Source: Gracilibacillus ureilyticus (lineage in GTDB: Bacteria; Bacillota; Bacilli; Bacillales; Amphibacillaceae). Taken from it: 64,000 bases of DNA. The position numbers were made by a program, and so were the translations under genes. Numbering within the stretch: the first letter of the stretch is position 1; each line of letters opens with the position of its first letter. The stretch covers positions 124,001-188,000 of the forward strand of contig NZ_FOGL01000004.1 of assembly GCF_900111195.1 (NCBI RefSeq), in the 5' to 3' direction. The notes beneath the pieces are model-generated. The model was not told the DNA's origin and did not search any database. It saw only the letters and a list, made by a program, of their open reading frames with translations. Shown here one piece after another: positions 1-64,000 of the stretch.

Positions 1-452
1 CGAATGAAGCATGGAAAAAACATGTAGAAGAAACGAAGGATGTGCCCGTAGCAACTTCAGATGACATTGAATGGGCAGATGCCATTATTTTCAGTATGCC
101 GACAAGATTTGGCAGTGTACCATCCCAGATGAAACAGTTCATTGATTCACAAGGTGGCTTGTGGGCGACAGGAAAAACAGCCAATAAAGTTGTCACTGCA
201 ATGTCTTCTGCATCTAACTCACACGGTGGCCAGGAAGCAACATTATTAAATTTCTATACTACAATGATGCATTGGGGTACAATTATCGTAGCACCTGGAT
301 ATACCGATGATAGTGCATATGCGGCTGGCGGAAACCCTTACGGAACAAGTGTGACACAGGGTCAGGATGGATCCATGGTTGAAAATGTTGAGAATGCAGT
401 TAAACACCAGGCAAGACGTGTTGTTGAAGTAGCAACCAAAATTCATGGTTAA
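1..452 (+). CDS. wrbA: WrbA-type NAD(P)H:quinone oxidoreductase, 3' part
   Basis: The reading frame is open from the window edge (codons starting at base 3), so the 5' end lies outside. The visible 150 or so residues carry the flavodoxin-fold C-terminal half of the WrbA family: a PTRFGSVPSQMKQFID stretch that binds FMN in relatives, then GGLWATGK, SHGGQE and an HWGT segment followed by a Gly/Asn/Pro-rich loop. Family members are cytosolic flavoproteins that reduce quinones by two electrons and limit redox cycling. The methionine at base 42 is internal, not the start. A hairpin terminator follows. The family call is firm; the quinone substrate is inferred from the family. Confidence 0.9.
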   Translation, partial: NEAWKKHVEETKDVPVATSDDIEWADAIIFSMPTRFGSVPSQMKQFIDSQGGLWATGKTANKVVTAMSSASNSHGGQEATLLNFYTTMMHWGTIIVAPGYTDDSAYAAGGNPYGTSVTQGQDGSMVENVENAVKHQARRVVEVATKIHG

Positions 453-506
453 TAAATAATCCGAAATCAACATAAGACTGGAACATAACCAGCTAAAATA
501 GTAAAG

Positions 507-547
507 ATGGATTCAGGCAAAAACATTCGCCCGGATCCATTTTTTGT
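507..547 (+). terminator. Intrinsic terminator of the wrbA-like gene
   Basis: A 12-base stem (507-518 with 529-540, one A-C mismatch and one G-U pair) is followed by TTTTTGTT. It sits 55 bases after the wrbA-like stop. From here to base 650 I see nothing else. Confidence 0.75.
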
Positions 548-650
548 TGATTAATTTCTACTATCTGTAACTTATTAAAGAGACTTAGCAGTCCGGAATC
601 CTCTAAATGCCTTGATTTCAAATCGCGATGTTCCCGAAGCAGTCTGTATC

Positions 651-1631
651 CTAGAAGGATAACTCTGTCTCAAGGTAACTGTTCAATCTAACAAAGTTAC
701 CAGGCGGATAAAAATCAAATGTTATATCCGCCAGTTCACCTGACAGAACAAGTTTTCCATCTGGTTGCATTAAAGTCATCGCAGCAATTGATTGTCCGTC
801 ACCCTTTTTAATCGCATCAATAACTTTTGAAATTTCTTTACTGTCTTTCGTGTCTAATAATATATTATTTCCAACTGATATCTGAACGCTGGAGTATTGT
901 TGGAAAGGTATAATAATTTCCGATAATTTTATTTCTGCTACTTGGAACGATGTTGTATCTTCTCCATTATCACAACCAACTAAATCAAAGGATATGGTTT
1001 GCTGATCTTTTAGATAGTATTCAAATTGATCACAAGTGAACTGGGTTATTCGATTATCTTTAGAACCATATTGATCCTCAGATGCATCAACTAATACATT
1101 TATTTGATCATTTTTATAGGAATAGGTATAAAATATCGGATCACCTTCAACCGTGTACTGAACCATTCTCATTTGCTGGTCTTCTTCCGTTTGAATTGCC
1201 TGAAGTAACAATTCAAGCTGAATTGCGTTTTCTATTCCATCATGTTGAATAATAACGTCATATGTGTCATCAACTACTCTTTTTATATCTAATGCAGTGC
1301 TTTGTCCAGGATAAGATTCTTGCACAGTGCCATGAGTAACTTCCACTTTTTCGCCAATATGAAAATTCGTCGCTGAACTAATTGATTCTAAGTGGAAATT
1401 AATAGCATTACCTGCTTTTTCATTCGCTTCTTCAATAGGTATAGATGAAAATGGCTGATATATTTTTTTCTCGACTACCATTACTTGTTCTTCGTTCACT
1501 TCTGCTATATAACCCGTCATCGTGCTGGTTCTAGTATGTTCATCTGATTGTCCAGATTGCCCGTCTTCATTCTGATTACTCGTTCCACATGCAACAAGAA
1601 ATAAAAACATGATACTATACAGATATTTCAT
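651..1631 (-). CDS. Lipoprotein with DUF3221 and DUF4362-like domains
   Basis: The frame opens at 1670, but I prefer the ATG at 1631: it starts directly with a lipoprotein signal (MKYLYSIMFLFLVACG, lipid-attachment Cys at residue 15) and has a weak GGTCGGGTG ribosome site. Residues about 35-120 resemble DUF3221 (GYIAEVNEEQVMVVEK, then GEKVEVTHG and SYPGQ). Residues about 120-215 resemble DUF4362 (DVIIQHDGIENAIQL, VQYTVEGDPI, TCDQF). A third C-terminal part of about 90 residues, starting near SSVQISVG, has no family I recognise. Secreted Bacillus lipoproteins of these families have no established function. It is transcribed alone, downstream of znuA on the same strand but beyond a terminator. 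Confidence 0.8.
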   Translation of the reverse strand: MKYLYSIMFLFLVACGTSNQNEDGQSGQSDEHTRTSTMTGYIAEVNEEQVMVVEKKIYQPFSSIPIEEANEKAGNAINFHLESISSATNFHIGEKVEVTHGTVQESYPGQSTALDIKRVVDDTYDVIIQHDGIENAIQLELLLQAIQTEEDQQMRMVQYTVEGDPIFYTYSYKNDQINVLVDASEDQYGSKDNRITQFTCDQFEYYLKDQQTISFDLVGCDNGEDTTSFQVAEIKLSEIIIPFQQYSSVQISVGNNILLDTKDSKEISKVIDAIKKGDGQSIAAMTLMQPDGKLVLSGELADITFDFYPPGNFVRLNSYLETELSF

Positions 1632-1742
1632 ACAATCACCCGACCTTTTTATCTTTATAGTCGAACTCAAAATAAAAAAGTTACAAGGAATTCCCTTACT
1701 TGGGTGCTACTAAAAGTTCATTCACAAAAATTCTCATAAACA

Positions 1743-1780
1743 AAATGAAAACCACTAGTCTATCTCGACTAATGGTTTCT
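1743..1780 (-). terminator. Intrinsic terminator of znuA
   Basis: A 12-base stem (1749-1760 with 1767-1778, one mismatch) just past the znuA stop; on the minus strand it is followed by a T-rich tract (TTTTCATTTTGTTT). Confidence 0.75.
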
Positions 1781-1784
1781 CCAA

Positions 1785-2825
1785 TTAATATTCCAATGCC
1801 TTTTCTAATACTTCCAAGTTTCGCTCCATTAATGTAAAGTATGTTTCGCCATTATCTATATCTTTTTCAGTTAAGATAGACAAATTATGCAATTCCAGAG
1901 ATTCGACATCCGCTTCATCCTGAATTACCTGCGCAACCTTTGGCTCGACATTCTGCTCAAAAAGCAAATATTGAATACCACTTGTTCCAACATGTTCAAT
2001 AATCATTTCGATTTCTTTTTGAGATGGTTCATCAGATGGCGATATTCCTGTTATTGCAATCTGTTCAATACCATAACTTTGTTCCCAATAGCCATATGCT
2101 GCATGGGTTACTAATATCTCATTATTAGCAGCCTGTTCAATCGTTTCGTGAAATTCATCATCTAATGCAACCAATCTTTCTTCAAGACTATGAAAGTTTT
2201 CTTCAAATATATCAGCCTGATCCGGGTTTGCCTCTATTAATGCATCTTTAATATTTTCAGCTAATCCAATTGCCATTGTTGGGTCCAGCCAAACATGAGG
2301 ATCAACGTCTCCATGGTTATGGTCAGCCTCTTCATCTCCTGCTGTTACTTCATGGCTATGCTCATCTTCTGTTGCTGGTGCTTCTTCCTCACTGTGCTCC
2401 TGTTCTGTCTCTACAGTCCCCTCTGTATGATCGTGTATATGATCAACTAAGGAGATACCTTCTGCAGCTTCTACTATTTTTACATCTTCATCCTTAACAG
2501 CATCTTCAATCGCACTTGCATATGTTTCCATGTTTGCCCCGTTATAAATAAAGAGATCTCCTTCAGCAATTTCAACCATTAGTTTAGATGTCGGCTCAAA
2601 ATTATGCGGGTCAGCCCCTTGCGGCAAAATTGATGTTACTTTTACGTACTCCCCACCTATTTCACTAGCAAAGTATTCTAACGGATACAATGATGTAAAA
2701 ACTTCCAGTACTTCATTTCCTGATTCTTTCTCATCATTACTTCCACTTGTTTGCTCCTCCTGCCCACATGCTGCAAGCCAAAGGATCAGTATAAAAGATA
2801 ACAGTAATAAGCTTAACTTCTTCAC
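1785..2825 (-). CDS. znuA: Zinc ABC transporter substrate-binding lipoprotein
   Basis: This is the extracellular zinc receptor of a ZnuABC-type importer. It has a lipobox signal peptide (LAAC, Cys20), the cluster A-1 fold, metal-ligand motifs GADPHNFEP, DPHVWLDP and VTHAAYGYW, and an acidic His-rich loop (residues about 130-172, many HDH/HSHE clusters) of the kind that scavenges zinc in this family. It is 346 residues, a normal length. The permease and ATPase genes are not next to it, so they must be elsewhere. RBS AGGGAGG lies upstream, and two Zur-like boxes sit between it and the divergent lipoprotein gene, so repression by zinc-loaded Zur is likely. Manganese specificity is less likely because of the His-rich loop. 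Confidence 0.9.
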   Translation of the reverse strand: MKKLSLLLLSFILILWLAACGQEEQTSGSNDEKESGNEVLEVFTSLYPLEYFASEIGGEYVKVTSILPQGADPHNFEPTSKLMVEIAEGDLFIYNGANMETYASAIEDAVKDEDVKIVEAAEGISLVDHIHDHTEGTVETEQEHSEEEAPATEDEHSHEVTAGDEEADHNHGDVDPHVWLDPTMAIGLAENIKDALIEANPDQADIFEENFHSLEERLVALDDEFHETIEQAANNEILVTHAAYGYWEQSYGIEQIAITGISPSDEPSQKEIEMIIEHVGTSGIQYLLFEQNVEPKVAQVIQDEADVESLELHNLSILTEKDIDNGETYFTLMERNLEVLEKALEY

Positions 2826-2890
2826 TTGATTTCCCTCCCTGGATGTTATGTATTTTAAGATAGAAATAATTTTATTTTCTATAAAAACAC

Positions 2891-2911
2891 AAACCGGAAT
2901 AAATACGATTT
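2891..2911. promoter_or_regulatory. Putative Zur box, znuA side
   Basis: A 21-base site (left arm AAACCGGAAT, right arm ATACGATTT) matches 17 of 20 defined positions of the Bacillus Zur operator (AAATCGTAAT-N-ATTACGATTT). It lies 66 bases before the znuA start. The match was scored by eye. Confidence 0.6.
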
Positions 2912-2945
2912 ACCAATCTATTATACATACAACCTTCGTAAATGT

Positions 2946-2966
2946 AAACAGTAATAGTTACGATTT
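2946..2966. promoter_or_regulatory. Putative second Zur box, YtkA-lipoprotein side
   Basis: Left arm AAACAGTAAT, right arm GTTACGATTT, again 17 of 20 positions of the Zur consensus by eye. It lies 87 bases before the plus-strand lipoprotein gene, so both divergent genes may answer to zinc. Confidence 0.6.
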
Positions 2967-3052
2967 GATTTTGTCACTGTTTGTCCATTGATTTCCATTT
3001 TATTTAATCGTATAGTAACATTGAAATAAATGAATTTTTACGGAGGAACAAT

Positions 3053-3814
3053 ATGAAAAAAATATGGTTGTTAGCTATTCTATTCTTATTTCTGGCCGCA
3101 TGCAGTGACAATACAAATGAGGAAGAAAATACAGAAGAAAACGAAGAACTGGCAAGTCTGGAAGTGAATTTTGATCTTCCTGAATCAGCAGAAGCTGGTG
3201 AAACAGTATCGTTGAAAGCAACAGTAACATACGGAGATGAACCTGTCGCTGATGCGGACGAAATGGAATTTGAATATTGGAATGTGGAAGATGAAGAAAA
3301 TACAACAATGATTGATTCAGTAAACAATAATGATGGTACCTATACTGCTGAAGTTACCTTTAATGAGCCGGGGACTTATGAAATTTATGCCCATACGCAG
3401 GCAAGGGAAATGCATAATATGCCTAAGAAATCCATTACTATAACTGGTGAGACAGTAACAGAAGCTGACCAGACTCACCCATCCCACGAAGAAAATGAAG
3501 AGAGCCATCATGGTCATACAGAAAACTTCAGCATGTCATTTGAACAAGTGGAAAATGTACGAATGAACGAAGAAACAGATTTAAATGTTTCACTATTGCT
3601 CGATAATCAGCCTTTAAAAAATGCAAGGGTCCGGTATGAGATTATCAGGGACGGAGAAGAAAAACACGAATGGGTTGATGCAACAGAAGAATCTGGAACC
3701 TATTCAGCAACACATACATTTAGTAATCCTGGTTCCTATACGATTGTTATCCATGTAACAAATGATGACGGTCTGCATGAACACGAAGAACATACAGTGG
3801 AAGTTACAGAATAG
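3053..3814 (+). CDS. Acidic lipoprotein with two YtkA-like domains
   Basis: The 253-residue product starts with a lipobox signal (FLFLAACSDN, Cys17) after a clean GGAGGAAC site. An acidic linker follows, then two Ig-like YtkA-type repeats (residues about 43-130 and 160-250), each ending in a DGTYTAEVTF/GTYSATHTF plus PGTYEI/PGSYTI pattern. A His/Glu-rich linker (THPSHEENEESHHGH) joins them and could bind metal. YtkA-like domains are found in exported proteins near metal or respiratory genes; no activity is established. Two Zur-like boxes shared with znuA suggest a role in zinc scavenging or low-zinc response, which is inference. Confidence 0.8.
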   Translation: MKKIWLLAILFLFLAACSDNTNEEENTEENEELASLEVNFDLPESAEAGETVSLKATVTYGDEPVADADEMEFEYWNVEDEENTTMIDSVNNNDGTYTAEVTFNEPGTYEIYAHTQAREMHNMPKKSITITGETVTEADQTHPSHEENEESHHGHTENFSMSFEQVENVRMNEETDLNVSLLLDNQPLKNARVRYEIIRDGEEKHEWVDATEESGTYSATHTFSNPGSYTIVIHVTNDDGLHEHEEHTVEVTE

Positions 3815-3924
3815 AAATAGTCTGGAAAAGGCATATTAGTTATAATAAAATCCGAACAATGAGGTGAATTCTGCAGAAAAATAAATTATTCAGAACTCTA
3901 TCTTCCAATTTTAATACACTTTAT

Positions 3925-4138
3925 ATGGATACTGTGCATTAAACCTAAGAGAGTAACTTTGAAATATTTAGAGTGAAATACCACCGCTTCGTCCGATTGC
4001 TTCGCTTTCACCCAAGGGCATAAGTGCGACATCTACTCAAGCAAAATGCTCTTTCGCAGTGTCTTCTTTACCACGGGGCCGGCTGTAGCGTAAGTATGGC
4101 ACTCAGCATAAATACACCTTTACTGCACAGTATCCCTA
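3925..4138. repeat. MITE-like intergenic element with inverted termini
   Basis: The gap 3815-4211 holds no credible gene. Inside it, GGATACTGTGCA (3927-3938) and its exact complement TGCACAGTATCC (4124-4135) bound about 210 bases; the arms extend to 18 bases with 16 pairing. The interior is noticeably more GC-rich than its surroundings and contains no good coding frame. This looks like a small non-autonomous element or dispersed intergenic repeat. No second copy is in the window, and I see no clear target duplication. Confidence 0.5.
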
Positions 4139-4211
4139 TTATGCGCATTAATTTTTTTCTAATATTCGTGTTTTGTGCGGAACATCATCGTTATGTCCCG
4201 CTCTCTTCTTA

Positions 4212-4535
4212 TTACTTTAAAAAATGAATGACTAGTGGTAATTTGTATCTTTCCCCATTATATGCTTTTACCGCTCCCACAATTGTCAGTACAAACATCC
4301 CTATTCCTACCACGAATACCAATGCAAATCCAATAAGAATTAACATAAGCAGAGTGCTGACTATTCCATAAATAGTAAAAGATATTAAAAAATTAAAGTA
4401 CTCCTTGCCATGAAAATCAACGAACGTCGATTCCTCCCGTTTCAACAACCATATTAATAACGGTGCGATAACCGGGAAGAAAACACTCAGGACATAAATT
4501 AACATAGAAAAAAGCCGTTCATCACTTTGATTCAT
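4212..4535 (-). CDS. DUF4870 (Tic20-like) small membrane protein
   Basis: 107 residues with four predicted membrane-associated stretches. The order fits DUF4870: a hydrophilic start (MNQSDERLFSM), a first helix, a WLLKREESTFVDFHGKE loop where relatives have a conserved K-E-x(5-6)-D-x-H/Q pattern, then FLISFTIYGIVSTLLML, a glycine-containing helix and a basic tail. The RBS GAGGAG sits before the ATG. The family is common in Bacillaceae and has no agreed function. It is monocistronic here and convergent with nothing. Confidence 0.8.
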   Translation of the reverse strand: MNQSDERLFSMLIYVLSVFFPVIAPLLIWLLKREESTFVDFHGKEYFNFLISFTIYGIVSTLLMLILIGFALVFVVGIGMFVLTIVGAVKAYNGERYKLPLVIHFLK

Positions 4536-4719
4536 ACCGCTCTCCTCCTTTATTCTTCAAAATCACCATTAGGAATCTTCCTGTTGCGGTTGTTACATAT
4601 ACGTATGAAAATAGCGAAAAGTTTCAACAATGTATATAATAATGATATGGTTTCCATAAGTATAAACTTTTGAGTTCAATCATCTAAGTTAAAAACTAAT
4701 ACAATTGGAGCGAAAAAAA

Positions 4720-6021
4720 ATGACACAATTTTACGATATAATCGGGATTGGAATTGGACCGTACAATCTCGGACTTGCCGCATTGACTGATGAACGCAGC
4801 AATTTAAATACAATTTTCTTTGATCAAAATGGGGAATTCGCCTGGCATCCAGGCATGTTAATTAACGAAACTGATCTGCAGGTATCCTTTCTTGCTGATT
4901 TAGTTACATTTGCCAATCCAACAAGTAAATATACCTTCTTAAATTATTTACATGAACATAACAGGCTGTATAAATTCTTTTTCTTTCACAAATTAGAAAT
5001 GCCGCGACCTGAATATGCGGCCTATTTAAAATGGGTCGCAGAGCTACTATCTAACTGCCATTTCCGTTCAGAAGTATGTGATGTAATTGATCATCATGAT
5101 CACTATGAAGTTGTTGTCAACCATTGGGAAAAGGATGAGCAAAAGTCCTACTTCACTAAACATGTAGTTATGGGGACAGGACAGACCCCGATAATGCCAA
5201 TTGAAACCGGGGAAAATGTCGAAATCGAAGATGTTTATCATTCCAGTCAATATTTATATCACAAAGAGCATACATTGAAAGCTGACAGTATTACGATTGC
5301 TGGATCCGGACAAAGTGCATCGGAAATTTTTTATGATTTGTTAAAACTTCAGGAACAATATTCTTATCATTTAACATGGTATACCCGGTCTCCCGGTTTT
5401 TTGCAGCTAGATCATTCCAAACTAGGGCAGGAAGTATTTACGCCAGATTATGTGGATTATTTTCACCAGTTGGATTTCAAATCACGTGTTAACTCTCTTG
5501 ACCATCTCGGTCAGCTTCGGAAAGGAATAGATGGAGAAACTTTACATAATATATATGAATTGTTATACCACCGTTCTGTTAATAATACAGCGTTACCTGT
5601 GACAATACAGCCTTTAACAGAAATAACTGACGTAAAAAAAGAAAAGGACTCATTAATTGTCAAAGCAACCCAGTGGCAGAAAGAAGAATCTATCACTTTT
5701 ACAACAGATAAATTAATTATGGCAACAGGATACAAACCGAATATTCCGAAATGGTTTCATCAGCGTTTCGCTGACAAAGTAGTCTGGGAAGATGATAAAA
5801 GATTCAAAGTTGATAAAGATTTCAAGCTGATCTTTCACAAAAAAGACCGTTCCCATAACTTTTATACATTGACTAATTTGGAGCACTCACACGGTACAGG
5901 GGCAACAAATTTAGGCTTAGCAGTCGACCGGAATATAAAGATAATCAATGAAATTTCTGGAGAGGATGTTTATAAGCATCAGAAGGAAACTATATTTTCC
6001 CAATTCCTCCCGAAGAATTAA
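4720..6021 (+). CDS. Lysine/ornithine N-monooxygenase (SidA/IucD/PvdA family)
   Basis: The enzyme is predicted to hydroxylate the side-chain amine of lysine, ornithine or a diamine, using FAD and NADPH, as the first step of a hydroxamate siderophore. Evidence: an FAD-binding GIGIGPYNLG near the N-terminus, HPGMLI and LVTFANPTSKYTFLNYL substrate/flavin segments, an NADPH-type GSGQSASE, ATG near GTGQTPIMP, and a C-terminal ATGYKPN. The frame extends to a TTG at 4705, but that TTG lies inside the ribosome site (TTGGAGCG), so the ATG at 4720 is chosen (433 residues). No other siderophore gene is adjacent, which is unusual. No convincing Fur box was found. Confidence 0.85.
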   Translation: MTQFYDIIGIGIGPYNLGLAALTDERSNLNTIFFDQNGEFAWHPGMLINETDLQVSFLADLVTFANPTSKYTFLNYLHEHNRLYKFFFFHKLEMPRPEYAAYLKWVAELLSNCHFRSEVCDVIDHHDHYEVVVNHWEKDEQKSYFTKHVVMGTGQTPIMPIETGENVEIEDVYHSSQYLYHKEHTLKADSITIAGSGQSASEIFYDLLKLQEQYSYHLTWYTRSPGFLQLDHSKLGQEVFTPDYVDYFHQLDFKSRVNSLDHLGQLRKGIDGETLHNIYELLYHRSVNNTALPVTIQPLTEITDVKKEKDSLIVKATQWQKEESITFTTDKLIMATGYKPNIPKWFHQRFADKVVWEDDKRFKVDKDFKLIFHKKDRSHNFYTLTNLEHSHGTGATNLGLAVDRNIKIINEISGEDVYKHQKETIFSQFLPKN

Positions 6022-6060
6022 TAACAGAAACTGCGTATAATTTTCGCAGTTTCTGTTATT
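6020..6060. terminator. Bidirectional terminator between N-monooxygenase and queE
   Basis: A perfect 16-base stem (6020-6035 with 6045-6060) with a 9-base loop and T-rich flanks on both strands; it closes two convergent genes. Confidence 0.85.
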
Positions 6061-6063
6061 TTA

Positions 6064-6783
6064 TTACACACCTCTTTTATTTCCCCATACAAGGGCGTGT
6101 AACTGAGGAAGAACGTGCACTTGATTCAATGTTTTAGAAGCTACCACCTGATCAATTAACCAATGATATTTTTCCAGCAGATACAATGCCAATTGATCTG
6201 GATTCTTCTCGATTATGTCGTCATTACCAACTTGAAGATAGAAAGGAATCCCCGGGAATCTCTGGTGGACTTTCTCAGCGTAAGCAAGATCGCCTCTGCT
6301 AAAGATGACGACTTTTAAACTGATATTATTTTCTTTTAACCGGTTAATAATATTATGGAGAACGGACCAGTCTGTTTCCATGCCTGAGCTTGGCGGTTTA
6401 GGAGATATCGTTAAATCATCCACTTTCAAAAACCAATCCTGCCAGCGGCTTCCCTGTGTTTCTAATGCCACTTCGATATGATGGTGGTGGAGCAGGTCAA
6501 TTAATTCGTTCACAGATGTGAAAAGTGCCGGATTTCCACCTGAAATGGTAACATGGTCAAAATATTCTCCCCCGATCTGCTTCAATTCAGCCAGAACTTC
6601 TTCAGTCTCCATTTGGCGAATCTCCTCTTTCGTACTTCCATCCCATGTGAAAGCAGAGTCACACCATGTGCAACTGTAATCACAACCAGCAGTTCTGACA
6701 AACATTGTCTTTCTGCCGATAACCATACCTTCTCCTTGTATTGTAGGGCCGAAAATCTCTAAAACAGGTATTCTATTATTCAC
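6064..6783 (-). CDS. queE: 7-carboxy-7-deazaguanine synthase
   Basis: Radical-SAM enzyme that converts 6-carboxytetrahydropterin to 7-carboxy-7-deazaguanine, the third step of the preQ0/queuosine pathway. The sequence has FGPTIQGEG at the N-terminus, the family's cluster motif CDYSCTWC (CxxxCxxC), VTISGGNP for SAM binding, LETQGS and the SPKPPSSGM loop, and ends WGNKRGV as in Bacillus QueE. At 239 residues it is full length. It overlaps queD by 8 bases and is the last gene of the queCDE transcript. Confidence 0.95.
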   Translation of the reverse strand: MNNRIPVLEIFGPTIQGEGMVIGRKTMFVRTAGCDYSCTWCDSAFTWDGSTKEEIRQMETEEVLAELKQIGGEYFDHVTISGGNPALFTSVNELIDLLHHHHIEVALETQGSRWQDWFLKVDDLTISPKPPSSGMETDWSVLHNIINRLKENNISLKVVIFSRGDLAYAEKVHQRFPGIPFYLQVGNDDIIEKNPDQLALYLLEKYHWLIDQVVASKTLNQVHVLPQLHALVWGNKRGV

Positions 6784-7246
6784 TTAGCATCCACTCCCGC
6801 CTTGCTTCTGCATAGCTAGTTGGTGTTTCAAATAATCTGACAAACTCTACCTTGCATTGATTAGGGTATTCTTTCAGGGATTCCTCCATTTTTTCGTAAA
6901 TCCATACGACCATATTTTCAGCTGATGTATTCATTTTGGGCAAAGTTTCATTCAAATAGCGATGATCGAGGTATATCTCTATTTGTTCCTTCCATAATTT
7001 CTTAATCTCACTAAAATCTATCACGATACCAATCTCATTAACAAAACCACTGATACCAAAAATCACTTTATATGTATGTCCATGAAGATTCTTACATTTT
7101 CCTTCATAGCAATGTAAATGATGTGCTGCATCAAAACTGAATTCTTTGCTAATCAACACTCTTTTTTGATGATATTGCAGTTCATCTTTATTTATATCCT
7201 CACCGAATTTTTGTAACTTATCAACAATCTGGAAATCGTATATCAC
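6776..7246 (-). CDS. queD: 6-carboxytetrahydropterin synthase
   Basis: Converts dihydroneopterin triphosphate to 6-carboxytetrahydropterin (second step after GTP cyclohydrolase I). The PTPS fold is clear: SFDAAHHLH and NLHGHTYKV supply the three zinc histidines, the Cys in [10 protein letters not shown] is the catalytic position, and YLDHRYLNE and the late Glu complete the site. The start is GTG at 7246, overlapping the queC stop as GTGA, with GAGGGAGAGAT ahead, so the two genes are translationally coupled. The N-terminus is about 20 residues longer than usual; a later start cannot be excluded. Confidence 0.93.
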
Positions 7247-7911
7247 ATCTCTCCCTCGCTTCTCAGTCTGATATATTTCTCCAGTCCTTTCTGTCTCAAT
7301 TCACAAGATGGGCATTCCCCGCACCCACTGCCACGGATGCCATTATAGCAGGTTAGTGTTTTTTCTCTGATATAGTCAAATGCCCCCAGTTCCTCGGCTA
7401 ATTTCCATGTTTCTGCTTTGTCCAGCCACATCAATGGTGTGTGAAGGACGAAATCATTATCCATCGATAAATTTAATGTTACATTTAAGGACTTAACAAA
7501 GATACCCCGACAATCAGGATAACCGCTGAAATCTGTCTCACAAACACCTGTAATAATATGTCTGGCATCAATCTGTTTTGCCAGAATTGCCGCAAATGAT
7601 AGGAATAACAGATTTCTCCCAGGTACAAAGGTTGAAGGCAAATCACCATTTTCGCCATGGGTAACATCAATGCTTTCTCTTGTCAGTGCATTTGGAGCTA
7701 ATTGATTCAACAAAGCCATATCCAGAATATGATGTCGTAATCCTTGTTCCTCAGCAATTTCTTTTGCCACCGTAATTTCTTCCTTGTGGCGCTGATCATA
7801 ATCAAATGTTACGAGCTCGACATGTTTGAATTTCTTTAGTGCCCAGAATAAACAGGTTGTACTATCCTGTCCTCCGCTAAATACCACAACTGCCCGTTTG
7901 TTTTTCTCCAT
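7243..7911 (-). CDS. queC: 7-cyano-7-deazaguanine synthase
   Basis: ATP-dependent enzyme that turns 7-carboxy-7-deazaguanine plus ammonia into preQ0. The PP-loop SGGQDSTT lies at residues about 12-19, and the zinc knot is at the C-terminus (C-x(8)-CGECPSC). First gene of queC-queD-queE, directly behind a preQ1-I riboswitch and its terminator. queF, which follows in Bacillus subtilis and reduces preQ0 to preQ1, is not present here, so it must be elsewhere or absent. Confidence 0.95.
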
Positions 7912-7960
7912 AAAAAAATCCCCTTTCCGTATGAAGAAGAGGTTTGGTTACACCTGAAAA

Positions 7961-8001
7961 ATAAAAAAATCATACCTAAGGTAAGGTACGATTATCCTTA
8001 G
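7961..8001 (-). terminator. Riboswitch expression platform (attenuator)
   Basis: On the minus strand CTAAGG (8001-7996) pairs with CCTTAG (7981-7976) and is followed by a T-rich run. The left arm overlaps the aptamer's 3' tail, the normal layout for ligand-controlled termination before queC. Confidence 0.8.
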
Positions 8002-8033
8002 TTTTTTATAGAGGGTGTAGCTAGAACCTCTCC
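7998..8033 (-). promoter_or_regulatory. preQ1-I riboswitch aptamer
   Basis: The minus strand reads AGAGGTTCTAGCTACACCCT followed by CTATAAAAAACTAA, which I recognise as the canonical Bacillus preQ1-I aptamer: P1 stem AGAGG/CCTCT, the CTAGCTACACC loop, and the A-rich tail that forms the pseudoknot. preQ1 binding should favour the adjacent terminator and shut off queCDE. Confidence 0.95.
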
Positions 8034-8108
8034 TGTAATATATACAGATTTCTATAAAATTTATTCCATTACACAGTTTAACACAGATCCTTACTTAAAG
8101 AAATACTG

Positions 8109-8198
8109 TTACTCGTCTGGGTCTTTTATGAATTTGTGGCTTATGCTGAAAAGCTGCCAAGTCACTCCAAATTTATCTGTTATGCTTCCGTACGGTCC
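8109..8198 (-). pseudogene. Remnant of a PhnB-like VOC protein (C-terminus only)
   Basis: One minus-strand frame reads GPYGSITDKFGVTWQLFS and continues to ISHKFIKDPDE and a stop. DKFGVTWQL is the C-terminal signature of PhnB-like vicinal-oxygen-chelate proteins. A TGA lies just before the Gly codon, and the neighbouring frame upstream (LPEEAKERVLKAHLK) also looks protein-like, so the gene seems to be frameshifted and truncated. No upstream start or the first half of the fold is present in the 8199-8328 region or further upstream. Confidence 0.6.
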
Positions 8199-8328
8199 AT
8201 ATCACCTTTAGATGAGCTTTTAAAACCCGTTCTTTCGCTTCTTCAGGTAATGACATTTGACATTAAGAACTTGAGCATTGAAAACTTCTTCTTAAAATGC
8301 AATTGCTTCCTGTCATTTCCATCCATAA

Positions 8329-9273
8329 CTAATTGTTTTTTTCTGTTTTTCTTAAAGCAGCCAGAGTCTCTCTAATTCCTGCCTCATACGGTGTTTTTGG
8401 TAATGTGCCTATTTCTCTCTCATACTTTGTACCATCCAGTACAATTGGTTCTTCCATCAAATAGAGCATTTCCACTGCTTCACGCATTGTTTTATTAAAC
8501 AGTCCAATCATTCGAATCATCATTTTGTTTACTATCACAGGTTTTCCATTTTTATTTGTTAAAGACTCAACTATCTGAAAAATTTGGTTACCGGTAATGA
8601 CCTCGGCAGCAGGGATATTCCAGTTTTGTCCGTATGCAGCTTCACTTAATACTAAATTCACCATAGCTTTCGCTCCATCAGGTGTATATATATATTCACG
8701 CATTACATTCGGATTCCCCACAAACATTGGCCTTTTCTTTCCGACAACAGAATGTAAGTAATAATTTAATAATGCATTCTCTGCATGTGGACCATAGAAA
8801 TCAGGAAAATGTGCAATAAGATATGATACTTTCGACGACTTGACGACATTTTCAAGCTCCAATCTTATCTTCCCTTTTTTGGTATGTGGCTGTTTAGGAA
8901 GGTCTTCCTGCAGCTTTTCCCTGTTACCTTTTCCATATGCATCGATATTGTCAACAATAGCAAGCTTTGCATTATTTTCCTGTGCAGCTTTAATTGCATG
9001 TTTCATTATTATGAATAATTTCTCCTGCCACTGTTCATAAGGGACATTGACACTATGAATAATCACGTCTGTTCCTTTTGCTGCTTCTAGAACATCTTGA
9101 ATATTTAACATATCTCCACATCTAATTTTTACTAACCTGTTGCTTTCATAAATTTGTATTAATCTTTCTTTTTTTCTTGCAAAAGCTATTACCTCAATTC
9201 CCCTGTCAGTTAACTCACTAACAATTTCCCTACCCATTCCGCCTGTTGCACCCAATACTAGTACCTTTTTCAT
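8329..9273 (-). CDS. NAD(P)-binding epimerase/NmrA-like SDR protein
   Basis: 314 residues. The Rossmann start VLGATGGMGREIV (GxxGxxG) lies at residues 5-17, then ARKKERL and a GDMLN segment that reads the adenine. It is an atypical/extended SDR of the epimerase or NmrA type: the YxxxK catalytic pair is not obvious, so it may be a reductase or a redox sensor. Its start is 50 bases downstream of the tetR stop, and a perfect palindrome lies in that gap, so it is very probably the target of that repressor. Confidence 0.75.
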   Translation of the reverse strand: MKKVLVLGATGGMGREIVSELTDRGIEVIAFARKKERLIQIYESNRLVKIRCGDMLNIQDVLEAAKGTDVIIHSVNVPYEQWQEKLFIIMKHAIKAAQENNAKLAIVDNIDAYGKGNREKLQEDLPKQPHTKKGKIRLELENVVKSSKVSYLIAHFPDFYGPHAENALLNYYLHSVVGKKRPMFVGNPNVMREYIYTPDGAKAMVNLVLSEAAYGQNWNIPAAEVITGNQIFQIVESLTNKNGKPVIVNKMMIRMIGLFNKTMREAVEMLYLMEEPIVLDGTKYEREIGTLPKTPYEAGIRETLAALRKTEKNN

Positions 9274-9288
9274 ATAGCTCCTCCTTTA

Positions 9289-9303
9289 TTAACCACTGGT
9301 TAA
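9289..9303. promoter_or_regulatory. Putative TetR operator before the SDR gene
   Basis: TTAACCACTGGTTAA is a perfect palindrome (15 bases, central C) in the 50-base gap between tetR and the SDR gene. A near-identical site (13 of 15) precedes tetR itself. Confidence 0.65.
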
Positions 9304-9323
9304 TTAATGATTAAAAAAATTTA

Positions 9324-9902
9324 TTAATTGTTTATCGCTCTTAAAATTAAATGTACATGTGTTTCTGCAAGGCCTCTGATATTCTCATAGGATTGGTCAG
9401 TTCGACAATACTGTGCAACGAATCCGTGTAACATGAGAAACACTGACCATATAACAGTCACAGGTAACTGGTTGTTTGTTAGTTCTGCAACCTTTTTCGA
9501 AAATCTGTAATAACTTTTGTTAGGACTTTCCATCGTATGGCTGTTTACTTCTTTATCTCTTATCATAAACATCACTTCATAGTGATGTTTATGATTCACT
9601 CCAAATTGAATATATCCTAATAACAATTGACGTAATTTTTCCTCATTCTTCATGTTCAAATGATCTAATTTATCTATTTCATTGTTAATCATGGCAAAAT
9701 CCTGATCAACCATTGCTGTCAGTAAATCTGCTTTATTTTTAAAATGATAATAGATGGCACCATGACTATATCCTAGACTGCGTGCTATTTTTCTCATCGA
9801 AACATTCTGATAGCCTTCTTCAACAAAAAGTTCATGTGCTACATCAATAATCATCTGTCGTGTTAATTCTTGTTCGACCGCTCTTCTGGCTGCCATCTTC
9901 AT
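9324..9902 (-). CDS. TetR/AcrR-family repressor
   Basis: 192 residues. The N-terminal helix-turn-helix is typical: ALELFVEEGY-like AHELFVEEGYQNVSMRKIA, then LGYSHGAIYYHFKNKADLL. The C-terminal ligand domain is not a family I can name. It lies upstream of, and in the same direction as, the SDR gene. Matching palindromes in front of both genes suggest autoregulation and control of the SDR gene. Two ATGs (residues 1 and 3) compete as starts; both fit. Confidence 0.85.
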   Translation of the reverse strand: MKMAARRAVEQELTRQMIIDVAHELFVEEGYQNVSMRKIARSLGYSHGAIYYHFKNKADLLTAMVDQDFAMINNEIDKLDHLNMKNEEKLRQLLLGYIQFGVNHKHHYEVMFMIRDKEVNSHTMESPNKSYYRFSKKVAELTNNQLPVTVIWSVFLMLHGFVAQYCRTDQSYENIRGLAETHVHLILRAINN

Positions 9903-9910
9903 TCCCCTTT

Positions 9911-9925
9911 TTAACCAGTGTTCAA
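9911..9925. promoter_or_regulatory. Putative TetR operator before tetR
   Basis: TTAACCAGTGTTCAA, whose complement TTGAACACTGGTTAA differs from the downstream palindrome at two positions. It lies 9 bases from the tetR start. Confidence 0.55.
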
Positions 9926-10008
9926 TTAAATATTAAAATATATTTGATCGTTTGTCAATTAGTCATTTGCTAAAAGGAATGGTGCTTGTCACAAATATGA
10001 GAATGTGG

Positions 10009-10059
10009 GGCTGGGCCACAATTAAAGGAGGAAAAATTCTCTTCGGTTACAGCCCAGCC
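10009..10059 (-). terminator. GGCTGGGC hairpin after guaD
   Basis: GGCTGGGC (10009-10016) pairs with GCCCAGCC (10052-10059) around a 35-base loop, just past the guaD stop. The tail is not T-rich, so it resembles the GCTGGG...CCCAGC intergenic hairpins common in Firmicutes more than a strong terminator. Confidence 0.45.
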
Positions 10060-10064
10060 TTCAA

Positions 10065-10532
10065 TTAATATTCTACTTTATCTGTTGTGACATGCCATAA
10101 TTCGAATGGGTGTTTATTAGCTTGTACATTTACCCTTTTCATATCAAGGCTTCTTTCTTCCATCGGTAAAGCAATCTGATCATAAATAAACTGGTCATCA
10201 AAACCAATTTTTGCCGCTTCTTCACGAGTATTATAATAATAAACAGCTCGCGGCCTAGCCCAGTAAATGGCTCCAAGACACATGGGACACGGCTCACATG
10301 ACGTATAGATCTCACAATCTGTCAATTGGTAATCATTTAATTTACTGCATGCATTTCTTATTGCAGTAATTTCTGCATGGGCAGTTGGATCATTCGATGT
10401 TGTAACAATGTTCGTACCTTGTCCTACAATTTCTCCATCTTTGACTACTATTGCAGCAAAAGGCCCTCCGTTCTTCCCTTTTACATTGTCGTAAGCCAGT
10501 TCTAACGCTCTCTCCATAAATTCCTTATTCAT
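10065..10532 (-). CDS. guaD: Guanine deaminase
   Basis: Cytidine-deaminase-fold enzyme that hydrolyses guanine to xanthine for purine salvage or nitrogen use. The zinc and proton-shuttle residues are visible: H52-A-E54 and C79-E-P-C82 (TSCEPCPMCLGAIYWARP). The C-terminal segment (FDDQFIYDQIALPMEER) matches Bacillus GuaD, which uses it for domain swapping, and separates it from tRNA adenosine deaminase TadA. Length (155) equals the family. Monocistronic. Confidence 0.9.
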   Translation of the reverse strand: MNKEFMERALELAYDNVKGKNGGPFAAIVVKDGEIVGQGTNIVTTSNDPTAHAEITAIRNACSKLNDYQLTDCEIYTSCEPCPMCLGAIYWARPRAVYYYNTREEAAKIGFDDQFIYDQIALPMEERSLDMKRVNVQANKHPFELWHVTTDKVEY

Positions 10533-10634
10533 CAGTTTATTTCCTCCCGGTTTTACTTATAGAGATTGTGTACCATCCAGTTTACCATACACTATTTTAT
10601 CCTTGCGTACAGTATACGTATTATAAAAAAACAG

Positions 10635-10663
10635 TTGAAAACGTTTTAACAAAATGCTATAAT
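10635..10663 (+). promoter_or_regulatory. Sigma-A type promoter with no downstream gene
   Basis: TTGAAA (10635-10640), a 17-base spacer, and a perfect TATAAT (10658-10663) on the plus strand. The next plus-strand content is a long hairpin and then the 3' end of a minus-strand gene. AAAACGTTTT in the spacer start is a small palindrome, one base off a cre-like site. Confidence 0.6.
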
Positions 10664-10702
10664 CTTAATTATCAGAAAGGAATGTTATCGCTTTCAGTAA
10701 CA

Positions 10703-10757
10703 GCCCGGACAGACATAAAAGGTGCGTACTCGGTACGTTTTTTATATCTGTCCGGGC
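10703..10757 (+). ncRNA. Candidate small RNA: long hairpin downstream of the lone promoter
   Basis: GCCCGGACAGA (10703-10713) pairs exactly with TCTGTCCGGGC (10747-10757), and the stem continues inwards (ATAAAA/TTTTTTAT, GCGTAC/GTACG) to a tiny loop, about 24 pairs in all. No T-run follows on either strand. Start and end of any RNA are unknown; transcription may run antisense into the HAD gene. Confidence 0.4.
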
Positions 10758-10810
10758 TTCTTATTGAATTCCAAAAGAAAATGGAGTTTTTGCCACCAGA
10801 TTAGCAGGCT

Positions 10811-11668
10811 TTATTTATTGAGAAATTCTTTAATGGCATATGCTACTCCATTTTCACGATTGCTTTTCGAGGTGTAATTCGCTATTTCCTTAATTTCGTC
10901 ATTCGCATTCCCCATTGCTACACCGAATCCGGCTGCTTTAATCATCGAAACATCATTAAAATTATCTCCTATTGCCATCACATTCTGCATGTCAATTCCA
11001 TATTTCTCAGCAAAAATCCGGACGGCTATCCCTTTTTGTGCATCGGGATGGTTGAACTCTAAATTAGAAAACCCTGAAGAGGTAATAGTCAGTTTATCTT
11101 CATTTGTTAATTTCCCTCTGACACGATCAAGTACGGCATCATCCATAGAAAATGCCAGAACTTTATATACCTCGATATCTTCCCTGTTAAATAATGCATC
11201 AAAATCATGAATTGTTTCAATTTTTTCCTGCTGAAAACGGTTTGCTGCTTCCGCCTCCACATCTTTCCGTGTCAAATTAGGAAAGGCAGATACCATGATA
11301 TCTATCATTACTTCCAGAAACTTTTCCCTGCTCTCTGAGTATGTAGCTTTATTCGTAAATACTTCAAAATACATATTGTTCTGCTGGCATACTTGCTGAA
11401 TTTCCCTGCACGTATCCTTATCGAGAGGTGAAGATCTGATTAACCGTTCTTCTTTATCATAAATTTTCGCACCATTTAAGCAGATAATCGGAAAATCTAG
11501 ACCGGCATTCTGAAGAGGCAGTTTTGCGGCAGAATACGATCTTCCTGTCGCAACAACAACTTCTGTGCCAGTGTCTCTGGCCAATTGTAATGCCTGAATA
11601 TTTTCCTCACTAATTTCATGGTTCTCGTTTAATAATGTACCATCTAAATCTGTTGCAATTAGCTTCAT
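10811..11668 (-). CDS. Cof-type HAD-IIB phosphatase
   Basis: 285 residues from the ATG at 11668 (RBS GTGGGGG; the ATG two codons earlier touches the ribosome site). HAD motif I ATDLDGTLL, motif II VATGRS, the C2B cap (about residues 85-190), a Lys motif III in the HPDAQKGIAV segment, and motif IV GDNFNDVSMI are all intact. These cytosolic enzymes dephosphorylate small sugar phosphates, flavin or PLP; the actual substrate cannot be told. Monocistronic. Confidence 0.85.
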   Translation of the reverse strand: MKLIATDLDGTLLNENHEISEENIQALQLARDTGTEVVVATGRSYSAAKLPLQNAGLDFPIICLNGAKIYDKEERLIRSSPLDKDTCREIQQVCQQNNMYFEVFTNKATYSESREKFLEVMIDIMVSAFPNLTRKDVEAEAANRFQQEKIETIHDFDALFNREDIEVYKVLAFSMDDAVLDRVRGKLTNEDKLTITSSGFSNLEFNHPDAQKGIAVRIFAEKYGIDMQNVMAIGDNFNDVSMIKAAGFGVAMGNANDEIKEIANYTSKSNRENGVAYAIKEFLNK

Positions 11669-11794
11669 AAACATCCCCCACTTATATGCTGTTTGGAACC
11701 TTTTATTCTTTTAATATTACTGTAAGACCATGTGTAATGTAAACGAAATGAACCAAACTACAAAGAAAATTTACCATCCATTAAAATATAAATA

Positions 11795-11833
11795 GAAGCG
11801 CAAGCTAATCACATAATGATAAACTTGCGTTTC
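11795..11833 (-). terminator. Terminator of the exopolysaccharide-like operon
   Basis: GAAGCGCAAG (11795-11804) pairs with CTTGCGTTTC (11824-11833), one G-U/mismatch; on the minus strand a CTATTTATATTTT tail follows. It sits 8 bases past the last gene of the four-gene operon. Confidence 0.7.
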
Positions 11834-11840
11834 TTTCAAC

Positions 11841-14800
11841 TTATTCTTTCTTAAATGCTTCCTTAATAATATAATAGGACTGTTTCAATCTTTCCTCATA
11901 TTGCGGCTCATTCCAAGTCTCCCACGTATATGCGTTTAATGGATCAAGTCGGTTATTCTTTAATGATGGCAGAGAATCTACTATCTTGCCCTCTTCGTTC
12001 TGCTCTATTGCACCAATATGAATTTGATCAACCTTTACACTTGAATTTAAACCATCTTGATATAAATCTCCTGTTACTTCTCTCTGGCTTGGATCTCTAA
12101 AATTTAATAACAGCCAAGGAATCCTAATTTCTATGACCCCACCGTCATTATTAACAGTATAATCTGTTAAAGAATTATAATCCGCTAATTCAGGGTTTCC
12201 GTTTCCTTCCATTAATTTACCGGTCTCATAGTAATTAAAAGGAATTACTTTATTTGTACTTGGGATGAGCAGTTCATTACTTAAAGCATAATTAACAGGA
12301 ATAAACTTACCACTGTTTTGTTTTAAAGGATCACTGATTGGATCGATCAATTTTAATTGATAACGATACTGGTATGTGAACAGGTCATAATATGAATCCA
12401 CTCGCACTCTTGATTCACCGTTCTGATCAATATCAATTATAAAATCAATTCCATTACTGAATTGTTTATTTTCAAGTGACTCACTAGTCAAATTACCTTG
12501 ATCCGGCAAAGTATCCAACAGGATTTTCCAATGATGGTTACCGGTTTTGTTTAGATCCAGTTTAAGATACAAATACCGTTCATCGTAATCTGCCTGAAGG
12601 GATGTCAGATTACCAGTTTCTTTATTATAAAGTGTGGTGCTATCTGACCAATCCGTTGTCTCCCCGTCTACTTTAATTTTCAAACGGTCAAAACTTAAAA
12701 GTCCAAATTGCTGTTCATTCGTCTGTGCGTTTGACCAGTACGGCCGTCGATCCGGATTATCATAATCCATCGTATTCCATGTCCTCTTAAACCATTCATC
12801 CTGCCATGTAAAGATTAAACCGCCCAGTAGTCCTTCCTGAACGATATCTTCATATAAATTTACTACTATCTCCCCTTGCTCTTTCTCAGACAAAAATCCC
12901 TGATTCCATCCATTCGGATTGGCATGGGTCATCCCACGGGATGCGGGAACACCGAATTCAGCAATTAATATAGGGAGGTCATGGGCTGCGTGCAATTCTT
13001 CCAAATATGCAGCATAGTTATTCCTTTTTCCCCGGTGATCTCTATAGTTCAAATAATTTTCCTCATAGTTTAAAAAATCCGGATAGTATGGATACACATG
13101 ATAGGAAGCAAATTGTTTTGTTTTATCTAATTCTCCCTTTACGTGAATATGGTTAGGATTAACACTCACCATGTCCTCTTCAGGACTAGGTTCTGCAGGG
13201 TGCTCCAGTAAGTCTGTTGTCACCCAGTTGGTAAAACTGACCGGTCGAATCCAGTTGTAATTTTCCTTTTCATAGCTCACAAGTTCTTCTAATTGAACGG
13301 CAAGCCAATGTTCAAAGGGACTGGCATTTTGTGTATAAATGTATTCTCCATTGTACTCATCAATATCCTTATTCACTTCATTTGTATTAACAACCATTTC
13401 AGGGAACCACTCAATTCCAATGATCCAGCCAATTACATATTCTGAAATATCTTCACTATATACTCCTGAAGCGTGTCCAGGATGGGATGGCACAGTTGCA
13501 TTCCCATGAACAATATCCACAATTTTCTTCATCTCTGTCTGAAAATCCTGTACGATGGCATCGTCAAAAGCATCTAATTTACTTACCAATCCCTCTTCAT
13601 CAATCCAGACACCATGAAATAAATAAAGCTTGTCTTCATGAGTTTCATTATATTGTTTAAAAGCATGATAAAATTCTGGCGGATGAACTGTATATATTCT
13701 AATTGTGTTTGCACCCATGTCAGCAATTGACTCAAGCCACCGTGAATACTCTTCTTCCGTAATTGCAGCCTCACCTGGGAAAGCGCCAGGTTTAGCCATC
13801 CCCATATTGACCCCTTTTACAGGTAATGTACTCCACTCTCCATCAATCAGGACTTCAAATTTATCTTTGTTAATTCTGCTGTTATACATCAATTCCACAC
13901 CGGCTTCATCGTTTGGAATATTATCCGCAGTCCTTTCCCTTGTTTCATTTAAAATATTCTCCATTACAGGTATATATAGTGACCAGTAAAATGACTCATC
14001 TGAGAACTTCTTAAACAGCCGATAAAGGACATCCAATCCTTCCATTTGATAAAAATATGGCGCGGAAGCAATATCATTATAATCTCCCGCAAAATAATAA
14101 CTGGTTGCAGAATTCCGCTTATTTTCCGTTATACTGGCAAATTGCTGTGGAATACTGTATTCCGCTAATAACTCTTTCCCTTTATCAGTTAAGTCCCAGT
14201 TATATTCGGCTAAAGTTTCTGTTGGACCACTTGCTGAGACAATATCGAACCAGTTGTAATATGCGGCAGATTTATCCATATTAAATTTTTCCTGGCCCTC
14301 CTTAGTAAATTGAATGGAAATACCCTTTCCCTTCAAATGCTGCTCCGATTTAAGAAGGACAACCTCATTTTTTTGTTCATTAACTAACAGAAAGCCTGAT
14401 TCTTCATATTTAAAAATGTCGGGATGTTCGTCAGTTACCCATTTAGGGATATCACCATTTAAATCAGGATCTAAACTTTCGAAGTAACGCCCAATCCAGC
14501 CACTACGTTCGACTCCGAGAAACTGCTCCATGCTTTGTCTTACCTTTTCGTTTGTCGGAAAAGAAAGTGAATTGAACTCTACTATTAAGGTAGCTGGTTT
14601 TTCTTGTTGTAACCTGCTTGCTATTTGCTGCCATTCCTCCTCTTCCATTCCACCGTAGAGCAGTTCAGAATGAGCTCCATTCATTCCGTTACTGTTTAAT
14701 GAAGAATCTTGGTCATAAACTCCGTACGTGTCTGCAATATAAATCAGATCTGTTTTATCATATGAATCCGGGGGAGGAATAAGCTCATACTTCTCACTTT

Positions 14801-15041
14801 CTTTATTCGGTTTTATACCATAGTAGTCCTCCTCCATATTGTACGTTGTTCCATCTTCTTTTCTGTATTTCAAATGGTTCAATGCCCATACAAGCCCACT
14901 GTGTTCTCTGTAAGAATCATCAAGTACTGTTTTATCGATAATTACAACCTCTAGTTCTTTACCATTCTGGGAAAACCATAAAATGATTGGTAACAGTACA
15001 CATGCAATCAATATCCCGACAAATAAAGCTAATCTCTTCAA
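11841..15041 (-). CDS. Membrane-anchored glycosidase-like protein (1066 aa)
   Basis: One N-terminal hydrophobic helix (residues 5-24) serves as anchor or uncleaved signal; the rest is outside. Residues 30-390 are an unrecognised region. Residues about 393-765 read like a clan-A TIM barrel: LPVKGVNMGMAKPGAF, MGANTIRIYTVHPPEFY, YVIGWIIGIEWFPE with Glu544 (or 548) as possible acid/base, and LPILIAEFGVPAS with Glu695 as possible nucleophile, then FTWQDEW. Residues about 785-1040 look like a CBM9/DOMON-type beta domain (VDGETTDWSD, then DERYLYLKLDL). It overlaps the glycosyltransferase by 4 bases, so I infer it trims, transfers or releases that enzyme's polysaccharide. The exact GH family is unknown. 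Confidence 0.6.
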   Translation of the reverse strand: MKRLALFVGILIACVLLPIILWFSQNGKELEVVIIDKTVLDDSYREHSGLVWALNHLKYRKEDGTTYNMEEDYYGIKPNKESEKYELIPPPDSYDKTDLIYIADTYGVYDQDSSLNSNGMNGAHSELLYGGMEEEEWQQIASRLQQEKPATLIVEFNSLSFPTNEKVRQSMEQFLGVERSGWIGRYFESLDPDLNGDIPKWVTDEHPDIFKYEESGFLLVNEQKNEVVLLKSEQHLKGKGISIQFTKEGQEKFNMDKSAAYYNWFDIVSASGPTETLAEYNWDLTDKGKELLAEYSIPQQFASITENKRNSATSYYFAGDYNDIASAPYFYQMEGLDVLYRLFKKFSDESFYWSLYIPVMENILNETRERTADNIPNDEAGVELMYNSRINKDKFEVLIDGEWSTLPVKGVNMGMAKPGAFPGEAAITEEEYSRWLESIADMGANTIRIYTVHPPEFYHAFKQYNETHEDKLYLFHGVWIDEEGLVSKLDAFDDAIVQDFQTEMKKIVDIVHGNATVPSHPGHASGVYSEDISEYVIGWIIGIEWFPEMVVNTNEVNKDIDEYNGEYIYTQNASPFEHWLAVQLEELVSYEKENYNWIRPVSFTNWVTTDLLEHPAEPSPEEDMVSVNPNHIHVKGELDKTKQFASYHVYPYYPDFLNYEENYLNYRDHRGKRNNYAAYLEELHAAHDLPILIAEFGVPASRGMTHANPNGWNQGFLSEKEQGEIVVNLYEDIVQEGLLGGLIFTWQDEWFKRTWNTMDYDNPDRRPYWSNAQTNEQQFGLLSFDRLKIKVDGETTDWSDSTTLYNKETGNLTSLQADYDERYLYLKLDLNKTGNHHWKILLDTLPDQGNLTSESLENKQFSNGIDFIIDIDQNGESRVRVDSYYDLFTYQYRYQLKLIDPISDPLKQNSGKFIPVNYALSNELLIPSTNKVIPFNYYETGKLMEGNGNPELADYNSLTDYTVNNDGGVIEIRIPWLLLNFRDPSQREVTGDLYQDGLNSSVKVDQIHIGAIEQNEEGKIVDSLPSLKNNRLDPLNAYTWETWNEPQYEERLKQSYYIIKEAFKKE

Positions 15042-16471
15042 GTATTTCCCTCCTTGTTTGCCAACCCTTTCCTTTCCAGATGTCCCCAGTCATGTTTTTG
15101 TGTGAGAAAGTGGAAGATTCCTTCTATTCGCCAAATCAGAGTCAGGGGGCGATACCAAAAGACCTCAGTAAAAGATAACAGTATCAACCGAAAGAGATCT
15201 CTTATACTCGGATAAGTTCTCGTGTTCCATGCTTCAAAAATGACGGATGTAAAAGAAAAGATAGACCCGTATAAAATAAAGAGAAGAGAAAGTAATAAAG
15301 AAAATTCTACATATATACTGCCGGTAAAAAACGACCCCAGGACAAAAATATATCCTATCACTTCAATAATTGGACCAAGACACTCAACAATCCAAAAATA
15401 CGGTAATGATACTATACCAATTATTCCGTATCTAGGATTGAAAGTCATTTGCCTGTATTTCCATAAACTCTCCAGAAGACCTTGGTGCCACCTTCTTCTT
15501 TGTTTCCGAATAGAATGCAAAGATTCAGGTGCTTCCGTCCAGCATACTGGAGTCGGAACAAACTGGATTTCCTGTTTTCCCCCAGAGTCTTTTACATATT
15601 TCTGCAGTTTTATCACCAATTCAATATCTTCTCCAATTGCAGTTGTATCATAGCCTCCAACTGATATGACATGTTTCTTCTCAAAAACACTAAATGCACC
15701 TGAGATAATCAGGGATAAATTCATCTTACTTAAAGCGAGCCTTCCCATTAAAAAAGCACGAAAATATTCTATCACCTGCATGACAACAAGAATTTTATCA
15801 GAAAGAGAAACACTCATCAGTGAACCTAACTGAATATCATTTCCATTAGCTACTTTAACACTTCCTCCTGCCGCAATAACTTTACCATTCGATGTTAATA
15901 ATGGCTTCATCACACGAATTAATGCTGAGTTCTCTAGTATGGAATCTGCATCTAACGAACAAATATATGGATATCTCGATGCGTTAATACCAATATTTAA
16001 AGCATCCGCTTTTCCCCCATTGACTTTATCTATCAATAGCAAATCAGGATGAATCTTCGATTGATAAATCCCTTCCACCGGTTTTGTGTCGATTTGCTTT
16101 TTAAAAACTTTTTCTGTTTTCTCCATTTGAAAGTAATTTAACAATTTTTCCATAGTCCGATCAGTTGATCCATCGTTTACTACAATAATCTCGTACTGAG
16201 GGTACTTCAAGCTGAGAAGTGAATGAATACTCTCAATTATTCCTAATTCCTCATTATATGCAGGTACGATGACAGAAACAGGCCTCGCAAATTGTAATTC
16301 TACTAAATCATGGTCTTCTTTTTCCTGATCAAGATGATAATCTTTCCTCAGATGTCGCAATGCATATAAGAGCATTGTTCCGTATGAGACAATAACAAGG
16401 ATCATGTAAAGGAAAATAAATGAAGCGAAAAACAGTAGAATATAATTGATAATTGCACTAGGATTCACCAT
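15038..16471 (-). CDS. Processive family-2 glycosyltransferase, membrane-bound
   Basis: 477 residues. N-terminal helix at 10-35, a cytosolic GT2 domain at about 60-340, then several C-terminal helices (about 350-450). The catalytic set is complete: D100 in VVNDGSTD, D174-A-D176 in SLDADS, E281-D282 in IGEDIEL, and Q324-RRRW328. These residues and the topology match cellulose, hyaluronan and PNAG synthases (BcsA, HasA, PgaC), which polymerise and export a beta-linked glycan from a UDP-sugar. No PilZ domain is present, so control by c-di-GMP would need a partner. One base separates it from the HEAT gene, and it overlaps the glycosidase gene. The sugar cannot be predicted. Confidence 0.85.
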   Translation of the reverse strand: MVNPSAIINYILLFFASFIFLYMILVIVSYGTMLLYALRHLRKDYHLDQEKEDHDLVELQFARPVSVIVPAYNEELGIIESIHSLLSLKYPQYEIIVVNDGSTDRTMEKLLNYFQMEKTEKVFKKQIDTKPVEGIYQSKIHPDLLLIDKVNGGKADALNIGINASRYPYICSLDADSILENSALIRVMKPLLTSNGKVIAAGGSVKVANGNDIQLGSLMSVSLSDKILVVMQVIEYFRAFLMGRLALSKMNLSLIISGAFSVFEKKHVISVGGYDTTAIGEDIELVIKLQKYVKDSGGKQEIQFVPTPVCWTEAPESLHSIRKQRRRWHQGLLESLWKYRQMTFNPRYGIIGIVSLPYFWIVECLGPIIEVIGYIFVLGSFFTGSIYVEFSLLLSLLFILYGSIFSFTSVIFEAWNTRTYPSIRDLFRLILLSFTEVFWYRPLTLIWRIEGIFHFLTQKHDWGHLERKGLANKEGNT

Positions 16472-16472
16472 T

Positions 16473-17516
16473 TCATAAACTCTCCTGTATCACATTATTA
16501 GCCATTTCTTTGGCATAAAGATCGTCCGTTTCCTTAATAAATTCCTTTAATATCAGTTTGCCGCGTGCACTATTTACCAGTGATTTTGCTGCCTGATAAC
16601 GAACCCACCATTCCCTGTCCTGCATCAATCTCTTAAGCGGCTGACTAGATTGTTCAACAGGAATATAATTGAGGATTTTTGCGAGCATCAGTCGTTCTTC
16701 CCAATGCTTAGAATCCATTATTGGAAGGTAGCGATTAACATCAGAGATGGTGCCCAACACACTGATCGCTTTCAATGCCCGGATTCTCATTTCTTTATCT
16801 TTATCTGCTATAAGCTCCTCAAGGAAAGTAATCTTGTTGCGGTCATTTTTTTCAGCAATTACTTTTATCAATGCGTATTGACATGGTTCAGGCAGGTTGT
16901 CAAATAACAAAAGAAGCTTGTCTTTTGTTTCTGCATGCAAAAGCAGAAGTAATTGACGGTACTCAAATTCGCCAAGTTTAATAGGCGGTCGCATAAAAAT
17001 TTCTTTTGCCTTTTCCGGTTGGAAATTCACAACGATTTTCAGCATATGGAAATATTCCTGATCTGTATATTTTCGCCCGCTGTCCATCATCTCTATAACT
17101 GTCGATGTCAAACTATCTATCTGAAAATCTAACACTCGATATATTGCATTCAAGCGTATACTCCAGCGAGAATGGTGTAGTCTTTTGCAGTAATAATGGG
17201 ACATGTAGTCATTGGCAAACATTGAAATGCGGAGAGATAGACGATTGCTTGTTACATTCTTTTTATATTTTCCTAGTATTTCCTCGATCGCTGCAAAATC
17301 CTGCGCATATGCAGGTTTAATAAGATCCTCATTATCTATCTCATTGATTAAATAATCATACCAATCGTCCGCATGCTTTGTAATATAATTATTAATTAAT
17401 AAACGTGCTCTTTTATTTATTAACCTTTGGATAACTACATAACATGTAAGAATCAGTAATAGAGAACACATCACAACAATACCAATTGCTAATATGATCA
17501 CCAATTGCTGAATCAT
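16473..17516 (-). CDS. Membrane-anchored HEAT-repeat protein
   Basis: 347 residues. A single N-terminal helix (about 5-30) is followed by a soluble alpha-helical array. HEAT-like repeats are clearest in the second half: KTHFLEELIADKDKEMRIR-type units (EELIADKDKEMRIRALKAI, then RYLPIMDSKHWEERLMLAKI, then RLMQDREWWVRYQAAKSLV). Such arrays are protein-binding scaffolds. It overlaps the upstream regulator gene by 4 bases (ATGA) and the glycosyltransferase follows after 1 base, so a bridge between sensor and synthase on the membrane is the natural guess. Confidence 0.75.
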   Translation of the reverse strand: MIQQLVIILAIGIVVMCSLLLILTCYVVIQRLINKRARLLINNYITKHADDWYDYLINEIDNEDLIKPAYAQDFAAIEEILGKYKKNVTSNRLSLRISMFANDYMSHYYCKRLHHSRWSIRLNAIYRVLDFQIDSLTSTVIEMMDSGRKYTDQEYFHMLKIVVNFQPEKAKEIFMRPPIKLGEFEYRQLLLLLHAETKDKLLLLFDNLPEPCQYALIKVIAEKNDRNKITFLEELIADKDKEMRIRALKAISVLGTISDVNRYLPIMDSKHWEERLMLAKILNYIPVEQSSQPLKRLMQDREWWVRYQAAKSLVNSARGKLILKEFIKETDDLYAKEMANNVIQESL

Positions 17517-18427
17517 ATAGTGTACCTTCTTACAATCTGTTCAATTTTGGCTGTCAATAATTGAATATTGACTGGCTTTGTAATATACTCATCGACACCC
17601 GAGCGATACGCGTAAATCATCGCTTCCTCCGAGTTTCTTTCTGAGAGCATAAAAAGGATGAACTTATTTTTATTGGGCATATCCTGTACATGATGTAAAA
17701 TATCAATCCCATTTCTTTTTGGAAGTACTTCATTAAACAAAACCAGATGTGTATCACCTGAATAATACCAATCGGATTGAAGGAATTCCTCTCCATCCGT
17801 GAATGTACGGATTTCCCAGGAGAAGTTCTCTTTTGTTGCATTTTCCAAAACAGACTGCAGTAATCGTCTTACAACAAGATCACTTTCCACAATACTTACC
17901 TTTGTCTTAAAATGTTCCTTATCCTTAACGTTTTTCACTATCACCGTTGAGAAATATCCTTCTTCCTGTGCCTGATATAATCCTTCCTGCCCTTTGTATA
18001 AAGCCTCACGATAAGCTAAATTCTGCTGATTAATTTCTACTATACTAGCGGCTAGTTCTATTGTGAAAAATTGATTATTTTCCAAAAAACACAAAGCATC
18101 CTTATTAAAAATCCGGTTCAGAAATGCTACTGCTTCCTTTTCTCCTGAGTTAGTTAGAAACATCATCCAATTCCCTTCGGTTGGCCGTGGAAATAATAAA
18201 TCAGATAAACGCTTCTGTTTCATTAAGTATCTTTCCACTTTATTAATAGCATGTTGCTTAATAGTACTATTCCTTGTCCTTGCTACATCACTTAAAGGGT
18301 GAATGGACAGAAAAACAATCGAAAACCTTAACTGACTGCGGTCAAGGTTTGCTGCTAACATCTGATATATCTCTTCAGCTGTTTTCATGTCACTTAATAA
18401 ATGTGACTTTGTAATAGTTTCTATCAT
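17513..18427 (-). CDS. Degenerate GGDEF domain fused to a pseudo-receiver
   Basis: Start set at the ATG at 18427 (RBS GGGTGG; a GTG three codons earlier lies in that site), giving 304 residues. Residues about 30-165 have the pattern of a diguanylate-cyclase domain (RFSIVFLSIHPLSDVARTRN), but the GGDEF loop is PTEGN (82-86). Five residues before it stands R73-L-S-D76, the spacing of the c-di-GMP inhibitory site RxxD. Residues about 175-300 are a receiver: E181/D183 acidic pair, Lys284 in TKP, but the phosphate-accepting Asp is Asn232 (LFNEVLPKRNG). So it is probably a ligand-sensing adaptor, not an enzyme or phospho-switch, and it leads the four-gene operon. There is no DNA-binding domain. Confidence 0.7.
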   Translation of the reverse strand: MIETITKSHLLSDMKTAEEIYQMLAANLDRSQLRFSIVFLSIHPLSDVARTRNSTIKQHAINKVERYLMKQKRLSDLLFPRPTEGNWMMFLTNSGEKEAVAFLNRIFNKDALCFLENNQFFTIELAASIVEINQQNLAYREALYKGQEGLYQAQEEGYFSTVIVKNVKDKEHFKTKVSIVESDLVVRRLLQSVLENATKENFSWEIRTFTDGEEFLQSDWYYSGDTHLVLFNEVLPKRNGIDILHHVQDMPNKNKFILFMLSERNSEEAMIYAYRSGVDEYITKPVNIQLLTAKIEQIVRRYTI

Positions 18428-18692
18428 AAAAACCACCCAACTTATTATTCCAGTAGTCTATGTTGCCGTAGATGAGCATAATTATTTCACATTTCTTAAA
18501 AATTATATTGTAACATGGAAGTGCTCTGCTATATAGATCTCATTCCCTTTTCATCATAAATAAATCCCCATTTTCCAGCTGAATGTTTCAATATTGTAAC
18601 AATTGTCATCATTTTTTAACTAGAGAAAATGTTTCAAATTTATAAAAACGGTGTATAGATTATTAAAGAAAATTACACAGGAGGCCATTCAG

Positions 18693-18974
18693 ATGAAAGA
18701 ATTCAAATCAAAAACTATTACTTTAAATAAAAAACTATCAATCAACGAAGTCTTGTCGATTCACTTGTATGAAAAAATCTATAGCGGGAATATTTACCTG
18801 CTACATAACCATGAATTAATTAATACAAAGCATTTACCTGATTTAGTGACATTTTCTCTCCTAGTGGAGGAAGAAACTGAAATTAAATGTGTTGTCGAAG
18901 GACCAAATCCTGAAGAAGCACTTGAAGAAGTAGCTTCGAGGATGCAAACAACAGTACTTGACCAGGCGCTGTAA
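18693..18974 (+). CDS. HPr-like protein lacking His15 and Ser46
   Basis: The ATG at 18693 follows a strong CAGGAGG site (the frame is open further upstream, but without an RBS), giving 93 residues. Length and pattern fit the HPr/Crh fold: a first strand, then LSINEVLSIHLYEKIYSG where HPr has GIHARPA, NTKHLPDLVTFSL where HPr has NLKSIMGVMSL, and a final EGPNPEEALEEVASRM. By alignment in my head the active His15 is Asn and the regulatory Ser46 is His. It could not take part in phosphotransfer or HprK control. Role unknown. The fold call is moderately sure. Confidence 0.6.
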   Translation: MKEFKSKTITLNKKLSINEVLSIHLYEKIYSGNIYLLHNHELINTKHLPDLVTFSLLVEEETEIKCVVEGPNPEEALEEVASRMQTTVLDQAL

Positions 18975-18983
18975 AAGAACAGT

Positions 18984-19013
18984 AAAAGAGCACCGACAGT
19001 ACGGTGCTCTTTT
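18984..19013. terminator. Bidirectional terminator
   Basis: AAAAGAGCACCG (18984-18995) pairs exactly with CGGTGCTCTTTT (19002-19013) around a 6-base loop; it closes the HPr-like gene and the convergent cdsA-like gene. Confidence 0.9.
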
Positions 19014-19020
19014 CTTATAC

Positions 19021-19935
19021 TCACATAAAGTCAAAGTAATAACGGATAATATGGAAGAAGATAGGGGATGTGTATGTCAGGCTGTCAATTCTGCTTAAAT
19101 AACGGCCTTGCAGCAGCTGCAATTTTGCCTGATTGCCTATTAACAAATCCCGCTTCAAAACAGAGACGGTTAAACTTCCGATAAAACCTGCTGCACCAAT
19201 TATTGCCCCTGACAAAACTCCAAACTTCCAATCAAATGGTGTGAGATACGGATATAACAAATAGGAAATTGAAGATGTGGCGAGCAATCCAGCTATAAAT
19301 CCTTCGAGTGTAATATACGGGTTAGCAGACGGAACGATCTTTATCTTTCCTATGTATAATGAAACAAGATATTGAATTACATCATTTGTTTGGGTTAAGA
19401 TGATGAGGAATAAGACTAAATTCGATCCATATTCAGGCGTAGCGAATTGATAATAAGCTAAGTGGCTTAACCCAAATACCATTAGCATGACACCCCATTG
19501 TGTAAAACTTACAGACCGGAGAAAACCTACTGTTCCTTTTCTTATAATCCGCGGTAAAGGCAGGAATAAAAATACATATACAGGAATAAAAACAATGAAC
19601 ATGCCATACCAGCCGATGTATATCCAGTAATACTGAATTGGAATCATTAAGTATGCCCATAAAAAAAGTCTGCGGTCAGATTTTCTTGTTTTCATCATGG
19701 AAAAATACTCTTTAAGCGAAAAATAGGACAGTGCCATAATCGACAGTAATGACAGTGCTGGAGTAAACAGTGTAGCAAAGAAGAATACAACAAACATGCC
19801 CCACCAGACTTTAATACGGTATGCTATCCCAGAAAAATCTTTACCTGGCTGTTTTTTCTTCGCAATCTTAAATAATATCGTTGCTAGTGTTATAGTTATT
19901 AGAATGACAGATAATGTCCAGATCGTTTCTTCCAT
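19021..19935 (-). CDS. CdsA-like CTP:phosphatidate/polyprenol cytidylyltransferase
   Basis: 304 residues with about eight membrane helices. The C-terminal signature of the CdsA family is present: SVLKRDLLIGNQAK, then QGRYLSRIDSLTYTSPIFFH where typical CdsA has GHGG-LDR-DS and FFH. The GHGG part is changed to LQGRYLSR, so it is a divergent member, perhaps a paralogue working on another lipid phosphate. The usual CdsA of Bacillus sits with uppS and dxr; this copy is alone. Convergent with the HPr-like gene. Confidence 0.75.
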   Translation of the reverse strand: MEETIWTLSVILITITLATILFKIAKKKQPGKDFSGIAYRIKVWWGMFVVFFFATLFTPALSLLSIMALSYFSLKEYFSMMKTRKSDRRLFLWAYLMIPIQYYWIYIGWYGMFIVFIPVYVFLFLPLPRIIRKGTVGFLRSVSFTQWGVMLMVFGLSHLAYYQFATPEYGSNLVLFLIILTQTNDVIQYLVSLYIGKIKIVPSANPYITLEGFIAGLLATSSISYLLYPYLTPFDWKFGVLSGAIIGAAGFIGSLTVSVLKRDLLIGNQAKLQLLQGRYLSRIDSLTYTSPIFFHIIRYYFDFM

Positions 19936-20027
19936 TCTATTCCCCCCTTTTTTTCCTGCTTCATTTATTTTACAATAACTGATGTATAATAAAAAGAATG
20001 AGAAGGTATGAAGTTAGGGGGATAAAC

Positions 20028-20573
20028 ATGTGTTATGTTTATATTATGCTTTCAGATACAGGAACACTGTTTACAACAATGATAAAAAAGTATACAAAAG
20101 CACCGTATAACCATGCTTCCATTTCTTTTGATCCTCAATTAAGAGAAATGTACAGTTTTGGAAGGAAAAATCCTAAAAATCCTTTGAACGGAGGGTTTGT
20201 TAAAGAGGATATATGGTCAGGTACATTTAGCAGATATCCTGATACTACTTGTGTTATTTATAAATTAAAAGTCAGTGAACGACAAATGTCAAAGATGAAG
20301 CGTGTACTCCATGTATTTATAAAAAATAATGATAAATTCCTGTATAATATTCTTGGTGTGTTCGGTGTATCTATAAAAGAGCCTATTGAATTCAGCAATT
20401 CCTACTTTTGCTCACAATTCGTCGCTGAAATTTTACATCGTTCCGGAATAAAATTATGGGATAAACTCCCTGCAATGGTTACTCCTGATGACTTCCGAAA
20501 TAGCGGGGACTTAGAATTAATCTATGAAGGCAGATTGTTTGATTTCACTCCAATACTTGAACATAAACCATAA
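20028..20573 (+). CDS. YiiX/YaeF-like permuted papain-fold hydrolase
   Basis: The ATG at 20028 is chosen because AGGGGG lies 6 bases ahead; the frame runs on upstream to 19998. The 181-residue product has YNHASISFD near the N-terminus and YFCSQFVAEIL near the C-terminus, the His and Cys of the circularly permuted NlpC/P60 (YiiX) fold, in that permuted order. There is no signal peptide, so it is probably cytosolic. Relatives cleave amide or thioester bonds of lipids or peptides; the substrate here is unknown. Confidence 0.75.
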   Translation: MCYVYIMLSDTGTLFTTMIKKYTKAPYNHASISFDPQLREMYSFGRKNPKNPLNGGFVKEDIWSGTFSRYPDTTCVIYKLKVSERQMSKMKRVLHVFIKNNDKFLYNILGVFGVSIKEPIEFSNSYFCSQFVAEILHRSGIKLWDKLPAMVTPDDFRNSGDLELIYEGRLFDFTPILEHKP

Positions 20574-20656
20574 TCTGCAAGAGACTTTGAATGGTTGTAT
20601 CTTGATAGATTTGGTTAAAATATGAATAAAGCGATGAACGGATGTGAGGTGAGGGT

Positions 20657-21775
20657 TTGGGCAAGTTAAAGTTCTTGTCAATGTTAATCATTGTATTTTT
20701 AGGGTTATATTACTTTTACGGTGATCAGTTTCAGCAATCAGGAGTTAGTGGTGTTGCACAAGAAATCAAAGAAGATATTCAATTTATAAGTGAACACCCG
20801 CAAATCCATGCAATTATTGATTCTATAAACCAGGAGATTCAACTTCTTATTGGGAAAGTTGAAAACCTGGAAGAAGAGAATAAACCCGAGGTGGAAAAGC
20901 CTGATTTAACTGCACCATCGTCTCAAACATTCTCCATTTATAATATTGAAATAGGCGATAAACAATCAGATGTAGAAAATCAACTAGGTGATCCAAAGCG
21001 AAGATCTTTAAACGAATATGGTGTGGAGTGGCATACCTACCACGAAAATTACCAGAATTTTGTGATGGTAGCATATGATTCAAACGGGAATGTATCCGGT
21101 ATGTACACAAATCAGGAGCTGTTAACTTCTACTAATGGATTATCTCTAGGGAGTAACAGGAATGCTGTAAAGTCTGTTTTAGATGAACCTGTAGATGGGA
21201 TCAGAAAAGGGTTTACCTATTATCAAACACAAAATAACGGGGAATATGATACTTTTCTAATTGACCAGAACTATGTAACTGTTTTTTATGATTTACATGA
21301 AGGAGACACGGTTACGGCAATACAAATTGTTTCAGCAGATTTAGAAAGTAAGAAAGATGGTTTTTTTGGTGAGCCAAGTGATCAGTTAAAAGAGGGTTTC
21401 GAATATCAATTATTTGATTTAACCAATGCCGCAAGAGCAGTTCATGGAAAACAAGTCTTAACATGGGCAGATTCTGTAAAAAAGACAGCTCGTAACCATA
21501 GTGAAGATATGGCTGTAAACGGATATTTCTCCCACACCAATTTAGCCGGTGAATCACCGTTTGACCGCTTATCATCTGATGGTATTGACTACCGAATGGC
21601 CGGGGAAAATCTGGCAGCAGGTCAATCAAGCAGTATTTTTGCCCATGAAGGGTTAATGAACTCACTGGGGCATCGGGAAAATATATTGAAAAATGACTAT
21701 CAGTCCCTTGCAGTTGGAGTTGCTTTTGCCGATGATTCTCGCCCGTTTTATACTGAGAACTTTATTACCCCATAG
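20657..21775 (+). CDS. Secreted CAP-domain protein with CAP-associated N-domain
   Basis: Start TTG at 20657 after GAGGTGAGGG; no ATG fits the signal sequence. A signal/anchor helix (residues 4-21) is followed by a linker, a CAP-associated domain (about 95-230: IGDKQSDVENQLGDPKR, GVEWHTYH, MYTNQEL) and a C-terminal CAP/SCP domain (about 245-370: LTNAARAVHGKQVLTW, HSEDMAVNGYFSHTN, GENLAAG, HRENIL). This is the YlbC-type layout of Bacillus. CAP proteins of bacteria lie outside the cell; their function is unsettled. Confidence 0.88.
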   Translation: MGKLKFLSMLIIVFLGLYYFYGDQFQQSGVSGVAQEIKEDIQFISEHPQIHAIIDSINQEIQLLIGKVENLEEENKPEVEKPDLTAPSSQTFSIYNIEIGDKQSDVENQLGDPKRRSLNEYGVEWHTYHENYQNFVMVAYDSNGNVSGMYTNQELLTSTNGLSLGSNRNAVKSVLDEPVDGIRKGFTYYQTQNNGEYDTFLIDQNYVTVFYDLHEGDTVTAIQIVSADLESKKDGFFGEPSDQLKEGFEYQLFDLTNAARAVHGKQVLTWADSVKKTARNHSEDMAVNGYFSHTNLAGESPFDRLSSDGIDYRMAGENLAAGQSSSIFAHEGLMNSLGHRENILKNDYQSLAVGVAFADDSRPFYTENFITP

Positions 21776-21798
21776 AGCAATGAATGAGAAGCAGGCAA

Positions 21799-21839
21799 GC
21801 GGGGGCTCAACACCCCCACTTATCAATATTTCACTTTAT
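21799..21839 (-). repeat. Dispersed hairpin repeat, copy at 21.8 kb
   Basis: On the minus strand ATAAAGTGAAATATTGAT is followed by AAGTGGGGGTGTTGAGCCC and CCGC. It shares about 23 of 28 bases with the copy at 37.5 kb. Its AGTGGGGG...CCCCC hairpin lies between the convergent CAP and PL11 genes and may also terminate them. Confidence 0.55.
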
Positions 21840-21858
21840 GGTACTCTCCATTTTTCCT

Positions 21859-24800
21859 TTATCTATTCCACATATCTTTCAGCTTAACAGCATCTTCGTT
21901 TAACGAATCTTTTACACTTTCTTCAAGGTCGCTCTTCGCTAAATGCTTGATGAAAACGTCTAGCTGTTTGGATGCCTGCATTGTTCTGCCATTATTTAAA
22001 TGACGTTGTGCCTGTTCCAATTTATTTTGTAAAACATTCAGTTTCTTATCGTTTGAGGTTAACTCGAGCGTATGCTTCATAGCATTCAGATTTGCTGTGT
22101 AATCAACATCAGGGAATTCCAGTGTACCATTCAGCACATCTTCTCTTACGTCTTCACCTAGATAATAACTAATATGTGGTGGCTGATTATAAGTAGTATT
22201 CTGCCACGCAATTCCCATCCGATAAACTGTATCATGCATTAATGTCGGCAGTCTGTACTCTGTTGGGATCGTTGTACTGAAAATTCTTAATTCTGAACTA
22301 TCTTCAGTAGGATAAATCGCTTCTTCTCGCCAGTCACCTAATATATCAGCCTGTAATGTTGGATTCGCTTTTGTCCCATTATTACTTACAACGTTTTCAA
22401 AGCTTTCTATTACGTTAACTTGGTTCGTTTCTTCATCATATTTTGAGATCGTGGTTCCATCTAGTAACTCATGGAATAAATCACCATCCCAATATGTTAC
22501 AAAGTTAACAGGAAGCCCGATATCCCTGAAACTGTCTGTAATCAAGTCACCTTGTACATTATATACACCGCCGCCAGTTTCCGCTGTTCCTCCACCGGCA
22601 CCCCAAAATTCATAGCCTGGGTTAGAGGTAATATTTGCTGCGACCCCTCTACCTGCATCTTTGAATGCATAAAATGATCGCAATGTTTCCCCTGTAGCAC
22701 CATCCCGATATTGTAGTGAAGCAACACCCGGATCTTCATGGACACCGAATACGTGCAGTCCTTCCCGATCAGGATCAAATGCTCCGAGATGCAGGGCATC
22801 ACCATGGGAACCTTTCTCCCTTCCCATTTCACCGTCCATTGCGTATAGAATAGTACCATCATGATCCAGTGTGAGAGAACCTGCTACTATCTCATCAAAT
22901 CCATCATTATCAACATCACCTGTTGCCAGATTGTGATTACCCAATCCTTCTCCTCGTCCAGCCTCATCAGTATCAAATACCCAGTCTTCCACTAGCTGAC
23001 CATCTTTTAAGCTATAGGAAACAAAGCCAGTTCTTCCATAATAACCACGTCCGTAAATCGCACTAGGAGTTTTTCCATTTATATAAGCAACACCTGAAAG
23101 AAAACGGTCAGATCTGTTGTAGAAATTATCGCCCCAGGAGATGCCGCCATCACCCTCTTCTTTTTCCACAGGGAAGGCAAAGTCAATTGTATCAATCACT
23201 TCACCAGTTTCGCCATTGAACACTGATACATATTCCGGTCCGCCGACAACGTGGCCGCCATCATTTATCCAGCGTCCATCATCCTCTTCATTTCCAATTA
23301 CACTGATCACCTTTTCCGGGTCATATACCCCATCTGTTGCACCATATACTTTGGTAGCATCAGCAGTTTTTATCAGAAATTCCGATTTTCCGTTACCATC
23401 CATATCTGCAACTACAAATTGATGATATTGTGGCCCTGAGGTTAAGTTCATTCCCATATTCATTCTCCACATTAATGTGCCATCCAATTCGTAAGCGTCA
23501 AAGATCGTCGGTCCTGTAATCACATCTTCCAATGCCGTCATTGCATTAGAAGGACGCCAGAGTAATATAATTTCGTATTCACCGTCACCATCCAAATCTC
23601 CTACACTTGCGTCATTCGCACTGTAAGTATACTCTCCCGTAACTGTCGAGCCTCCTTCTGGTTTTTGAAGGGGAATGGATAAGTAATCTTTAGATGCAGC
23701 AGTTACATCGCTAATATCAGCCTTTTTACCATTTACCAATGTTTCTACTTTATAAGTTGCTCCAGCTTCTCCAGCTTCGTCCATATAGTTGGTAATCGAT
23801 AATGGTTCATCGTTTAATTTTCGTCCATCACGATATATGTTAAAACTTACATCCTTATCGTATTCATCTGCAAGTAATCGCCATGAAATGAAAATACCGT
23901 CCTCAGCCTTAAGTGCTATTACTCCCCTGTTTAACCATTCCGTATCACGATTGGTGTCTGGAGGTGTTAGACGGTTATAAACATAGATAGAAGCTTTACG
24001 GGAAAAGATGTTTTCTAATTCGTCGTCCTCCGCAATAGTGCCTTCGAAATGATAGATACCTTCCTGCTCAGGATTCCACTTTCTGTCTGTTGTTTTCCAC
24101 TCATTAATTGCTACATTTATTATTTCATTACTTGCTAGTACTACTGGCACTGTATCTGGCAAGCCTATTGTATCAATATTCTCAGTAGTCTCCCCTGCAT
24201 ATACCCGGTGATATGGTAATGAAGGAACATTTGTAATAACATTATCCGCGATTGGAACTTGTGAAATTTTAATATTATCCAAATATGTTGTCCATGTATG
24301 GTTATTTCCTGATGTTCGTATACCTACCAATCTTATGGTGGATAACGTACCATCAAATGAGACTCCGTCTAACGAAGATTCATACGTTTCGATTTCCCCA
24401 CTCTCTTTATTTTCCATAGTGAGTGTTACGTTATTGTTTAACAAATCAAACATAATTTTAAGATTGTACCATGTATGAGGATCTGAAAATCCTGTTGTTG
24501 TTGCTTCATTATTACCTAGGAAATATTTAAGTGGAGCATTTTTTGTGTGATTTAATGTAAATACAGTATTTCCAGCACTATCAAGAATTCTAAATTCCCC
24601 ACCATTTTCATTAGGGTGAGTGCCTTTGTCATTGTGCTCTCCAGGATACCAGTCATATTCAACAAGCATTTGTGTCCCTCTTACAGGTTCATCAAAAGTC
24701 TTTGTCGCAACCCGTCCTCCTGATTGATCAACAATGGTGTATTGCAACTTTGCGGTATTGTTTCCTGCCAGTTCTTCTTCATTGATTGAAAGTGTGGCAG

Positions 24801-24987
24801 CAGATGTGGTAAATCCCCAATTTTCCGGTGTCAGTTCTCCAGAATCACCGAAATCTGTAAAATATACTTGCTCGAATTTGTCTTCTGTACTTACATCTTC
24901 AGCAAGAACGGGACCAAAATTACTAAAAACTAATAATAGTACGACAATTAGTAAAAAACTTTTGTTAAAATAATTAGAAATTCGCAA
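21859..24987 (-). CDS. Secreted rhamnogalacturonan lyase (PL11) with FIMAH domain
   Basis: An endo/exo-lyase of the pectin backbone (YesW/YesX family). I choose the TTG at 24987 (RBS AAAGGAG): it gives a proper signal peptide (FLLIVVLLLVFSNFGPVLA-ED), whereas the ATG at 25095 adds 36 unlikely residues. Mature layout, counted from 24987: an N-terminal beta-sandwich (about 35-240), the PL11 propeller (about 330-930) starting NRGVIALKAEDGIFISWR, with calcium-type turns DLDGDGEYE, DMDGNGKSE and DVDNDGFDE, and a helical C-terminal FIMAH-type module (about 975-1042, LDVFIKHL). FIMAH modules are common on secreted Bacillaceae polysaccharidases. Works with the GH43 and GH51 enzymes nearby in pectin use. 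Confidence 0.88.
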   Translation of the reverse strand: MRISNYFNKSFLLIVVLLLVFSNFGPVLAEDVSTEDKFEQVYFTDFGDSGELTPENWGFTTSAATLSINEEELAGNNTAKLQYTIVDQSGGRVATKTFDEPVRGTQMLVEYDWYPGEHNDKGTHPNENGGEFRILDSAGNTVFTLNHTKNAPLKYFLGNNEATTTGFSDPHTWYNLKIMFDLLNNNVTLTMENKESGEIETYESSLDGVSFDGTLSTIRLVGIRTSGNNHTWTTYLDNIKISQVPIADNVITNVPSLPYHRVYAGETTENIDTIGLPDTVPVVLASNEIINVAINEWKTTDRKWNPEQEGIYHFEGTIAEDDELENIFSRKASIYVYNRLTPPDTNRDTEWLNRGVIALKAEDGIFISWRLLADEYDKDVSFNIYRDGRKLNDEPLSITNYMDEAGEAGATYKVETLVNGKKADISDVTAASKDYLSIPLQKPEGGSTVTGEYTYSANDASVGDLDGDGEYEIILLWRPSNAMTALEDVITGPTIFDAYELDGTLMWRMNMGMNLTSGPQYHQFVVADMDGNGKSEFLIKTADATKVYGATDGVYDPEKVISVIGNEEDDGRWINDGGHVVGGPEYVSVFNGETGEVIDTIDFAFPVEKEEGDGGISWGDNFYNRSDRFLSGVAYINGKTPSAIYGRGYYGRTGFVSYSLKDGQLVEDWVFDTDEAGRGEGLGNHNLATGDVDNDGFDEIVAGSLTLDHDGTILYAMDGEMGREKGSHGDALHLGAFDPDREGLHVFGVHEDPGVASLQYRDGATGETLRSFYAFKDAGRGVAANITSNPGYEFWGAGGGTAETGGGVYNVQGDLITDSFRDIGLPVNFVTYWDGDLFHELLDGTTISKYDEETNQVNVIESFENVVSNNGTKANPTLQADILGDWREEAIYPTEDSSELRIFSTTIPTEYRLPTLMHDTVYRMGIAWQNTTYNQPPHISYYLGEDVREDVLNGTLEFPDVDYTANLNAMKHTLELTSNDKKLNVLQNKLEQAQRHLNNGRTMQASKQLDVFIKHLAKSDLEESVKDSLNEDAVKLKDMWNR

Positions 24988-25392
24988 ACCTTCATCCACT
25001 CCTTTTCCTATAAATGAGATGCTGGTCTCAACAGCTGTTCCTTTCCACCCCTCCTTTGAAAGCGTATTCATTTTAGTTGAGAACTCCTCATGCAATCTCT
25101 TTATCAGCCTACCAATTAATTTAGAATACTGTAAATAGGAATATTTTGCTTGTTTTTAAACCATTGTCAGGACAACTGTTATCCTAGTTATTAGTACTTT
25201 TTTGGATGTTTGATTTTCAATAGTGCAAATATTTCCTAGTCATATAGTTTACTCATCACCTGGTTCTATAGTAAGTAAAGCACACCTGATGTAATTTCAT
25301 TTACCTATGAATGAATATATTTCCAGACTGATAAATATACTAATAGAAATGGTGACAAAAAACTGTCGGATAATAGAGTTAGCCAATATACA
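24988..25392. other. Intergenic region upstream of the PL11 gene
   Basis: AT-rich, no gene or convincing RNA structure. It must hold the PL11 promoter; I could not assign -35/-10 boxes or a CcpA site with confidence. Confidence 0.5.
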
Positions 25393-25425
25393 AATGCCCG
25401 GCATTACTCAACATGCCGGGCTTTA
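25393..25425 (-). terminator. Terminator of the MMPL operon
   Basis: GCCCGGCAT (25396-25404) pairs exactly with ATGCCGGGC (25413-25421) just past the stop of the operon's last gene. Confidence 0.85.
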
Positions 25426-25428
25426 ATT

Positions 25429-27255
25429 CTATGAAAATAATTCAACTAATCGAGACCAGAATCCGTCTTCCTGCTCTTCTTCAATTTCTTCTGTTTCCAC
25501 TTCTTCTTTTACTATACTCTCCGTTTTAATAACAAATTGTACTGTTTCCACCTTTTCATTCTTCTTTGAAACAAACGATACAGGATCGAAATCTGATTTA
25601 TCATACTCTTCTATCATTTCATCCACTTCTGCTCGAATTTCATCTGGCATATTATCAGTAGCATCTGCCAATTCTGCAGTACCACCATGTAGTTCTCCTA
25701 CTCCTGTTGACAATGCACCTGTACCGCTTGATAATTCAGCAATTCCGCTGTTTATCCCACTATAGTTTTCTGCTAACTGGCTAACTCCGTTTGTGTATGA
25801 AACTAATCCATTATGAAATTCCTGATAGTTTGTTGATAAACCTGCTATACCTTCTTGCAGTTGACCTAATGAGTCTGTTACATCCATTGTATCCAGGGAA
25901 TCTGATAAGTTAGTTGCCATCGTATTTAAGGAGCCGCTCATTTCGTTTAATGAACCGTTCACTTGATTTAACGTACCTTCAACAGTAAAGAAAACTTCCT
26001 TCACCTGATTATAGGTTGTTTTTATCGCTTTTGCTGATTTATATGTTTCCACTAATTTATCGACAACATCACTATTAGCCCCACTGCTGTATAAAGCATT
26101 GATTTGTTCCTCTGTAATCTCATGTGACGGCATAGCTTCCACCGCTTCGTTTAATGTGTTCAATGCATTCACATAGTTTTCCTGCAATGTAGACAATCCA
26201 GTTGCAGTCTCACTAAGGCCATTACCCATTTGAACAAGTCCATCAGGCAATTGAGTTAACTGGGTTAAGTCAATGTCACCGGAATCACCTTGCAGCGATT
26301 GATTCATTAAAGATAAAGCATCCTTGATCGAAGTTGATGCGTTAATAATTTCTGTGGATGATTGGCTTATCTCTGCCATTCCGTTATTATATTGCTGTGA
26401 ACCATTGACTAAATCATTGACACCAGTATCAAGTGTGGCAATTCCTTCCTCAAGTTCTGCCACACCTGAATTGATTTCTGCTACAGCATCTGCCAATGTT
26501 TCCATCTCACCAGTCATCTCATCAACATCAGGTGTCTCAATTGACATGGATGAAGGTACTGCAGAAATCTCAATTCCATTCAACTCAAAATCTGTCACAT
26601 CTGCAGATAAAGACATATCCCCTTCTTTACCAGGCATTACAGTATAAGTAATTTGCTTATTTTTACCAGCGTTCGCAATGGTAGCTTCCGTTGCCTCAAT
26701 ATTGTTAAATATGGCTGGATCCAATGTCATTGATACTTGCAGCAGGTAGTTCTGATAAAACGAGTTTTGCTCCGACTCATTTGGAGATGTAGCAATATCA
26801 ATCTGGAGCTTTCCATCTTTTCCAAGCAAGTTTTCCGGATCTGTTTTCTGACCATTTAACGTATAAGTAACATCTACTTCCCAAGGCAGTGACTGGTTAT
26901 CCATGTTACCTTGATAAAAAAATTCACCTTCTTCTGCTTGGAATGATACTTTTTGATCTGTTTGTTCTATCTCAGAGAGGTTTGTCAAATTTTTCACAGA
27001 CTCGTATGGACCATGATCGATGATTTCACCAGATTTCGTTACATCAAACCTGTTGACAACATACATCGCTTTTTCATCGCCTGTTGCTGAAAGTGTCGCA
27101 TAAATAACCTCATCTTTATTTTTATATTCTCCATTTGTCCCATCACCACTGTTGTCAGTTACCTTTTCCTCCTCATTTGGAGCTGCAGACAGCAAAAACG
27201 GAGGGAAAATGAGAACAAGAGTAAGCAATACAACAATTATATGTTTTCGTCTCAT
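25429..27255 (-). CDS. YhgE/Pip-like exported coiled-coil protein, MMPL partner
   Basis: The ATG at 27255 (RBS AAGGAG, 9-base spacing) is preferred over the frame's first codon at 27285; 608 residues. A signal/anchor helix (IIVVLLTLVLIFPPFLLSA) is followed by a beta-rich part (to about 240) and a long region (about 245-550) full of heptad-like repeats (INSGVAELEEGIATLDTGV, LSTGVGELHGGTAELADA), the pattern of YhgE/Pip proteins. The C-terminus is acidic and has no clear membrane helix. It starts 4 bases after the MMPL gene, so the two should act together as an envelope export complex. Confidence 0.75.
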   Translation of the reverse strand: MRRKHIIVVLLTLVLIFPPFLLSAAPNEEEKVTDNSGDGTNGEYKNKDEVIYATLSATGDEKAMYVVNRFDVTKSGEIIDHGPYESVKNLTNLSEIEQTDQKVSFQAEEGEFFYQGNMDNQSLPWEVDVTYTLNGQKTDPENLLGKDGKLQIDIATSPNESEQNSFYQNYLLQVSMTLDPAIFNNIEATEATIANAGKNKQITYTVMPGKEGDMSLSADVTDFELNGIEISAVPSSMSIETPDVDEMTGEMETLADAVAEINSGVAELEEGIATLDTGVNDLVNGSQQYNNGMAEISQSSTEIINASTSIKDALSLMNQSLQGDSGDIDLTQLTQLPDGLVQMGNGLSETATGLSTLQENYVNALNTLNEAVEAMPSHEITEEQINALYSSGANSDVVDKLVETYKSAKAIKTTYNQVKEVFFTVEGTLNQVNGSLNEMSGSLNTMATNLSDSLDTMDVTDSLGQLQEGIAGLSTNYQEFHNGLVSYTNGVSQLAENYSGINSGIAELSSGTGALSTGVGELHGGTAELADATDNMPDEIRAEVDEMIEEYDKSDFDPVSFVSKKNEKVETVQFVIKTESIVKEEVETEEIEEEQEDGFWSRLVELFS

Positions 27256-27259
27256 ATTA

Positions 27260-29275
27260 TCATGACTCCTTATAATAATTTGCATTCAATGTTGTTTTGT
27301 TAATCACTTTGTCAAAAACCAGAAGCATTGCCGGAAGGAAACAAATTACCATCACAAAAGCAAGCAATGCTCCCCTTCCTAACAGCAGTCCTATAGATGA
27401 CACTACCGGATTGGAAGAGGTCCCCCATAAGATAAAACCTACACTCGATAGAATAGATGCTGATACTGCTATAGAGAAAATCTTCTCATCTAACGTCTGT
27501 TTAATTGCACGTAATGCAGACATTTGCTGTCGGTTCTCCTTATAACCCTCCATTAGAAGGATCGCATAGTCAACCGTTGCAGCAAGCTGCACTGTGCTTA
27601 TAATTAAATAACCTACATATACAAGGGAGGAATTTGTAAAATACGGAAAAGCTAAGTTGATCCATACTGCCGCTTGTATTGTAAGCAATAACACGATTGG
27701 GATAGACAATGAACGAAAAGTTAGCAATAACACAATGGCAATCGTTATTACTGTCAATAAATTGACTACTGTATTATCCTTTTCCACCGTGTGTTTAATA
27801 TCGTACAGTGTTACACTTTCCCCAAGTGTATGGCTTGCATCTCCATAATACGATTCTGCCAGTTCCTTCACATTTTCAACAAGTGAAAATGCCCGCTCTC
27901 CTTCAGTAGCTGTCTTACCATATATTATTATTCTGCTGTACTTCTCCGAATAAAACTGTTCTGTTACTGATTCATCGAGATATTCAGGGGGAATCACAGG
28001 ACTAACTGCATTTACGTAGGCAAGTACACTTGTTACATCCGGAAGGTTATCCAAATCCTGAACAAGTTCATCCTCTTTTGCGGTATCGCCTTTTGGTACA
28101 AGAAGTACAACAGGTGTTGACTTACCAAAGGTTTCCTCTATTTCGATTATATCCCTTCCTGCCCTTGTCTCCTCAGGCTGATCACCAATTCCATAAATAA
28201 AATTAGTATTACTCTGTGCAAGGAAAGCAGGAATGATAATGATTAAGACTACGAGAATACTAGGTATTTTTAACTTAATAATTCTTCTCCCAACATTCTT
28301 AAACTTCGGAATAATAGGTTTATGCTGGGTTTTGTCCATCCATTTGTATAACCAAAGTGTCAGTGCAGGTAAGAAAACCATGACACTAATAAAACTTAAC
28401 ACAATCCCTTTTACAAGGTTGACTCCTAAGTCTGATCCAATCTCGAATTTCATAAAAGTTAATGCTATGAATCCAAAAAAAGTAGTTGATGCACTTGCAG
28501 CAATTGCAGGGAAAGACTTTTTCATTGCTAATTGCATCGCTTCTTTCGGATCGGCTACCTTCTCCCTGTAATCTGAGAAACTGTGCAGCAGAAAGATAGC
28601 ATAATCCAACGAGACTGCCAGTTGAAGAATTGGGGCAACCGATTGGGTAACAAATGAAACTTCCCCAATAAAAATATTTGTTCCAAGATTAATCAGAACA
28701 GACACACCAATTGCTATTAGGAAAAACAATGGTTCAATCCACGAATTGGTTGAAATCACTAATATTATTATGATAATCGGTACAAGCAATGCAGCTGCAT
28801 ACATCGATTCTTTTCCCGCCATCGTCTGTGAGGTGGCAGTGTTTAAAGCTTCTCCGGACATTGCATTTTCCTCACCGATTATCTCATAAATAGCATTGGT
28901 TACTTCTACCTCATCACCATCTCGGATACTTAATGTGATTAAGGCATTGTTGTCTTTATAATATGTTTCGACAGTATCCTTATCTGCCATTTCAATCGGT
29001 GTTTTTAAATCAATGGCGTCATCAAGCCACATTACATCAGAAACACCATCAATTGAAGAAAGCTGTTCTTTATAGTGCAGACCTTCCTGTATGGTGACAT
29101 CCTGTAACATCACCCGGACATTTTGTGTAGATCCTTCAAATTCTTCATCCATCACTTCCATTGCATTGGTAGATGGAGCATCTTCAGGTAAGTAATCTAC
29201 CATATTGTAGTTAACTGAAACAAAAAACTGTGCAATCGAACTGACTGCTGCAATGACCATGAAGGCAATGACCAC
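27260..29275 (-). CDS. MMPL/RND-family exporter
   Basis: 671 residues from the GTG at 29275. Two RND halves are evident, each a helix, an outside domain and a bundle of five helices: first half LEDAPS-like VDYLPEDAPSTNAMEV then AVSLDYAIFLLHSF; second half FIYGIGDQPEETRAGR then AATVDYAILLMEGY. The paired SLDYA/TVDYA Asp residues carry protons in this family. Gram-positive members export lipids, peptides or drugs. The start is odd: in-frame homology-like codons (ATILKHKKA-like) continue upstream to a TGA at 29315-29317 without a normal start, and the ATG at 29318 is one base out of frame (see findings). Divergent tetR next door. Confidence 0.85.
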   Translation of the reverse strand: MVIAFMVIAAVSSIAQFFVSVNYNMVDYLPEDAPSTNAMEVMDEEFEGSTQNVRVMLQDVTIQEGLHYKEQLSSIDGVSDVMWLDDAIDLKTPIEMADKDTVETYYKDNNALITLSIRDGDEVEVTNAIYEIIGEENAMSGEALNTATSQTMAGKESMYAAALLVPIIIIILVISTNSWIEPLFFLIAIGVSVLINLGTNIFIGEVSFVTQSVAPILQLAVSLDYAIFLLHSFSDYREKVADPKEAMQLAMKKSFPAIAASASTTFFGFIALTFMKFEIGSDLGVNLVKGIVLSFISVMVFLPALTLWLYKWMDKTQHKPIIPKFKNVGRRIIKLKIPSILVVLIIIIPAFLAQSNTNFIYGIGDQPEETRAGRDIIEIEETFGKSTPVVLLVPKGDTAKEDELVQDLDNLPDVTSVLAYVNAVSPVIPPEYLDESVTEQFYSEKYSRIIIYGKTATEGERAFSLVENVKELAESYYGDASHTLGESVTLYDIKHTVEKDNTVVNLLTVITIAIVLLLTFRSLSIPIVLLLTIQAAVWINLAFPYFTNSSLVYVGYLIISTVQLAATVDYAILLMEGYKENRQQMSALRAIKQTLDEKIFSIAVSASILSSVGFILWGTSSNPVVSSIGLLLGRGALLAFVMVICFLPAMLLVFDKVINKTTLNANYYKES

Positions 29276-29366
29276 TGCCTTTTTATGTTTTAATATTGTC
29301 GATACTATGATTCTTCATCCTCTCTTGCGTAAACAAACATTCCACTTTATTATTATATAGACACGA

Positions 29367-29382
29367 TGTTGCTTATTCAACA
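29367..29382. promoter_or_regulatory. Inverted repeat between the MMPL operon and tetR
   Basis: TGTTG-CTTATT-CAACA lies in the divergent control region and is a candidate operator for the adjacent TetR protein. Found by eye; no second copy seen. Confidence 0.35.
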
Positions 29383-29475
29383 AACAGTATTCTAATATGT
29401 GTTAAATGTACAACAGTTTCATAGAATATGTTGGATAATTAACAAAATCTCAATATTTAAGAAGGTGTTTTTAAC

Positions 29476-30036
29476 ATGGATCGTCGAAAAAAATATACAC
29501 AAATGGTATTAAAGGAAAGTTTTCTAAAATTATTAAATGAAAAAAATCTCTCAAGTATAACAGTAAAGGAACTATGTCAGCTGGCTGATATTAACCGTTC
29601 TACATTCTATTCCCATTATGCTGATCAATATGATTTATTATCCAAGATGGAAGAGGAAATTATTGATGATATGACATTATATTTAAATGGCTGTAACTTG
29701 ACCAAAGAGGATGAAGCGGAACAAGTTACAGAAAAATTGATGGAGTATATTGTAAAAAACAAAGAGGTGTGTCAAACATTACTTGGAGGAAATGGAAATG
29801 CGGGCTTTCTTCAAAAGGTAATGGCTGTTGCGAAAGAAAACATTAAAAAAAGCGGATCCCTTGAAAATCAATTAAGTGAAGATATAGCAGAATACTGGAG
29901 TACTTTTATTGTAAGTGGCGGAATCTATGTAATTAAAAATTGGCTCGAAAGAGGAATGGACAAAACTCCAAAAGAAATGGCAGGTATGATTAATGCATTT
30001 GCTAATTCTGGGTTTAACATGCTTAAAATTCATTAA
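29476..30036 (+). CDS. TetR-family regulator of the MMPL operon
   Basis: 186 residues, RBS AAGGTG. The N-terminal HTH is standard (LSSITVKELCQLADINRST then FYSHYADQYDLLSKMEEE). The C-terminal half fits the TetR_C_8-type domain common in Firmicutes (ending WLERGMDKTPKEMAGMINAF). It is divergent from the MMPL operon with about 150 bases between, the usual layout for a repressor of a neighbouring exporter. Confidence 0.88.
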   Translation: MDRRKKYTQMVLKESFLKLLNEKNLSSITVKELCQLADINRSTFYSHYADQYDLLSKMEEEIIDDMTLYLNGCNLTKEDEAEQVTEKLMEYIVKNKEVCQTLLGGNGNAGFLQKVMAVAKENIKKSGSLENQLSEDIAEYWSTFIVSGGIYVIKNWLERGMDKTPKEMAGMINAFANSGFNMLKIH

Positions 30037-30111
30037 ACTCCTTCTCATTTAAAGAATTGATTGCTTAATTTGTGCTAAGATGATTAAAACGGTACAAGAG
30101 GAGATAAAAAT

Positions 30112-30699
30112 ATGATAGTTTCACTGTACGGTCTTGAAGGCGAATTTGTAAAACTGGCTGTAATGAACAGCTCACATACAAAGGAATTATTTAATGCAGC
30201 TAAGGATGCTAGTATCTGGAGGCATTTACCGAAAACAATTCAAGTGTTTGATGATATGCAGTTATTTGTAAATGAAGCAATTGAAAAAATGGAAACAGGA
30301 ACAGAGATCCCTTTTGTTATCATTGATAAACAATCAGATGAGATTGTTGGCAGCACAAGGTTTCTTGATATTTCCAACTTCACTAGAAGTTTAGAAATAG
30401 GCTGGACATGGTTGACACCGCATGTTTGGGGGACAAAGGTTAATATGGAATGTAAATACTTGCTTTTGAAGTATTGCTTTGAAAAACTAAATCTGATCCG
30501 TGTTCAATTGAAAACGGATGAACAGAATATCCGGTCACAAAAAGCGATTGAAAGGATTGGCTGTAAGAAAGAAGGGATATTACGTAACCATATGATTCGA
30601 AAAGATGGTACATATCGTAATTCAGTGATTTACAGTATTATTGAAAATGACTGGATTAGTGTGAAACATCAATTAGAGAATACCCTTTACCGTAAATAA
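30112..30699 (+). CDS. RimJ/RimL-type GNAT acetyltransferase
   Basis: 195 residues. GNAT features: PFVIIDKQSDEIVGSTRFLD (strands 2-4), LEIGWTWLTP with the typical WG after it (HVWGTKVNMECKYLLL, acetyl-CoA segment), VQLKTDEQNIRSQKAIERIG (signature of the RimJ/L branch) and a C-terminal YSIIENDW. These enzymes acetylate N-termini or amines of proteins and antibiotics; the target is unknown. It follows tetR by 75 bases with its own RBS AGAGGAG. Confidence 0.85.
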   Translation: MIVSLYGLEGEFVKLAVMNSSHTKELFNAAKDASIWRHLPKTIQVFDDMQLFVNEAIEKMETGTEIPFVIIDKQSDEIVGSTRFLDISNFTRSLEIGWTWLTPHVWGTKVNMECKYLLLKYCFEKLNLIRVQLKTDEQNIRSQKAIERIGCKKEGILRNHMIRKDGTYRNSVIYSIIENDWISVKHQLENTLYRK

Positions 30700-30711
30700 C
30701 TTATATAGAAC

Positions 30712-30755
30712 AACTATTTCCCCTTGAAATACCGCGGGTAAAATAGTTTGTTTTT
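30712..30755 (+). terminator. Terminator after the GNAT gene
   Basis: AACTATTT (30712-30719) pairs with AAATAGTT (30741-30748) and adjacent bases, followed by TGTTTTT. Confidence 0.6.
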
Positions 30756-30827
30756 CGACTGTACAAAGTCCCTTTATTCTAATATACTAGTATTATAGTT
30801 AAATCATTTTATATTTGGAGGGATATT

Positions 30828-31811
30828 ATGAGTACGAAGACTAAACCGAATGAGCCAATTGTTACACACATTTACACAGCAGATCCTTCTGCACACGTTT
30901 TTGACGGGAAACTGTATATTTATCCATCACATGATCTGGATCATGATGAGCCTTCTAATGACAATGGTGATCAGTATAAAATGGAAGACTACCACGTCTT
31001 GTCGATGGAAGATGTAAGCGCTCCATGTATAGATCACGGAGAAGTATTACACGTGAAGGATATTCCATGGGCCAGCAAACAGCTTTGGGCGCCTGATGCA
31101 GCATATAAAAATGGCAAGTATTATCTTGTATTCCCTGCAAGAGATCATGACAACATTTTTAGAATCGGGGTAGCAGTAAGTGATAACCCTGCTGGTCCAT
31201 TTAAAGCTGAGGAAAATTACATACCTGGCAGTTTTAGCATTGATCCAGCAGTTCTGGTAGATGACGATCAAAAAGCATACGTGTATTTTGGCGGTTTATG
31301 GGGTGGCCAATTAGAAAAATGGCAGACTGGCAGTTTCATACCAGATGCGGAAGGACCAGATCCATCTGCGCCTGCTTTAGGACCTAGAGTTGCTGAGTTA
31401 AGTGAAGACATGCTGACATTTAAACACGATCCCAAAGAGATAACGATATTAGACGAAGATGGGAATCCTATTCTAGCAGGTGACGAAGACCGCAGATTTT
31501 TTGAAGGACCATGGGTTCATAAATATAATGGACTTTATTACTTATCTTATTCAACAGGAACAACTCATAAAATTGTATATGCCGTGAGCGAGAATCCACA
31601 GGGACCTTTTACATTTAAAGGAACGATTCTAAAACCTGTTATCGGCTGGACTACTCATCATTCCATTGTAGAATTTAACGGAAAATGGTATTTGTTCTAT
31701 CATGATTGTTCTATGTCAGATGGCGTCAATCACAAACGTTCAGTAAAATTTACCGAGTTGAACTATAACGAAGATGGAAAGATTCAGACAATTGATCCAT
31801 ATGGGGAATGA
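30828..31811 (+). CDS. GH43 arabinofuranosidase/xylosidase, cytosolic
   Basis: Five-bladed propeller enzyme that removes arabinose or xylose from side-chain oligosaccharides. The catalytic triad is visible: Asp19 in YTADPSAHVF (base), Asp139 in SIDPAVLV (pKa modulator) and Glu226 in RRFFEGPWV (acid). No signal peptide, so it works on imported oligosaccharides. 327 residues, a single catalytic domain with no accessory binding module. RBS GGAGGG. An ATACTAGTAT palindrome (30784-30793) lies in front and could be an operator. Its neighbours on either side are unrelated. Confidence 0.92.
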   Translation: MSTKTKPNEPIVTHIYTADPSAHVFDGKLYIYPSHDLDHDEPSNDNGDQYKMEDYHVLSMEDVSAPCIDHGEVLHVKDIPWASKQLWAPDAAYKNGKYYLVFPARDHDNIFRIGVAVSDNPAGPFKAEENYIPGSFSIDPAVLVDDDQKAYVYFGGLWGGQLEKWQTGSFIPDAEGPDPSAPALGPRVAELSEDMLTFKHDPKEITILDEDGNPILAGDEDRRFFEGPWVHKYNGLYYLSYSTGTTHKIVYAVSENPQGPFTFKGTILKPVIGWTTHHSIVEFNGKWYLFYHDCSMSDGVNHKRSVKFTELNYNEDGKIQTIDPYGE

Positions 31812-31842
31812 ACTGTTTCCTTTCTTTAAGCGAGTGAAAACC

Positions 31843-31872
31843 GAGCCGATATTAAAATCGGCTCCTTTCCCC
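31843..31872 (+). terminator. Terminator of the GH43 gene
   Basis: GAGCCGAT (31843-31850) pairs with ATCGGCTC (31857-31864), followed by CTTTCCCC. Confidence 0.75.
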
Positions 31873-31956
31873 CTCCTTAAAAATCTGCAGAAATTATCTC
31901 ACTACTTTTCATAAAAATAATTAATAACTGAATAATTTAGAAAGGAAGTTTCGTAC

Positions 31957-32346
31957 ATGTCAAAACTAATCATGCATGTGAGCAGGATTTTCTTAGGCAT
32001 AGTCTTCTTAACTGCCGGAATAAATGGTTATTTTGTAATTTTTGGTCTCGAACCTTTTATAGCAACAAGTCCTGAGGCAATGGCACTGTTCGAGTTTGAG
32101 TATTTATTAATTATTGAAAAAACGTTAGAAATTATTTGTGGTATTCTATTAATCCTTCACCAGTTTTTACCACTGATATTAATAATATTAGCACCTGTGA
32201 TTGCTAACATTTTGTTCTTACATATTTTCCTTGATCCATCCCTGCTTATTTTAGCCATTTTACTAGTCCTCGCACATGGTTATCTTTTGTTTTATTACAG
32301 AAAGATTTTTATGCCAATGATTCATAGAAAACACAACCCCAGCTGA
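31957..32346 (+). CDS. DoxX-like small membrane protein
   Basis: 129 residues with four helices; the order (ISRIFLGIVFLTAGINGYF-type first helix, a short loop with PEAMALFEFEYL, EKTLEIICGILLIL, then two more helices and a basic tail) fits the DoxX/DoxD-like superfamily. Function unknown in Firmicutes. RBS AAAGGAAG, own transcript. Confidence 0.75.
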   Translation: MSKLIMHVSRIFLGIVFLTAGINGYFVIFGLEPFIATSPEAMALFEFEYLLIIEKTLEIICGILLILHQFLPLILIILAPVIANILFLHIFLDPSLLILAILLVLAHGYLLFYYRKIFMPMIHRKHNPS

Positions 32347-32380
32347 TTAGCAACATTGCATTTAATATTACTTTCTCACA

Positions 32381-32953
32381 TTACCTGATGCCAGATGGAA
32401 AATCTGTCGGCTGTCCATAGAAATTCACGTAATTAGATCCCTCATTATATTCTGCCGCAACAGCGTCCGCTTTAGTTAGATGAATCGTCCCAAAAGGATG
32501 ATTAGGCGGAGCATAGATAGAATACAGCTTTAATGGAATATTTCCTGTATTTGTAAGGTTATGCCACGTGCCCGCTGGAATGATTATAGCAGAATCTTCA
32601 CCAGCATATCTTGCAAAGGTCAATTCATTCCTGTTTTTTCCCATTTGGACAAAACCTTGTCCTTGTTCTATTCTAAGAAACTGATCTACATCAGGATGCA
32701 TTTCCAGTCCAATATCTTCGCCAACATTTAAGCACATTACGGTCAGTTGTAAATGGCTGCCCGACCATAATGCTGTGCGAAATGTTGTGTTTTGCTTAGT
32801 TTTATTATGAATATTAATCACAAATGGCTGCTGCCCATAATCTGTTGCTGTCATATTATGGGGATTTGGCTGAAACTGCTGATAAGATACAGGATTGGTG
32901 AACCCAGGACCGCCACCATATAAAGGGAGGGTCCCGTAAGGATTGCCGTACAT
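32381..32953 (-). CDS. Cupin-domain protein
   Basis: The ATG at 32953 follows AAAGGTGAG, so the four codons before it are dropped (190 residues). An N-terminal Gly/Pro/Tyr-rich tail (MYGNPYGTLPLYGGGPGF) is followed by one cupin barrel: GLEMHPDVDQFLRIEQG is motif 1 (His, Asp/Gln instead of the second His, Glu-like position) and AGTWHNLTNTG is motif 2 with its His. Such mannose-6-phosphate-isomerase-like cupins bind a metal. The unusual tail hints at a structural, perhaps spore-coat, location; this is only a guess. Confidence 0.75.
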   Translation of the reverse strand: MYGNPYGTLPLYGGGPGFTNPVSYQQFQPNPHNMTATDYGQQPFVINIHNKTKQNTTFRTALWSGSHLQLTVMCLNVGEDIGLEMHPDVDQFLRIEQGQGFVQMGKNRNELTFARYAGEDSAIIIPAGTWHNLTNTGNIPLKLYSIYAPPNHPFGTIHLTKADAVAAEYNEGSNYVNFYGQPTDFPSGIR

Positions 32954-33132
32954 ATTACATCTCACCTTTCTATGTTAAAAGTTGATGCATTAACTCAATA
33001 AAACGCCTAGACAACATATCTTATGTGCAGCCTCAGAAAAATGCTCCTATGTGAAATGAAAATATATCTAGCATTTTTTTGAAATCATGCTAAAATTAGA
33101 TTGTTAAATTGATAATATGGAGAAATGTTAAG

Positions 33133-33945
33133 ATGAAAATGATTTCTTTTAATCCCTTTCGCACAATCGGCATTCCGGGAGTCCGGTATATTAAGCCTGA
33201 ACTGATGTTCCAGGAAATCGAGGAAATTCGTGAGGCTGATCTTATTCTCTTCCCTGAGACATGGCAAGTGAACACACTCGTGTACGGACTCAAAAAGAAG
33301 ATCTTTCCAAGTATTGAAACGATCCAAATTGGTACAAATAAAATTGAAATGACCCGGGCCTTATGGTCTATCGCAAAACCTTATGTGCCGTATACAGAAA
33401 TTCTGGCAAATACAACTAGTAATATAGTAAAGATTCTAGATACCTTTCCGTTTCCTTTTGTTGCAAAAGAAGCAAAAAGTTCCATGGGAAAAGGTGTATA
33501 CCTCATTGAAACAGAGGAGCAATTTATGAAATATGCCAATCACCATAGTATTCTATATATACAGGAATATTTGCCAAACGATGGCAGAGACTTACGAGTT
33601 TGCTTTGTCGGTGACCAGATATATGCGGCGTACTGGAGAATTGGTCAGGACGGAGAATTTTTGCACAATGTAGCACAAGGTGGGGAAATCTGTTACAATT
33701 TTATACCAAATGATGTACTCGAGCTTGTCACAATGGTTTCGAACACACTAAATATCAATCATGCCGGATTTGATATCATTGTTAGTGAAGGGAAAAATTA
33801 TATACTGGAATTTAATGTTTTGTTTGGTAATCAGGGATTGTCCAATCAGGAAGTAACTGTAGAACAAGCAATTTATAATTATATTTTAAAAACTTTCTTA
33901 TCGCCATTCCCAACTGCACCTGCGCCTGGGAAAATTATTTCATAA
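33133..33945 (+). CDS. RimK-like ATP-grasp ligase
   Basis: 270 residues from the ATG at 33133 (GGAG ten bases upstream). The ATP-grasp fold shows FPFVAKEAKSSMGKGVYLI (Lys and glycine-rich loop), ILYIQEYLPNDGRDLRVCFV (hinge and RimK-type GRDxR), and NHAGFDIIV plus ILEFNVLFGNQGL (metal ligands, where ENN is usual). Family members join amino acids or amines to carboxylates; no partner gene shows the substrate. A strong terminator follows. Confidence 0.82.
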   Translation: MKMISFNPFRTIGIPGVRYIKPELMFQEIEEIREADLILFPETWQVNTLVYGLKKKIFPSIETIQIGTNKIEMTRALWSIAKPYVPYTEILANTTSNIVKILDTFPFPFVAKEAKSSMGKGVYLIETEEQFMKYANHHSILYIQEYLPNDGRDLRVCFVGDQIYAAYWRIGQDGEFLHNVAQGGEICYNFIPNDVLELVTMVSNTLNINHAGFDIIVSEGKNYILEFNVLFGNQGLSNQEVTVEQAIYNYILKTFLSPFPTAPAPGKIIS

Positions 33946-33959
33946 TTCAGAAAAAAATT

Positions 33960-34000
33960 AGAGAAGGAAAACTAAGTCGATCAGTTTTCCTTCTCTTTTC
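33960..34000 (+). terminator. Terminator of the ATP-grasp gene
   Basis: AGAGAAGGAAAACT (33960-33973) pairs exactly with AGTTTTCCTTCTCT (33983-33996), followed by TTTC. Confidence 0.9.
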
Positions 34001-34066
34001 ATATCACTCGCATGTATCTTTAAATAATGTATAATTTAGTTAATAACTTGATGCAAGGAGGTTACA

Positions 34067-34345
34067 ATGTTGACACAGCACAAAGATTACCGAATTAAAA
34101 TTGCTAATCGGGAGGCTCTAATTGGTATTGGCCTTGTCCTGTTTAATTTTATCTGGTGGTTTGGTTTCGCATATGGCCTTGGAAGTGGGGATATCGCAGG
34201 ATATGATTATATTTTCGGTTTTCCTGCATGGTTTTTCTACAGTTGTATTGTCGGTGTATTGATAATGGCTGTACTTGTTTTTATAATTGTAAAGAAGTTT
34301 TTTGTAGAGGTACCTTTTGATGATGAGGAGTTAGAAAAAAGATGA
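34067..34345 (+). CDS. YhdT-family (DUF997) membrane protein
   Basis: 92 residues, two helices (ALIGIGLVLFNFIWWFGFAYG and WFFYSCIVGVLIMAVLVFI), with a hydrophilic start and an acidic end. YhdT/DUF997 proteins are regularly encoded just before the pantothenate symporter PanF and may be its accessory subunit. Here the stop overlaps the panF start by 4 bases (ATGA), so the pair is translationally coupled. RBS AAGGAGG. Confidence 0.88.
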   Translation: MLTQHKDYRIKIANREALIGIGLVLFNFIWWFGFAYGLGSGDIAGYDYIFGFPAWFFYSCIVGVLIMAVLVFIIVKKFFVEVPFDDEELEKR

Positions 34346-35769
34346 ATTGGCATGCAACGATCACTCTATTCGGATCAGTAGCTATTATATTTCTCACAGG
34401 GTTGATAGCAAGCAGAAATCAAAGCAGTGATAAATCATTTATTCAGGATTATTATTTAGGAGGAAGAAGTTTAGGCGGGTTTGTATTAGCAATGACAATG
34501 ACAGCTACATACGGAAGTGCCAGCAGCTTCATTGGCGGCCCGGGAGTTGCTTATAATCAAGGGTTAGGCTGGGTGTTATTATCCGTTACGCAAGTTGCAA
34601 CAGGGTATTTCACATTAATGATTCTTGGAAAGAAATTTGCCATTATCACTAAGAGATACAATGCTGTCACAATGGTTGATTTCCTCAAGGAGCGATATCA
34701 GTCAAAGACAGTGGTTGTATTGTCTTCTATCAGTATCGTCATTTTTCTTTTCTCTGCAATGGCTGCTCAGTGGATTGGCGGCGGCCGCCTTATAGAATCC
34801 CTCACAGGATTATCTTATCATTCGGCATTATTTATTTTTGTTATAACTGTGCTAATTTATGTTACTTTCGGCGGTTTTCGTGCGGTAACTTTAACAGATG
34901 CCATCCAGGGAAGCATTATGTTTATTGGAACACTCGTCCTTCTCATTGCTGTCATCATTGCAGGCGGTGGTGTTCCGGCAATAATTAATGAACTAAACAA
35001 TATTAATCCGAATCTTATTACTCCATTTGGTGCGGATGGTACGTTAACTCCAGCTTATGTTTCATCCTATTGGGTCCTCGTAGGTGTAGGAGTAGTGGCA
35101 TTGCCGCAAATTGCTGTAAGAGCAATGTCATATAAAAATACAAGGTCATTCCACCGTGCATTAACCATTGGAACAATCGTAGTTGGTGTAATAATGCTGA
35201 ATATGCATATAATCGGAGCATTTGCCAGATCTATTTTACCTGGTATAGAAATCGGTGATAAAGTAATGCCGGAGATAGCTTTACATGTTCTGCCGGCATG
35301 GGTAGCCGGTATCGTTTTAGCGGCACCCTTAGCTGCAATTATGTCAACGGTAGATTCGTTATTGTTACTCGTTAGTTCAACGATTGTGAAAGATATCTAT
35401 ATTAATTACATTAATCCGCAAGTAAACAGGAAAAAAGTTCAAAAAATCAGTATGGGGATTACAGCGATACTCGGAATCATTGTTTTTTTAATTGCTGTTA
35501 ATCCACCTGACCTAATTATCTGGTTAAACTTATTTGCAATCGGCGGACTGGAGGCAGCCTTTATCTGGCCTATCGTATTGGGACTTTATTGGGAAAAAGG
35601 AAACAGATTCGGTGCACTGTCTTCCATGCTTGTTGGAATTCTGTCCTACGTCTTACTCCACAGCTTTTATCCGGATCCTTTCGGAATGCATGTTGTTGTT
35701 ACATCGATTGTGCTTTCATTAATAGCCTATATTGGCGGAAGTCTGATCATGAAGGAGCAGTCACTATAA
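34342..35769 (+). CDS. panF: Sodium/pantothenate symporter
   Basis: 475 residues, about 13 helices of the sodium:solute symporter (SSS) family. The PanF call rests on YYLGGRSLGGFVLAMTMTAT and YGSASSFIGGPGVAYNQG at the N-terminus, the GGFRAVTLTDAIQG signature, APLAAIMSTVDSLLLL, and above all the upstream YhdT gene. It imports pantothenate for coenzyme A using the sodium gradient, which suits a salt-tolerant host. Confidence 0.9.
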   Translation: MNWHATITLFGSVAIIFLTGLIASRNQSSDKSFIQDYYLGGRSLGGFVLAMTMTATYGSASSFIGGPGVAYNQGLGWVLLSVTQVATGYFTLMILGKKFAIITKRYNAVTMVDFLKERYQSKTVVVLSSISIVIFLFSAMAAQWIGGGRLIESLTGLSYHSALFIFVITVLIYVTFGGFRAVTLTDAIQGSIMFIGTLVLLIAVIIAGGGVPAIINELNNINPNLITPFGADGTLTPAYVSSYWVLVGVGVVALPQIAVRAMSYKNTRSFHRALTIGTIVVGVIMLNMHIIGAFARSILPGIEIGDKVMPEIALHVLPAWVAGIVLAAPLAAIMSTVDSLLLLVSSTIVKDIYINYINPQVNRKKVQKISMGITAILGIIVFLIAVNPPDLIIWLNLFAIGGLEAAFIWPIVLGLYWEKGNRFGALSSMLVGILSYVLLHSFYPDPFGMHVVVTSIVLSLIAYIGGSLIMKEQSL

Positions 35770-35776
35770 TAGTGAA

Positions 35777-35805
35777 AGAGGGACCTGGCTCTGTCAGGTC
35801 CCTCT
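35777..35805. terminator. Terminator between panF and mqo
   Basis: AGAGGGACCTG (35777-35787) pairs exactly with CAGGTCCCTCT (35795-35805); it serves two convergent genes, with a modest T-rich tail only on the minus strand. Confidence 0.8.
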
Positions 35806-35828
35806 CCTCTATTCCCATTATGAACTGC

Positions 35829-37337
35829 CTATAATTCCTGTGCTTTTGAAGTATTACCATCGACAAAGCCTAATACCTTGTCAGAATCGTTATTTATTTG
35901 CTGAATAAGCTCAGGGTTCTCGGTAATTTTCAAACCATATGATGGTACCATTTCTTTAATTTTTGGCTCCCATTCTTTCAACTGCTCCGGAAAACATCGT
36001 TCGAGAACCTCAAGCATAACAGAAACCGCTGTAGAAGCACCTGGTGATGCACCAAGTAATGCCGCAATCGAACCATCCGCTGCAGTTACTACTTCTGTAC
36101 CAAATTGTAAAGTTCCTCTGCCAGCTTCCGTATCTTTGATTACTTGGACACGCTGTCCTGCAACAAGCAGGTCCCAGTCTTCACTTTTTGCATCTGGAAT
36201 AAATTCGCGCAACTCTTCCATTCTTTGTTCTTTAGATAACATTACTTGCTGGATCAGATATTTTGTCAGAGACATATTTTTTGCTCCGGCTGCTAACATT
36301 GTCAGCAGATTATTTGGCTTGACGGAAGTAATCAAATCAAACACAGATCCGGTTTTTAGAAACTTTGGTGAGAATCCAGCAAATGGTCCAAACAATAAAG
36401 ATTTCTTATTATCAATAAAGCGTGTGTCAAGATGTGGAACTGACATAGGCGGTGCACCTAGTTTTGCTTTTCCGTAGACTTTGGCATGGTGCTTTTCAAC
36501 GACCTCCGGATTGTTGCACACCATAAACAACCCACTTACAGGAAAACCTCCCATTCGCTTTCCTTCAGGGATACCCGTTTTCTGAAGTAAATGAAGGCTT
36601 CCTCCTCCAGCACCGATAAAAACAAATTTAGCTGTATGGCGCTCTACTGTGCCGTTATTCAGATTTTTCACTTTTACTTCCCATGTCCCGTCACTATGAC
36701 GTTTCAAGCCATTTACACTATGTTTGAATTTTAAATTCACATTATTCGCTTCCAGATGTTCAAACAATTTGCGTGTCAAAGCGCCAAAATTGACATCTGT
36801 TCCTGAATCAATTTTGGTTGCCGCTATTGGTTCATCATTTTCTCTATCCTTCATCATCAGAGGAATCCATTCTTTTAATTTTTCAGGATCATCAGAAAAC
36901 TCCATTCCCTCAAACAAAGGACTATCAGAAAGCGCTTCAAACCGCTTTTTTAAAAAATTTACATTATTCTCTCCTTGTACAAAACTCATATGTGGTAACC
37001 TGACGATAAAATCTTTTGGATCCCGTATCAGATTACTGTTTACAAGGTGCGTCCAGAATTGCTTGGAGACTTGAAACTGTTCATTTACTTTAATCGCTTT
37101 CGTAATATCGATTGACCCATCTGGATTTTCTGATGTATAGTTAAGCTCACATAACGCAGCATGACCTGTCCCTGCATTATTCCATTCATTCGAGCTTTCT
37201 GCCCCGGAACTATCCAGCTTTTCAAACATCGTAATATTCCAGTTTGGGGCTAATTCTTTCATTAAAGCTCCCAATGTTGCACTCATGATTCCAGCACCAA
37301 TTAGAATGACGTCTGTACTAGTATGATTGTTGCTCAT
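35829..37337 (-). CDS. mqo: Malate:quinone oxidoreductase
   Basis: 502 residues. Membrane-associated FAD enzyme that oxidises malate and reduces menaquinone, bypassing soluble malate dehydrogenase. Seen: the dinucleotide fold [14 protein letters not shown] at the N-terminus, [18 protein letters not shown] (a family hallmark), [29 protein letters not shown], and [11 protein letters not shown] near the C-terminus. RBS AAGGAAGG. Monocistronic. Confidence 0.95.
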
Positions 37338-37543
37338 TTTAACCTTCCTTATATTGTTAGATTTACAGAAAAAATGGAGCTGCTTCTCTTTTGAAGATAC
37401 AAAGCTTCAACCCCCACTTTTTCCGATGATTTACTGCCCTTATCATAGTTTATCACTATGAACAATAGATTGAAATACTTATTTTCTATTATAGTATAGT
37501 TAAAAGGTGTTGCAAAGTGCCGTGTTATTAGTTGTAAAATAAT

Positions 37544-37700
37544 ATAAAGTGAGACTTTGATCAGTGGGGGTTTTAGACCCCTACTGATCATTAGCGAAAC
37601 TTATCAGGGTGTTAGCGTCTGTTTACTCCCACTTAGATTCTTTGTGATACTCGAAGATTGAAGTGGGAGTCTTACAGACGGTTAGCACCGTGATTAATAA
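37544..37700 (+). repeat. Dispersed hairpin repeat, long copy (three hairpins)
   Basis: Begins ATAAAGTGAGACTTTGATCA. Hairpin 1: GATCAGTGGGGGT (37559-37571) with ACCCCTACTGATC (37577-37589), one mismatch. Hairpin 2: 37617-37634 with 37661-37679, built on ACTCCCACTT/AAGTGGGAGT and GTCTGT/ACAGAC. Hairpin 3: ACGG/CCGT around TTAGCA, ending GTGATTAATAAAAT. It fills most of the 376-base gap between mqo and the kinase gene and ends just before the kinase RBS. Shorter relatives lie at 21.8, 48.0 and 61.0 kb. Confidence 0.65.
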
Positions 37701-37714
37701 AATGAGAGGTATTT

Positions 37715-38488
37715 ATGGAAATGTTGAAATGGATTATTAAGAGATTACGCCAGACTCTTCTGGATAAAACATATTCACCGAAACAAATACTTGCTGGCAA
37801 ATACCAAATAGAAAAGGTATTAGGCGACGGAAGCTATGGTATTGTCTATTTATGTACATCACTCTTGTCCAATAAAAGATGTGTGGTAAAGCAATTGCGT
37901 AAACGTAAGAGAAATGAGAATGAATCAATGTATCTTCAAGAAACTACTGTTTTAAAAATGCTGAATCATCCAGCCATCCCGGCATTTCTCGAAACCTTCA
38001 CAGATAATAATACTTTGTTTTTTTCTATGGAATATATGGAAGGGGACAATATAGAAGATATATTATTTAGTAAAAAAGAGACATTTACCGAATTAGAGGC
38101 ATTAATTATCTTACGTGATTTACTTGAAGTTATTGAATATATGCACAGTAAAGGAATTGCCCATGGGGACATAAGAATTCCAAATATAATGATGAATCAT
38201 ACCAGGTTGTATTTAATTGATTTCGGTTTAACACAATTTCTTCGCAATGAAGAGAATAAAAGTATCGTCCAAGATGATTTTTATGACTTAGGAGATTTTC
38301 TTCTGTTTATGCTTTATTCCACATATAGTGCTAAGCCGAAAAAAAATCAACCTTGGACAGAGGAGTTAACTTTGAACAAACGTACCATTTCTATCTTAAA
38401 AAGATTACTGCAAGTCGAGCAGCCTTATGAAAGTGCGAAGGAAATACTTGCTGACGTCAATCAGGCAATTCATCTTTTGAGTCATTAG
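37715..38488 (+). CDS. Hanks-type serine/threonine kinase
   Basis: 257 residues, catalytic domain only, no receptor or membrane part. All key residues are present: LGDGSYGIVY (Gly loop, 36-45), Lys59 in CVVKQL, Glu76 on helix C, Asp152 and Asn157 in AHGDIRIPN, and Asp169 in LIDFGLTQ. The HRD arginine is Gly, so it is a non-RD kinase that needs no activation-loop phosphorylation. YrzF/YbdM-like kinases of Bacillus have this size. RBS GAGAGG; stop overlaps the convergent small gene by 4 bases, a possible functional pairing. Confidence 0.85.
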   Translation: MEMLKWIIKRLRQTLLDKTYSPKQILAGKYQIEKVLGDGSYGIVYLCTSLLSNKRCVVKQLRKRKRNENESMYLQETTVLKMLNHPAIPAFLETFTDNNTLFFSMEYMEGDNIEDILFSKKETFTELEALIILRDLLEVIEYMHSKGIAHGDIRIPNIMMNHTRLYLIDFGLTQFLRNEENKSIVQDDFYDLGDFLLFMLYSTYSAKPKKNQPWTEELTLNKRTISILKRLLQVEQPYESAKEILADVNQAIHLLSH

Positions 38489-38688
38489 CTGCTGCTGCTG
38501 CCAAAGAACCCGCGCCTTTTATACCGGTGAGAGCCGGAGTACGGGTTGTGGTGGCGTCGACCACTGCTGCTATAATGGCGGTACTTTTTTCTTTTACTTG
38601 AACTGTAGTGATGATAACTGTGTTTCCTGCTGCTGCTTCCGTGCTTTTTCATTTCATGTGATAAATTTCTAAGGAACTTTTTAATCAT
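38485..38688 (-). CDS. Small Ser/Lys/Arg/His-rich basic protein
   Basis: 67 residues with a near-perfect ribosome site (AAGGAGG, 8 bases before ATG). By count 17 are Ser, 18 are Lys/Arg, 9 His and 6 Tyr, and only one is acidic. Short repeats of HYSSS/YSSSGRRHH type fill residues 24-60, and it ends FFGSSSS. No family recognised. The composition recalls CotG-like spore-coat proteins, which are phosphorylated. Its 3' end overlaps the kinase gene, so it may be the kinase's substrate; this is inference. Confidence 0.65.
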   Translation of the reverse strand: MIKKFLRNLSHEMKKHGSSSRKHSYHHYSSSKRKKYRHYSSSGRRHHNPYSGSHRYKRRGFFGSSSS

Positions 38689-38787
38689 ATGACGACCTCC
38701 TTGTTGTTATATACGTCTATCTTTCTCATAAAGTTTCATCTATAATTTTTCCCCAGAGTTTTTTGCAGAAAATATATTAGCTAACAG

Positions 38788-41700
38788 TTAATCCCATTCC
38801 TTTAATTGTGCCACTATTTCTTTCATTTTTTTGACAAACTGCCCCTCTGCTTTTCTTTGTTTTTTCCATTCATTGTAGCTCGCGACAGATATGAATGTGA
38901 TTCCTGCAACTAAGAGGTATACCCACCATGGCAAATTACCCCAATATGGTTTCGTTTGATAAATTACATTAAAGATTAATGTTGCAAGGCCTGTAAACAA
39001 ATAAGACTTGATGTGAAACTTCATTCCGGCTAATAATGACACGATTGACAGAGTACCAATAATTAGCGCATCCCATATAGTCTGACTCTGAATCGCATCA
39101 TATACTAAGTAAACAGTTATGCCTGCAAGGATCACCGTCTGAAGATTCGTCATCGCACTCCTGTAATCATTCCATACCTTTTTCGATATGGCGATTGAAA
39201 GGAACATAACAGGCAGTGCAATCAATTCAGCATGGAATAACGGATTAATATATGAGATATATTCAAATAAGATGTGGTAATAAATTGGCAGTAAGCAAAT
39301 TACAGCGAGTGTAACCAGGCTTTTTTTCCAAATAGTATGGTCAATGCGTTTGATTTGCATAGCTAACCACAATGCAAGCAGCATATATGGAAGTATCTTT
39401 ATCCATACACTGTTTTCTGGTCCTATGAAACTAGCCGCATACCCGACATAGGCTAAGGCAATGAACGAGTACCAGTCAATGAACCAGTCTTCGCCAACCT
39501 TCTGGCAGAGCTTGGCATAAAGTACTCTCCCTGCAATTAATAATACAAAAAAACAGACAATACTGATTCCAGTTAACATTTTGGGAGTAATTAACGTTTG
39601 CTGATCCCATACCAGTATGGAAAGCAGCAAAGGAAATAATAGTAAAGTCATCCACTTTCTCTTGTGCAGCAAGTACAGAATGAGGATAACGAAACTGATA
39701 ACAACAACTAATTCTGCTGGTGTACTTATCGGTCCGAGTGCAACAACCGTAATCAGACTTACGATAGAGAAAGGAACAATGTACCAGTCTATTCTCCTTT
39801 TCCACAGAAGTGGTACAGTAAACCAGACTAGAACCATAATAACACTTGAAATAATGAAATAATAGGCAAATGGGATGGCATCCGTTAATTTAAAATAAAA
39901 TGAATATCCCGCTAACAACACTGGTATTACTGACAATCCGGCATAGAGAAATAATTTCACTTGCCATTCCACTTTTCCAATTAATGTACTGTATATATAA
40001 ACAGTTAAAGGAATAAATAATATAATCGGATTTAACTGATGTACTACTAGCTGATCAAGAACGATCAACAGCATGATAAAAAACTGTACAGCATGAGCGA
40101 GCCAGAAAAAGTATGGCTTTAATCCTTCTGCATAGATTCCTGCATAGCGGTCTGCAATTAAAAGTAAGACTGGCGCAAATACAACGAACCAAATGACCGA
40201 TGCAAACCCGGTAATAGAAAATGTACTAATTAATGAAATATAAAATGCTAAACTTAAAATGGAAACAGCAAGCCAGGCGATTTCCAGGCGAGTATAACGA
40301 ACAAACCAGACAGAAACTCCTACACCAATTAACAAAATTACCGGTCTGACAATGACGGGATCAATTAACTGGAGATCTGTTAACAGTAAAACAGCTAATA
40401 AATAACTTAACTGGCCAATATAAAATGAAGCATTTTCCAGTAAACTCCATCCTGATTTTTTCCACAGCAAACTTATTAGTAATAAAATGACACCAGACAG
40501 AGCCAAATGAAAGGGAACATTGAAAATCTCCATGTATGTGCTGGAATATCCAATCAACTCAGGATAAAGAACAAACATAGCAAACCACCAGCATATCGCA
40601 TTAAACCAGACTGCCACTTGTTTATACTGCTCTGATTGAGAAAAAAACACAAGCAATGATAGAAAACCCATAATCACAAACATAAGGAATACCTGGATAT
40701 ACGTTTCCACAACTAGCCCGTACATGACTGTCAGTATCATAACGACTATTGATACATAATAAGCACTTACATTTAATGAACTAAGAAACTTTATCTTGTT
40801 CCTTAATCCGATTGTTGTAAATATAATCACTGCATAAATAAACATAAACAGTTGTGCACTGAGATTTTTCGGTTCAAATGCTAAATCCCATAATTGAAGG
40901 CCTGATACAAATAGGAAAACTGCAGCCAGCCAGCGAAATATATTTATTTGTGAAATATTTGACAGATAGGTATATGTACACACAATAGTAATATATGCCA
41001 GTAACAATATCCACGAATCGTCCTGGCTTCTAAGTAAAATCCCCTGATAGCTTATATAAAGAAAAGCACAGAGTGACATGATCGCACTTGTATAATGGAA
41101 CACACTCTTTAAATAGCTGTCTTTTTTAGTTAGATAAGCAAATCCAAGATATGCCGCACCTATCAGGCTGTATACAAACAAATCAATCGAGTGTAATACT
41201 GAATTTTCTGTTAACTGGTATATTCCATAAGCAAATAACGCGGAGAAGATTAAGTGATAATCCTTTGTGTTATAAACAAATATCATAGCAATATATAGTA
41301 TTGCAGTTACCAGTATATTAAAACTGTAGAAAAGCATATGATCAAACACAAAAAGCATCATGATTGTGGAGATTACTAAATTTAACTGAGCATATGCCGG
41401 CAGTTCTCTAATAAATATTCTGATTGAGTTTTGATCACGTAATCGGTGGTAGCCATATAGTAAAGCTCCATTAAAAATCATCATTAAGAAATAATAGACA
41501 TCCACGGAAACTTTTCCAGATGCAATAGTAAATCCGATAAAAAATGACAGGAACAGATAAAATATCCATACAAAAAGTCTCGAGTTATTCTTCATTGCAT
41601 TTCTGGCATATAAAGGAAGTGGCAGCAATGTACAAATAACTCCAAGCAGATACCTTCCTTCACCAGTTAATGTCAAGTATTCTCCGAACAAACCGAAGTA

Positions 41701-42243
41701 TCCGATTGCAATAATAGCTATCGGCAGTAACAGACTCCCTAATGTCAGGAAAGCAAAAGCTGTTTTTTCAATTTTTAAAAACGATGAACATACAGCACTT
41801 AATACTAGGAAGAAAACAGAAACTCCTATTAGTGTTAATACTTTCAACAGTGCCCCCATTTGTTCCCACGTACTCGTTGCAACAACTAATCCGCTTATTA
41901 GTAAAAAAACAACTCCAATAACTAGAAGCCATGTAATATTCCTTTCTCTAATTTGCTCAGGTGTTTTATCATTAGCCTGTTTAACTTTTGGAGGATTTGG
42001 TTTCTTTTCTGATTTTACAGGACGGGGAATCAGTTCTTTTCCTTCTGACAGCTGTATAGGATCAATTTCATCTTTTACTGCCTTTTCCATTTTTTCATTC
42101 TGTGAATCGATGTATTGCTCATAGGCACTTAAAAACCGATTAAATTCCTGCTGATTAATATATCCTTCTTTCATTAGTTCAAGCATTTCTTTTTTTACTA
42201 TTATTTGTTGCTCTGACTTTGACAGATCCTTCACACTTATCAC
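38788..42243 (-). CDS. Very large polytopic membrane protein (about 30 helices)
   Basis: 1151 residues. The first 100 or so are cytosolic and charged (KDLSKSEQQIIVKKEMLEL, then a Lys/Pro-rich linker, then RERNITWLLVIGVVFLLISG); the remainder is an unbroken series of roughly thirty membrane helices, ending in a short basic tail. It resembles the SCO7629/DUF2157-like giant membrane proteins seen in Firmicutes and Actinobacteria, for which no function is known. It has no catalytic motif I can see. RBS GGTGAGGTG; single gene. Confidence 0.75.
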   Translation of the reverse strand: MISVKDLSKSEQQIIVKKEMLELMKEGYINQQEFNRFLSAYEQYIDSQNEKMEKAVKDEIDPIQLSEGKELIPRPVKSEKKPNPPKVKQANDKTPEQIRERNITWLLVIGVVFLLISGLVVATSTWEQMGALLKVLTLIGVSVFFLVLSAVCSSFLKIEKTAFAFLTLGSLLLPIAIIAIGYFGLFGEYLTLTGEGRYLLGVICTLLPLPLYARNAMKNNSRLFVWIFYLFLSFFIGFTIASGKVSVDVYYFLMMIFNGALLYGYHRLRDQNSIRIFIRELPAYAQLNLVISTIMMLFVFDHMLFYSFNILVTAILYIAMIFVYNTKDYHLIFSALFAYGIYQLTENSVLHSIDLFVYSLIGAAYLGFAYLTKKDSYLKSVFHYTSAIMSLCAFLYISYQGILLRSQDDSWILLLAYITIVCTYTYLSNISQINIFRWLAAVFLFVSGLQLWDLAFEPKNLSAQLFMFIYAVIIFTTIGLRNKIKFLSSLNVSAYYVSIVVMILTVMYGLVVETYIQVFLMFVIMGFLSLLVFFSQSEQYKQVAVWFNAICWWFAMFVLYPELIGYSSTYMEIFNVPFHLALSGVILLLISLLWKKSGWSLLENASFYIGQLSYLLAVLLLTDLQLIDPVIVRPVILLIGVGVSVWFVRYTRLEIAWLAVSILSLAFYISLISTFSITGFASVIWFVVFAPVLLLIADRYAGIYAEGLKPYFFWLAHAVQFFIMLLIVLDQLVVHQLNPIILFIPLTVYIYSTLIGKVEWQVKLFLYAGLSVIPVLLAGYSFYFKLTDAIPFAYYFIISSVIMVLVWFTVPLLWKRRIDWYIVPFSIVSLITVVALGPISTPAELVVVISFVILILYLLHKRKWMTLLLFPLLLSILVWDQQTLITPKMLTGISIVCFFVLLIAGRVLYAKLCQKVGEDWFIDWYSFIALAYVGYAASFIGPENSVWIKILPYMLLALWLAMQIKRIDHTIWKKSLVTLAVICLLPIYYHILFEYISYINPLFHAELIALPVMFLSIAISKKVWNDYRSAMTNLQTVILAGITVYLVYDAIQSQTIWDALIIGTLSIVSLLAGMKFHIKSYLFTGLATLIFNVIYQTKPYWGNLPWWVYLLVAGITFISVASYNEWKKQRKAEGQFVKKMKEIVAQLKEWD

Positions 42244-42476
42244 CTCACCTTTTCATATAAACCGATTAGCAACATCTATCATTATACCATTTTTTAATAC
42301 AACTGAGATAATATGGATGAAATCCAGAAGAAATAATATACATAATCTATTCCTAGTTTAATAGAACTATAAAAATAGGGACTACGGAAAATTTTTCTAT
42401 ACTTATATCATTTTTCATAGTAATATAGTCATATAGATTGTAACGATTCAAATAACTTTCCAGGAGTTGATCACCA

Positions 42477-43952
42477 TTGTTTTTCAAAAAAAGTATGAAA
42501 GATAAGCATTTAAGTATAATGGAGCAAGACATGGTCAAAAGGAATTCTGTTGTCATCATCGCTCTCACAGTTACAACATTCTTACTTTTATTGTCTCTTA
42601 CAGCAAGTCAGAATGTCGGTACCATTATCCAGGTCAGTATTCAAGTTATCGTATGGAGTGCCTTTACCATTCTTCACTTTAAAAGATCACTGATTTTTCA
42701 CATTCAATACATAGCAATAATCGGGTCTGTCGTTACAACAACAATCGGTTTCATTGTTCTTCCGGGTTTAACCAACTTTGTTTCGGTCATATATTTTATC
42801 TTCCTCGCTTTAATTTACATGAATAACAAATTATCTATTTTCACACTTGGTTATGGACTATTATTAATCATATACATGTTCTTTTTTCAGAAGGAGTCTG
42901 TGAATGTAGACTCAGATTCAGTAGTAATTTATATCATTAATTATATGTTAATTTCCATTATCGTTTTCTCTTTTCTGCGTGTATCAGATTTTATGAAGAA
43001 ACAAACAGCGGATTCCAGAAAGAAAACAGAGGAACTTCTGGCAGATCAGGAAAAGCAGAAAAACGACCTGCTTCAGCTCATTAACATTGTCGGAGAAAAA
43101 ACAGAATTCATTACTAAAAATAGTGAACAGAGCAATATAGCATTTAAGGAAATGGGAGAAGCTTTCCAGGAGATATCAATCGGCTCGAATACACAGAATG
43201 TATCTTCCCAGAATATTAATGAATCGATTGCTAATATGAAAAATCAGCTTCAGGAAATGGCTGAAAATACCGCCACACTAACCGACGAGTCTGTTAATAC
43301 AAAGCAGTTATCAGAAACGGGCCAAGAGCAAATCAATACACTTACACAAACTGTAGGCGAATTTAGAGATGAAATTGACGCAATGTCACAGGAAATTAGT
43401 CAATTAATCACAAATTTAAATGAAACTAGTCAATTTAGTAATACAATTAAAGAAATTGCGAATCAGACGAATTTACTTTCTCTTAATGCAAGTATCGAGG
43501 CTGCACGGGCAGGAGAACATGGAAAAGGTTTTGCTGTCGTAGCTAATGAAGTTCGTATTTTAGCAGAGATGACGACGGAATCAGCTGAAAAAATTTCCGA
43601 ACAGCTAAACTCCTTTAGCGTACAATCTGATCAAACACGGAATAAGATGATGCAAGTTTCTGAGCGGATGGCCGACAGCTATGAACAAACAAAAGAAACA
43701 AATCATTCCTTTACAAGCATTAATACTGCAATAATTAATTTAAATCAGTTATCCAATTATAATAATACACTTATGGAAAATATTAATGACACCATCGCAG
43801 TAATTAGTGAATCAACAAGTGAACTGGCTGCAGTCAGTCAACAATCCAATGCTTCAATAGAAGAGATTACAGCTACTTTAGATAGTTGCCTTAACACCAA
43901 TGCTGATATCCTTGAAAGCTTAAAACAATTAAAAGCAACATTAGTACAGTGA
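42477..43952 (+). CDS. Methyl-accepting chemotaxis protein with polytopic sensor
   Basis: 491 residues from a TTG at 42477 (CAGGAG 11 bases upstream; the next ATG has no RBS). Residues about 25-175 hold six helices with almost no outside loop, in place of the usual extracellular sensor; HAMP is absent. The cytoplasmic signalling rod follows, with the hairpin tip [20 protein letters not shown] for CheA/CheW contact. Such receptors sense membrane state or small lipophilic ligands. No other chemotaxis gene nearby. Confidence 0.88.
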
Positions 43953-43959
43953 TAAATAA

Positions 43960-44001
43960 GGCAATCCATCTTGACAGACACGAGGAGGATTGCCTTTTTT
44001 T
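43960..44001 (+). terminator. Terminator of the chemoreceptor gene
   Basis: GGCAATCC (43960-43967) pairs with GGATTGCC (43987-43994), followed by TTTTTTT. Confidence 0.85.
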
Positions 44002-44017
44002 CCACTCGAAAATAAAG

Positions 44018-44056
44018 ATCCGAACTACGAATCAGCCAACTGATCATAGTCCGGAT
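44018..44056 (-). terminator. Terminator of the GH51 gene
   Basis: ATCCGAACTA (44018-44027) pairs with TAGTCCGGAT (44047-44056), one wobble; on the minus strand CTTTATTTTC follows. Confidence 0.7.
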
Positions 44057-44086
44057 TTTATTTTTTCACATCATTCATTCTGTTAA

Positions 44087-47000
44087 TCAGTCTATATCCA
44101 GAACTAATATGGTAACAGAATTAGCGGACAATGTCACAACCGTTCCTTCGTCCTTTAATTCTAGTTCCGTTTCTACTGGGACCACTTGTTCCGCATCCTT
44201 TTTGTTTACATTTGGCTGATGAACAATTGATTCACTTCCTGTCACTGTAATCATTTTCGCTGTTGAATTTACTTTTATGTCTTTCAAGGAGATTTCAGTT
44301 GTTTTCTCAAATGGATCAGCATTTACCATCTTCACATACACATGATTATCGTCTTTAGTTACTGAATGGAAAATTTCATCATTATATGCTTCTAATTTGT
44401 AATCCAGTACTTTACTTGTGAATTCACCATCTGTATAAGAGCAAATTAATCTGTCCCCAGAGCCTCCGCCATAATTGACAGAAATGGTATAAGTCTTATC
44501 GTTACGGATGCCTTCGAAACAGCTAGCTCTTAAATTACCTGCAGCTGTACTGGAAGAATAATCACCGAGTGTATAGCCTTCGACTCCTTTTTTATATACT
44601 TTTACACCTGTTGCATCCCCGTTATAGCCAATTGCATACTCTATTACGTCCTTAGTCTCTGGAGAAATATTCGTTAAGCCTGCACCAATGTAAAAACCGT
44701 CATTACCGGAAATTTTCTTGGCAATTACTTCAACCTTATAGTCTGTCCAGCTATGGTTCATTACATACAAACCATTTAATCCACTATTCTGTCCCTTTAA
44801 GATGAGGCCCTTTTCAGAATCAAGCTCATATCCTTCAGAACCCGGAATCACTTTCCATTCAGACTTCAATTCTTCTGTAAAGTCCTGTTCGAACAATAAT
44901 TCCCCATTGATATTATCGATGACTTTCACATGTTTGACATGAATTTCGGCATCCCCTGTTGCGATCTCTATCCCGCCATGTGGCGCAATTTCCGTTAATT
45001 TTCCATTCCTATATGCTGAAAATGATGTATTTAACACTTTTGTGCCTAAATATTTTGCAAAAAGTTTCTGTACATAGTAATTTGGCGTAAACCAAACCGT
45101 TTCATCATCAAACCAGATTAAATCAGGGGTCCAGCGGTATGTCCCATCTGTCAGCACTTTGTTAAATAATGGCGCATAAGCAACTAACCTGACCACATCT
45201 GCGTTATTTTCATATCCTGTCATAATCGCAGCCTCTGCAATAGCACCTGCCAACGTATTTTTATCGGTTGAAGCAAATTCCCCTACAAAGACTTTTGAGG
45301 TTTCTTTTTCATCTAATGTGCCATCAGCATGATATGCCCTATAATAATAATTATAACGATCGACATTATTTAATAAGTACTCATTGGAACGGTAATAATG
45401 TTCATCAGCAATAGTATCCATGTAGTTATCCTGCTTTTCATACCATGAAACGGTCTCTTCCATCGTTTTCTTCCCATCGGTAAACTCTACAGTTGCATTG
45501 CCAGACATATTTCCGCTTAAAAACTTCCATCCCTGCTGATAAGCATCATCATCAGCTTGGGCTCCTACCGTTGAAATAATGTGTAATTCATAACCAGGAT
45601 AATTTCTTTCCATATAATCATCGATTTGCCCTTTGAAATACTCAAAGTTTGCGAAGAACTCTGTACCCCAGTTCTCATTTCCCACTCCTAAATAATGCAA
45701 ATCGAATGGATTCTCATGACCCATCTCTTTACGTAATCTGGCCCATTCATTGTGATCAAAGTCCGTGCTAATAGCAAAATCTATTAAATCAGTAAAGCTT
45801 TTTACATAATAATCTCTTAACTCACCACCTGCAGGGTTGACATAATCGGATCTCGCTTGACAGAGAACCCCACATGCCATTACTGGAAGAGGTGCAGCGT
45901 TCAGATCTTCTGCCAACTGGAAATATTCCATGTAGCCAAGACCCATTGTCATCATGTAACCCCACACATTAAAGTTTTCTTTTCTCAATTCAACTGCTCC
46001 TACAGAATCTTTCCATTCATATACATTTTCCCATATAAATGATCCTTCTGATATACAACCACCAGGGAACCGAAGAAATTTAGGATGAAGGTCAACTAAT
46101 GCATTGACAAGGTCTTTGCGCAAGCGATAGTTTGGATTCCCTTTATAATTGGTATGAGCTGTTTCAGATCTTTCTTCTTCTTTTGCCCCCCAAACGTCTC
46201 TTGGCATCAGTGAAACCATATCAATTGATGCTTCCCCATCAAATGTAAGTGTAAGCTGGCCAAGAGCTGTGTTAGAACCTGTAAGAACCAGATTTGGTTC
46301 TAAGCCGTACTTATTCCATTCATTATCACCATCTACTTGTACAGTTACTTTGTCACTTAGTGGATTGCCATGCTGATCTTGCAACTGTACATTAATCAAT
46401 GATGCATTCTCCGCTTTTGCCCAAATGGTAAAATCATAATATTCTCCTCGTTTAATGGACATTGCGCAATGATTGTTGGAATCAGTAAAACCTTTATTAA
46501 TAAGTGTTGCACCTGATGGTACTGTTAAAAAGTGAGAGTTTACTTCTTTGTCTTTTATTCCAAAAAACTCATTCAACCCACCCGTATTTTTTACTTTTAC
46601 TTTATCTGTATCTCCGAACCAAGCGTGTAACGGTACATGATTTCTACCTGTTGAACAGCCGCATGCACCAGATTCATGAGAGTAAGTATCGAAAGCAAAA
46701 GATTCAAAAGAACGATTTTGAACTAGCTCTGCATAAATCCCGCCATCTGCCGCATTATTGATGTCTTCGTAAAACAATCCATACATTATATCACTGACAT
46801 CTAATACTTCACTTCTTCCATCAATCGTTAAATGATGGGACGGCAGCCCTGCAGGAAGTACAGTAACTGTGAATACTTTCTCTGTTACACTGCCTGCCTT
46901 TTTTAAAGATGCAGTTAATGTAACTGGCTTTGGTTCATCGATATTCCCTACAATACCTCTGTCAGATAATAATACAGGATCACTCGACTTCCATGTAACT

Positions 47001-47839
47001 GTAACTTTCCCTCCCATAAGCGATGAAGGTAAAGAAACATCTTTTGAGATTACAGTAATAGGAAATGATAAATATTTATCTTTAGCAAGTTCAACAATTT
47101 CGTCATCTGTCAGAGATTCACACATCACTTCTATTACTTCATCTTCCGTTAATCCTGCTTCATAAATACGGAAATCAGATAAAGAACCATGGAAATCCGG
47201 ATCTGCTGCATGCTGTGACCGGCCGATATAATTATTGCTGTAATTGCTTTCCTCAATAAATGTTTCAAACCAGCTACGAAGCTGCTTATACGTACCGCTC
47301 GATGTTTGACTGATTGAACCATCTGCTGCAACTTCACCATTTACATAGATAACAGGGCCGGCACTGCTTAGTGTACCGCCTTCTGTTCCCCTGACAGACA
47401 TCGCCACATGAATCCATTCTCCTGATGGATACGTTTTTCCTGCATCAGCAAAAATGTCAGATTGTGAAAAACATACCCCTCGCAAATTACGTGAAAGGAA
47501 CATGTATGGTCCAGCGGGTCCCTTTCCGAAATCAAAGAAGCGTTCCCATACATTTGTACCCTTATTGAGATACACCCAGCTGCTTACCGTAATTCCAGTA
47601 TGATCGCTTACATTTTTTAATAAACCGGAGGGAAGCTGGATATAAGATGTACCATTATCCCCACCCGTGAATGTCACCGCTTTCCTTCCTGACACAGTTT
47701 GTACGGAAGGTTTTACTTTCCCTTTTGTTACAGCATTATTGCCATTTGCTGAACTGTCTCTCCCTACATCATCATGATCAGCGAAAGAATAATGGGCGAT
47801 AATTTTTTCTTTAAATGAATTGCCCTTATTATTTGTCAT
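44087..47839 (-). CDS. GH51 alpha-L-arabinofuranosidase with LamG domain
   Basis: 1250 residues. Layout: LamG/concanavalin domain (about 10-235), an Ig-like immunoglobulin segment (about 245-330), the GH51 catalytic part (about 335-970) and a C-terminal beta domain (about 975-1150, GNDGFYIGAG). Retaining residues: Glu722 in LGVGNENWG (acid/base) and Glu854 in VFVGEFAST (nucleophile); YGLFYEDINNAADGG and FPGGC are family marks. It removes arabinose from arabinan, arabinoxylan or pectin side chains. It starts MTNNKGNSFKEK with no signal peptide, which is odd for a protein with binding modules. RBS GAGGGGG. Palindromes upstream may be operators. Confidence 0.9.
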   Translation of the reverse strand: MTNNKGNSFKEKIIAHYSFADHDDVGRDSSANGNNAVTKGKVKPSVQTVSGRKAVTFTGGDNGTSYIQLPSGLLKNVSDHTGITVSSWVYLNKGTNVWERFFDFGKGPAGPYMFLSRNLRGVCFSQSDIFADAGKTYPSGEWIHVAMSVRGTEGGTLSSAGPVIYVNGEVAADGSISQTSSGTYKQLRSWFETFIEESNYSNNYIGRSQHAADPDFHGSLSDFRIYEAGLTEDEVIEVMCESLTDDEIVELAKDKYLSFPITVISKDVSLPSSLMGGKVTVTWKSSDPVLLSDRGIVGNIDEPKPVTLTASLKKAGSVTEKVFTVTVLPAGLPSHHLTIDGRSEVLDVSDIMYGLFYEDINNAADGGIYAELVQNRSFESFAFDTYSHESGACGCSTGRNHVPLHAWFGDTDKVKVKNTGGLNEFFGIKDKEVNSHFLTVPSGATLINKGFTDSNNHCAMSIKRGEYYDFTIWAKAENASLINVQLQDQHGNPLSDKVTVQVDGDNEWNKYGLEPNLVLTGSNTALGQLTLTFDGEASIDMVSLMPRDVWGAKEEERSETAHTNYKGNPNYRLRKDLVNALVDLHPKFLRFPGGCISEGSFIWENVYEWKDSVGAVELRKENFNVWGYMMTMGLGYMEYFQLAEDLNAAPLPVMACGVLCQARSDYVNPAGGELRDYYVKSFTDLIDFAISTDFDHNEWARLRKEMGHENPFDLHYLGVGNENWGTEFFANFEYFKGQIDDYMERNYPGYELHIISTVGAQADDDAYQQGWKFLSGNMSGNATVEFTDGKKTMEETVSWYEKQDNYMDTIADEHYYRSNEYLLNNVDRYNYYYRAYHADGTLDEKETSKVFVGEFASTDKNTLAGAIAEAAIMTGYENNADVVRLVAYAPLFNKVLTDGTYRWTPDLIWFDDETVWFTPNYYVQKLFAKYLGTKVLNTSFSAYRNGKLTEIAPHGGIEIATGDAEIHVKHVKVIDNINGELLFEQDFTEELKSEWKVIPGSEGYELDSEKGLILKGQNSGLNGLYVMNHSWTDYKVEVIAKKISGNDGFYIGAGLTNISPETKDVIEYAIGYNGDATGVKVYKKGVEGYTLGDYSSSTAAGNLRASCFEGIRNDKTYTISVNYGGGSGDRLICSYTDGEFTSKVLDYKLEAYNDEIFHSVTKDDNHVYVKMVNADPFEKTTEISLKDIKVNSTAKMITVTGSESIVHQPNVNKKDAEQVVPVETELELKDEGTVVTLSANSVTILVLDID

Positions 47840-47865
47840 AGATCCCCCTCAATTCGTCACTTAAT

Positions 47866-47880
47866 ATAAGTACAACTTAT
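47866..47880. promoter_or_regulatory. Operator-like palindrome 1 before the GH51 gene
   Basis: ATAAGT-ACA-ACTTAT, perfect arms, 27 bases ahead of the GH51 start; partial likeness to AraR sites (GTAC core with outer T/A arms). Identity of the regulator is a guess. Confidence 0.4.
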
Positions 47881-47902
47881 CAAAATAACTTAGTAATTCA
47901 CC

Positions 47903-47918
47903 AACATGTACTTACAAC
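47903..47918. promoter_or_regulatory. Operator-like site 2 before the GH51 gene
   Basis: AACATGTACTTACAAC; its complement matches about 12 of 16 positions of the Bacillus AraR operator (ATTTGTACGTACAAAT). Scored by eye. Confidence 0.35.
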
Positions 47919-47951
47919 TATTATAATATAAAATTCAGAAATTCCAACCCT

Positions 47952-48011
47952 TAAAGTGAGACTTTTGCTCATCGGGATATTACAGAAGCATAACGCTGTG
48001 ATAAAATATAA
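47952..48011 (+). repeat. Dispersed hairpin repeat, short copy at 48.0 kb
   Basis: Starts TAAAGTGAGACTTTTGCTCA and continues GGGATATTACAGA, then AACGCTGTGATAAAAT. Both ends match the long copy at 37.5 kb (AAAGTGAGACTTT; TTACAGAC...GCACCGTGATTAATAAAAT), with the middle missing. It lies just upstream of the DUF1801 gene. Confidence 0.5.
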
Positions 48012-48043
48012 TAAAGATCGCTCATAAAAAGGAGTAGAATAGA

Positions 48044-48496
48044 TTGCTGACTGTAGAAAACTATATTGATAAAGTTGATTTAAAGTGGAAAGATGCATTT
48101 GTTGAAATAAAAAAAGTGATTGATGAGAATATTCCAGAAGGTTTTGAACTAGAAATGCAGTATGGAATGCCTTCATATGTCGTACCATTATTTCGTTATC
48201 CTGATGGCTATCACTGTAAGCAGGACACACCATTACCTTTTATCAGTATTGCAGCACAGAAAAATCATTTAGCTTTATACCATATGGGAATATATGCAAA
48301 TGGCAGCCTATTAGAATGGTTTCAGAATGAATATCCAAATCATATGAAAACAAAACTTAATATGGGAAAAAGCTGTATCCGATTTACCAATCCAAAGAAG
48401 GTTCCGTACCAGTTAATTGGAGAGCTTGTCTCAAAAGTATCTGTCGATGAGTGGATAGAAATGTATGAAAACAGCCAAAAAGACGAAAAAGCTTAG
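48044..48496 (+). CDS. DUF1801 (YdhG-like) protein
   Basis: 150 residues from a TTG at 48044 (AAGGAG 9 bases upstream). The family pattern is clear: VIDENIPEGFELEMQYGMPS, FISIAAQKNHLALYHMG, GKSCIRFTNPKKVPYQLI. These small cytosolic proteins (YdhG, YdeI) have an unknown role, possibly in peptide or iron stress. Its promoter region carries a copy of the dispersed repeat. Confidence 0.85.
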   Translation: MLTVENYIDKVDLKWKDAFVEIKKVIDENIPEGFELEMQYGMPSYVVPLFRYPDGYHCKQDTPLPFISIAAQKNHLALYHMGIYANGSLLEWFQNEYPNHMKTKLNMGKSCIRFTNPKKVPYQLIGELVSKVSVDEWIEMYENSQKDEKA

Positions 48497-48557
48497 GACG
48501 GGAAGTTGAATTACGGTGCTTGCTCGTTTGCTACGCTAATTGTGCGATTTAAAGATC

Positions 48558-48655
48558 CCATGGAAAATCGAATGCCTTGGCGAAAATTTTTTCGGTGATG
48601 GTGGCATTCGGACGAGCCCTGAACACCTTCGCGCCAGAAAAATGCGGTTCCATGG
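48558..48655. other. Nested inverted repeats, possible structured RNA
   Basis: CCATGGAA (48558-48565) mirrors TTCCATGG (48648-48655); inside, CGAATGCC (48569-48576) mirrors GGCATTCG (48603-48610); inside that, CGAAAA/TTTTCG form a small hairpin. It lies between the convergent DUF1801 and MFS genes. A 68-codon frame spans it but has no RBS. Confidence 0.4.
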
Positions 48656-48672
48656 TATTCTAAAAACAAGAA

Positions 48673-48701
48673 AATGGTTCCAAGTTTTGCTCGGAACCAT
48701 T
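48673..48701 (-). terminator. Terminator of the MFS gene
   Basis: AATGGTTCC (48673-48681) pairs with GGAACCATT (48693-48701); on the minus strand it is followed by TTCTTGTTTTT. Confidence 0.75.
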
Positions 48702-48742
48702 CTCAATACTATAAGCTGGATATATACCACCAGCCTTTTCTT

Positions 48743-49954
48743 TTAGCCCTTTTTGGTTAAAGTGAAAAATGCAGTAAATCCAATTAATGATGTCGTAAAC
48801 AATGCCGCTCCCATCGGAATGGCACTTGATTCATCGATCCCAACGATCGGTGCGATAATGGAGCCCATTAATAATGGTGACATACCTAAAATAGCACTTG
48901 CGCTGCCTGCACGTTTTGCCTGATTTTTCATAGCAAGGGAAAAAGAACTTGTCAAAATAATCCCAATTGTAAACATATGGATGAAAATTGGAATGACAAT
49001 CATAGCAAGCGGTCCTTTAGTAATTGTCATGATTAGCAATAATGTATTCGCACACAGGGATACAATGACTCCAGTTCGTAACATTGTCCGTTCTTCGATC
49101 TTGCCACTTAGTTTCCCAACTAAAAAACTCCCCGAAATTATGGCTAAACCATTAATTCCAAACAGGAAACTAAACACTTGTGGAGAAACTTGATAAATCT
49201 CCTGATAAACAAAAGGCGTACCCGAAACATAAGCAAAGGTACCTCCCTGCACGAAGCATACCACTATCGCATAGCCAATAAAGGAACGGTCTTTAAGAAT
49301 TGCCCCCATTGTTTTTAGAGTACCTCCGATAGAACTGGGCTGTCGGTAGGCTGCAGGCAATGATTCTTTCAGCCGGAAAACAACCAGCATCACGAGAAAC
49401 AGACCAAATATTGTGAGAAAAAGAAAAATCGTGTGCCATGTTGCAAAAGGCAACAGTAATACAGCACCCCCACTAATCGGTGCAACCATCGGTGCTGTTG
49501 CATTAATAACCATTAGTAAAGAAAAAAATTGTGTTAACTCTTTCCCGCTATATGTATCCCTGACGACTGCACGCGATAACACAATTCCAGCAGACCCTGT
49601 AAAACCTTGAAAAAACCTGGCAATAATTAAAACGATAATATTTGGAGCAAAAGCACAAATTAATGAGGCAAGCGCAAACAATGAGATTGATATAATCAGC
49701 GGCTGCCTTCTGCCTTTTGCATCACTTATCGGACCAATAACAAGCTGTCCAACAGCTAAACCTATTAAACATGCCGTTAAACTTAATTGAACAAGAGAGG
49801 CACGAACTCCAAAATCCTCAGCAATCATTGGAAAGCTGGGTAAATACATATCAATATTGAATGGTCCCAGCATTCCCAGTAAAGCAAGTAATATTGCAAA
49901 ACCTATACGTTTTCTACCTTCTGGTGCTTCCATCGTTTGTGACAAATTAATCAC
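48743..49954 (-). CDS. MFS exporter, Bcr/CflA family
   Basis: 403 residues, 12 helices. The family signs are NIDMYLPSFPMIAEDFG in helix 1, the loop-2/3 motif GPISDAKGRRQPL, and the antiporter motif GSAGIVLSRAVVRDTYSG in helix 5. Bcr/CflA members expel bicyclomycin, sulfonamides, chloramphenicol or cysteine by proton antiport. No adjacent regulator hints at the substrate. Its start codon is at 49954 and the short gene upstream is separate. Confidence 0.9.
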   Translation of the reverse strand: MINLSQTMEAPEGRKRIGFAILLALLGMLGPFNIDMYLPSFPMIAEDFGVRASLVQLSLTACLIGLAVGQLVIGPISDAKGRRQPLIISISLFALASLICAFAPNIIVLIIARFFQGFTGSAGIVLSRAVVRDTYSGKELTQFFSLLMVINATAPMVAPISGGAVLLLPFATWHTIFLFLTIFGLFLVMLVVFRLKESLPAAYRQPSSIGGTLKTMGAILKDRSFIGYAIVVCFVQGGTFAYVSGTPFVYQEIYQVSPQVFSFLFGINGLAIISGSFLVGKLSGKIEERTMLRTGVIVSLCANTLLLIMTITKGPLAMIVIPIFIHMFTIGIILTSSFSLAMKNQAKRAGSASAILGMSPLLMGSIIAPIVGIDESSAIPMGAALFTTSLIGFTAFFTLTKKG

Positions 49955-50040
49955 CTTCCTAACATCCTGTATTATATAGGAGATAAGCAGGTAAGTATAA
50001 TTCCTTGCTTTACTAACAAATTTCCCTTAACGATTTAAGT

Positions 50041-50062
50041 GGAGCACCCGCAAAAGTGCTCC
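50041..50062 (-). terminator. Weak hairpin after the small minus-strand ORF
   Basis: GGAGCAC (50041-50047) pairs with GTGCTCC (50056-50062); there is no T-run, so termination is uncertain. Confidence 0.35.
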
Positions 50063-50132
50063 AACGTTTCTGCATATTTATTAAAATTAATACTAAGCGG
50101 GAGGATATCCCCCATTGCTCTAGAGTCTCCCT

Positions 50133-50324
50133 TTATCTGTGTACAATTCTATTAACTTCATTAACTATTTTTTGACTTTTTTCATAATCATTCTCGCGCT
50201 CTTCTTCTACCTTGAGACGCTTTGACAGTTTTCTGCTGTATTCTGCATACCCAAGTCCATGCGATTGCTGCATCGCTTTTTCCATCTCTTGTGTATATTC
50301 AAGAGATAACTTATGGTCATTAAT
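50133..50324 (-). CDS. Small charged helical protein, uncertain start
   Basis: The minus-strand frame reads NDHKLSLEYTQEMEKAMQQS, then HGLGYAEYSRKLSKRLKVEE, and ends NEVNRIVHR-stop. Composition and codon use look like a real, highly charged helical protein of about 63 residues. Its natural start would be an ATT at 50324 with GAAAGG 11 bases ahead; the first ATG is at 50285 (50 residues, poor RBS), and an in-frame TGA lies just upstream of the ATT. It is either a gene with a rare start or a slightly damaged one. Function unknown. Confidence 0.45.
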   Translation of the reverse strand: MNDHKLSLEYTQEMEKAMQQSHGLGYAEYSRKLSKRLKVEEERENDYEKSQKIVNEVNRIVHR

Positions 50325-50568
50325 AGTAGATCAATCCTTTCTTTGATGATTGTTATAAAATGTTATGTTAAACAATTCCCATTGCAATTATCGTTCAAAC
50401 ATCGTTGTTTTTAAAAATTTCTCCATAATAAATGTACGATCAGATAACTCTCCCTGTTGCAAAGCATTCTTCCATACTATTTCTTATCTCAATAATTAAT
50501 TTCTGAAAAATTTGAAACCTTTTGTTACGTAAGCCGTATGTAATTGTACAAAGGAGGGGAAAGAGATA

Positions 50569-50619
50569 ATGATACCGGGCTGCAATAATTTAATATGTAA
50601 TTGTTGCCATTTGATATGA
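50569..50619 (+). CDS. Cys-rich 16-residue micro-ORF
   Basis: A strong AAAGGAGGGG site precedes ATG and the short frame MIPGCNNLICNCCHLI, with four cysteines, then TGA. It lies in the 390-base region upstream of the TraB/GumN gene, about 100 bases before it, and could be a tiny peptide or a leader. The rest of 50325-50716 shows nothing else I can name. Confidence 0.3.
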   Translation: MIPGCNNLICNCCHLI

Positions 50620-50716
50620 GGTTAATATAAACAGAACATACATAATTCGAAAAGATAATAACATCCTCATATCTTTTCTAAAGTAGTTTACCTGCAAATA
50701 AGAGGAGAGAAGACTT

Positions 50717-52072
50717 ATGAAAAAATGGACAAAAGGAATTGTGGCATCGCTATTTGCCACTGTCATGATGCTATCAACTGTAATTCCTGCTTTCGCAGCA
50801 GAACCTCAAACACCTGATATTAGCCCATGGGCAGTAGGTGAGTTAAATGAAGGGGAAAAGTACGGGATCTTTCCAATCGAATGGTATTATGACAATTTCC
50901 GAAGCAATGAAATTTCTGAGGAACGTTTAAATGAAATTTTGATCCAAACTTCAGAAAAAATCGCTGGAATAGCACCTGAAAACTATAATGATTTTGAACT
51001 TGTTTCAGCCACTGGAACAACTAGAGAAGATGTATTAAACGGTTTATTTGAAATTGTTGCTCCATTAGAACTTCAAGAAGGAGAATCTGCCGTAGAGTAT
51101 TTCCAGGATAGAGAGATTATTGCTGGAACAGGAAAAGGGCTAGCACTGGAAAAACCAGCTACAACAGAACAGGCAGTAATATTTGCAACAAGACTGGTTA
51201 AAGATACCTATGACCAATTGGACGCAGGGGCAAAAGGAGTTGCCTGGAAAGTTGAAAATGAAGGAAATGTTGTCTATTTACTAGGCTCCATCCATGTAGG
51301 AACACCAGATCTGTATCCATTTAACAGCAAATTAGTTGATGCGTTTAATGAGGCTGACAGTTTGTATGTGGAAGCAAATCTTTTAGATACAGAAGGACTG
51401 CAATATTTCAATGAAGTATCTATGTTCCAGGATGGTACAACAATTAAAGATGTAGTAAGCGAAGAAACGTATGCGAAACTTGTAGATGTACTTGAGAAGT
51501 ATGACCAGCCAATTGAGACGTATGAATCATTTAAACCATGGAGTTTAGCAAGTTTAGTTTCTAATTTTTCAATGAGTGAAACATTTGGAATGCCAATAGA
51601 GCAAATGGCAAACTCAGGTGTTGATATGTACTTTTCAACAAATGCCCTGCTTACTCAAAAACCTATTCATGAATTAGAAGGGATTAAGGCTCAAGCAGAT
51701 ATGTTCAATGGCTTATCAGCTGAAGGACAGGAAGAATATTTAGTTGATACTCTTGATAGTGCTCTTAACACAGACTCACTGAATGGAGAAGCAGATATGA
51801 TTTCTGACTGGTTCAGTTATTGGATAGAAGGGAATGTGGACAGTTTTGCTGAAAGCTTTAACTCTGCTGCAACAGAAGAGCCAGATGAGTTTGGTGAAAT
51901 GCTGCTTGGTCAAAGAGATGTAGATATGTCAGAAAAAATCATGGGACTGTTAGAGTCTGAAAAAACTGCAACATCGTTTATTGTCGTAGGTGCAGGCCAT
52001 TTTATTACAGATGAAAGCATCCTTTATCACTTAGAACAAAACGGTTACGAGGTTGTACCTTTTTACGAATAA
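50717..52072 (+). CDS. Secreted TraB/GumN-family protein
   Basis: 451 residues. A clear Sec signal (MKKWTKGIVASLFATVMMLS through VIPAFA-AE) is followed by a helical N-terminal region of about 150 residues, perhaps SLH-derived, and the TraB/GumN domain (about 175-450): GSIHVGTPDLYPFNSKLVDA, LYVEANL, and near the end IVVGAGHFITDESILYHLE. The paired GxxH motifs resemble the metal-binding Tiki/erythromycin-esterase-like hydrolase fold. Extracellular peptidase-like activity is possible but unproven. Strong RBS AGAGGAGAG; terminator after. Confidence 0.85.
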   Translation: MKKWTKGIVASLFATVMMLSTVIPAFAAEPQTPDISPWAVGELNEGEKYGIFPIEWYYDNFRSNEISEERLNEILIQTSEKIAGIAPENYNDFELVSATGTTREDVLNGLFEIVAPLELQEGESAVEYFQDREIIAGTGKGLALEKPATTEQAVIFATRLVKDTYDQLDAGAKGVAWKVENEGNVVYLLGSIHVGTPDLYPFNSKLVDAFNEADSLYVEANLLDTEGLQYFNEVSMFQDGTTIKDVVSEETYAKLVDVLEKYDQPIETYESFKPWSLASLVSNFSMSETFGMPIEQMANSGVDMYFSTNALLTQKPIHELEGIKAQADMFNGLSAEGQEEYLVDTLDSALNTDSLNGEADMISDWFSYWIEGNVDSFAESFNSAATEEPDEFGEMLLGQRDVDMSEKIMGLLESEKTATSFIVVGAGHFITDESILYHLEQNGYEVVPFYE

Positions 52073-52078
52073 TTCAAC

Positions 52079-52108
52079 AGGTCGAGTTCATTTTTGACTC
52101 GACCTTTC
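52079..52108 (+). terminator. Terminator of the TraB/GumN gene
   Basis: AGGTCGAGT pairs with ACTCGACCT around a short loop, followed by TTCAT. Confidence 0.8.
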
Positions 52109-52150
52109 ATGTATTTTCATATGATAATAATCAGAAAACGAAATTATTTA

Positions 52151-54223
52151 TCACTGCTCTGCTAAAATCCTCTGACTTGTTTTCCCGCCAACTATTCCAT
52201 CTACCGTTAAATCATGACTTGTCTGAAACGAACGGACCGCATTAATTGTTTCCTCATCAAAAAAACCATTTACGTACAGATCGTTATGATAAAAACCTAA
52301 TTTTTTTAACTGGATTTGCAACAAAATAACATCAACGCCAACACTTCCTTGTTTTATTATTCTCGGATAGAGACTTTCATTCTTTCGTTTCGCAATGAAA
52401 TCTGCTGATCTTGTTAATACAACAGCCATTTGAGCACGCGTTACACTTTCAGTTGGGGCAAAAGTAGCAGAAGATGTCCCCTCAAAGATTCCCTGTTGTT
52501 TCATTGCCACAATTACCTCCCAGGACCAGCGCTCTCTGGAAACATCTTTAAAATTTACCGGGATGTCCACTTTCGATGGATCATATTGCTCTTTAAAGAT
52601 ATTATCAAAAACTTTGGCCATTTGTTCTCTGGTCAATTCTTGATCTGGACCAAACGACCCATCCCCCCTTCCGTGAAAAATACCATGTTGCTTGGCAATT
52701 TCTATATCCTCATGCCCCCAGAATGACTTCGGCACATCTGAGAAAGAATTACCAATCGGTTTTAACGGTTTAAGATCCAGCATACGAACAAGAACAGCAG
52801 CTGCCTCGGCGCGGGATAATTCGTCATTTGGACCAAATGTAGTAGAGTTTTTTCCATGAAACCATTCTTTTTCTTTAACAAAAAAGATTTCATCTCTTGC
52901 CCAATGATTTTTGACATCTTCAAAAGGAGCCTGAAAATTATTATGTGGATACACTGGTAGATTCACCGGAACATTCTCTTCGCCATCATGAGATGCAAGC
53001 CAAATTCCATAATTATTCCACACAGAAGGGTTTTCCTGACCAATACTCCAACTGCCTGTTCCCTTCAAATTATATTTATGAACAAGGTCAATTTTAGCTT
53101 TTAAAGACTGGTCATTTTCATACCAAACCTCGTAATTACCTGGTTTAAGTGTTCTACCTCCAATAATTGAAGTTGGGTCAGCCGCTTTAATAGTAAAATT
53201 TGCTCTTGGTGATTCAGCGTAGGAATCATATGTAATGGATCCATTATATTTTTTTATGAGTGATTCAATCTGGTGATTGGAAGCTCCGTATCCGCCAGTT
53301 AGTTCATGGCTATTCCAATAACGCCCAAAAAACGGTAAGCCTAATACAATTTTGTTCGGATCAATGTTTTCATCTATCACTAATGCTTTAATCGAACGGT
53401 CGACCCAGCCCACGCTTGCGACTGGACCGGCGGGACCACCCTGGTAGCTTTCATCGTATGCCATCAGCATCAGATAATCTGCATGCTTTGCCAATTCCTT
53501 ATTATCATATGAACCGTGCCATCCCGTCTTCCAGTGGTTAGGATTTGCTGCAATAGCTACAGATACTTCCTTATGGGCGGGAATTTTCTCTCTCAGTAAC
53601 CGGACTAAATCCGTGTAACCATCCTTGCTTTTTTCATTCACATTTTCGATATCTACATTGACACCATCTAACTCGTATTTTTCGATCGCTTCAGCTATCT
53701 GGCTTGCTAATTTTTCCCGATTTGCAACCGCTGCTTCGCCCACACTTCGATTCCAGTGATTACTTAAAAAGGGGACGACTTTAATATTTCGGGAATGCAT
53801 TTCCTTAATAAAGGTAGTATCCACACCGGAGAGTGCGAGAGATCCATCAGCATTAACATTAAAATAACTTGGTGAAATAACATTTAATGCTCCCTTTGTT
53901 CGATCAACTGATTGAATAACAGACGCTGTTGACCCGAAAAATGAGTATGTCATGTTAAAGGAAGCATCATGTGCACTTACCTGCATCGTATTCAGTGGAA
54001 TTGTCATAATAATGGAGGTACCTATTACTACTTTCGCTGTAACGATATGTAAACCTGTCAGCCTTTTTTTAACATACTTGTTTACAAGTTGTTTCATTTT
54101 TCTTTCTTCTTCAACAGGTTTTGTTCCAAACTCATTTGAAAATTCCTCAAGGTTTGGACTTATGTATAAATACACCACATAACCTTCATCTGTCTCTTGT
54201 AATCGATGATGAATGAATTCCAT
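52151..54223 (-). CDS. Surface GH18 glycosidase with three SLH and a peptidoglycan-binding domain
   Basis: 690 residues. Residues 1-55 are cytosolic, a helix at about 60-85 is the anchor or signal, then a GH18 barrel (about 90-410) with LDGVNVDIENV (DxxDxDxE, Glu as acid) and LMAYDES; then three SLH repeats (about 440-610: FEDVKNHWARDEI, FSDVPKSFWGHEDI, FKDVSRERWSWEVI), and a PG_binding_1 domain (about 625-690: IQLKKLGFYHNDLYVNGFFD). The GH18 part is YaaH/SleL-like, cutting N-acetylglucosaminidic bonds in peptidoglycan. The long start before the signal is unusual. Confidence 0.88.
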   Translation of the reverse strand: MEFIHHRLQETDEGYVVYLYISPNLEEFSNEFGTKPVEEERKMKQLVNKYVKKRLTGLHIVTAKVVIGTSIIMTIPLNTMQVSAHDASFNMTYSFFGSTASVIQSVDRTKGALNVISPSYFNVNADGSLALSGVDTTFIKEMHSRNIKVVPFLSNHWNRSVGEAAVANREKLASQIAEAIEKYELDGVNVDIENVNEKSKDGYTDLVRLLREKIPAHKEVSVAIAANPNHWKTGWHGSYDNKELAKHADYLMLMAYDESYQGGPAGPVASVGWVDRSIKALVIDENIDPNKIVLGLPFFGRYWNSHELTGGYGASNHQIESLIKKYNGSITYDSYAESPRANFTIKAADPTSIIGGRTLKPGNYEVWYENDQSLKAKIDLVHKYNLKGTGSWSIGQENPSVWNNYGIWLASHDGEENVPVNLPVYPHNNFQAPFEDVKNHWARDEIFFVKEKEWFHGKNSTTFGPNDELSRAEAAAVLVRMLDLKPLKPIGNSFSDVPKSFWGHEDIEIAKQHGIFHGRGDGSFGPDQELTREQMAKVFDNIFKEQYDPSKVDIPVNFKDVSRERWSWEVIVAMKQQGIFEGTSSATFAPTESVTRAQMAVVLTRSADFIAKRKNESLYPRIIKQGSVGVDVILLQIQLKKLGFYHNDLYVNGFFDEETINAVRSFQTSHDLTVDGIVGGKTSQRILAEQ

Positions 54224-54290
54224 ACATATACCTCCATTCCCTCATTTTTACTATTCTTTCACTTTTCGTGCATAATTATGTACACGAAAA

Positions 54291-54321
54291 AAATAGAGCC
54301 ACTGTTAATAGGGCTCTATTT
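54291..54321 (-). terminator. Terminator of the gas-vesicle operon
   Basis: AAATAGAGCC (54291-54300) pairs with GGCTCTATTT (54312-54321); on the minus strand a TTTTTTC tail follows. It lies 33 bases past gvpU. Confidence 0.85.
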
Positions 54322-54354
54322 CTTCGTAAATTTATTTACATAAACCTGTTTAGT

Positions 54355-54759
54355 TTATTTGTTGTTGTTGGAATGAGACGGTGATTCTGCGATCTTACCG
54401 AGAAAAAAACCGTCAATATCGCTTAATTTCCCGCGCCACAATATTTTACCTTTTGATGGGGTAGACTTACTGTCGCCACAATATACCTTTGTATGCTTTA
54501 AATGAATAAATTTAGCAGGCTCCTCTGTAGCGGATTCTGCGCCGTCACTTGCATGCATTAACTGCTCGCTGATCTTTTTTGATGTATCATTCCCATCTTC
54601 AAATACTTCGCTTAATTCAGCAAAATACTCTTGTGCGGAAATAGTAGTACCTGAGACCAATGCTCCTTTTACGTTTAAAGTAATATCTAAATTGAAATCA
54701 TGTTTGTTAGTTGCCTGGACAAAAAAGCCAAGAATATCGTCTCTTGCCTCATTACTCAT
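54355..54759 (-). CDS. gvpU: Gas-vesicle protein GvpU
   Basis: Last gene of the cluster. The ATG at 54759 is chosen (GAGGGAGTGG upstream), 134 residues; the frame runs 7 codons further. The position and the sequence (DILGFFVQATNKHDFNLDI, LVSGTTISAQEYF, FIHLKHTKVYCGDSKS, then SDIDGFFLGKI) match GvpU of Bacillus megaterium, a cytosolic accessory protein reported to influence vesicle clustering. Confidence comes mainly from gene order. Confidence 0.85.
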   Translation of the reverse strand: MSNEARDDILGFFVQATNKHDFNLDITLNVKGALVSGTTISAQEYFAELSEVFEDGNDTSKKISEQLMHASDGAESATEEPAKFIHLKHTKVYCGDSKSTPSKGKILWRGKLSDIDGFFLGKIAESPSHSNNNK

Positions 54760-54779
54760 TTTATCCACTCCCTCACACA

Positions 54780-55376
54780 TTAAGAATTCGTGTCATCATC
54801 ATTGGAAATAGCCGTATCTGTTGATTCGGATTTTTCAGATTGATTTTGATTGGTACGTTTTTCTCCATTGTTAGCTGATGAATGATTGGAATTTTGATTA
54901 TTGTTGTCAGATTGCTGATAACTTAATATTTTTGAATGACCCTTTTCGTCACCTGTATCTGCTATTTTATTTAGTTTTTCTTCCAGATTGTTTAATCTCT
55001 CTTGCAATCTCGCATTTTCTTCTTTTAACTCATGGTAACTCTCTTTATTTACTAACTCTGTTGTTACCTCTTGATCTGATTCCTGATCTTCCTGGTCGCT
55101 TTTCTCATTTTGAAAGACTTTCGCCTCTTTCACGCGCTGGTATGCCTCCTGTGATTTCTTTTTCCCGGCATCCTTCAGTTCAGCTACTTTTCCTTTTGTC
55201 GCTTTACCAAGTTCTTTTCCTTTTTCCTTCCATTCCGTATCATTGATTCTGGCTACGAGCTTTTTACTATTCTCCGGTGTAGCCAAGTATCCGATTGTCG
55301 CCCCTAATACTCCACCTGTAATCGTTCTTTTAAGTGGCATCTTTTTAGTCTCATTTGTTGTTTGTTTTTCAGTCAT
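54780..55376 (-). CDS. gvpT: Gas-vesicle protein GvpT
   Basis: 198 residues; one glycine-rich hydrophobic helix (ITGGVLGATIGYLATPE, YtxH-like) followed by a Lys/Glu coiled coil (to about 140) and a Ser/Asn/Gln-rich disordered tail. It starts on the last base of the gvpJ stop (TAATG), so it is coupled. GvpT is an accessory protein of the Bacillus-type cluster, not essential in reduced sets. Shares its layout with GvpP. Confidence 0.85.
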   Translation of the reverse strand: MTEKQTTNETKKMPLKRTITGGVLGATIGYLATPENSKKLVARINDTEWKEKGKELGKATKGKVAELKDAGKKKSQEAYQRVKEAKVFQNEKSDQEDQESDQEVTTELVNKESYHELKEENARLQERLNNLEEKLNKIADTGDEKGHSKILSYQQSDNNNQNSNHSSANNGEKRTNQNQSEKSESTDTAISNDDDTNS

Positions 55377-55711
55377 TATTCAACACTCCCTGTATTAGTA
55401 TTCATATCTTTATTTATTTTTGCTTCCAGTTGATTCAAACGCTCCTGAAGTTGCCTGTTTTCTTCCTCTAATATCCTGTTGTCTTTACTTGCTTTAGAGC
55501 TGAGATAAGGGTCATTTTCCCACCAGTCCATTCCAATTTCTTTTGCTTTATCAACAGAAGCGACTATTAATCTAATCTTAATCGTTAACAGCTCCACATC
55601 TGCTATTCCAACAGATATGTCCCCAGCTATAACAACACCTTTGTCAAGAATTTTGTCCAATACATCAACGATCGTATTCGATTGTACCGGGTGTTCCACT
55701 GGCATAGCCAT
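55376..55711 (-). CDS. gvpJ: Minor gas-vesicle protein GvpJ
   Basis: 111 residues of the GvpA/J/M family: TIVDVLDKILDKGVVIAGDI, then SVGIADVELLTIKIRLIVAS, and a longer polar, coiled-coil C-terminus (EEENRQLQERLNQLEAKI) that GvpA lacks. GvpJ belongs to the minor proteins that help nucleate and shape the vesicle. In order K-J-T. Confidence 0.9.
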   Translation of the reverse strand: MAMPVEHPVQSNTIVDVLDKILDKGVVIAGDISVGIADVELLTIKIRLIVASVDKAKEIGMDWWENDPYLSSKASKDNRILEEENRQLQERLNQLEAKINKDMNTNTGSVE

Positions 55712-55729
55712 CCCACCTCCATTACTAAT

Positions 55730-56014
55730 TTACATAAGTCTGCCTAAAGGCCCTAAATCAATATTCAAATCCTCAGCATCCAGCCCAAATACCTGCTTCA
55801 ATTCCTCCATTTTTTCTTCCAGGTTCATTAATGCAATTCCAAGATCCTCAATCTGCTGGTCCGTTAAATTCCCGCCCTCTACCCTTCTCATTGCATGTCT
55901 TTCTACTATTTGCCTAAGCAGTTCTATTACCGTCATGACAAGCTGTGCAAGTCCCTCTTCCGCATTATCAGGATCAAGGTTAATCCTCCCGCTGTTCTTA
56001 TTCGCTGGCTGCAT
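55730..56014 (-). CDS. gvpK: Gas-vesicle protein GvpK
   Basis: 94 residues, family motif EEGLAQLVMTVIELLRQIVE and RMR-like HAMRRVEGGNLTDQQIEDLG. GvpK is a small conserved essential or assembly protein of vesicles. It overlaps gvpS by 17 bases. Confidence 0.9.
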   Translation of the reverse strand: MQPANKNSGRINLDPDNAEEGLAQLVMTVIELLRQIVERHAMRRVEGGNLTDQQIEDLGIALMNLEEKMEELKQVFGLDAEDLNIDLGPLGRLM

Positions 56015-56252
56015 CCGTTAATTCCCTCCTTTGTATATCAAATTGCTGTGAAGATATTACGCCGGAGCTGTCACGAGACTGGACGAGCTTTTCAACCGAA
56101 GAAATTAATACCCGTAAGTCCAGATATACAAGGTCTACTCCCGCTATCGAAATAATTAAGTCTCCTTTAATAGCGATTCCTTTATCAAGAATTACATCTA
56201 AAATGTCAATCAATGCTATATCCTTGTTTTCTAAAGATTCCTTTAATGACAT
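55998..56252 (-). CDS. gvpS: Gas-vesicle protein GvpS (GvpA-like)
   Basis: 84 residues of the GvpA fold: IALIDILDVILDKGIAIKGD, then LIISIAGVDLVYLDLRVLIS. It differs from GvpA/B in the wall-facing region, and the position between L and K identifies it as GvpS, an accessory member of the GvpA/J family. Confidence 0.88.
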   Translation of the reverse strand: MSLKESLENKDIALIDILDVILDKGIAIKGDLIISIAGVDLVYLDLRVLISSVEKLVQSRDSSGVISSQQFDIQRRELTDAASE

Positions 56253-56267
56253 TCTTATTCCCTCACT

Positions 56268-57068
56268 TTACACCGCAAAATGATAAGCCGGCCATGGTCC
56301 TGTTAATTCTAAAGTAAAGCCTTTACTATTCAGAGACATCTCTTTTTGTCCCATCTCCTCAACGAAAGTTTCTACTTGTGACTGTTCAAGAAAATAAATA
56401 CTGTTCCAGCACATATTTTCCTTACGGCCGGTCATTTCTTTGCTCCAATTTTTCTTGACGGTTGCATCTGTTGCAAACTGGCGCATCCTTTCATGTACTT
56501 CTTCACAAATTTTGTTCTTTTCTTTTTCCAATTCCTCTTCAACGAGACTGTCGATCTTTTTCATTTCGAAAAATCGGCGACCTGGAGATAATTGATTTAT
56601 TTCTTTCTTCTTCGCCTCTATAAGCGGACTGTTCTTACTAATATCTTCTTTTAACTGTGTATCCTCACAATAGATTTTCAGATTCCACTCTTCTCTTCCT
56701 TTTATCTGTTCGAGCACTGCTTCCATTTGTTCCTTTTTCGTTTCAACTGTCTGGTGCAGTCTTTCTTTACTTTTATAGATAGTACAGAATTTCAAAGGAA
56801 TTAATGTATACTGCTCATATAGTGCCATGATGGTATGGTGATGATGGAGAGCCTTTTCCTGCAGCCACTTTATGTCATTTTCTGTTTTTTCCTGAAGCAC
56901 TTGCTCGGAAAATTCTCTATCGTCCAGCTCACAAACTACTGCTTCCACCTTACCTGCAGAAATTGTAAAAATACTGCCTTCATCATCAAAACCTTTCATT
57001 TCCTTTAAAGGATTTTCTTTCAATTCACTTCCGGGTATAAATCCGTATAAATAGATTAATTGCCCCAT
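56268..57068 (-). CDS. gvpL: Gas-vesicle protein GvpL (GvpF/L family)
   Basis: 266 residues. The GvpL/GvpF signature is present: IYLYGFIP at the start, HHHTIMALYEQYTLIPLKF, INQLSPGRRFFEMKK, and the final LELTGPWPAYHFAV. GvpF and GvpL are related two-domain proteins needed for wall assembly and bind GvpA. Shares its C-terminal GPWPAY with GvpF next door. Confidence 0.92.
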   Translation of the reverse strand: MGQLIYLYGFIPGSELKENPLKEMKGFDDEGSIFTISAGKVEAVVCELDDREFSEQVLQEKTENDIKWLQEKALHHHHTIMALYEQYTLIPLKFCTIYKSKERLHQTVETKKEQMEAVLEQIKGREEWNLKIYCEDTQLKEDISKNSPLIEAKKKEINQLSPGRRFFEMKKIDSLVEEELEKEKNKICEEVHERMRQFATDATVKKNWSKEMTGRKENMCWNSIYFLEQSQVETFVEEMGQKEMSLNSKGFTLELTGPWPAYHFAV

Positions 57069-57077
57069 TACGCCACC

Positions 57078-57335
57078 TCACTCTTTCCTTCTTGCCATGT
57101 CCTGCCACTGTTTCATTTCAATCATTTTGGCCTTCTCATAGCGTTCCAGCAATTCTTCTTCCTTCTTCTCATATTCAGCATCAGGTATTTCTCCTTGTTC
57201 ATACATTGTTTGTAAATGAATAAGCTTCCTCTGAATTGTTGGAAGATCATACAATTCTTTATCGGCTTCTTCCTTCACCTTTTCGCCGATTTTTATCATC
57301 ACATTCATTGGTCCTGTTACTATTTTGTGCAGCAT
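57078..57335 (-). CDS. gvpG: Gas-vesicle protein GvpG
   Basis: 85 residues, helical and charged (LHKIVTGPMNVMIKIGEKV, then IQRKLIHLQTMYEQGEIPDA), with the EYEKKEEELLERYEKA coiled coil of GvpG. Starts 3 bases after gvpF, so co-translated. Accessory assembly protein. Confidence 0.9.
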   Translation of the reverse strand: MLHKIVTGPMNVMIKIGEKVKEEADKELYDLPTIQRKLIHLQTMYEQGEIPDAEYEKKEEELLERYEKAKMIEMKQWQDMARRKE

Positions 57336-57338
57336 TGA

Positions 57339-58106
57339 TTAACTCTCCTCAACGGTTAATCGAATATTGACAAAATTATATGCCGGCCACGGTCCACTGT
57401 ATTTAAAATCCACTTTATCCTTCCATTTTTCGTGCGCCATATTAACTAACCGGTCAAATTCAGATTCTTTCTCACGATCTACAAGAAAGGAAGCGTTTAA
57501 CAGCATTTTTTCACCGACTGGTTCATTGACCTTTGCCGCTTCAGCGCTCTCTTCAAGCGGGGTATAGACATCCTGCTCAATTTCATTAATGATAGATGAG
57601 AATATTTCCTGTGTCGCACCACCTAGCTGAATTCTGTCATAATATCCGGCCATCTCTGTCTTACCGCGCAACTTTCCAGAGAGCATTTCTACTTTCTCAT
57701 TGGCATAAACTTGAGATTTGAGCCAATCAGTTTTCCCAATAATCTTCAAACCGAGCTCCATCTTTCCTTTGATCGCAGGGAACAGCTTTTTTAATTGTGG
57801 ATATAGGTTCTCAAGCAATACTTCAACATCTTCCACTGAATGAAAAACATTTCCAAAGCTAATAGGTATCACCGTATCATTCTCTGCCATTACCTTTGAA
57901 ACCAGCTGCTGGTGCATCATCAGGTTTTCCTTATTCGGATGATAGATTTTCATCGGCACCTCTGCCGCAACCATAGCAGCATCCTTATAATGGATAGTAA
58001 AAACAGATCTCTCATTACCATCTAGCATAATACGGCCAAACTCATCTTGTTCATTTGTCTGAATTCCACAGAAAATATAAATTCCTTTCTCCTGTTCCAC
58101 TGTCAT
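57339..58106 (-). CDS. gvpF: Gas-vesicle protein GvpF
   Basis: 255 residues; the GvpF/L family ending YSGPWPAYNFV and the central HQQLVSKVMAENDTVIPISF are clear, and an FYD-like start IYIFCGIQ fits. GvpF sits on the vesicle's inner surface and binds GvpA during assembly. First of the F-G-L trio. Confidence 0.92.
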   Translation of the reverse strand: MTVEQEKGIYIFCGIQTNEQDEFGRIMLDGNERSVFTIHYKDAAMVAAEVPMKIYHPNKENLMMHQQLVSKVMAENDTVIPISFGNVFHSVEDVEVLLENLYPQLKKLFPAIKGKMELGLKIIGKTDWLKSQVYANEKVEMLSGKLRGKTEMAGYYDRIQLGGATQEIFSSIINEIEQDVYTPLEESAEAAKVNEPVGEKMLLNASFLVDREKESEFDRLVNMAHEKWKDKVDFKYSGPWPAYNFVNIRLTVEES

Positions 58107-58121
58107 TTTCTATCACCCTTC

Positions 58122-59021
58122 TTAATACTTCATTTTCTTACGGATGAGATCATTTGCGTCTTCAACCGTTAGAGCAAGTCCCTGAACAACTGCATGACCT
58201 AACAAATCTGCACAGAGTTGCTGGAAATCTCCGTTGGAATAATCGATTGGTATATCATCCAGTTTTGCGATACGAGCAATCTGAAGAGATGTTCTGAGGC
58301 TGGGGGCTCCTTTTCTGTCACCAAATTCCTCACGCAAATCATGAACCAGTTCTGAGATAATCTCCGCTTCTTTTTTATCCAATCCAAGTTTTTCACTTAT
58401 AATGAGTGTCTCTTGATCCTTATCCTTATAGCCGACATGTAATGTTATTAATCTGTCCAGTAATGCATCCTGTGTTTGATAGACTCCTGCATATTCCTGC
58501 GGGTTACTTGTAAATATCATAGAAAACTTAGGATGTACTTTTATAAATGGCTCTGTAGACTTTAAACCATATAATGGAAGTACACCTTCTTCCAGAATGG
58601 AGAGGAAAATATTATTCGTTGTTGGTTGTGACCGGGAGAATTCATCATAGACAAGTGTATATCCATGTTTGACTGCTTCCAGTAAACGGCCGTCCTTCCA
58701 TGATTCCGTAATGGTTTCGTCTTTTTTATAGACAGATTTAACATACCGGTCAACTACCTTGGAACTGGTATATCCGTTAAAACTTCCTATCAGGTCTTTA
58801 TTGTCTAATTCATGATTTCCATGCATCAGCATCACTGGCCGTTTCAATTTTTTGGCTAAAGCTAAAGCAATCGAAGTCTTGCCAGAGCCAGAGGGACCTG
58901 TAAAATGTACAGGATAGCCTGCTTTCATATACTGTATTGATCTTTTTAGGAGTGATTTCGTCGCCATATCTTGTATTAAAGCATGATGGTCTGATGTAAC
59001 TCTTTCATTTAAAACAGTCAT
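58122..59021 (-). CDS. gvpN: Gas-vesicle AAA+ ATPase GvpN
   Basis: 299 residues of the MoxR-type AAA+ group: Walker A GPSGSGKTS, Walker B TLVYDEF, a sensor 1-like MIFTSNPQEYAGVY, and an arginine-finger region DALLDRL. GvpN helps vesicles enlarge after initiation; its ATPase activity drives that step in haloarchaea and Bacillus. Starts 21 bases after gvpR. Confidence 0.95.
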   Translation of the reverse strand: MTVLNERVTSDHHALIQDMATKSLLKRSIQYMKAGYPVHFTGPSGSGKTSIALALAKKLKRPVMLMHGNHELDNKDLIGSFNGYTSSKVVDRYVKSVYKKDETITESWKDGRLLEAVKHGYTLVYDEFSRSQPTTNNIFLSILEEGVLPLYGLKSTEPFIKVHPKFSMIFTSNPQEYAGVYQTQDALLDRLITLHVGYKDKDQETLIISEKLGLDKKEAEIISELVHDLREEFGDRKGAPSLRTSLQIARIAKLDDIPIDYSNGDFQQLCADLLGHAVVQGLALTVEDANDLIRKKMKY

Positions 59022-59042
59022 TAGCTGATCCCTCCACTCTCT

Positions 59043-59309
59043 CTAACTCTCTACACCAACCGAACTGCGATAACGGATTTCCTGTCTCTTGTATGCAGTT
59101 ATCTCCTGATCTTCATCGACTAACACTTCATATGTGCCAATCATTTCATCCTTGGCATATCTCTTCATATATTCTTTTTCTTCAATCACTTCAATCTTTA
59201 TCCGCCACCCACCTTCCTCCAGCCTTTCCACTGAGGTTATTTTATGGGGCGGGGCAACATTCTCCTGAAAAAAATCATTCACATTTTTCATGATTTCCTT
59301 TATCTTCAT
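59043..59309 (-). CDS. gvpR: Gas-vesicle protein GvpR (GvpO-like)
   Basis: 88 residues. Position B-R-N, and a sequence (GGWRIKIEVIEEKEYMKR, GTYEVLVDEDQEITAYKRQE) that resembles the GvpO family of haloarchaea, whose proteins regulate or assist assembly. The R name follows the Bacillus nomenclature. The exact role is unknown. Confidence 0.85.
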   Translation of the reverse strand: MKIKEIMKNVNDFFQENVAPPHKITSVERLEEGGWRIKIEVIEEKEYMKRYAKDEMIGTYEVLVDEDQEITAYKRQEIRYRSSVGVES

Positions 59310-59359
59310 TGGTTACACCCTCCTTCCACGGGAAAGAGAGGGCTAAAGCAGCCCTCCTG

Positions 59360-59623
59360 TTAAACACTAAAAGATGCTTCCCCTCGTTCATTTTGCTGTG
59401 AAGGAAGTCCTTCTTCTTCTACTTCATCTCTTAACAGACCAACTGCCTCGGCATAACGCAGCCAAGTGTCCACACTTGCAATGACTACCCTTGCTTCTAC
59501 TGTTAATATTTCAATCCCTACTACGGATACCCGTGCAAATGCATCGATCACTATCCCCTTATCGAGAATTCTATCGATTACTTCTGCTAAACTTGAACTG
59601 TCCGTCGTTTTTTGTATAGCCAT
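59360..59623 (-). CDS. gvpB: Major gas-vesicle shell protein GvpB (GvpA paralogue)
   Basis: 87 residues, the amphipathic shell-forming protein. Residues 3-68 are almost the same as in GvpA (differing e.g. at DAFA[R/K]VS[V/L]VG), but the C-terminal tail ([12 protein letters not shown] and on) is different. Bacillus megaterium also has both, and GvpB alone can build vesicles there. The DNA similarity with gvpA points to a tandem duplication with P and Q between. Confidence 0.95.
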
Positions 59624-59648
59624 ATTTAGTCTCCTCTCATGAAAATTT

Positions 59649-60023
59649 TTATGAGCTGATTTTTTTAATTTTTGCCGAGCTTTTTATATTACTTGCCCCT
59701 TTAATTTCTGAAGTGCTCTTAATATGCTGTACTCCTTTAATATCTTGATAGCTTTTTAATTTTCCCTTGCCAGTACTTGTGGAAAGACTATTTTGCAAGC
59801 TCTTTCCTGCCTTTTTTACATTGCCAAGTTTTTCCCGCACGGAAAGCAGTACATCTTGTACTTTCTCTTTTGCTTCTTCGGCATTTCCATACACCTTGTC
59901 TTCCATTTTTTCTGTTGCTTTCTCTTTCAATTTGTCCCTCGCTTTTTCTTTTAAAGACTCTGGGGATTTTTCATAAGCTTTTTCCACTACTTTTTCAGCC
60001 GTCTTCTTAATCGGATTTTTCAT
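59649..60023 (-). CDS. gvpQ: Gas-vesicle accessory protein GvpQ
   Basis: 124 residues, almost entirely Lys/Glu/Ala-rich helix ([20 protein letters not shown]) followed by a Ser/Lys/Ile-rich tail with repeated IK(S/G) units ([20 protein letters not shown]). Named from its place P-Q-B in the Bacillus cluster. Accessory, dispensable in minimal sets; function unclear. Confidence 0.8.
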
Positions 60024-60046
60024 TGCATTCTCCTTTGCATTAGCGG

Positions 60047-60469
60047 CTAATTTTTTTCGTGCACCAGCTTGTCCAGCATCTGTTCTATCTTTTCCAGTCG
60101 CTGATTAATCTGTTCATTTTCCTGTTTGATCTCTTCATAATTAGTATCTATCTCCATTTTGTCTCTGTCCGGCTCTGAAGATGATGACTTGGAGATCTTA
60201 CTTTTCGCTTTATTCCAATAATCTGGTGCAGCCTGCTGAACAGCTGTCATAGCCTGTTGAGTAATCACATGCTGCAGATTCTTCCCTAGTTCTTTTGCAA
60301 TCCTTTGTCCTGTCTCAGACTGTTGTACCCTGTGGTAAAGCTTTTGAACAGTACCGGGATTTGATAACATCCCGATCCCCGCACCGGCCATTCCACCCAA
60401 CAGCACATACGTGATAGAATTTTGACCACTTGTTTGTTCATCAGAATTTTGAGTTTCCTCGACTTTCAT
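60047..60469 (-). CDS. gvpP: Gas-vesicle accessory protein GvpP
   Basis: 140 residues; one glycine-rich hydrophobic segment (ITYVLLGGMAGAGIGML, YtxH-like) then a helical region and a C-terminal coiled coil (EEIKQENEQINQRLEKIEQM). Its architecture is the same as GvpT's. Named from the order A-P-Q. Function unknown. Confidence 0.82.
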   Translation of the reverse strand: MKVEETQNSDEQTSGQNSITYVLLGGMAGAGIGMLSNPGTVQKLYHRVQQSETGQRIAKELGKNLQHVITQQAMTAVQQAAPDYWNKAKSKISKSSSSEPDRDKMEIDTNYEEIKQENEQINQRLEKIEQMLDKLVHEKN

Positions 60470-60493
60470 CTTTACACCACCTTATAACTGACT

Positions 60494-60745
60494 TCATATA
60501 CTAAATGCTCTATTTTCTTCGGTTAATTGATCTTCTTCATATACTTCATCCCGCAGCAGCCCAACTGCCTCCGCATATCTCAGCCAAGTATCCACGCTCG
60601 CAATAACGACTCTTGCCTCTACAGTTAATATCTCTATCCCGACAAGCGATACTTTTGCAAATGCATCGATAACAATACCTTTATCCAGTATTCTGTCAAT
60701 CACCTCCGCTAAGCTTGAACTGTCTGTCGTTTTTTGAATACTCAC
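60494..60745 (-). CDS. gvpA: Major gas-vesicle shell protein GvpA
   Basis: 83 residues from the GTG at 60745 (AAGGAGG, 8-base spacing); the longer frame to 60865 is not used. [20 protein letters not shown] and [20 protein letters not shown] are the beta-hairpin and helices that form the ribs of the shell. It is the first gene of the 14-gene operon. Its tail ([15 protein letters not shown]) is unlike GvpB's. Upstream: a hairpin with a T-run on the opposite strand and spaced GTTAC repeats. Confidence 0.95.
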
Positions 60746-60821
60746 AAAGGATACCTCCTTAAAGAAGTTATTTATCATTACCACCACGGCAGCCTGCTTA
60801 AAACAATGGCAGGATAACATT

Positions 60822-60854
60822 GGAATATAAATGGCTAATATTCCTTTTTTTTTT
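60822..60854 (+). terminator. Plus-strand hairpin and T10 run in the gvpA leader
   Basis: GGAATAT (60822-60828) pairs with ATATTCC (60838-60844), followed by ten T on the plus strand. It would end a transcript running opposite to gvpA, although no plus-strand gene precedes it. Weak stem (7 pairs). Confidence 0.4.
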
Positions 60855-60916
60855 ACAAATTCCAATTATTTTGTAATAGAACAAAACAGTTATCATACCT
60901 ATTCCCTCTTACTCGG

Positions 60917-60962
60917 TCTGTTACTTATTACAAATCTGTTACTTTTATTATTTAATTGTTAC
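60917..60962. repeat. Direct GTTAC repeats upstream of gvpA
   Basis: TCTGTTACTT occurs at 60917-60926 and again at 60935-60944 (18 bases apart), with a third GTTAC at 60958-60962 (20 further). Possible sites for a regulator of the gvp operon. No convincing promoter was found near them. Confidence 0.4.
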
Positions 60963-60992
60963 AAAACGAATATGGATAACGATGGATAGATA

Positions 60993-61035
60993 TAAGTGTG
61001 ATTATCGATAAGTGGGGATATTACATTTAGCGCTA
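60993..61035 (+). repeat. Degenerate copy of the dispersed hairpin repeat at 61.0 kb
   Basis: TAAGTGTGATTATCGATAAG then TGGGGATATTACATTTAGCG: the first part parallels AAAGTGAGACTTTGATCAGTGGGG at 37.5 kb, and GGGATATTACA equals the 48.0 kb copy. It lies between gvpA and degV. Confidence 0.4.
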
Positions 61036-61078
61036 TATTTAATAGCAGCAAAAGCCAGTAATCCGTATGCTTATAAAA

Positions 61079-61107
61079 AAAATACCCAGGGATACAAACC
61101 CTGGGTA
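61079..61107 (-). terminator. Terminator of the DegV gene
   Basis: TACCCAGGG pairs exactly with CCCTGGGTA around a short loop; on the minus strand eight T follow. Confidence 0.85.
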
Positions 61108-61130
61108 CATCATCTTTTCAGCAAACTCGT

Positions 61131-61985
61131 TTATTCTCTTTCTATTCCTGCAACACCAAATCCACCTGGTCCTGCATGTGTGGAAATCATCGCCCCGGCC
61201 AGTAACCATTGTATGTTCCTGTAACCATACTCTTTTGCAATATCAGTCACCTTTTTCATAATTTCTTCATCCAACCCAATTGAATAAATGAAATACAAGC
61301 AATCTTTGTCAATATTGTATTGATGGAAATAATCATGAAGAAGTTTTTCTGTTACAACACTCATCTTCCCACGATACTTCCTTGTGGAGACAAGTTTCCC
61401 ATCAATTAATTCAATACAGGGCTTAATCTTTAAAAGCGCTCCACCAAGGTAGGCTAGATTACTAACTCTTCCACCCGCTTTGAGAAATTCTAAACTGCCA
61501 GGTACAAAAGCCAGCTTTGTCTTTGAGATTACGGGTTGGATCTTTTCTACAAGTCTTTCAGGTTCCATTGCAGGTTCCTTTTCTAACAATTGTGCAGCAT
61601 AAATTACAACCACTACTAATCCTCCGGTAACATTTAATGCATCAATCAGAAAAATATCATCCAAGTCTTGTGCAGCGACCATAGCATTTTGAAAGGAGGA
61701 CGATGCTTTGGAAGTATATCCGATATGGATGATCACACATCCCGGATAATTTGCTTTTATTCCCTTAAAAAACTCCATATATTCGTGAACGTTAGTCGCA
61801 GTGGTAGAAGGTATTTTTTTTGTTTTATCGTAATAGTCAAAAATACTTTGTACTGGCAGTGACCCATCTAAATAATCTTCTCCACCCATAATGATATGCA
61901 TTGGGACAACTTTGATGGAATACCTTTCAGTAACTTCTTTCGGTAAATCAGCTCCACTTTCTGTCGTTATTATAATTTTTCTCAA
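61131..61985 (-). CDS. DegV-family fatty-acid-binding protein (FakB-like)
   Basis: 284 residues. DegV features: an ITTESGADLPKEV start where SDS/D is usual, STTATNVHEY for the phosphate-side loop (usually TSQPS), an ALNVTGGL helix, GGRVSNLAYLGGALLKIKP and a final STHAGPGGFGVAG. These proteins hold a fatty acid for the FakA kinase, which makes acyl-phosphate for phospholipids. The fakA gene is not adjacent. Monocistronic. Confidence 0.88.
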   Translation of the reverse strand: MRKIIITTESGADLPKEVTERYSIKVVPMHIIMGGEDYLDGSLPVQSIFDYYDKTKKIPSTTATNVHEYMEFFKGIKANYPGCVIIHIGYTSKASSSFQNAMVAAQDLDDIFLIDALNVTGGLVVVVIYAAQLLEKEPAMEPERLVEKIQPVISKTKLAFVPGSLEFLKAGGRVSNLAYLGGALLKIKPCIELIDGKLVSTRKYRGKMSVVTEKLLHDYFHQYNIDKDCLYFIYSIGLDEEIMKKVTDIAKEYGYRNIQWLLAGAMISTHAGPGGFGVAGIERE

Positions 61986-62094
61986 TAAATTGCCTCCTCT
62001 ATTACTTTCCCTGACTCTAACTATACATTAATATCTGGAGCATGACAGATTTTTATTTTACTGATGGAAGTTTTAATATGGTTCAGAAGAGAAA

Positions 62095-62125
62095 AAATAG
62101 AAGCAGTTTAACGGAAACTGCTTCT
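62095..62125 (-). terminator. Terminator of the mtl operon
   Basis: AGAAGCAGTTT (62099-62109) pairs exactly with AAACTGCTTCT (62115-62125); on the minus strand TTTTTTC follows soon after. Confidence 0.85.
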
Positions 62126-62158
62126 GCTGTTCAATCCTGAAAGTTTTGAAATTTCATT

Positions 62159-63307
62159 TTATCTTTTTAATATTTCATATTGTTTCATGACCTCTTTAGT
62201 GATTTCACTGTCTTCTGGTAAGCTGCTAACTTCCTGCAACACTTTTGCGATTCCTTTATCCCGAATCATTCCCTGTAATTTCACTGCTTCTTCATCTTCT
62301 GGATAATCAAACAATAATGCAGCAGCGATTGCTTTAGCTAAATTTGTAAAAGCTAAGCCTGCTTTTTGTGCCTCTGTTGCAGGACGCACCAGTCGATCCT
62401 CTGGTCCCAATTTACGTATAGGTGCACGCCCAACCCGTGTCACACCATCATTTAAATAGGGGTTTTTAAATCTGTCAATAATTTTTTGTATATATTTATG
62501 ATGTTCGTTTTCACTGAGACCATACTGTTTAACAAGATATTCGCCTGTTTCCTTCAATGTTTCCTGAACTTGTATGGCGATATCTTCACTTGCTAACGTC
62601 TTATCAATCGTAGTCTTTCCATTCAAATAACCGAGATAGGCGATAACAGCATGACCTGTGTTCACAGTAAATAGCTTTCTTTCAATAAATGGTGCCAGTT
62701 CACCGACTATTGTCATACCTTTCACATCAGGAATATTTTCAGTTGTCTCAACAACCCACTCATAATATGGCTCTACCAGTACATCTAGTGTATCATTGTT
62801 CTCCTGAATAGGGACAATTCGATCAACCGCTGAATTAAAGAAATATACTCTTCCATCCAACCTTTCCTTTGTATCTTCATCAAGATTCTCCATTATATGT
62901 TCTTTTAAAATATCCGTTGCATTTATTTGATTTTCACATGCAATAATATACAGCTTATCATCCGCCTGATATACTCTCTCTGTCAACCCCCTTGCTATAA
63001 GCGGGGCAATTCTTGGTAAGATATTGGGACCAATTGCAGTTGTCAAATAGGTTGCTTTTTCAATTAGCTCCACAACTTCATTTTCATGGGTGATGTTATT
63101 AACACCAGATACATTCTTTATAGTGGTGGATTCTTGTTTATCAGTTGCTAATTTTACCTCGTATTTCTTTTGTTCATTTAATTGGTTAATGATTTGATCA
63201 GCAATATCAACAAACGTTACATGATAACCTGATTCGGAAAATAATGCACCAATAAATCCTCTACCAATGTTTCCTGCACCAAAGTGAACGGTTTTTTTCA
63301 ATTCCAT
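62159..63307 (-). CDS. mtlD: Mannitol-1-phosphate 5-dehydrogenase
   Basis: Converts mannitol-1-phosphate, delivered by the mannitol PTS, to fructose-6-phosphate with NAD. Start at ATG 63307, directly after AAAGGA and sharing a base with the mtlR stop (TGATG); 382 residues. VHFGAGNIGRGFIGALF is the Rossmann loop, and KLFTVNTGHAVIAYLGY (with the Lys/Asn/His catalytic set) and YLNDGVTRVGRAPIRKLGP are family marks. Last gene of the mannitol operon. Confidence 0.95.
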   Translation of the reverse strand: MELKKTVHFGAGNIGRGFIGALFSESGYHVTFVDIADQIINQLNEQKKYEVKLATDKQESTTIKNVSGVNNITHENEVVELIEKATYLTTAIGPNILPRIAPLIARGLTERVYQADDKLYIIACENQINATDILKEHIMENLDEDTKERLDGRVYFFNSAVDRIVPIQENNDTLDVLVEPYYEWVVETTENIPDVKGMTIVGELAPFIERKLFTVNTGHAVIAYLGYLNGKTTIDKTLASEDIAIQVQETLKETGEYLVKQYGLSENEHHKYIQKIIDRFKNPYLNDGVTRVGRAPIRKLGPEDRLVRPATEAQKAGLAFTNLAKAIAAALLFDYPEDEEAVKLQGMIRDKGIAKVLQEVSSLPEDSEITKEVMKQYEILKR

Positions 63308-64000
63308 CATTCCTTTACCCATTTATTCTGTAAATACCCTGAAAATATATCTTCTAATTTTCTTCTAATCATTTCTTCATTAGCTGACGAGTGAATCATC
63401 ATTGTCATTTCAGGCTCAATCAAACTTGTACTTATTAAACTTAATATCTCCTGCTCTTTCAAGCTTAACTCCTCAGGTGAAAGCATTAATAACAAATTTT
63501 TCATATTAATGTCCTTACCATCCATCCCTTTAATCAAAGAAGTCCGGTCCATATGATATATTTGAAAAACAAGTTCCTGTACACTTTCATCACGACAATG
63601 GAATAAACCCATATTAGTATCTGGTATTCCAAGCCCGCCTATTCTTTCTCTTTCTTCTAACTTTCTGATTACTTGAGCAGCATCCGTTACCAGTGTCTTC
63701 GATTCTAGATTATCTATCATTTCCTTCAACACTTCCGTATAATTTCCCGAAGACTTCCGGTACAGTTGAAAATTGTCGAGAATTGCTTCAATACTTTTTT
63801 GCACATCTTTTATTTCTTGCAATACATGCTGGAGGCTCGATTCTTTCTGGCTAACCTCCCTGTCACCGGTCTTCACATATTCATGTTTTTCTGTTAGTTG
63901 TTCGACGTTAGCCTGTAAAAAACTTCTTATCCTATCTATGTCTTCCTCCATTAACAATGGGGATACAATAATATAGTGTATATCATCAAATGGAAGCCGG
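63307..64000 (-). CDS. mtlR: Mannitol operon activator MtlR, C-terminal part
   Basis: The frame is open to the window edge, so the 5' part is missing; the TTG at 63957 is internal. The visible part is the end of a BglG/MtlR-type regulator: a linker of about 100 residues and a C-terminal EIIA-like domain with IGGLGIPDTNMGLFHCRD, in which the His of LFHCR is the phosphorylation site, and LLLMLSPEELSLKEQEILSL. MtlR is phosphorylated by the PTS and activates mannitol genes. Overlap with mtlD shows one transcript. mtlF is not between them, unlike in Geobacillus. Confidence 0.9.
   Translation of the reverse strand, partial: RLPFDDIHYIIVSPLLMEEDIDRIRSFLQANVEQLTEKHEYVKTGDREVSQKESSLQHVLQEIKDVQKSIEAILDNFQLYRKSSGNYTEVLKEMIDNLESKTLVTDAAQVIRKLEERERIGGLGIPDTNMGLFHCRDESVQELVFQIYHMDRTSLIKGMDGKDINMKNLLLMLSPEELSLKEQEILSLISTSLIEPEMTMMIHSSANEEMIRRKLEDIFSGYLQNKWVKE

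Follow-up and report, generated by a model that had tools for sequence, protein, structure and literature searches.

A four-gene operon of Gracilibacillus ureilyticus, carried on the minus strand of the 64,000-nucleotide stretch of DNA analyzed here (the window), probably encodes a synthase-dependent exopolysaccharide machine that is gated by c-di-GMP, with a membrane HEAT protein as the link between the receptor and a GT2 glycosyltransferase. The genes and the hairpin that follows them are:

17513..18436, minus strand: gene 1, degenerate GGDEF plus pseudo-receiver adaptor (307 aa from a GTG at 18436; an ATG lies at 18427)
16473..17516, minus strand: gene 2, protein of 347 aa with HEAT repeats and a single membrane helix at the N terminus (HEAT_2 E 1.2e-11, above the Pfam cut-off)
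15038..16471, minus strand: gene 3, membrane GT2 glycosyltransferase, PgaC/IcaA-like (477 aa; Glycos_transf_2 E 1.3e-23, above the Pfam cut-off)
11841..15041, minus strand: gene 4, protein of 1066 aa (TTG start) with two modules and a membrane anchor
11798..11830, minus strand: hairpin directly past the operon, candidate terminator

We infer a complex in which the GT2 enzyme would polymerize the sugar and pass the chain through the membrane; translocation by this protein is assumed because the operon encodes no export partner. The HEAT protein, anchored by its one helix, would join the GT2 to a soluble regulator that acts as a receptor and not as an enzyme. Specifically, the degenerate GGDEF domain of the regulator would bind c-di-GMP made by other cyclases at an RxxD motif, and its receiver, locked by an Asp-to-Asn exchange, would offer the HEAT protein a docking surface. 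Outside the cell, an Agd3/CBM87-like module of the fourth protein would grip the emerging chain while its barrel trims it.

The open reading frame list gives the four frames as 18436/18427-17513, 17516-16473, 16471-15038 and 15041-11841. From gene 1 to gene 4, the junctions are an overlap of 4, a gap of 1 and an overlap of 4 bases, exactly as an earlier sequence-only reading of this DNA had described them. That reading also ended the operon at one terminator. The 3′ end does fold strongly (-19.4 kcal/mol versus a shuffle mean of -10.3; z -3.4, equaled by 1 of 200 shuffles), but the U tract of the hairpin is interrupted, and a consensus terminator scan does not list the site. Promoter-like sites do not exceed their frequency in shuffled sequence.

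Profile HMM searches and a tabulation of gene neighborhoods, the checks proposed with the sequence-only reading, confirmed the domains and revealed that the gene set recurs. Among 80 loci retained from a genome scan that used the fourth gene alone as query, the HEAT and GT2 genes are adjacent in 67 (the 13 loci lacking a HEAT gene include any that are cut by contig ends), and the GT2 and glycosidase genes are contiguous in 48. Conversely, a same-strand GT2 gene adjoins all 88 of the HEAT ORFs in loci L034-L141. Because of the HEAT-GT2 pairing in these two counts, the layout is more than chance, and conservation in no other genome, which would have spoken against the proposal, is contradicted. 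Intergenic gaps across the loci are rough, as they were taken from longest-ORF starts. No named or described system with this gene set was found among the open-access titles and abstract beginnings listed, in agreement with the earlier statement that none was known.

Gene 1 encodes the regulator. Its informative features are:

17933..18415, minus strand: degenerate GGDEF domain, residues about 8-168 (hhalign)
18200..18211, minus strand: RLSD, an RxxD I-site (R76-D79) and predicted c-di-GMP site (conservation)
17543..17899, minus strand: receiver (REC), residues 180-298 (PF00072 E 1.7e-12, above the Pfam cut-off)
17732..17734, minus strand: phospho-acceptor position, with Asn235 replacing Asp (alignment of 32 rows)

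The GGDEF part has no Pfam match and was recognized through profile comparison, in which it matches the GGDEF domains of cyclase-type regulators from related operons with a probability of 99.2 (E 2e-19, hhalign). We aligned 32 regulators of this kind (type A), including that of the window; two rows (L035 and L076) apparently come from one genome, and L118 lacks the domain. By eye, GG[DE]EF is absent from all 31 rows in which the region is present, and the phospho-acceptor column has N in 29 rows, S in 2 and D in 1. Judged from these sequences, the product of gene 1 is a double pseudo-enzyme that joins a degenerate GGDEF domain to a receiver lacking the phospho-acceptor Asp. In contrast to the lost motifs, RxxD is intact in 28 of the 32 rows (R in 31 and D in 28, with the region missing from one row). 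Among 22 non-redundant rows, R76 is conserved at 100% and D79 at 91%, versus a mean of 42% for the domain. Arginines 33 and 108 are conserved as well as R76, and the I-site is therefore not the sole retained feature.

Elsewhere, the first gene of the same operon encodes a protein that is mostly 530-570 aa long and has the architecture Hpt-REC-GGDEF-REC where tested (L042); genes for a REC protein and a hybrid histidine kinase often come next. Priestia aryabhattai (L138) is one carrier of such a cyclase-type operon. GG[DE]EF is intact in 23 of 32 such cyclase-type (type B) regulators, these being the ones over 400 aa among 39 (L040/L122 and L043/L130 are each one locus counted twice). In a receiver tree with few columns and unsettled bootstrap values, the type-A receiver groups with the last receiver of these cyclases (26 of 32 type-B last receivers). 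A GT2 tree draws type A within type B as one clade (99/99), and by sequence the type-A regulators are evidently one clade of pseudo-enzymes with a single origin. Because the catalytic residues have been lost, the direction of change would be from enzyme to receptor. We dropped the stronger proposal that type A is nested in the cyclase type, given that the other GT2s as a clade of their own were not rejected (AU p 0.307; 43 other-GT2 rows versus 30 type-A and 3 outgroup rows, with 12 loci left out). The tree group B_DGC, which was set by neighboring profile matches, wrongly takes in L051-L054, rows linked to UDP-glucose dehydrogenase (Ugd) whose REC adaptor was picked up by the cyclase profile, and L127, L128, L132 and L134, whose regulators have only 140-159 aa. 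At one and the same position, some related operons have an apparently active cyclase and others a catalytically dead receptor, which makes them a natural comparison for the step from a signal-making to a signal-reading protein.

It might be argued that the GT2 makes a polymer while the regulator is a structural adaptor that is blind to c-di-GMP and takes its input through contact with another protein, such as a cyclase or kinase. Both the GGDEF motif and the phospho-acceptor are gone, and three Kurthia regulators carry RxxN in place of RxxD, losing the I-site Asp. A sister layout with Ugd has a REC adaptor whose N-domain is not recognizably GGDEF, and c-di-GMP is therefore not required by every member. 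Furthermore, a separate GGDEF-motif gene is missing within about 10 kb at 19 of 29 type-A loci. The other 10 have one, where roughly 2 would be expected, and this speaks for the c-di-GMP receptor; the expectation is a rough figure based on the density in the source genome (14 per 4.07 Mb), from which other genomes differ. Moreover, R76 and D79 are among the best-kept residues of an otherwise fast-changing domain, which is hard to explain without a ligand, and we consider a purely structural role rather unlikely.

For the c-di-GMP-gated synthase that we favor, the features of the HEAT protein and the GT2 are:

17448..17504, minus strand: HEAT protein, membrane helix at residues 5-23 (hydropathy)
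15944..15952, minus strand: GT2 DxD motif (DAD, 174-176)
15488..15502, minus strand: GT2 QxxRW motif (QRRRW, 324-328)

The GT2 also has an ED motif, and hydropathy places membrane segments on both sides of its GT domain. QxxRW is a mark of processive synthases. The suggestion that this protein instead transfers sugar onto a wall polymer or lipid, with the fourth protein remodeling the product or an outside glycan, could draw on PDB matches that cover only some 45-65 GT2 residues and include dolichol- and undecaprenyl-phosphate transferases, and on an operon without exporter or precursor genes, but it appears improbable given QxxRW, the flanking membrane segments, a best NCBIfam model of PgaC/IcaA, chondroitin and heparosan synthases in the same PDB match list, and genes for Ugd and GlmS-like proteins beside sister GT2s, as at L164.

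The sequence-only reading called the product of gene 4 a giant glycosidase. A predicted fold supports this for part of the protein, but gene 4 is actually a fusion of two separable modules, each of which is also found alone (the N-module in L055, L056, L057 and L059; the C-module in L048 and L051-L054):

13914..15041, minus strand: N-module (1-376), membrane helix plus GATase1/ThuA/Agd3-like domain (model pLDDT 92.2; Foldseek)
11844..13907, minus strand: C-module (379-1066), TIM barrel of GH-A-like type, then beta-rich domains (model pLDDT 89.4; Foldseek)
13410..13412, minus strand: E544, proposed acid/base (E in 70/70 rows of alignment A2, 22/22 of A1)
12957..12959, minus strand: E695, proposed nucleophile (E in 70/70 rows of A2, 20/22 of A1)

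The product has no match in Pfam, NCBIfam or PDB sequences, and Pfam and NCBIfam assign no curated GH family. The N-module model matches Agd3 (6nwz) at rank 3 (E 1e-5), behind two GH42 enzymes, and also the GATase1-like 3rht; TM-scores among the matches listed are low, at most 0.39 (query) and 0.57 (target). The predicted fold may be like that of an exopolysaccharide-binding domain. The C-module model resembles GH157 and GH2 enzymes, with low TM-scores of at most 0.24 (query) and 0.47 (target) among 50 matches listed. Because the Foldseek rows give no aligned ranges, the domain of GH157, GH42 or Agd3 that is matched is our deduction. When the GH alignments were run as profiles against PDB sequences, each returned one chance-level match, and Agd3 was not among the matches listed. 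We propose that the C-module is a putative clan GH-A glycosidase, having a predicted TIM barrel and two conserved carboxylates, whose roles we assume from motif position.

BcsB, Pel or Ica genes are the hallmark of the known Gram-positive systems that look similar. The whole genome has 0 matches to BcsB (PF03170; control found in E. coli and B. subtilis) and 0 to DUF2334 (PF10096; control found in B. subtilis, among 7), and neither Pfam nor NCBIfam reveals an IcaB/PgaB deacetylase domain in the four proteins. In B. subtilis ydaJKLMN, we take YdaN to be BcsB-like, YdaL to be DUF2334 and the synthase to be of GT2 type. Because BcsB and DUF2334 are lacking, the operon is not a member of the Yda/Pss group, although it does share the degenerate GGDEF domain with intact RxxD; the regulator also has no hydrophobic segment by hydropathy and hence no membrane anchor of the Yda/Pss kind. 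Membership in the cellulose (Bcs) group fails on the lack of BcsB and of a Pfam PilZ domain in the GT2. A PNAG (Ica/Pga) assignment was likewise rejected: PgaC/IcaA is the nearest NCBIfam model, but the GT2 scores 140 bits against a cut-off of 422, a third of that value, and the operon encodes no deacetylase domain. Separately, the source genome has another set with an IcaB-like gene (L159).

These results fit the composition given earlier (no BcsB, no deacetylase). The order sensor, scaffold, polymerase and membrane-anchored glycosidase is likewise supported, by the REC, HEAT_2 and Glycos_transf_2 matches, the hhalign GGDEF assignment and the predicted GH fold, and the analogy with ydaJKLMN by a degenerate GGDEF domain with intact RxxD. 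The retained I-site, the single pseudo-enzyme clade suggested by sequence and the two-module gene 4 with its predicted Agd3-like fold go beyond that account.

By analogy, the c-di-GMP mode of action is best read as like that of the Yda, Pss and Pel systems. YdaK is a degenerate GGDEF receptor with four membrane helices whose I-site switches on the synthase (PMC7064775), and YdaJ is a carbohydrate-active protein outside the cell (PMC13274460); the operon here, in contrast, encodes a soluble receptor that includes a REC domain, and it adds a HEAT protein. Listeria pssA-E combines an IcaA-like GT2 with PssE, a degenerate GGDEF receptor that is essential for the polymer and likewise activates its synthase through the I-site, but has BcsB-like PssD, and the available portion of that paper mentions neither HEAT nor REC (PMC4125290). 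In Gram-positive pelDEADAFG, PelD is a degenerate GGDEF receptor whose RxxD I-site switches on the synthase (PMC7112168), whereas the present operon encodes a GT2 together with a HEAT protein. Genes for CotH, polyphosphate polymerase and DUF4956 accompany some Pel loci (PMC7112168) and L158 here. Agd3 (CE18/CBM87) is an exopolysaccharide enzyme with a GATase1/ThuA-like domain that resembles 3rht and binds polymer (PMC7229062); its partner is a deacetylase, whereas the corresponding domain of gene 4 is joined to a GH-A-like barrel.

More tentatively, these operons might constitute a separate, widespread synthase class reaching from Bacilli to Deinococcus. Its minimal core would be the GT2, the membrane HEAT protein and an outside glycan-binding or glycosidase module. 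The controller would be interchangeable: an active phosphorelay cyclase, a c-di-GMP receptor that shares its ancestry but is a double pseudo-enzyme, or a REC adaptor. The Ugd/GlmS branch of the class might produce a hyaluronan- or heparosan-like polymer of glucuronate and N-acetylglucosamine. Of the 105 genera sampled in the class, 26 contain relatives of the fourth gene, partial matches included; with BcsB lacking, a common Bacilli matrix polymer may therefore have been overlooked. Of 397 genomes in the order, 152 have relatives of the HEAT protein, the source genome included, and a plasmid search returned three partial relatives.

The operon consists of four minus-strand genes, with the following ORFs:

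18436 or 18427 to 17513, minus strand, gene 1, regulator (degenerate GGDEF plus pseudo-receiver)
17516-16473, minus strand, gene 2, HEAT protein
16471-15038, minus strand, gene 3, GT2
15041-11841, minus strand, gene 4, glycosidase-like two-module protein

These coordinates reproduce the spacing reported by the sequence-only reading (overlap 4, gap 1 and overlap 4 bases). The single terminator proposed in the same reading fares less evenly: a downstream hairpin folds far better than its shuffled counterparts, but its U tract is broken and a consensus scan missed it. Other carbohydrate-active genes in the window encode a rhamnogalacturonan lyase of family 11 (21859-25095), an alpha-L-arabinofuranosidase (44087-47839) and a GH18 protein with S-layer domains (52151-54223).

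We class this operon as a probable variant of the c-di-GMP-controlled synthase systems that lies outside Yda, Pss, Ica and Bcs. The earlier claim that no described system is known to have this gene set agrees with the open-access literature, where the titles and abstract starts among the matches listed contain no such description; most subscription journals and all preprints fall outside that scope. The same genome carries a second synthase set (G000:C19; L159:5688-8939) in which a beta-glucanase-like protein, a PgaC-like GT2 and an IcaB-like deacetylase follow one another, all scoring under NCBIfam cut-offs.

Gene 1 lacks a membrane segment and ends in a C-terminal receiver domain. Its N-terminal half has no Pfam match, and its GGDEF similarity emerges from profile comparison (probability 99.2, E 2e-19). 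Among type A loci, which carry a short pseudo-enzyme regulator like this one, the RxxD I-site is present in 28 of 32 rows, the window included (three Kurthia rows have RxxN, and one lacks the region), GG[DE]EF is found in none of the 31 rows covering that region, and the receiver acceptor position holds Asn in 29 rows, Ser in two and Asp in a single row. In the 32 rows of type B, where a cyclase-type regulator heads the operon, the acceptor Asp is retained in 31, GG[DE]EF in 23 and RxxD in 21, with some loci double-counted in these tallies. Across 22 non-redundant type A rows, R33, R76 and R108 are invariant and D79 is conserved at 91%, vs a domain mean of 42%.

In a tree of 148 receiver domains, the 30 type A receivers form a single clade (100/98), which groups with 26 of the 32 last receivers of type B (99/94; few columns, bootstrap unsettled). 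Type A GT2s likewise form one clade (99/99); their nesting inside type B was not demonstrated.

The HEAT repeats of gene 2 follow a single N-terminal membrane helix, and the charges after this helix suggest that they face the cytoplasm. Gene 3 has the DxD, ED and QxxRW motifs of a GT2, with membrane segments on either side of the catalytic domain; among NCBIfam models it comes closest to PgaC/IcaA, scoring 140 bits vs a cut-off of 422.

Gene 4 encodes a protein with a single N-terminal membrane helix and no match among Pfam, NCBIfam or PDB sequences. The predicted structure of its C-module (residues 379-1066; mean pLDDT 89.4) matches GH157 best and GH2 glucuronidases next, which suggests a GH-A barrel, at low TM-scores and with matched ranges not reported. 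Two putative catalytic glutamates are conserved in 70/70 rows. The N-module (residues 1-376), folded separately (pLDDT 92.2), has GH42 enzymes as its first structural matches, followed by Agd3 and by ThuA-like and GATase1-like proteins. In Agd3, the domain resembling a GATase1-like structure, one that the predicted N-module fold also matches, binds polymer and is the founding member of CBM87 (PMC7229062).

Degenerate GGDEF domains with an I-site can activate synthases, as described for PelD (PMC7112168), YdaK (PMC7064775) and PssE (PMC4125290). By analogy, gene 1 may read c-di-GMP produced by some of the proteins among the 14 GGDEF matches in this 4.07-Mb genome. Because gene 1 has no membrane segment while the HEAT protein is anchored, the latter is the likely bridge from regulator to GT2. 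Outside the cell, gene 4 would hold the emerging chain and trim it. A GGDEF-motif gene lies within ~10 kb in 10/29 type A loci. Four GGDEF-match genes also lie within ~13 kb of each other in the same genome (G000:C17; L160:915-14014), ~48 kb ahead of the window start.

Of 101 near genomes, 25 (the host genome counted) carry a relative of gene 4, partial ones included, as do 64 of 250 genomes across the class (26/105 genera). Within the order, 152 of 397 genomes (54/135 genera) contain a relative of the HEAT protein, counted irrespective of its neighbours. A collection-wide scan for gene 4 gave at least 582 relatives, from which 80 loci were retained. The set does recur in other genomes: HEAT and GT2 genes are adjacent in 67 of these 80 loci, and GT2 and glycosidase are contiguous on the same strand in 48, with no HEAT gene within the stretch covered in 13. 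Every HEAT ORF of loci L034-L141 adjoins a GT2 on the same strand (88/88). The regulator beside HEAT is type A in 29 loci (28 contiguous through to the glycosidase) and type B, by cyclase profile, in 29; nine have another neighbour. In L042, the type B locus tested, the regulator is Hpt-REC-GGDEF-REC; in type B, genes for a REC protein and a hybrid kinase often come next. Domibacillus aminovorans has both types (L067, L104). In Neobacillus and relatives (L127, L128, L132, L134), the regulator ORF spans just 140-159 aa and is perhaps a lone receiver.

Several variants separate the two modules. A solitary N-module accompanies a 567-615 aa protein in L055, L056, L057, L059 and L171; a 567-568 aa protein replaces the glycosidase module at L057:4771-6474, L059:5897-7603 and L171:8744-10447, with weak matches only (e.g. 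Y_phosphatase2, TIGR01244). A C-module with HEAT and GT2 adjoins CotH and VTC genes in L058 (4942-13545), and genes annotated polyphosphate polymerase, DUF4956 and CotH in L158. Since Ser replaces the putative nucleophile Glu in L058 and L060, this branch may bind rather than cut. A Deinococcus radiophilus plasmid encodes a TPR-C-module protein, HEAT and GT2.

In a further variant, a solitary C-module, HEAT, GT2 and a REC adaptor occur with UDP-glucose dehydrogenase and a GlmS-like gene (L051 and L164 by Pfam; L052-L054 assigned from position). Three such sister operons are:

L051:427-4741, dehydrogenase and GlmS-like gene
L164:13141-17201, dehydrogenase and GlmS-like gene
L162:4501-6823, dehydrogenase, no GlmS-like gene

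The dehydrogenase and GlmS-like genes suggest a glucuronate/hexosamine polymer. The phospho-acceptor position of the REC adaptor is Glu in 5/6 rows. Adjoining the sister operon in L051 (12004-16217) is a gene for a HisKA_3 histidine kinase that includes a PDZ-like part, together with genes for a polyprenyl synthetase and a response regulator of the LuxR type; we take this trio to resemble the ComQXPA quorum-sensing set.
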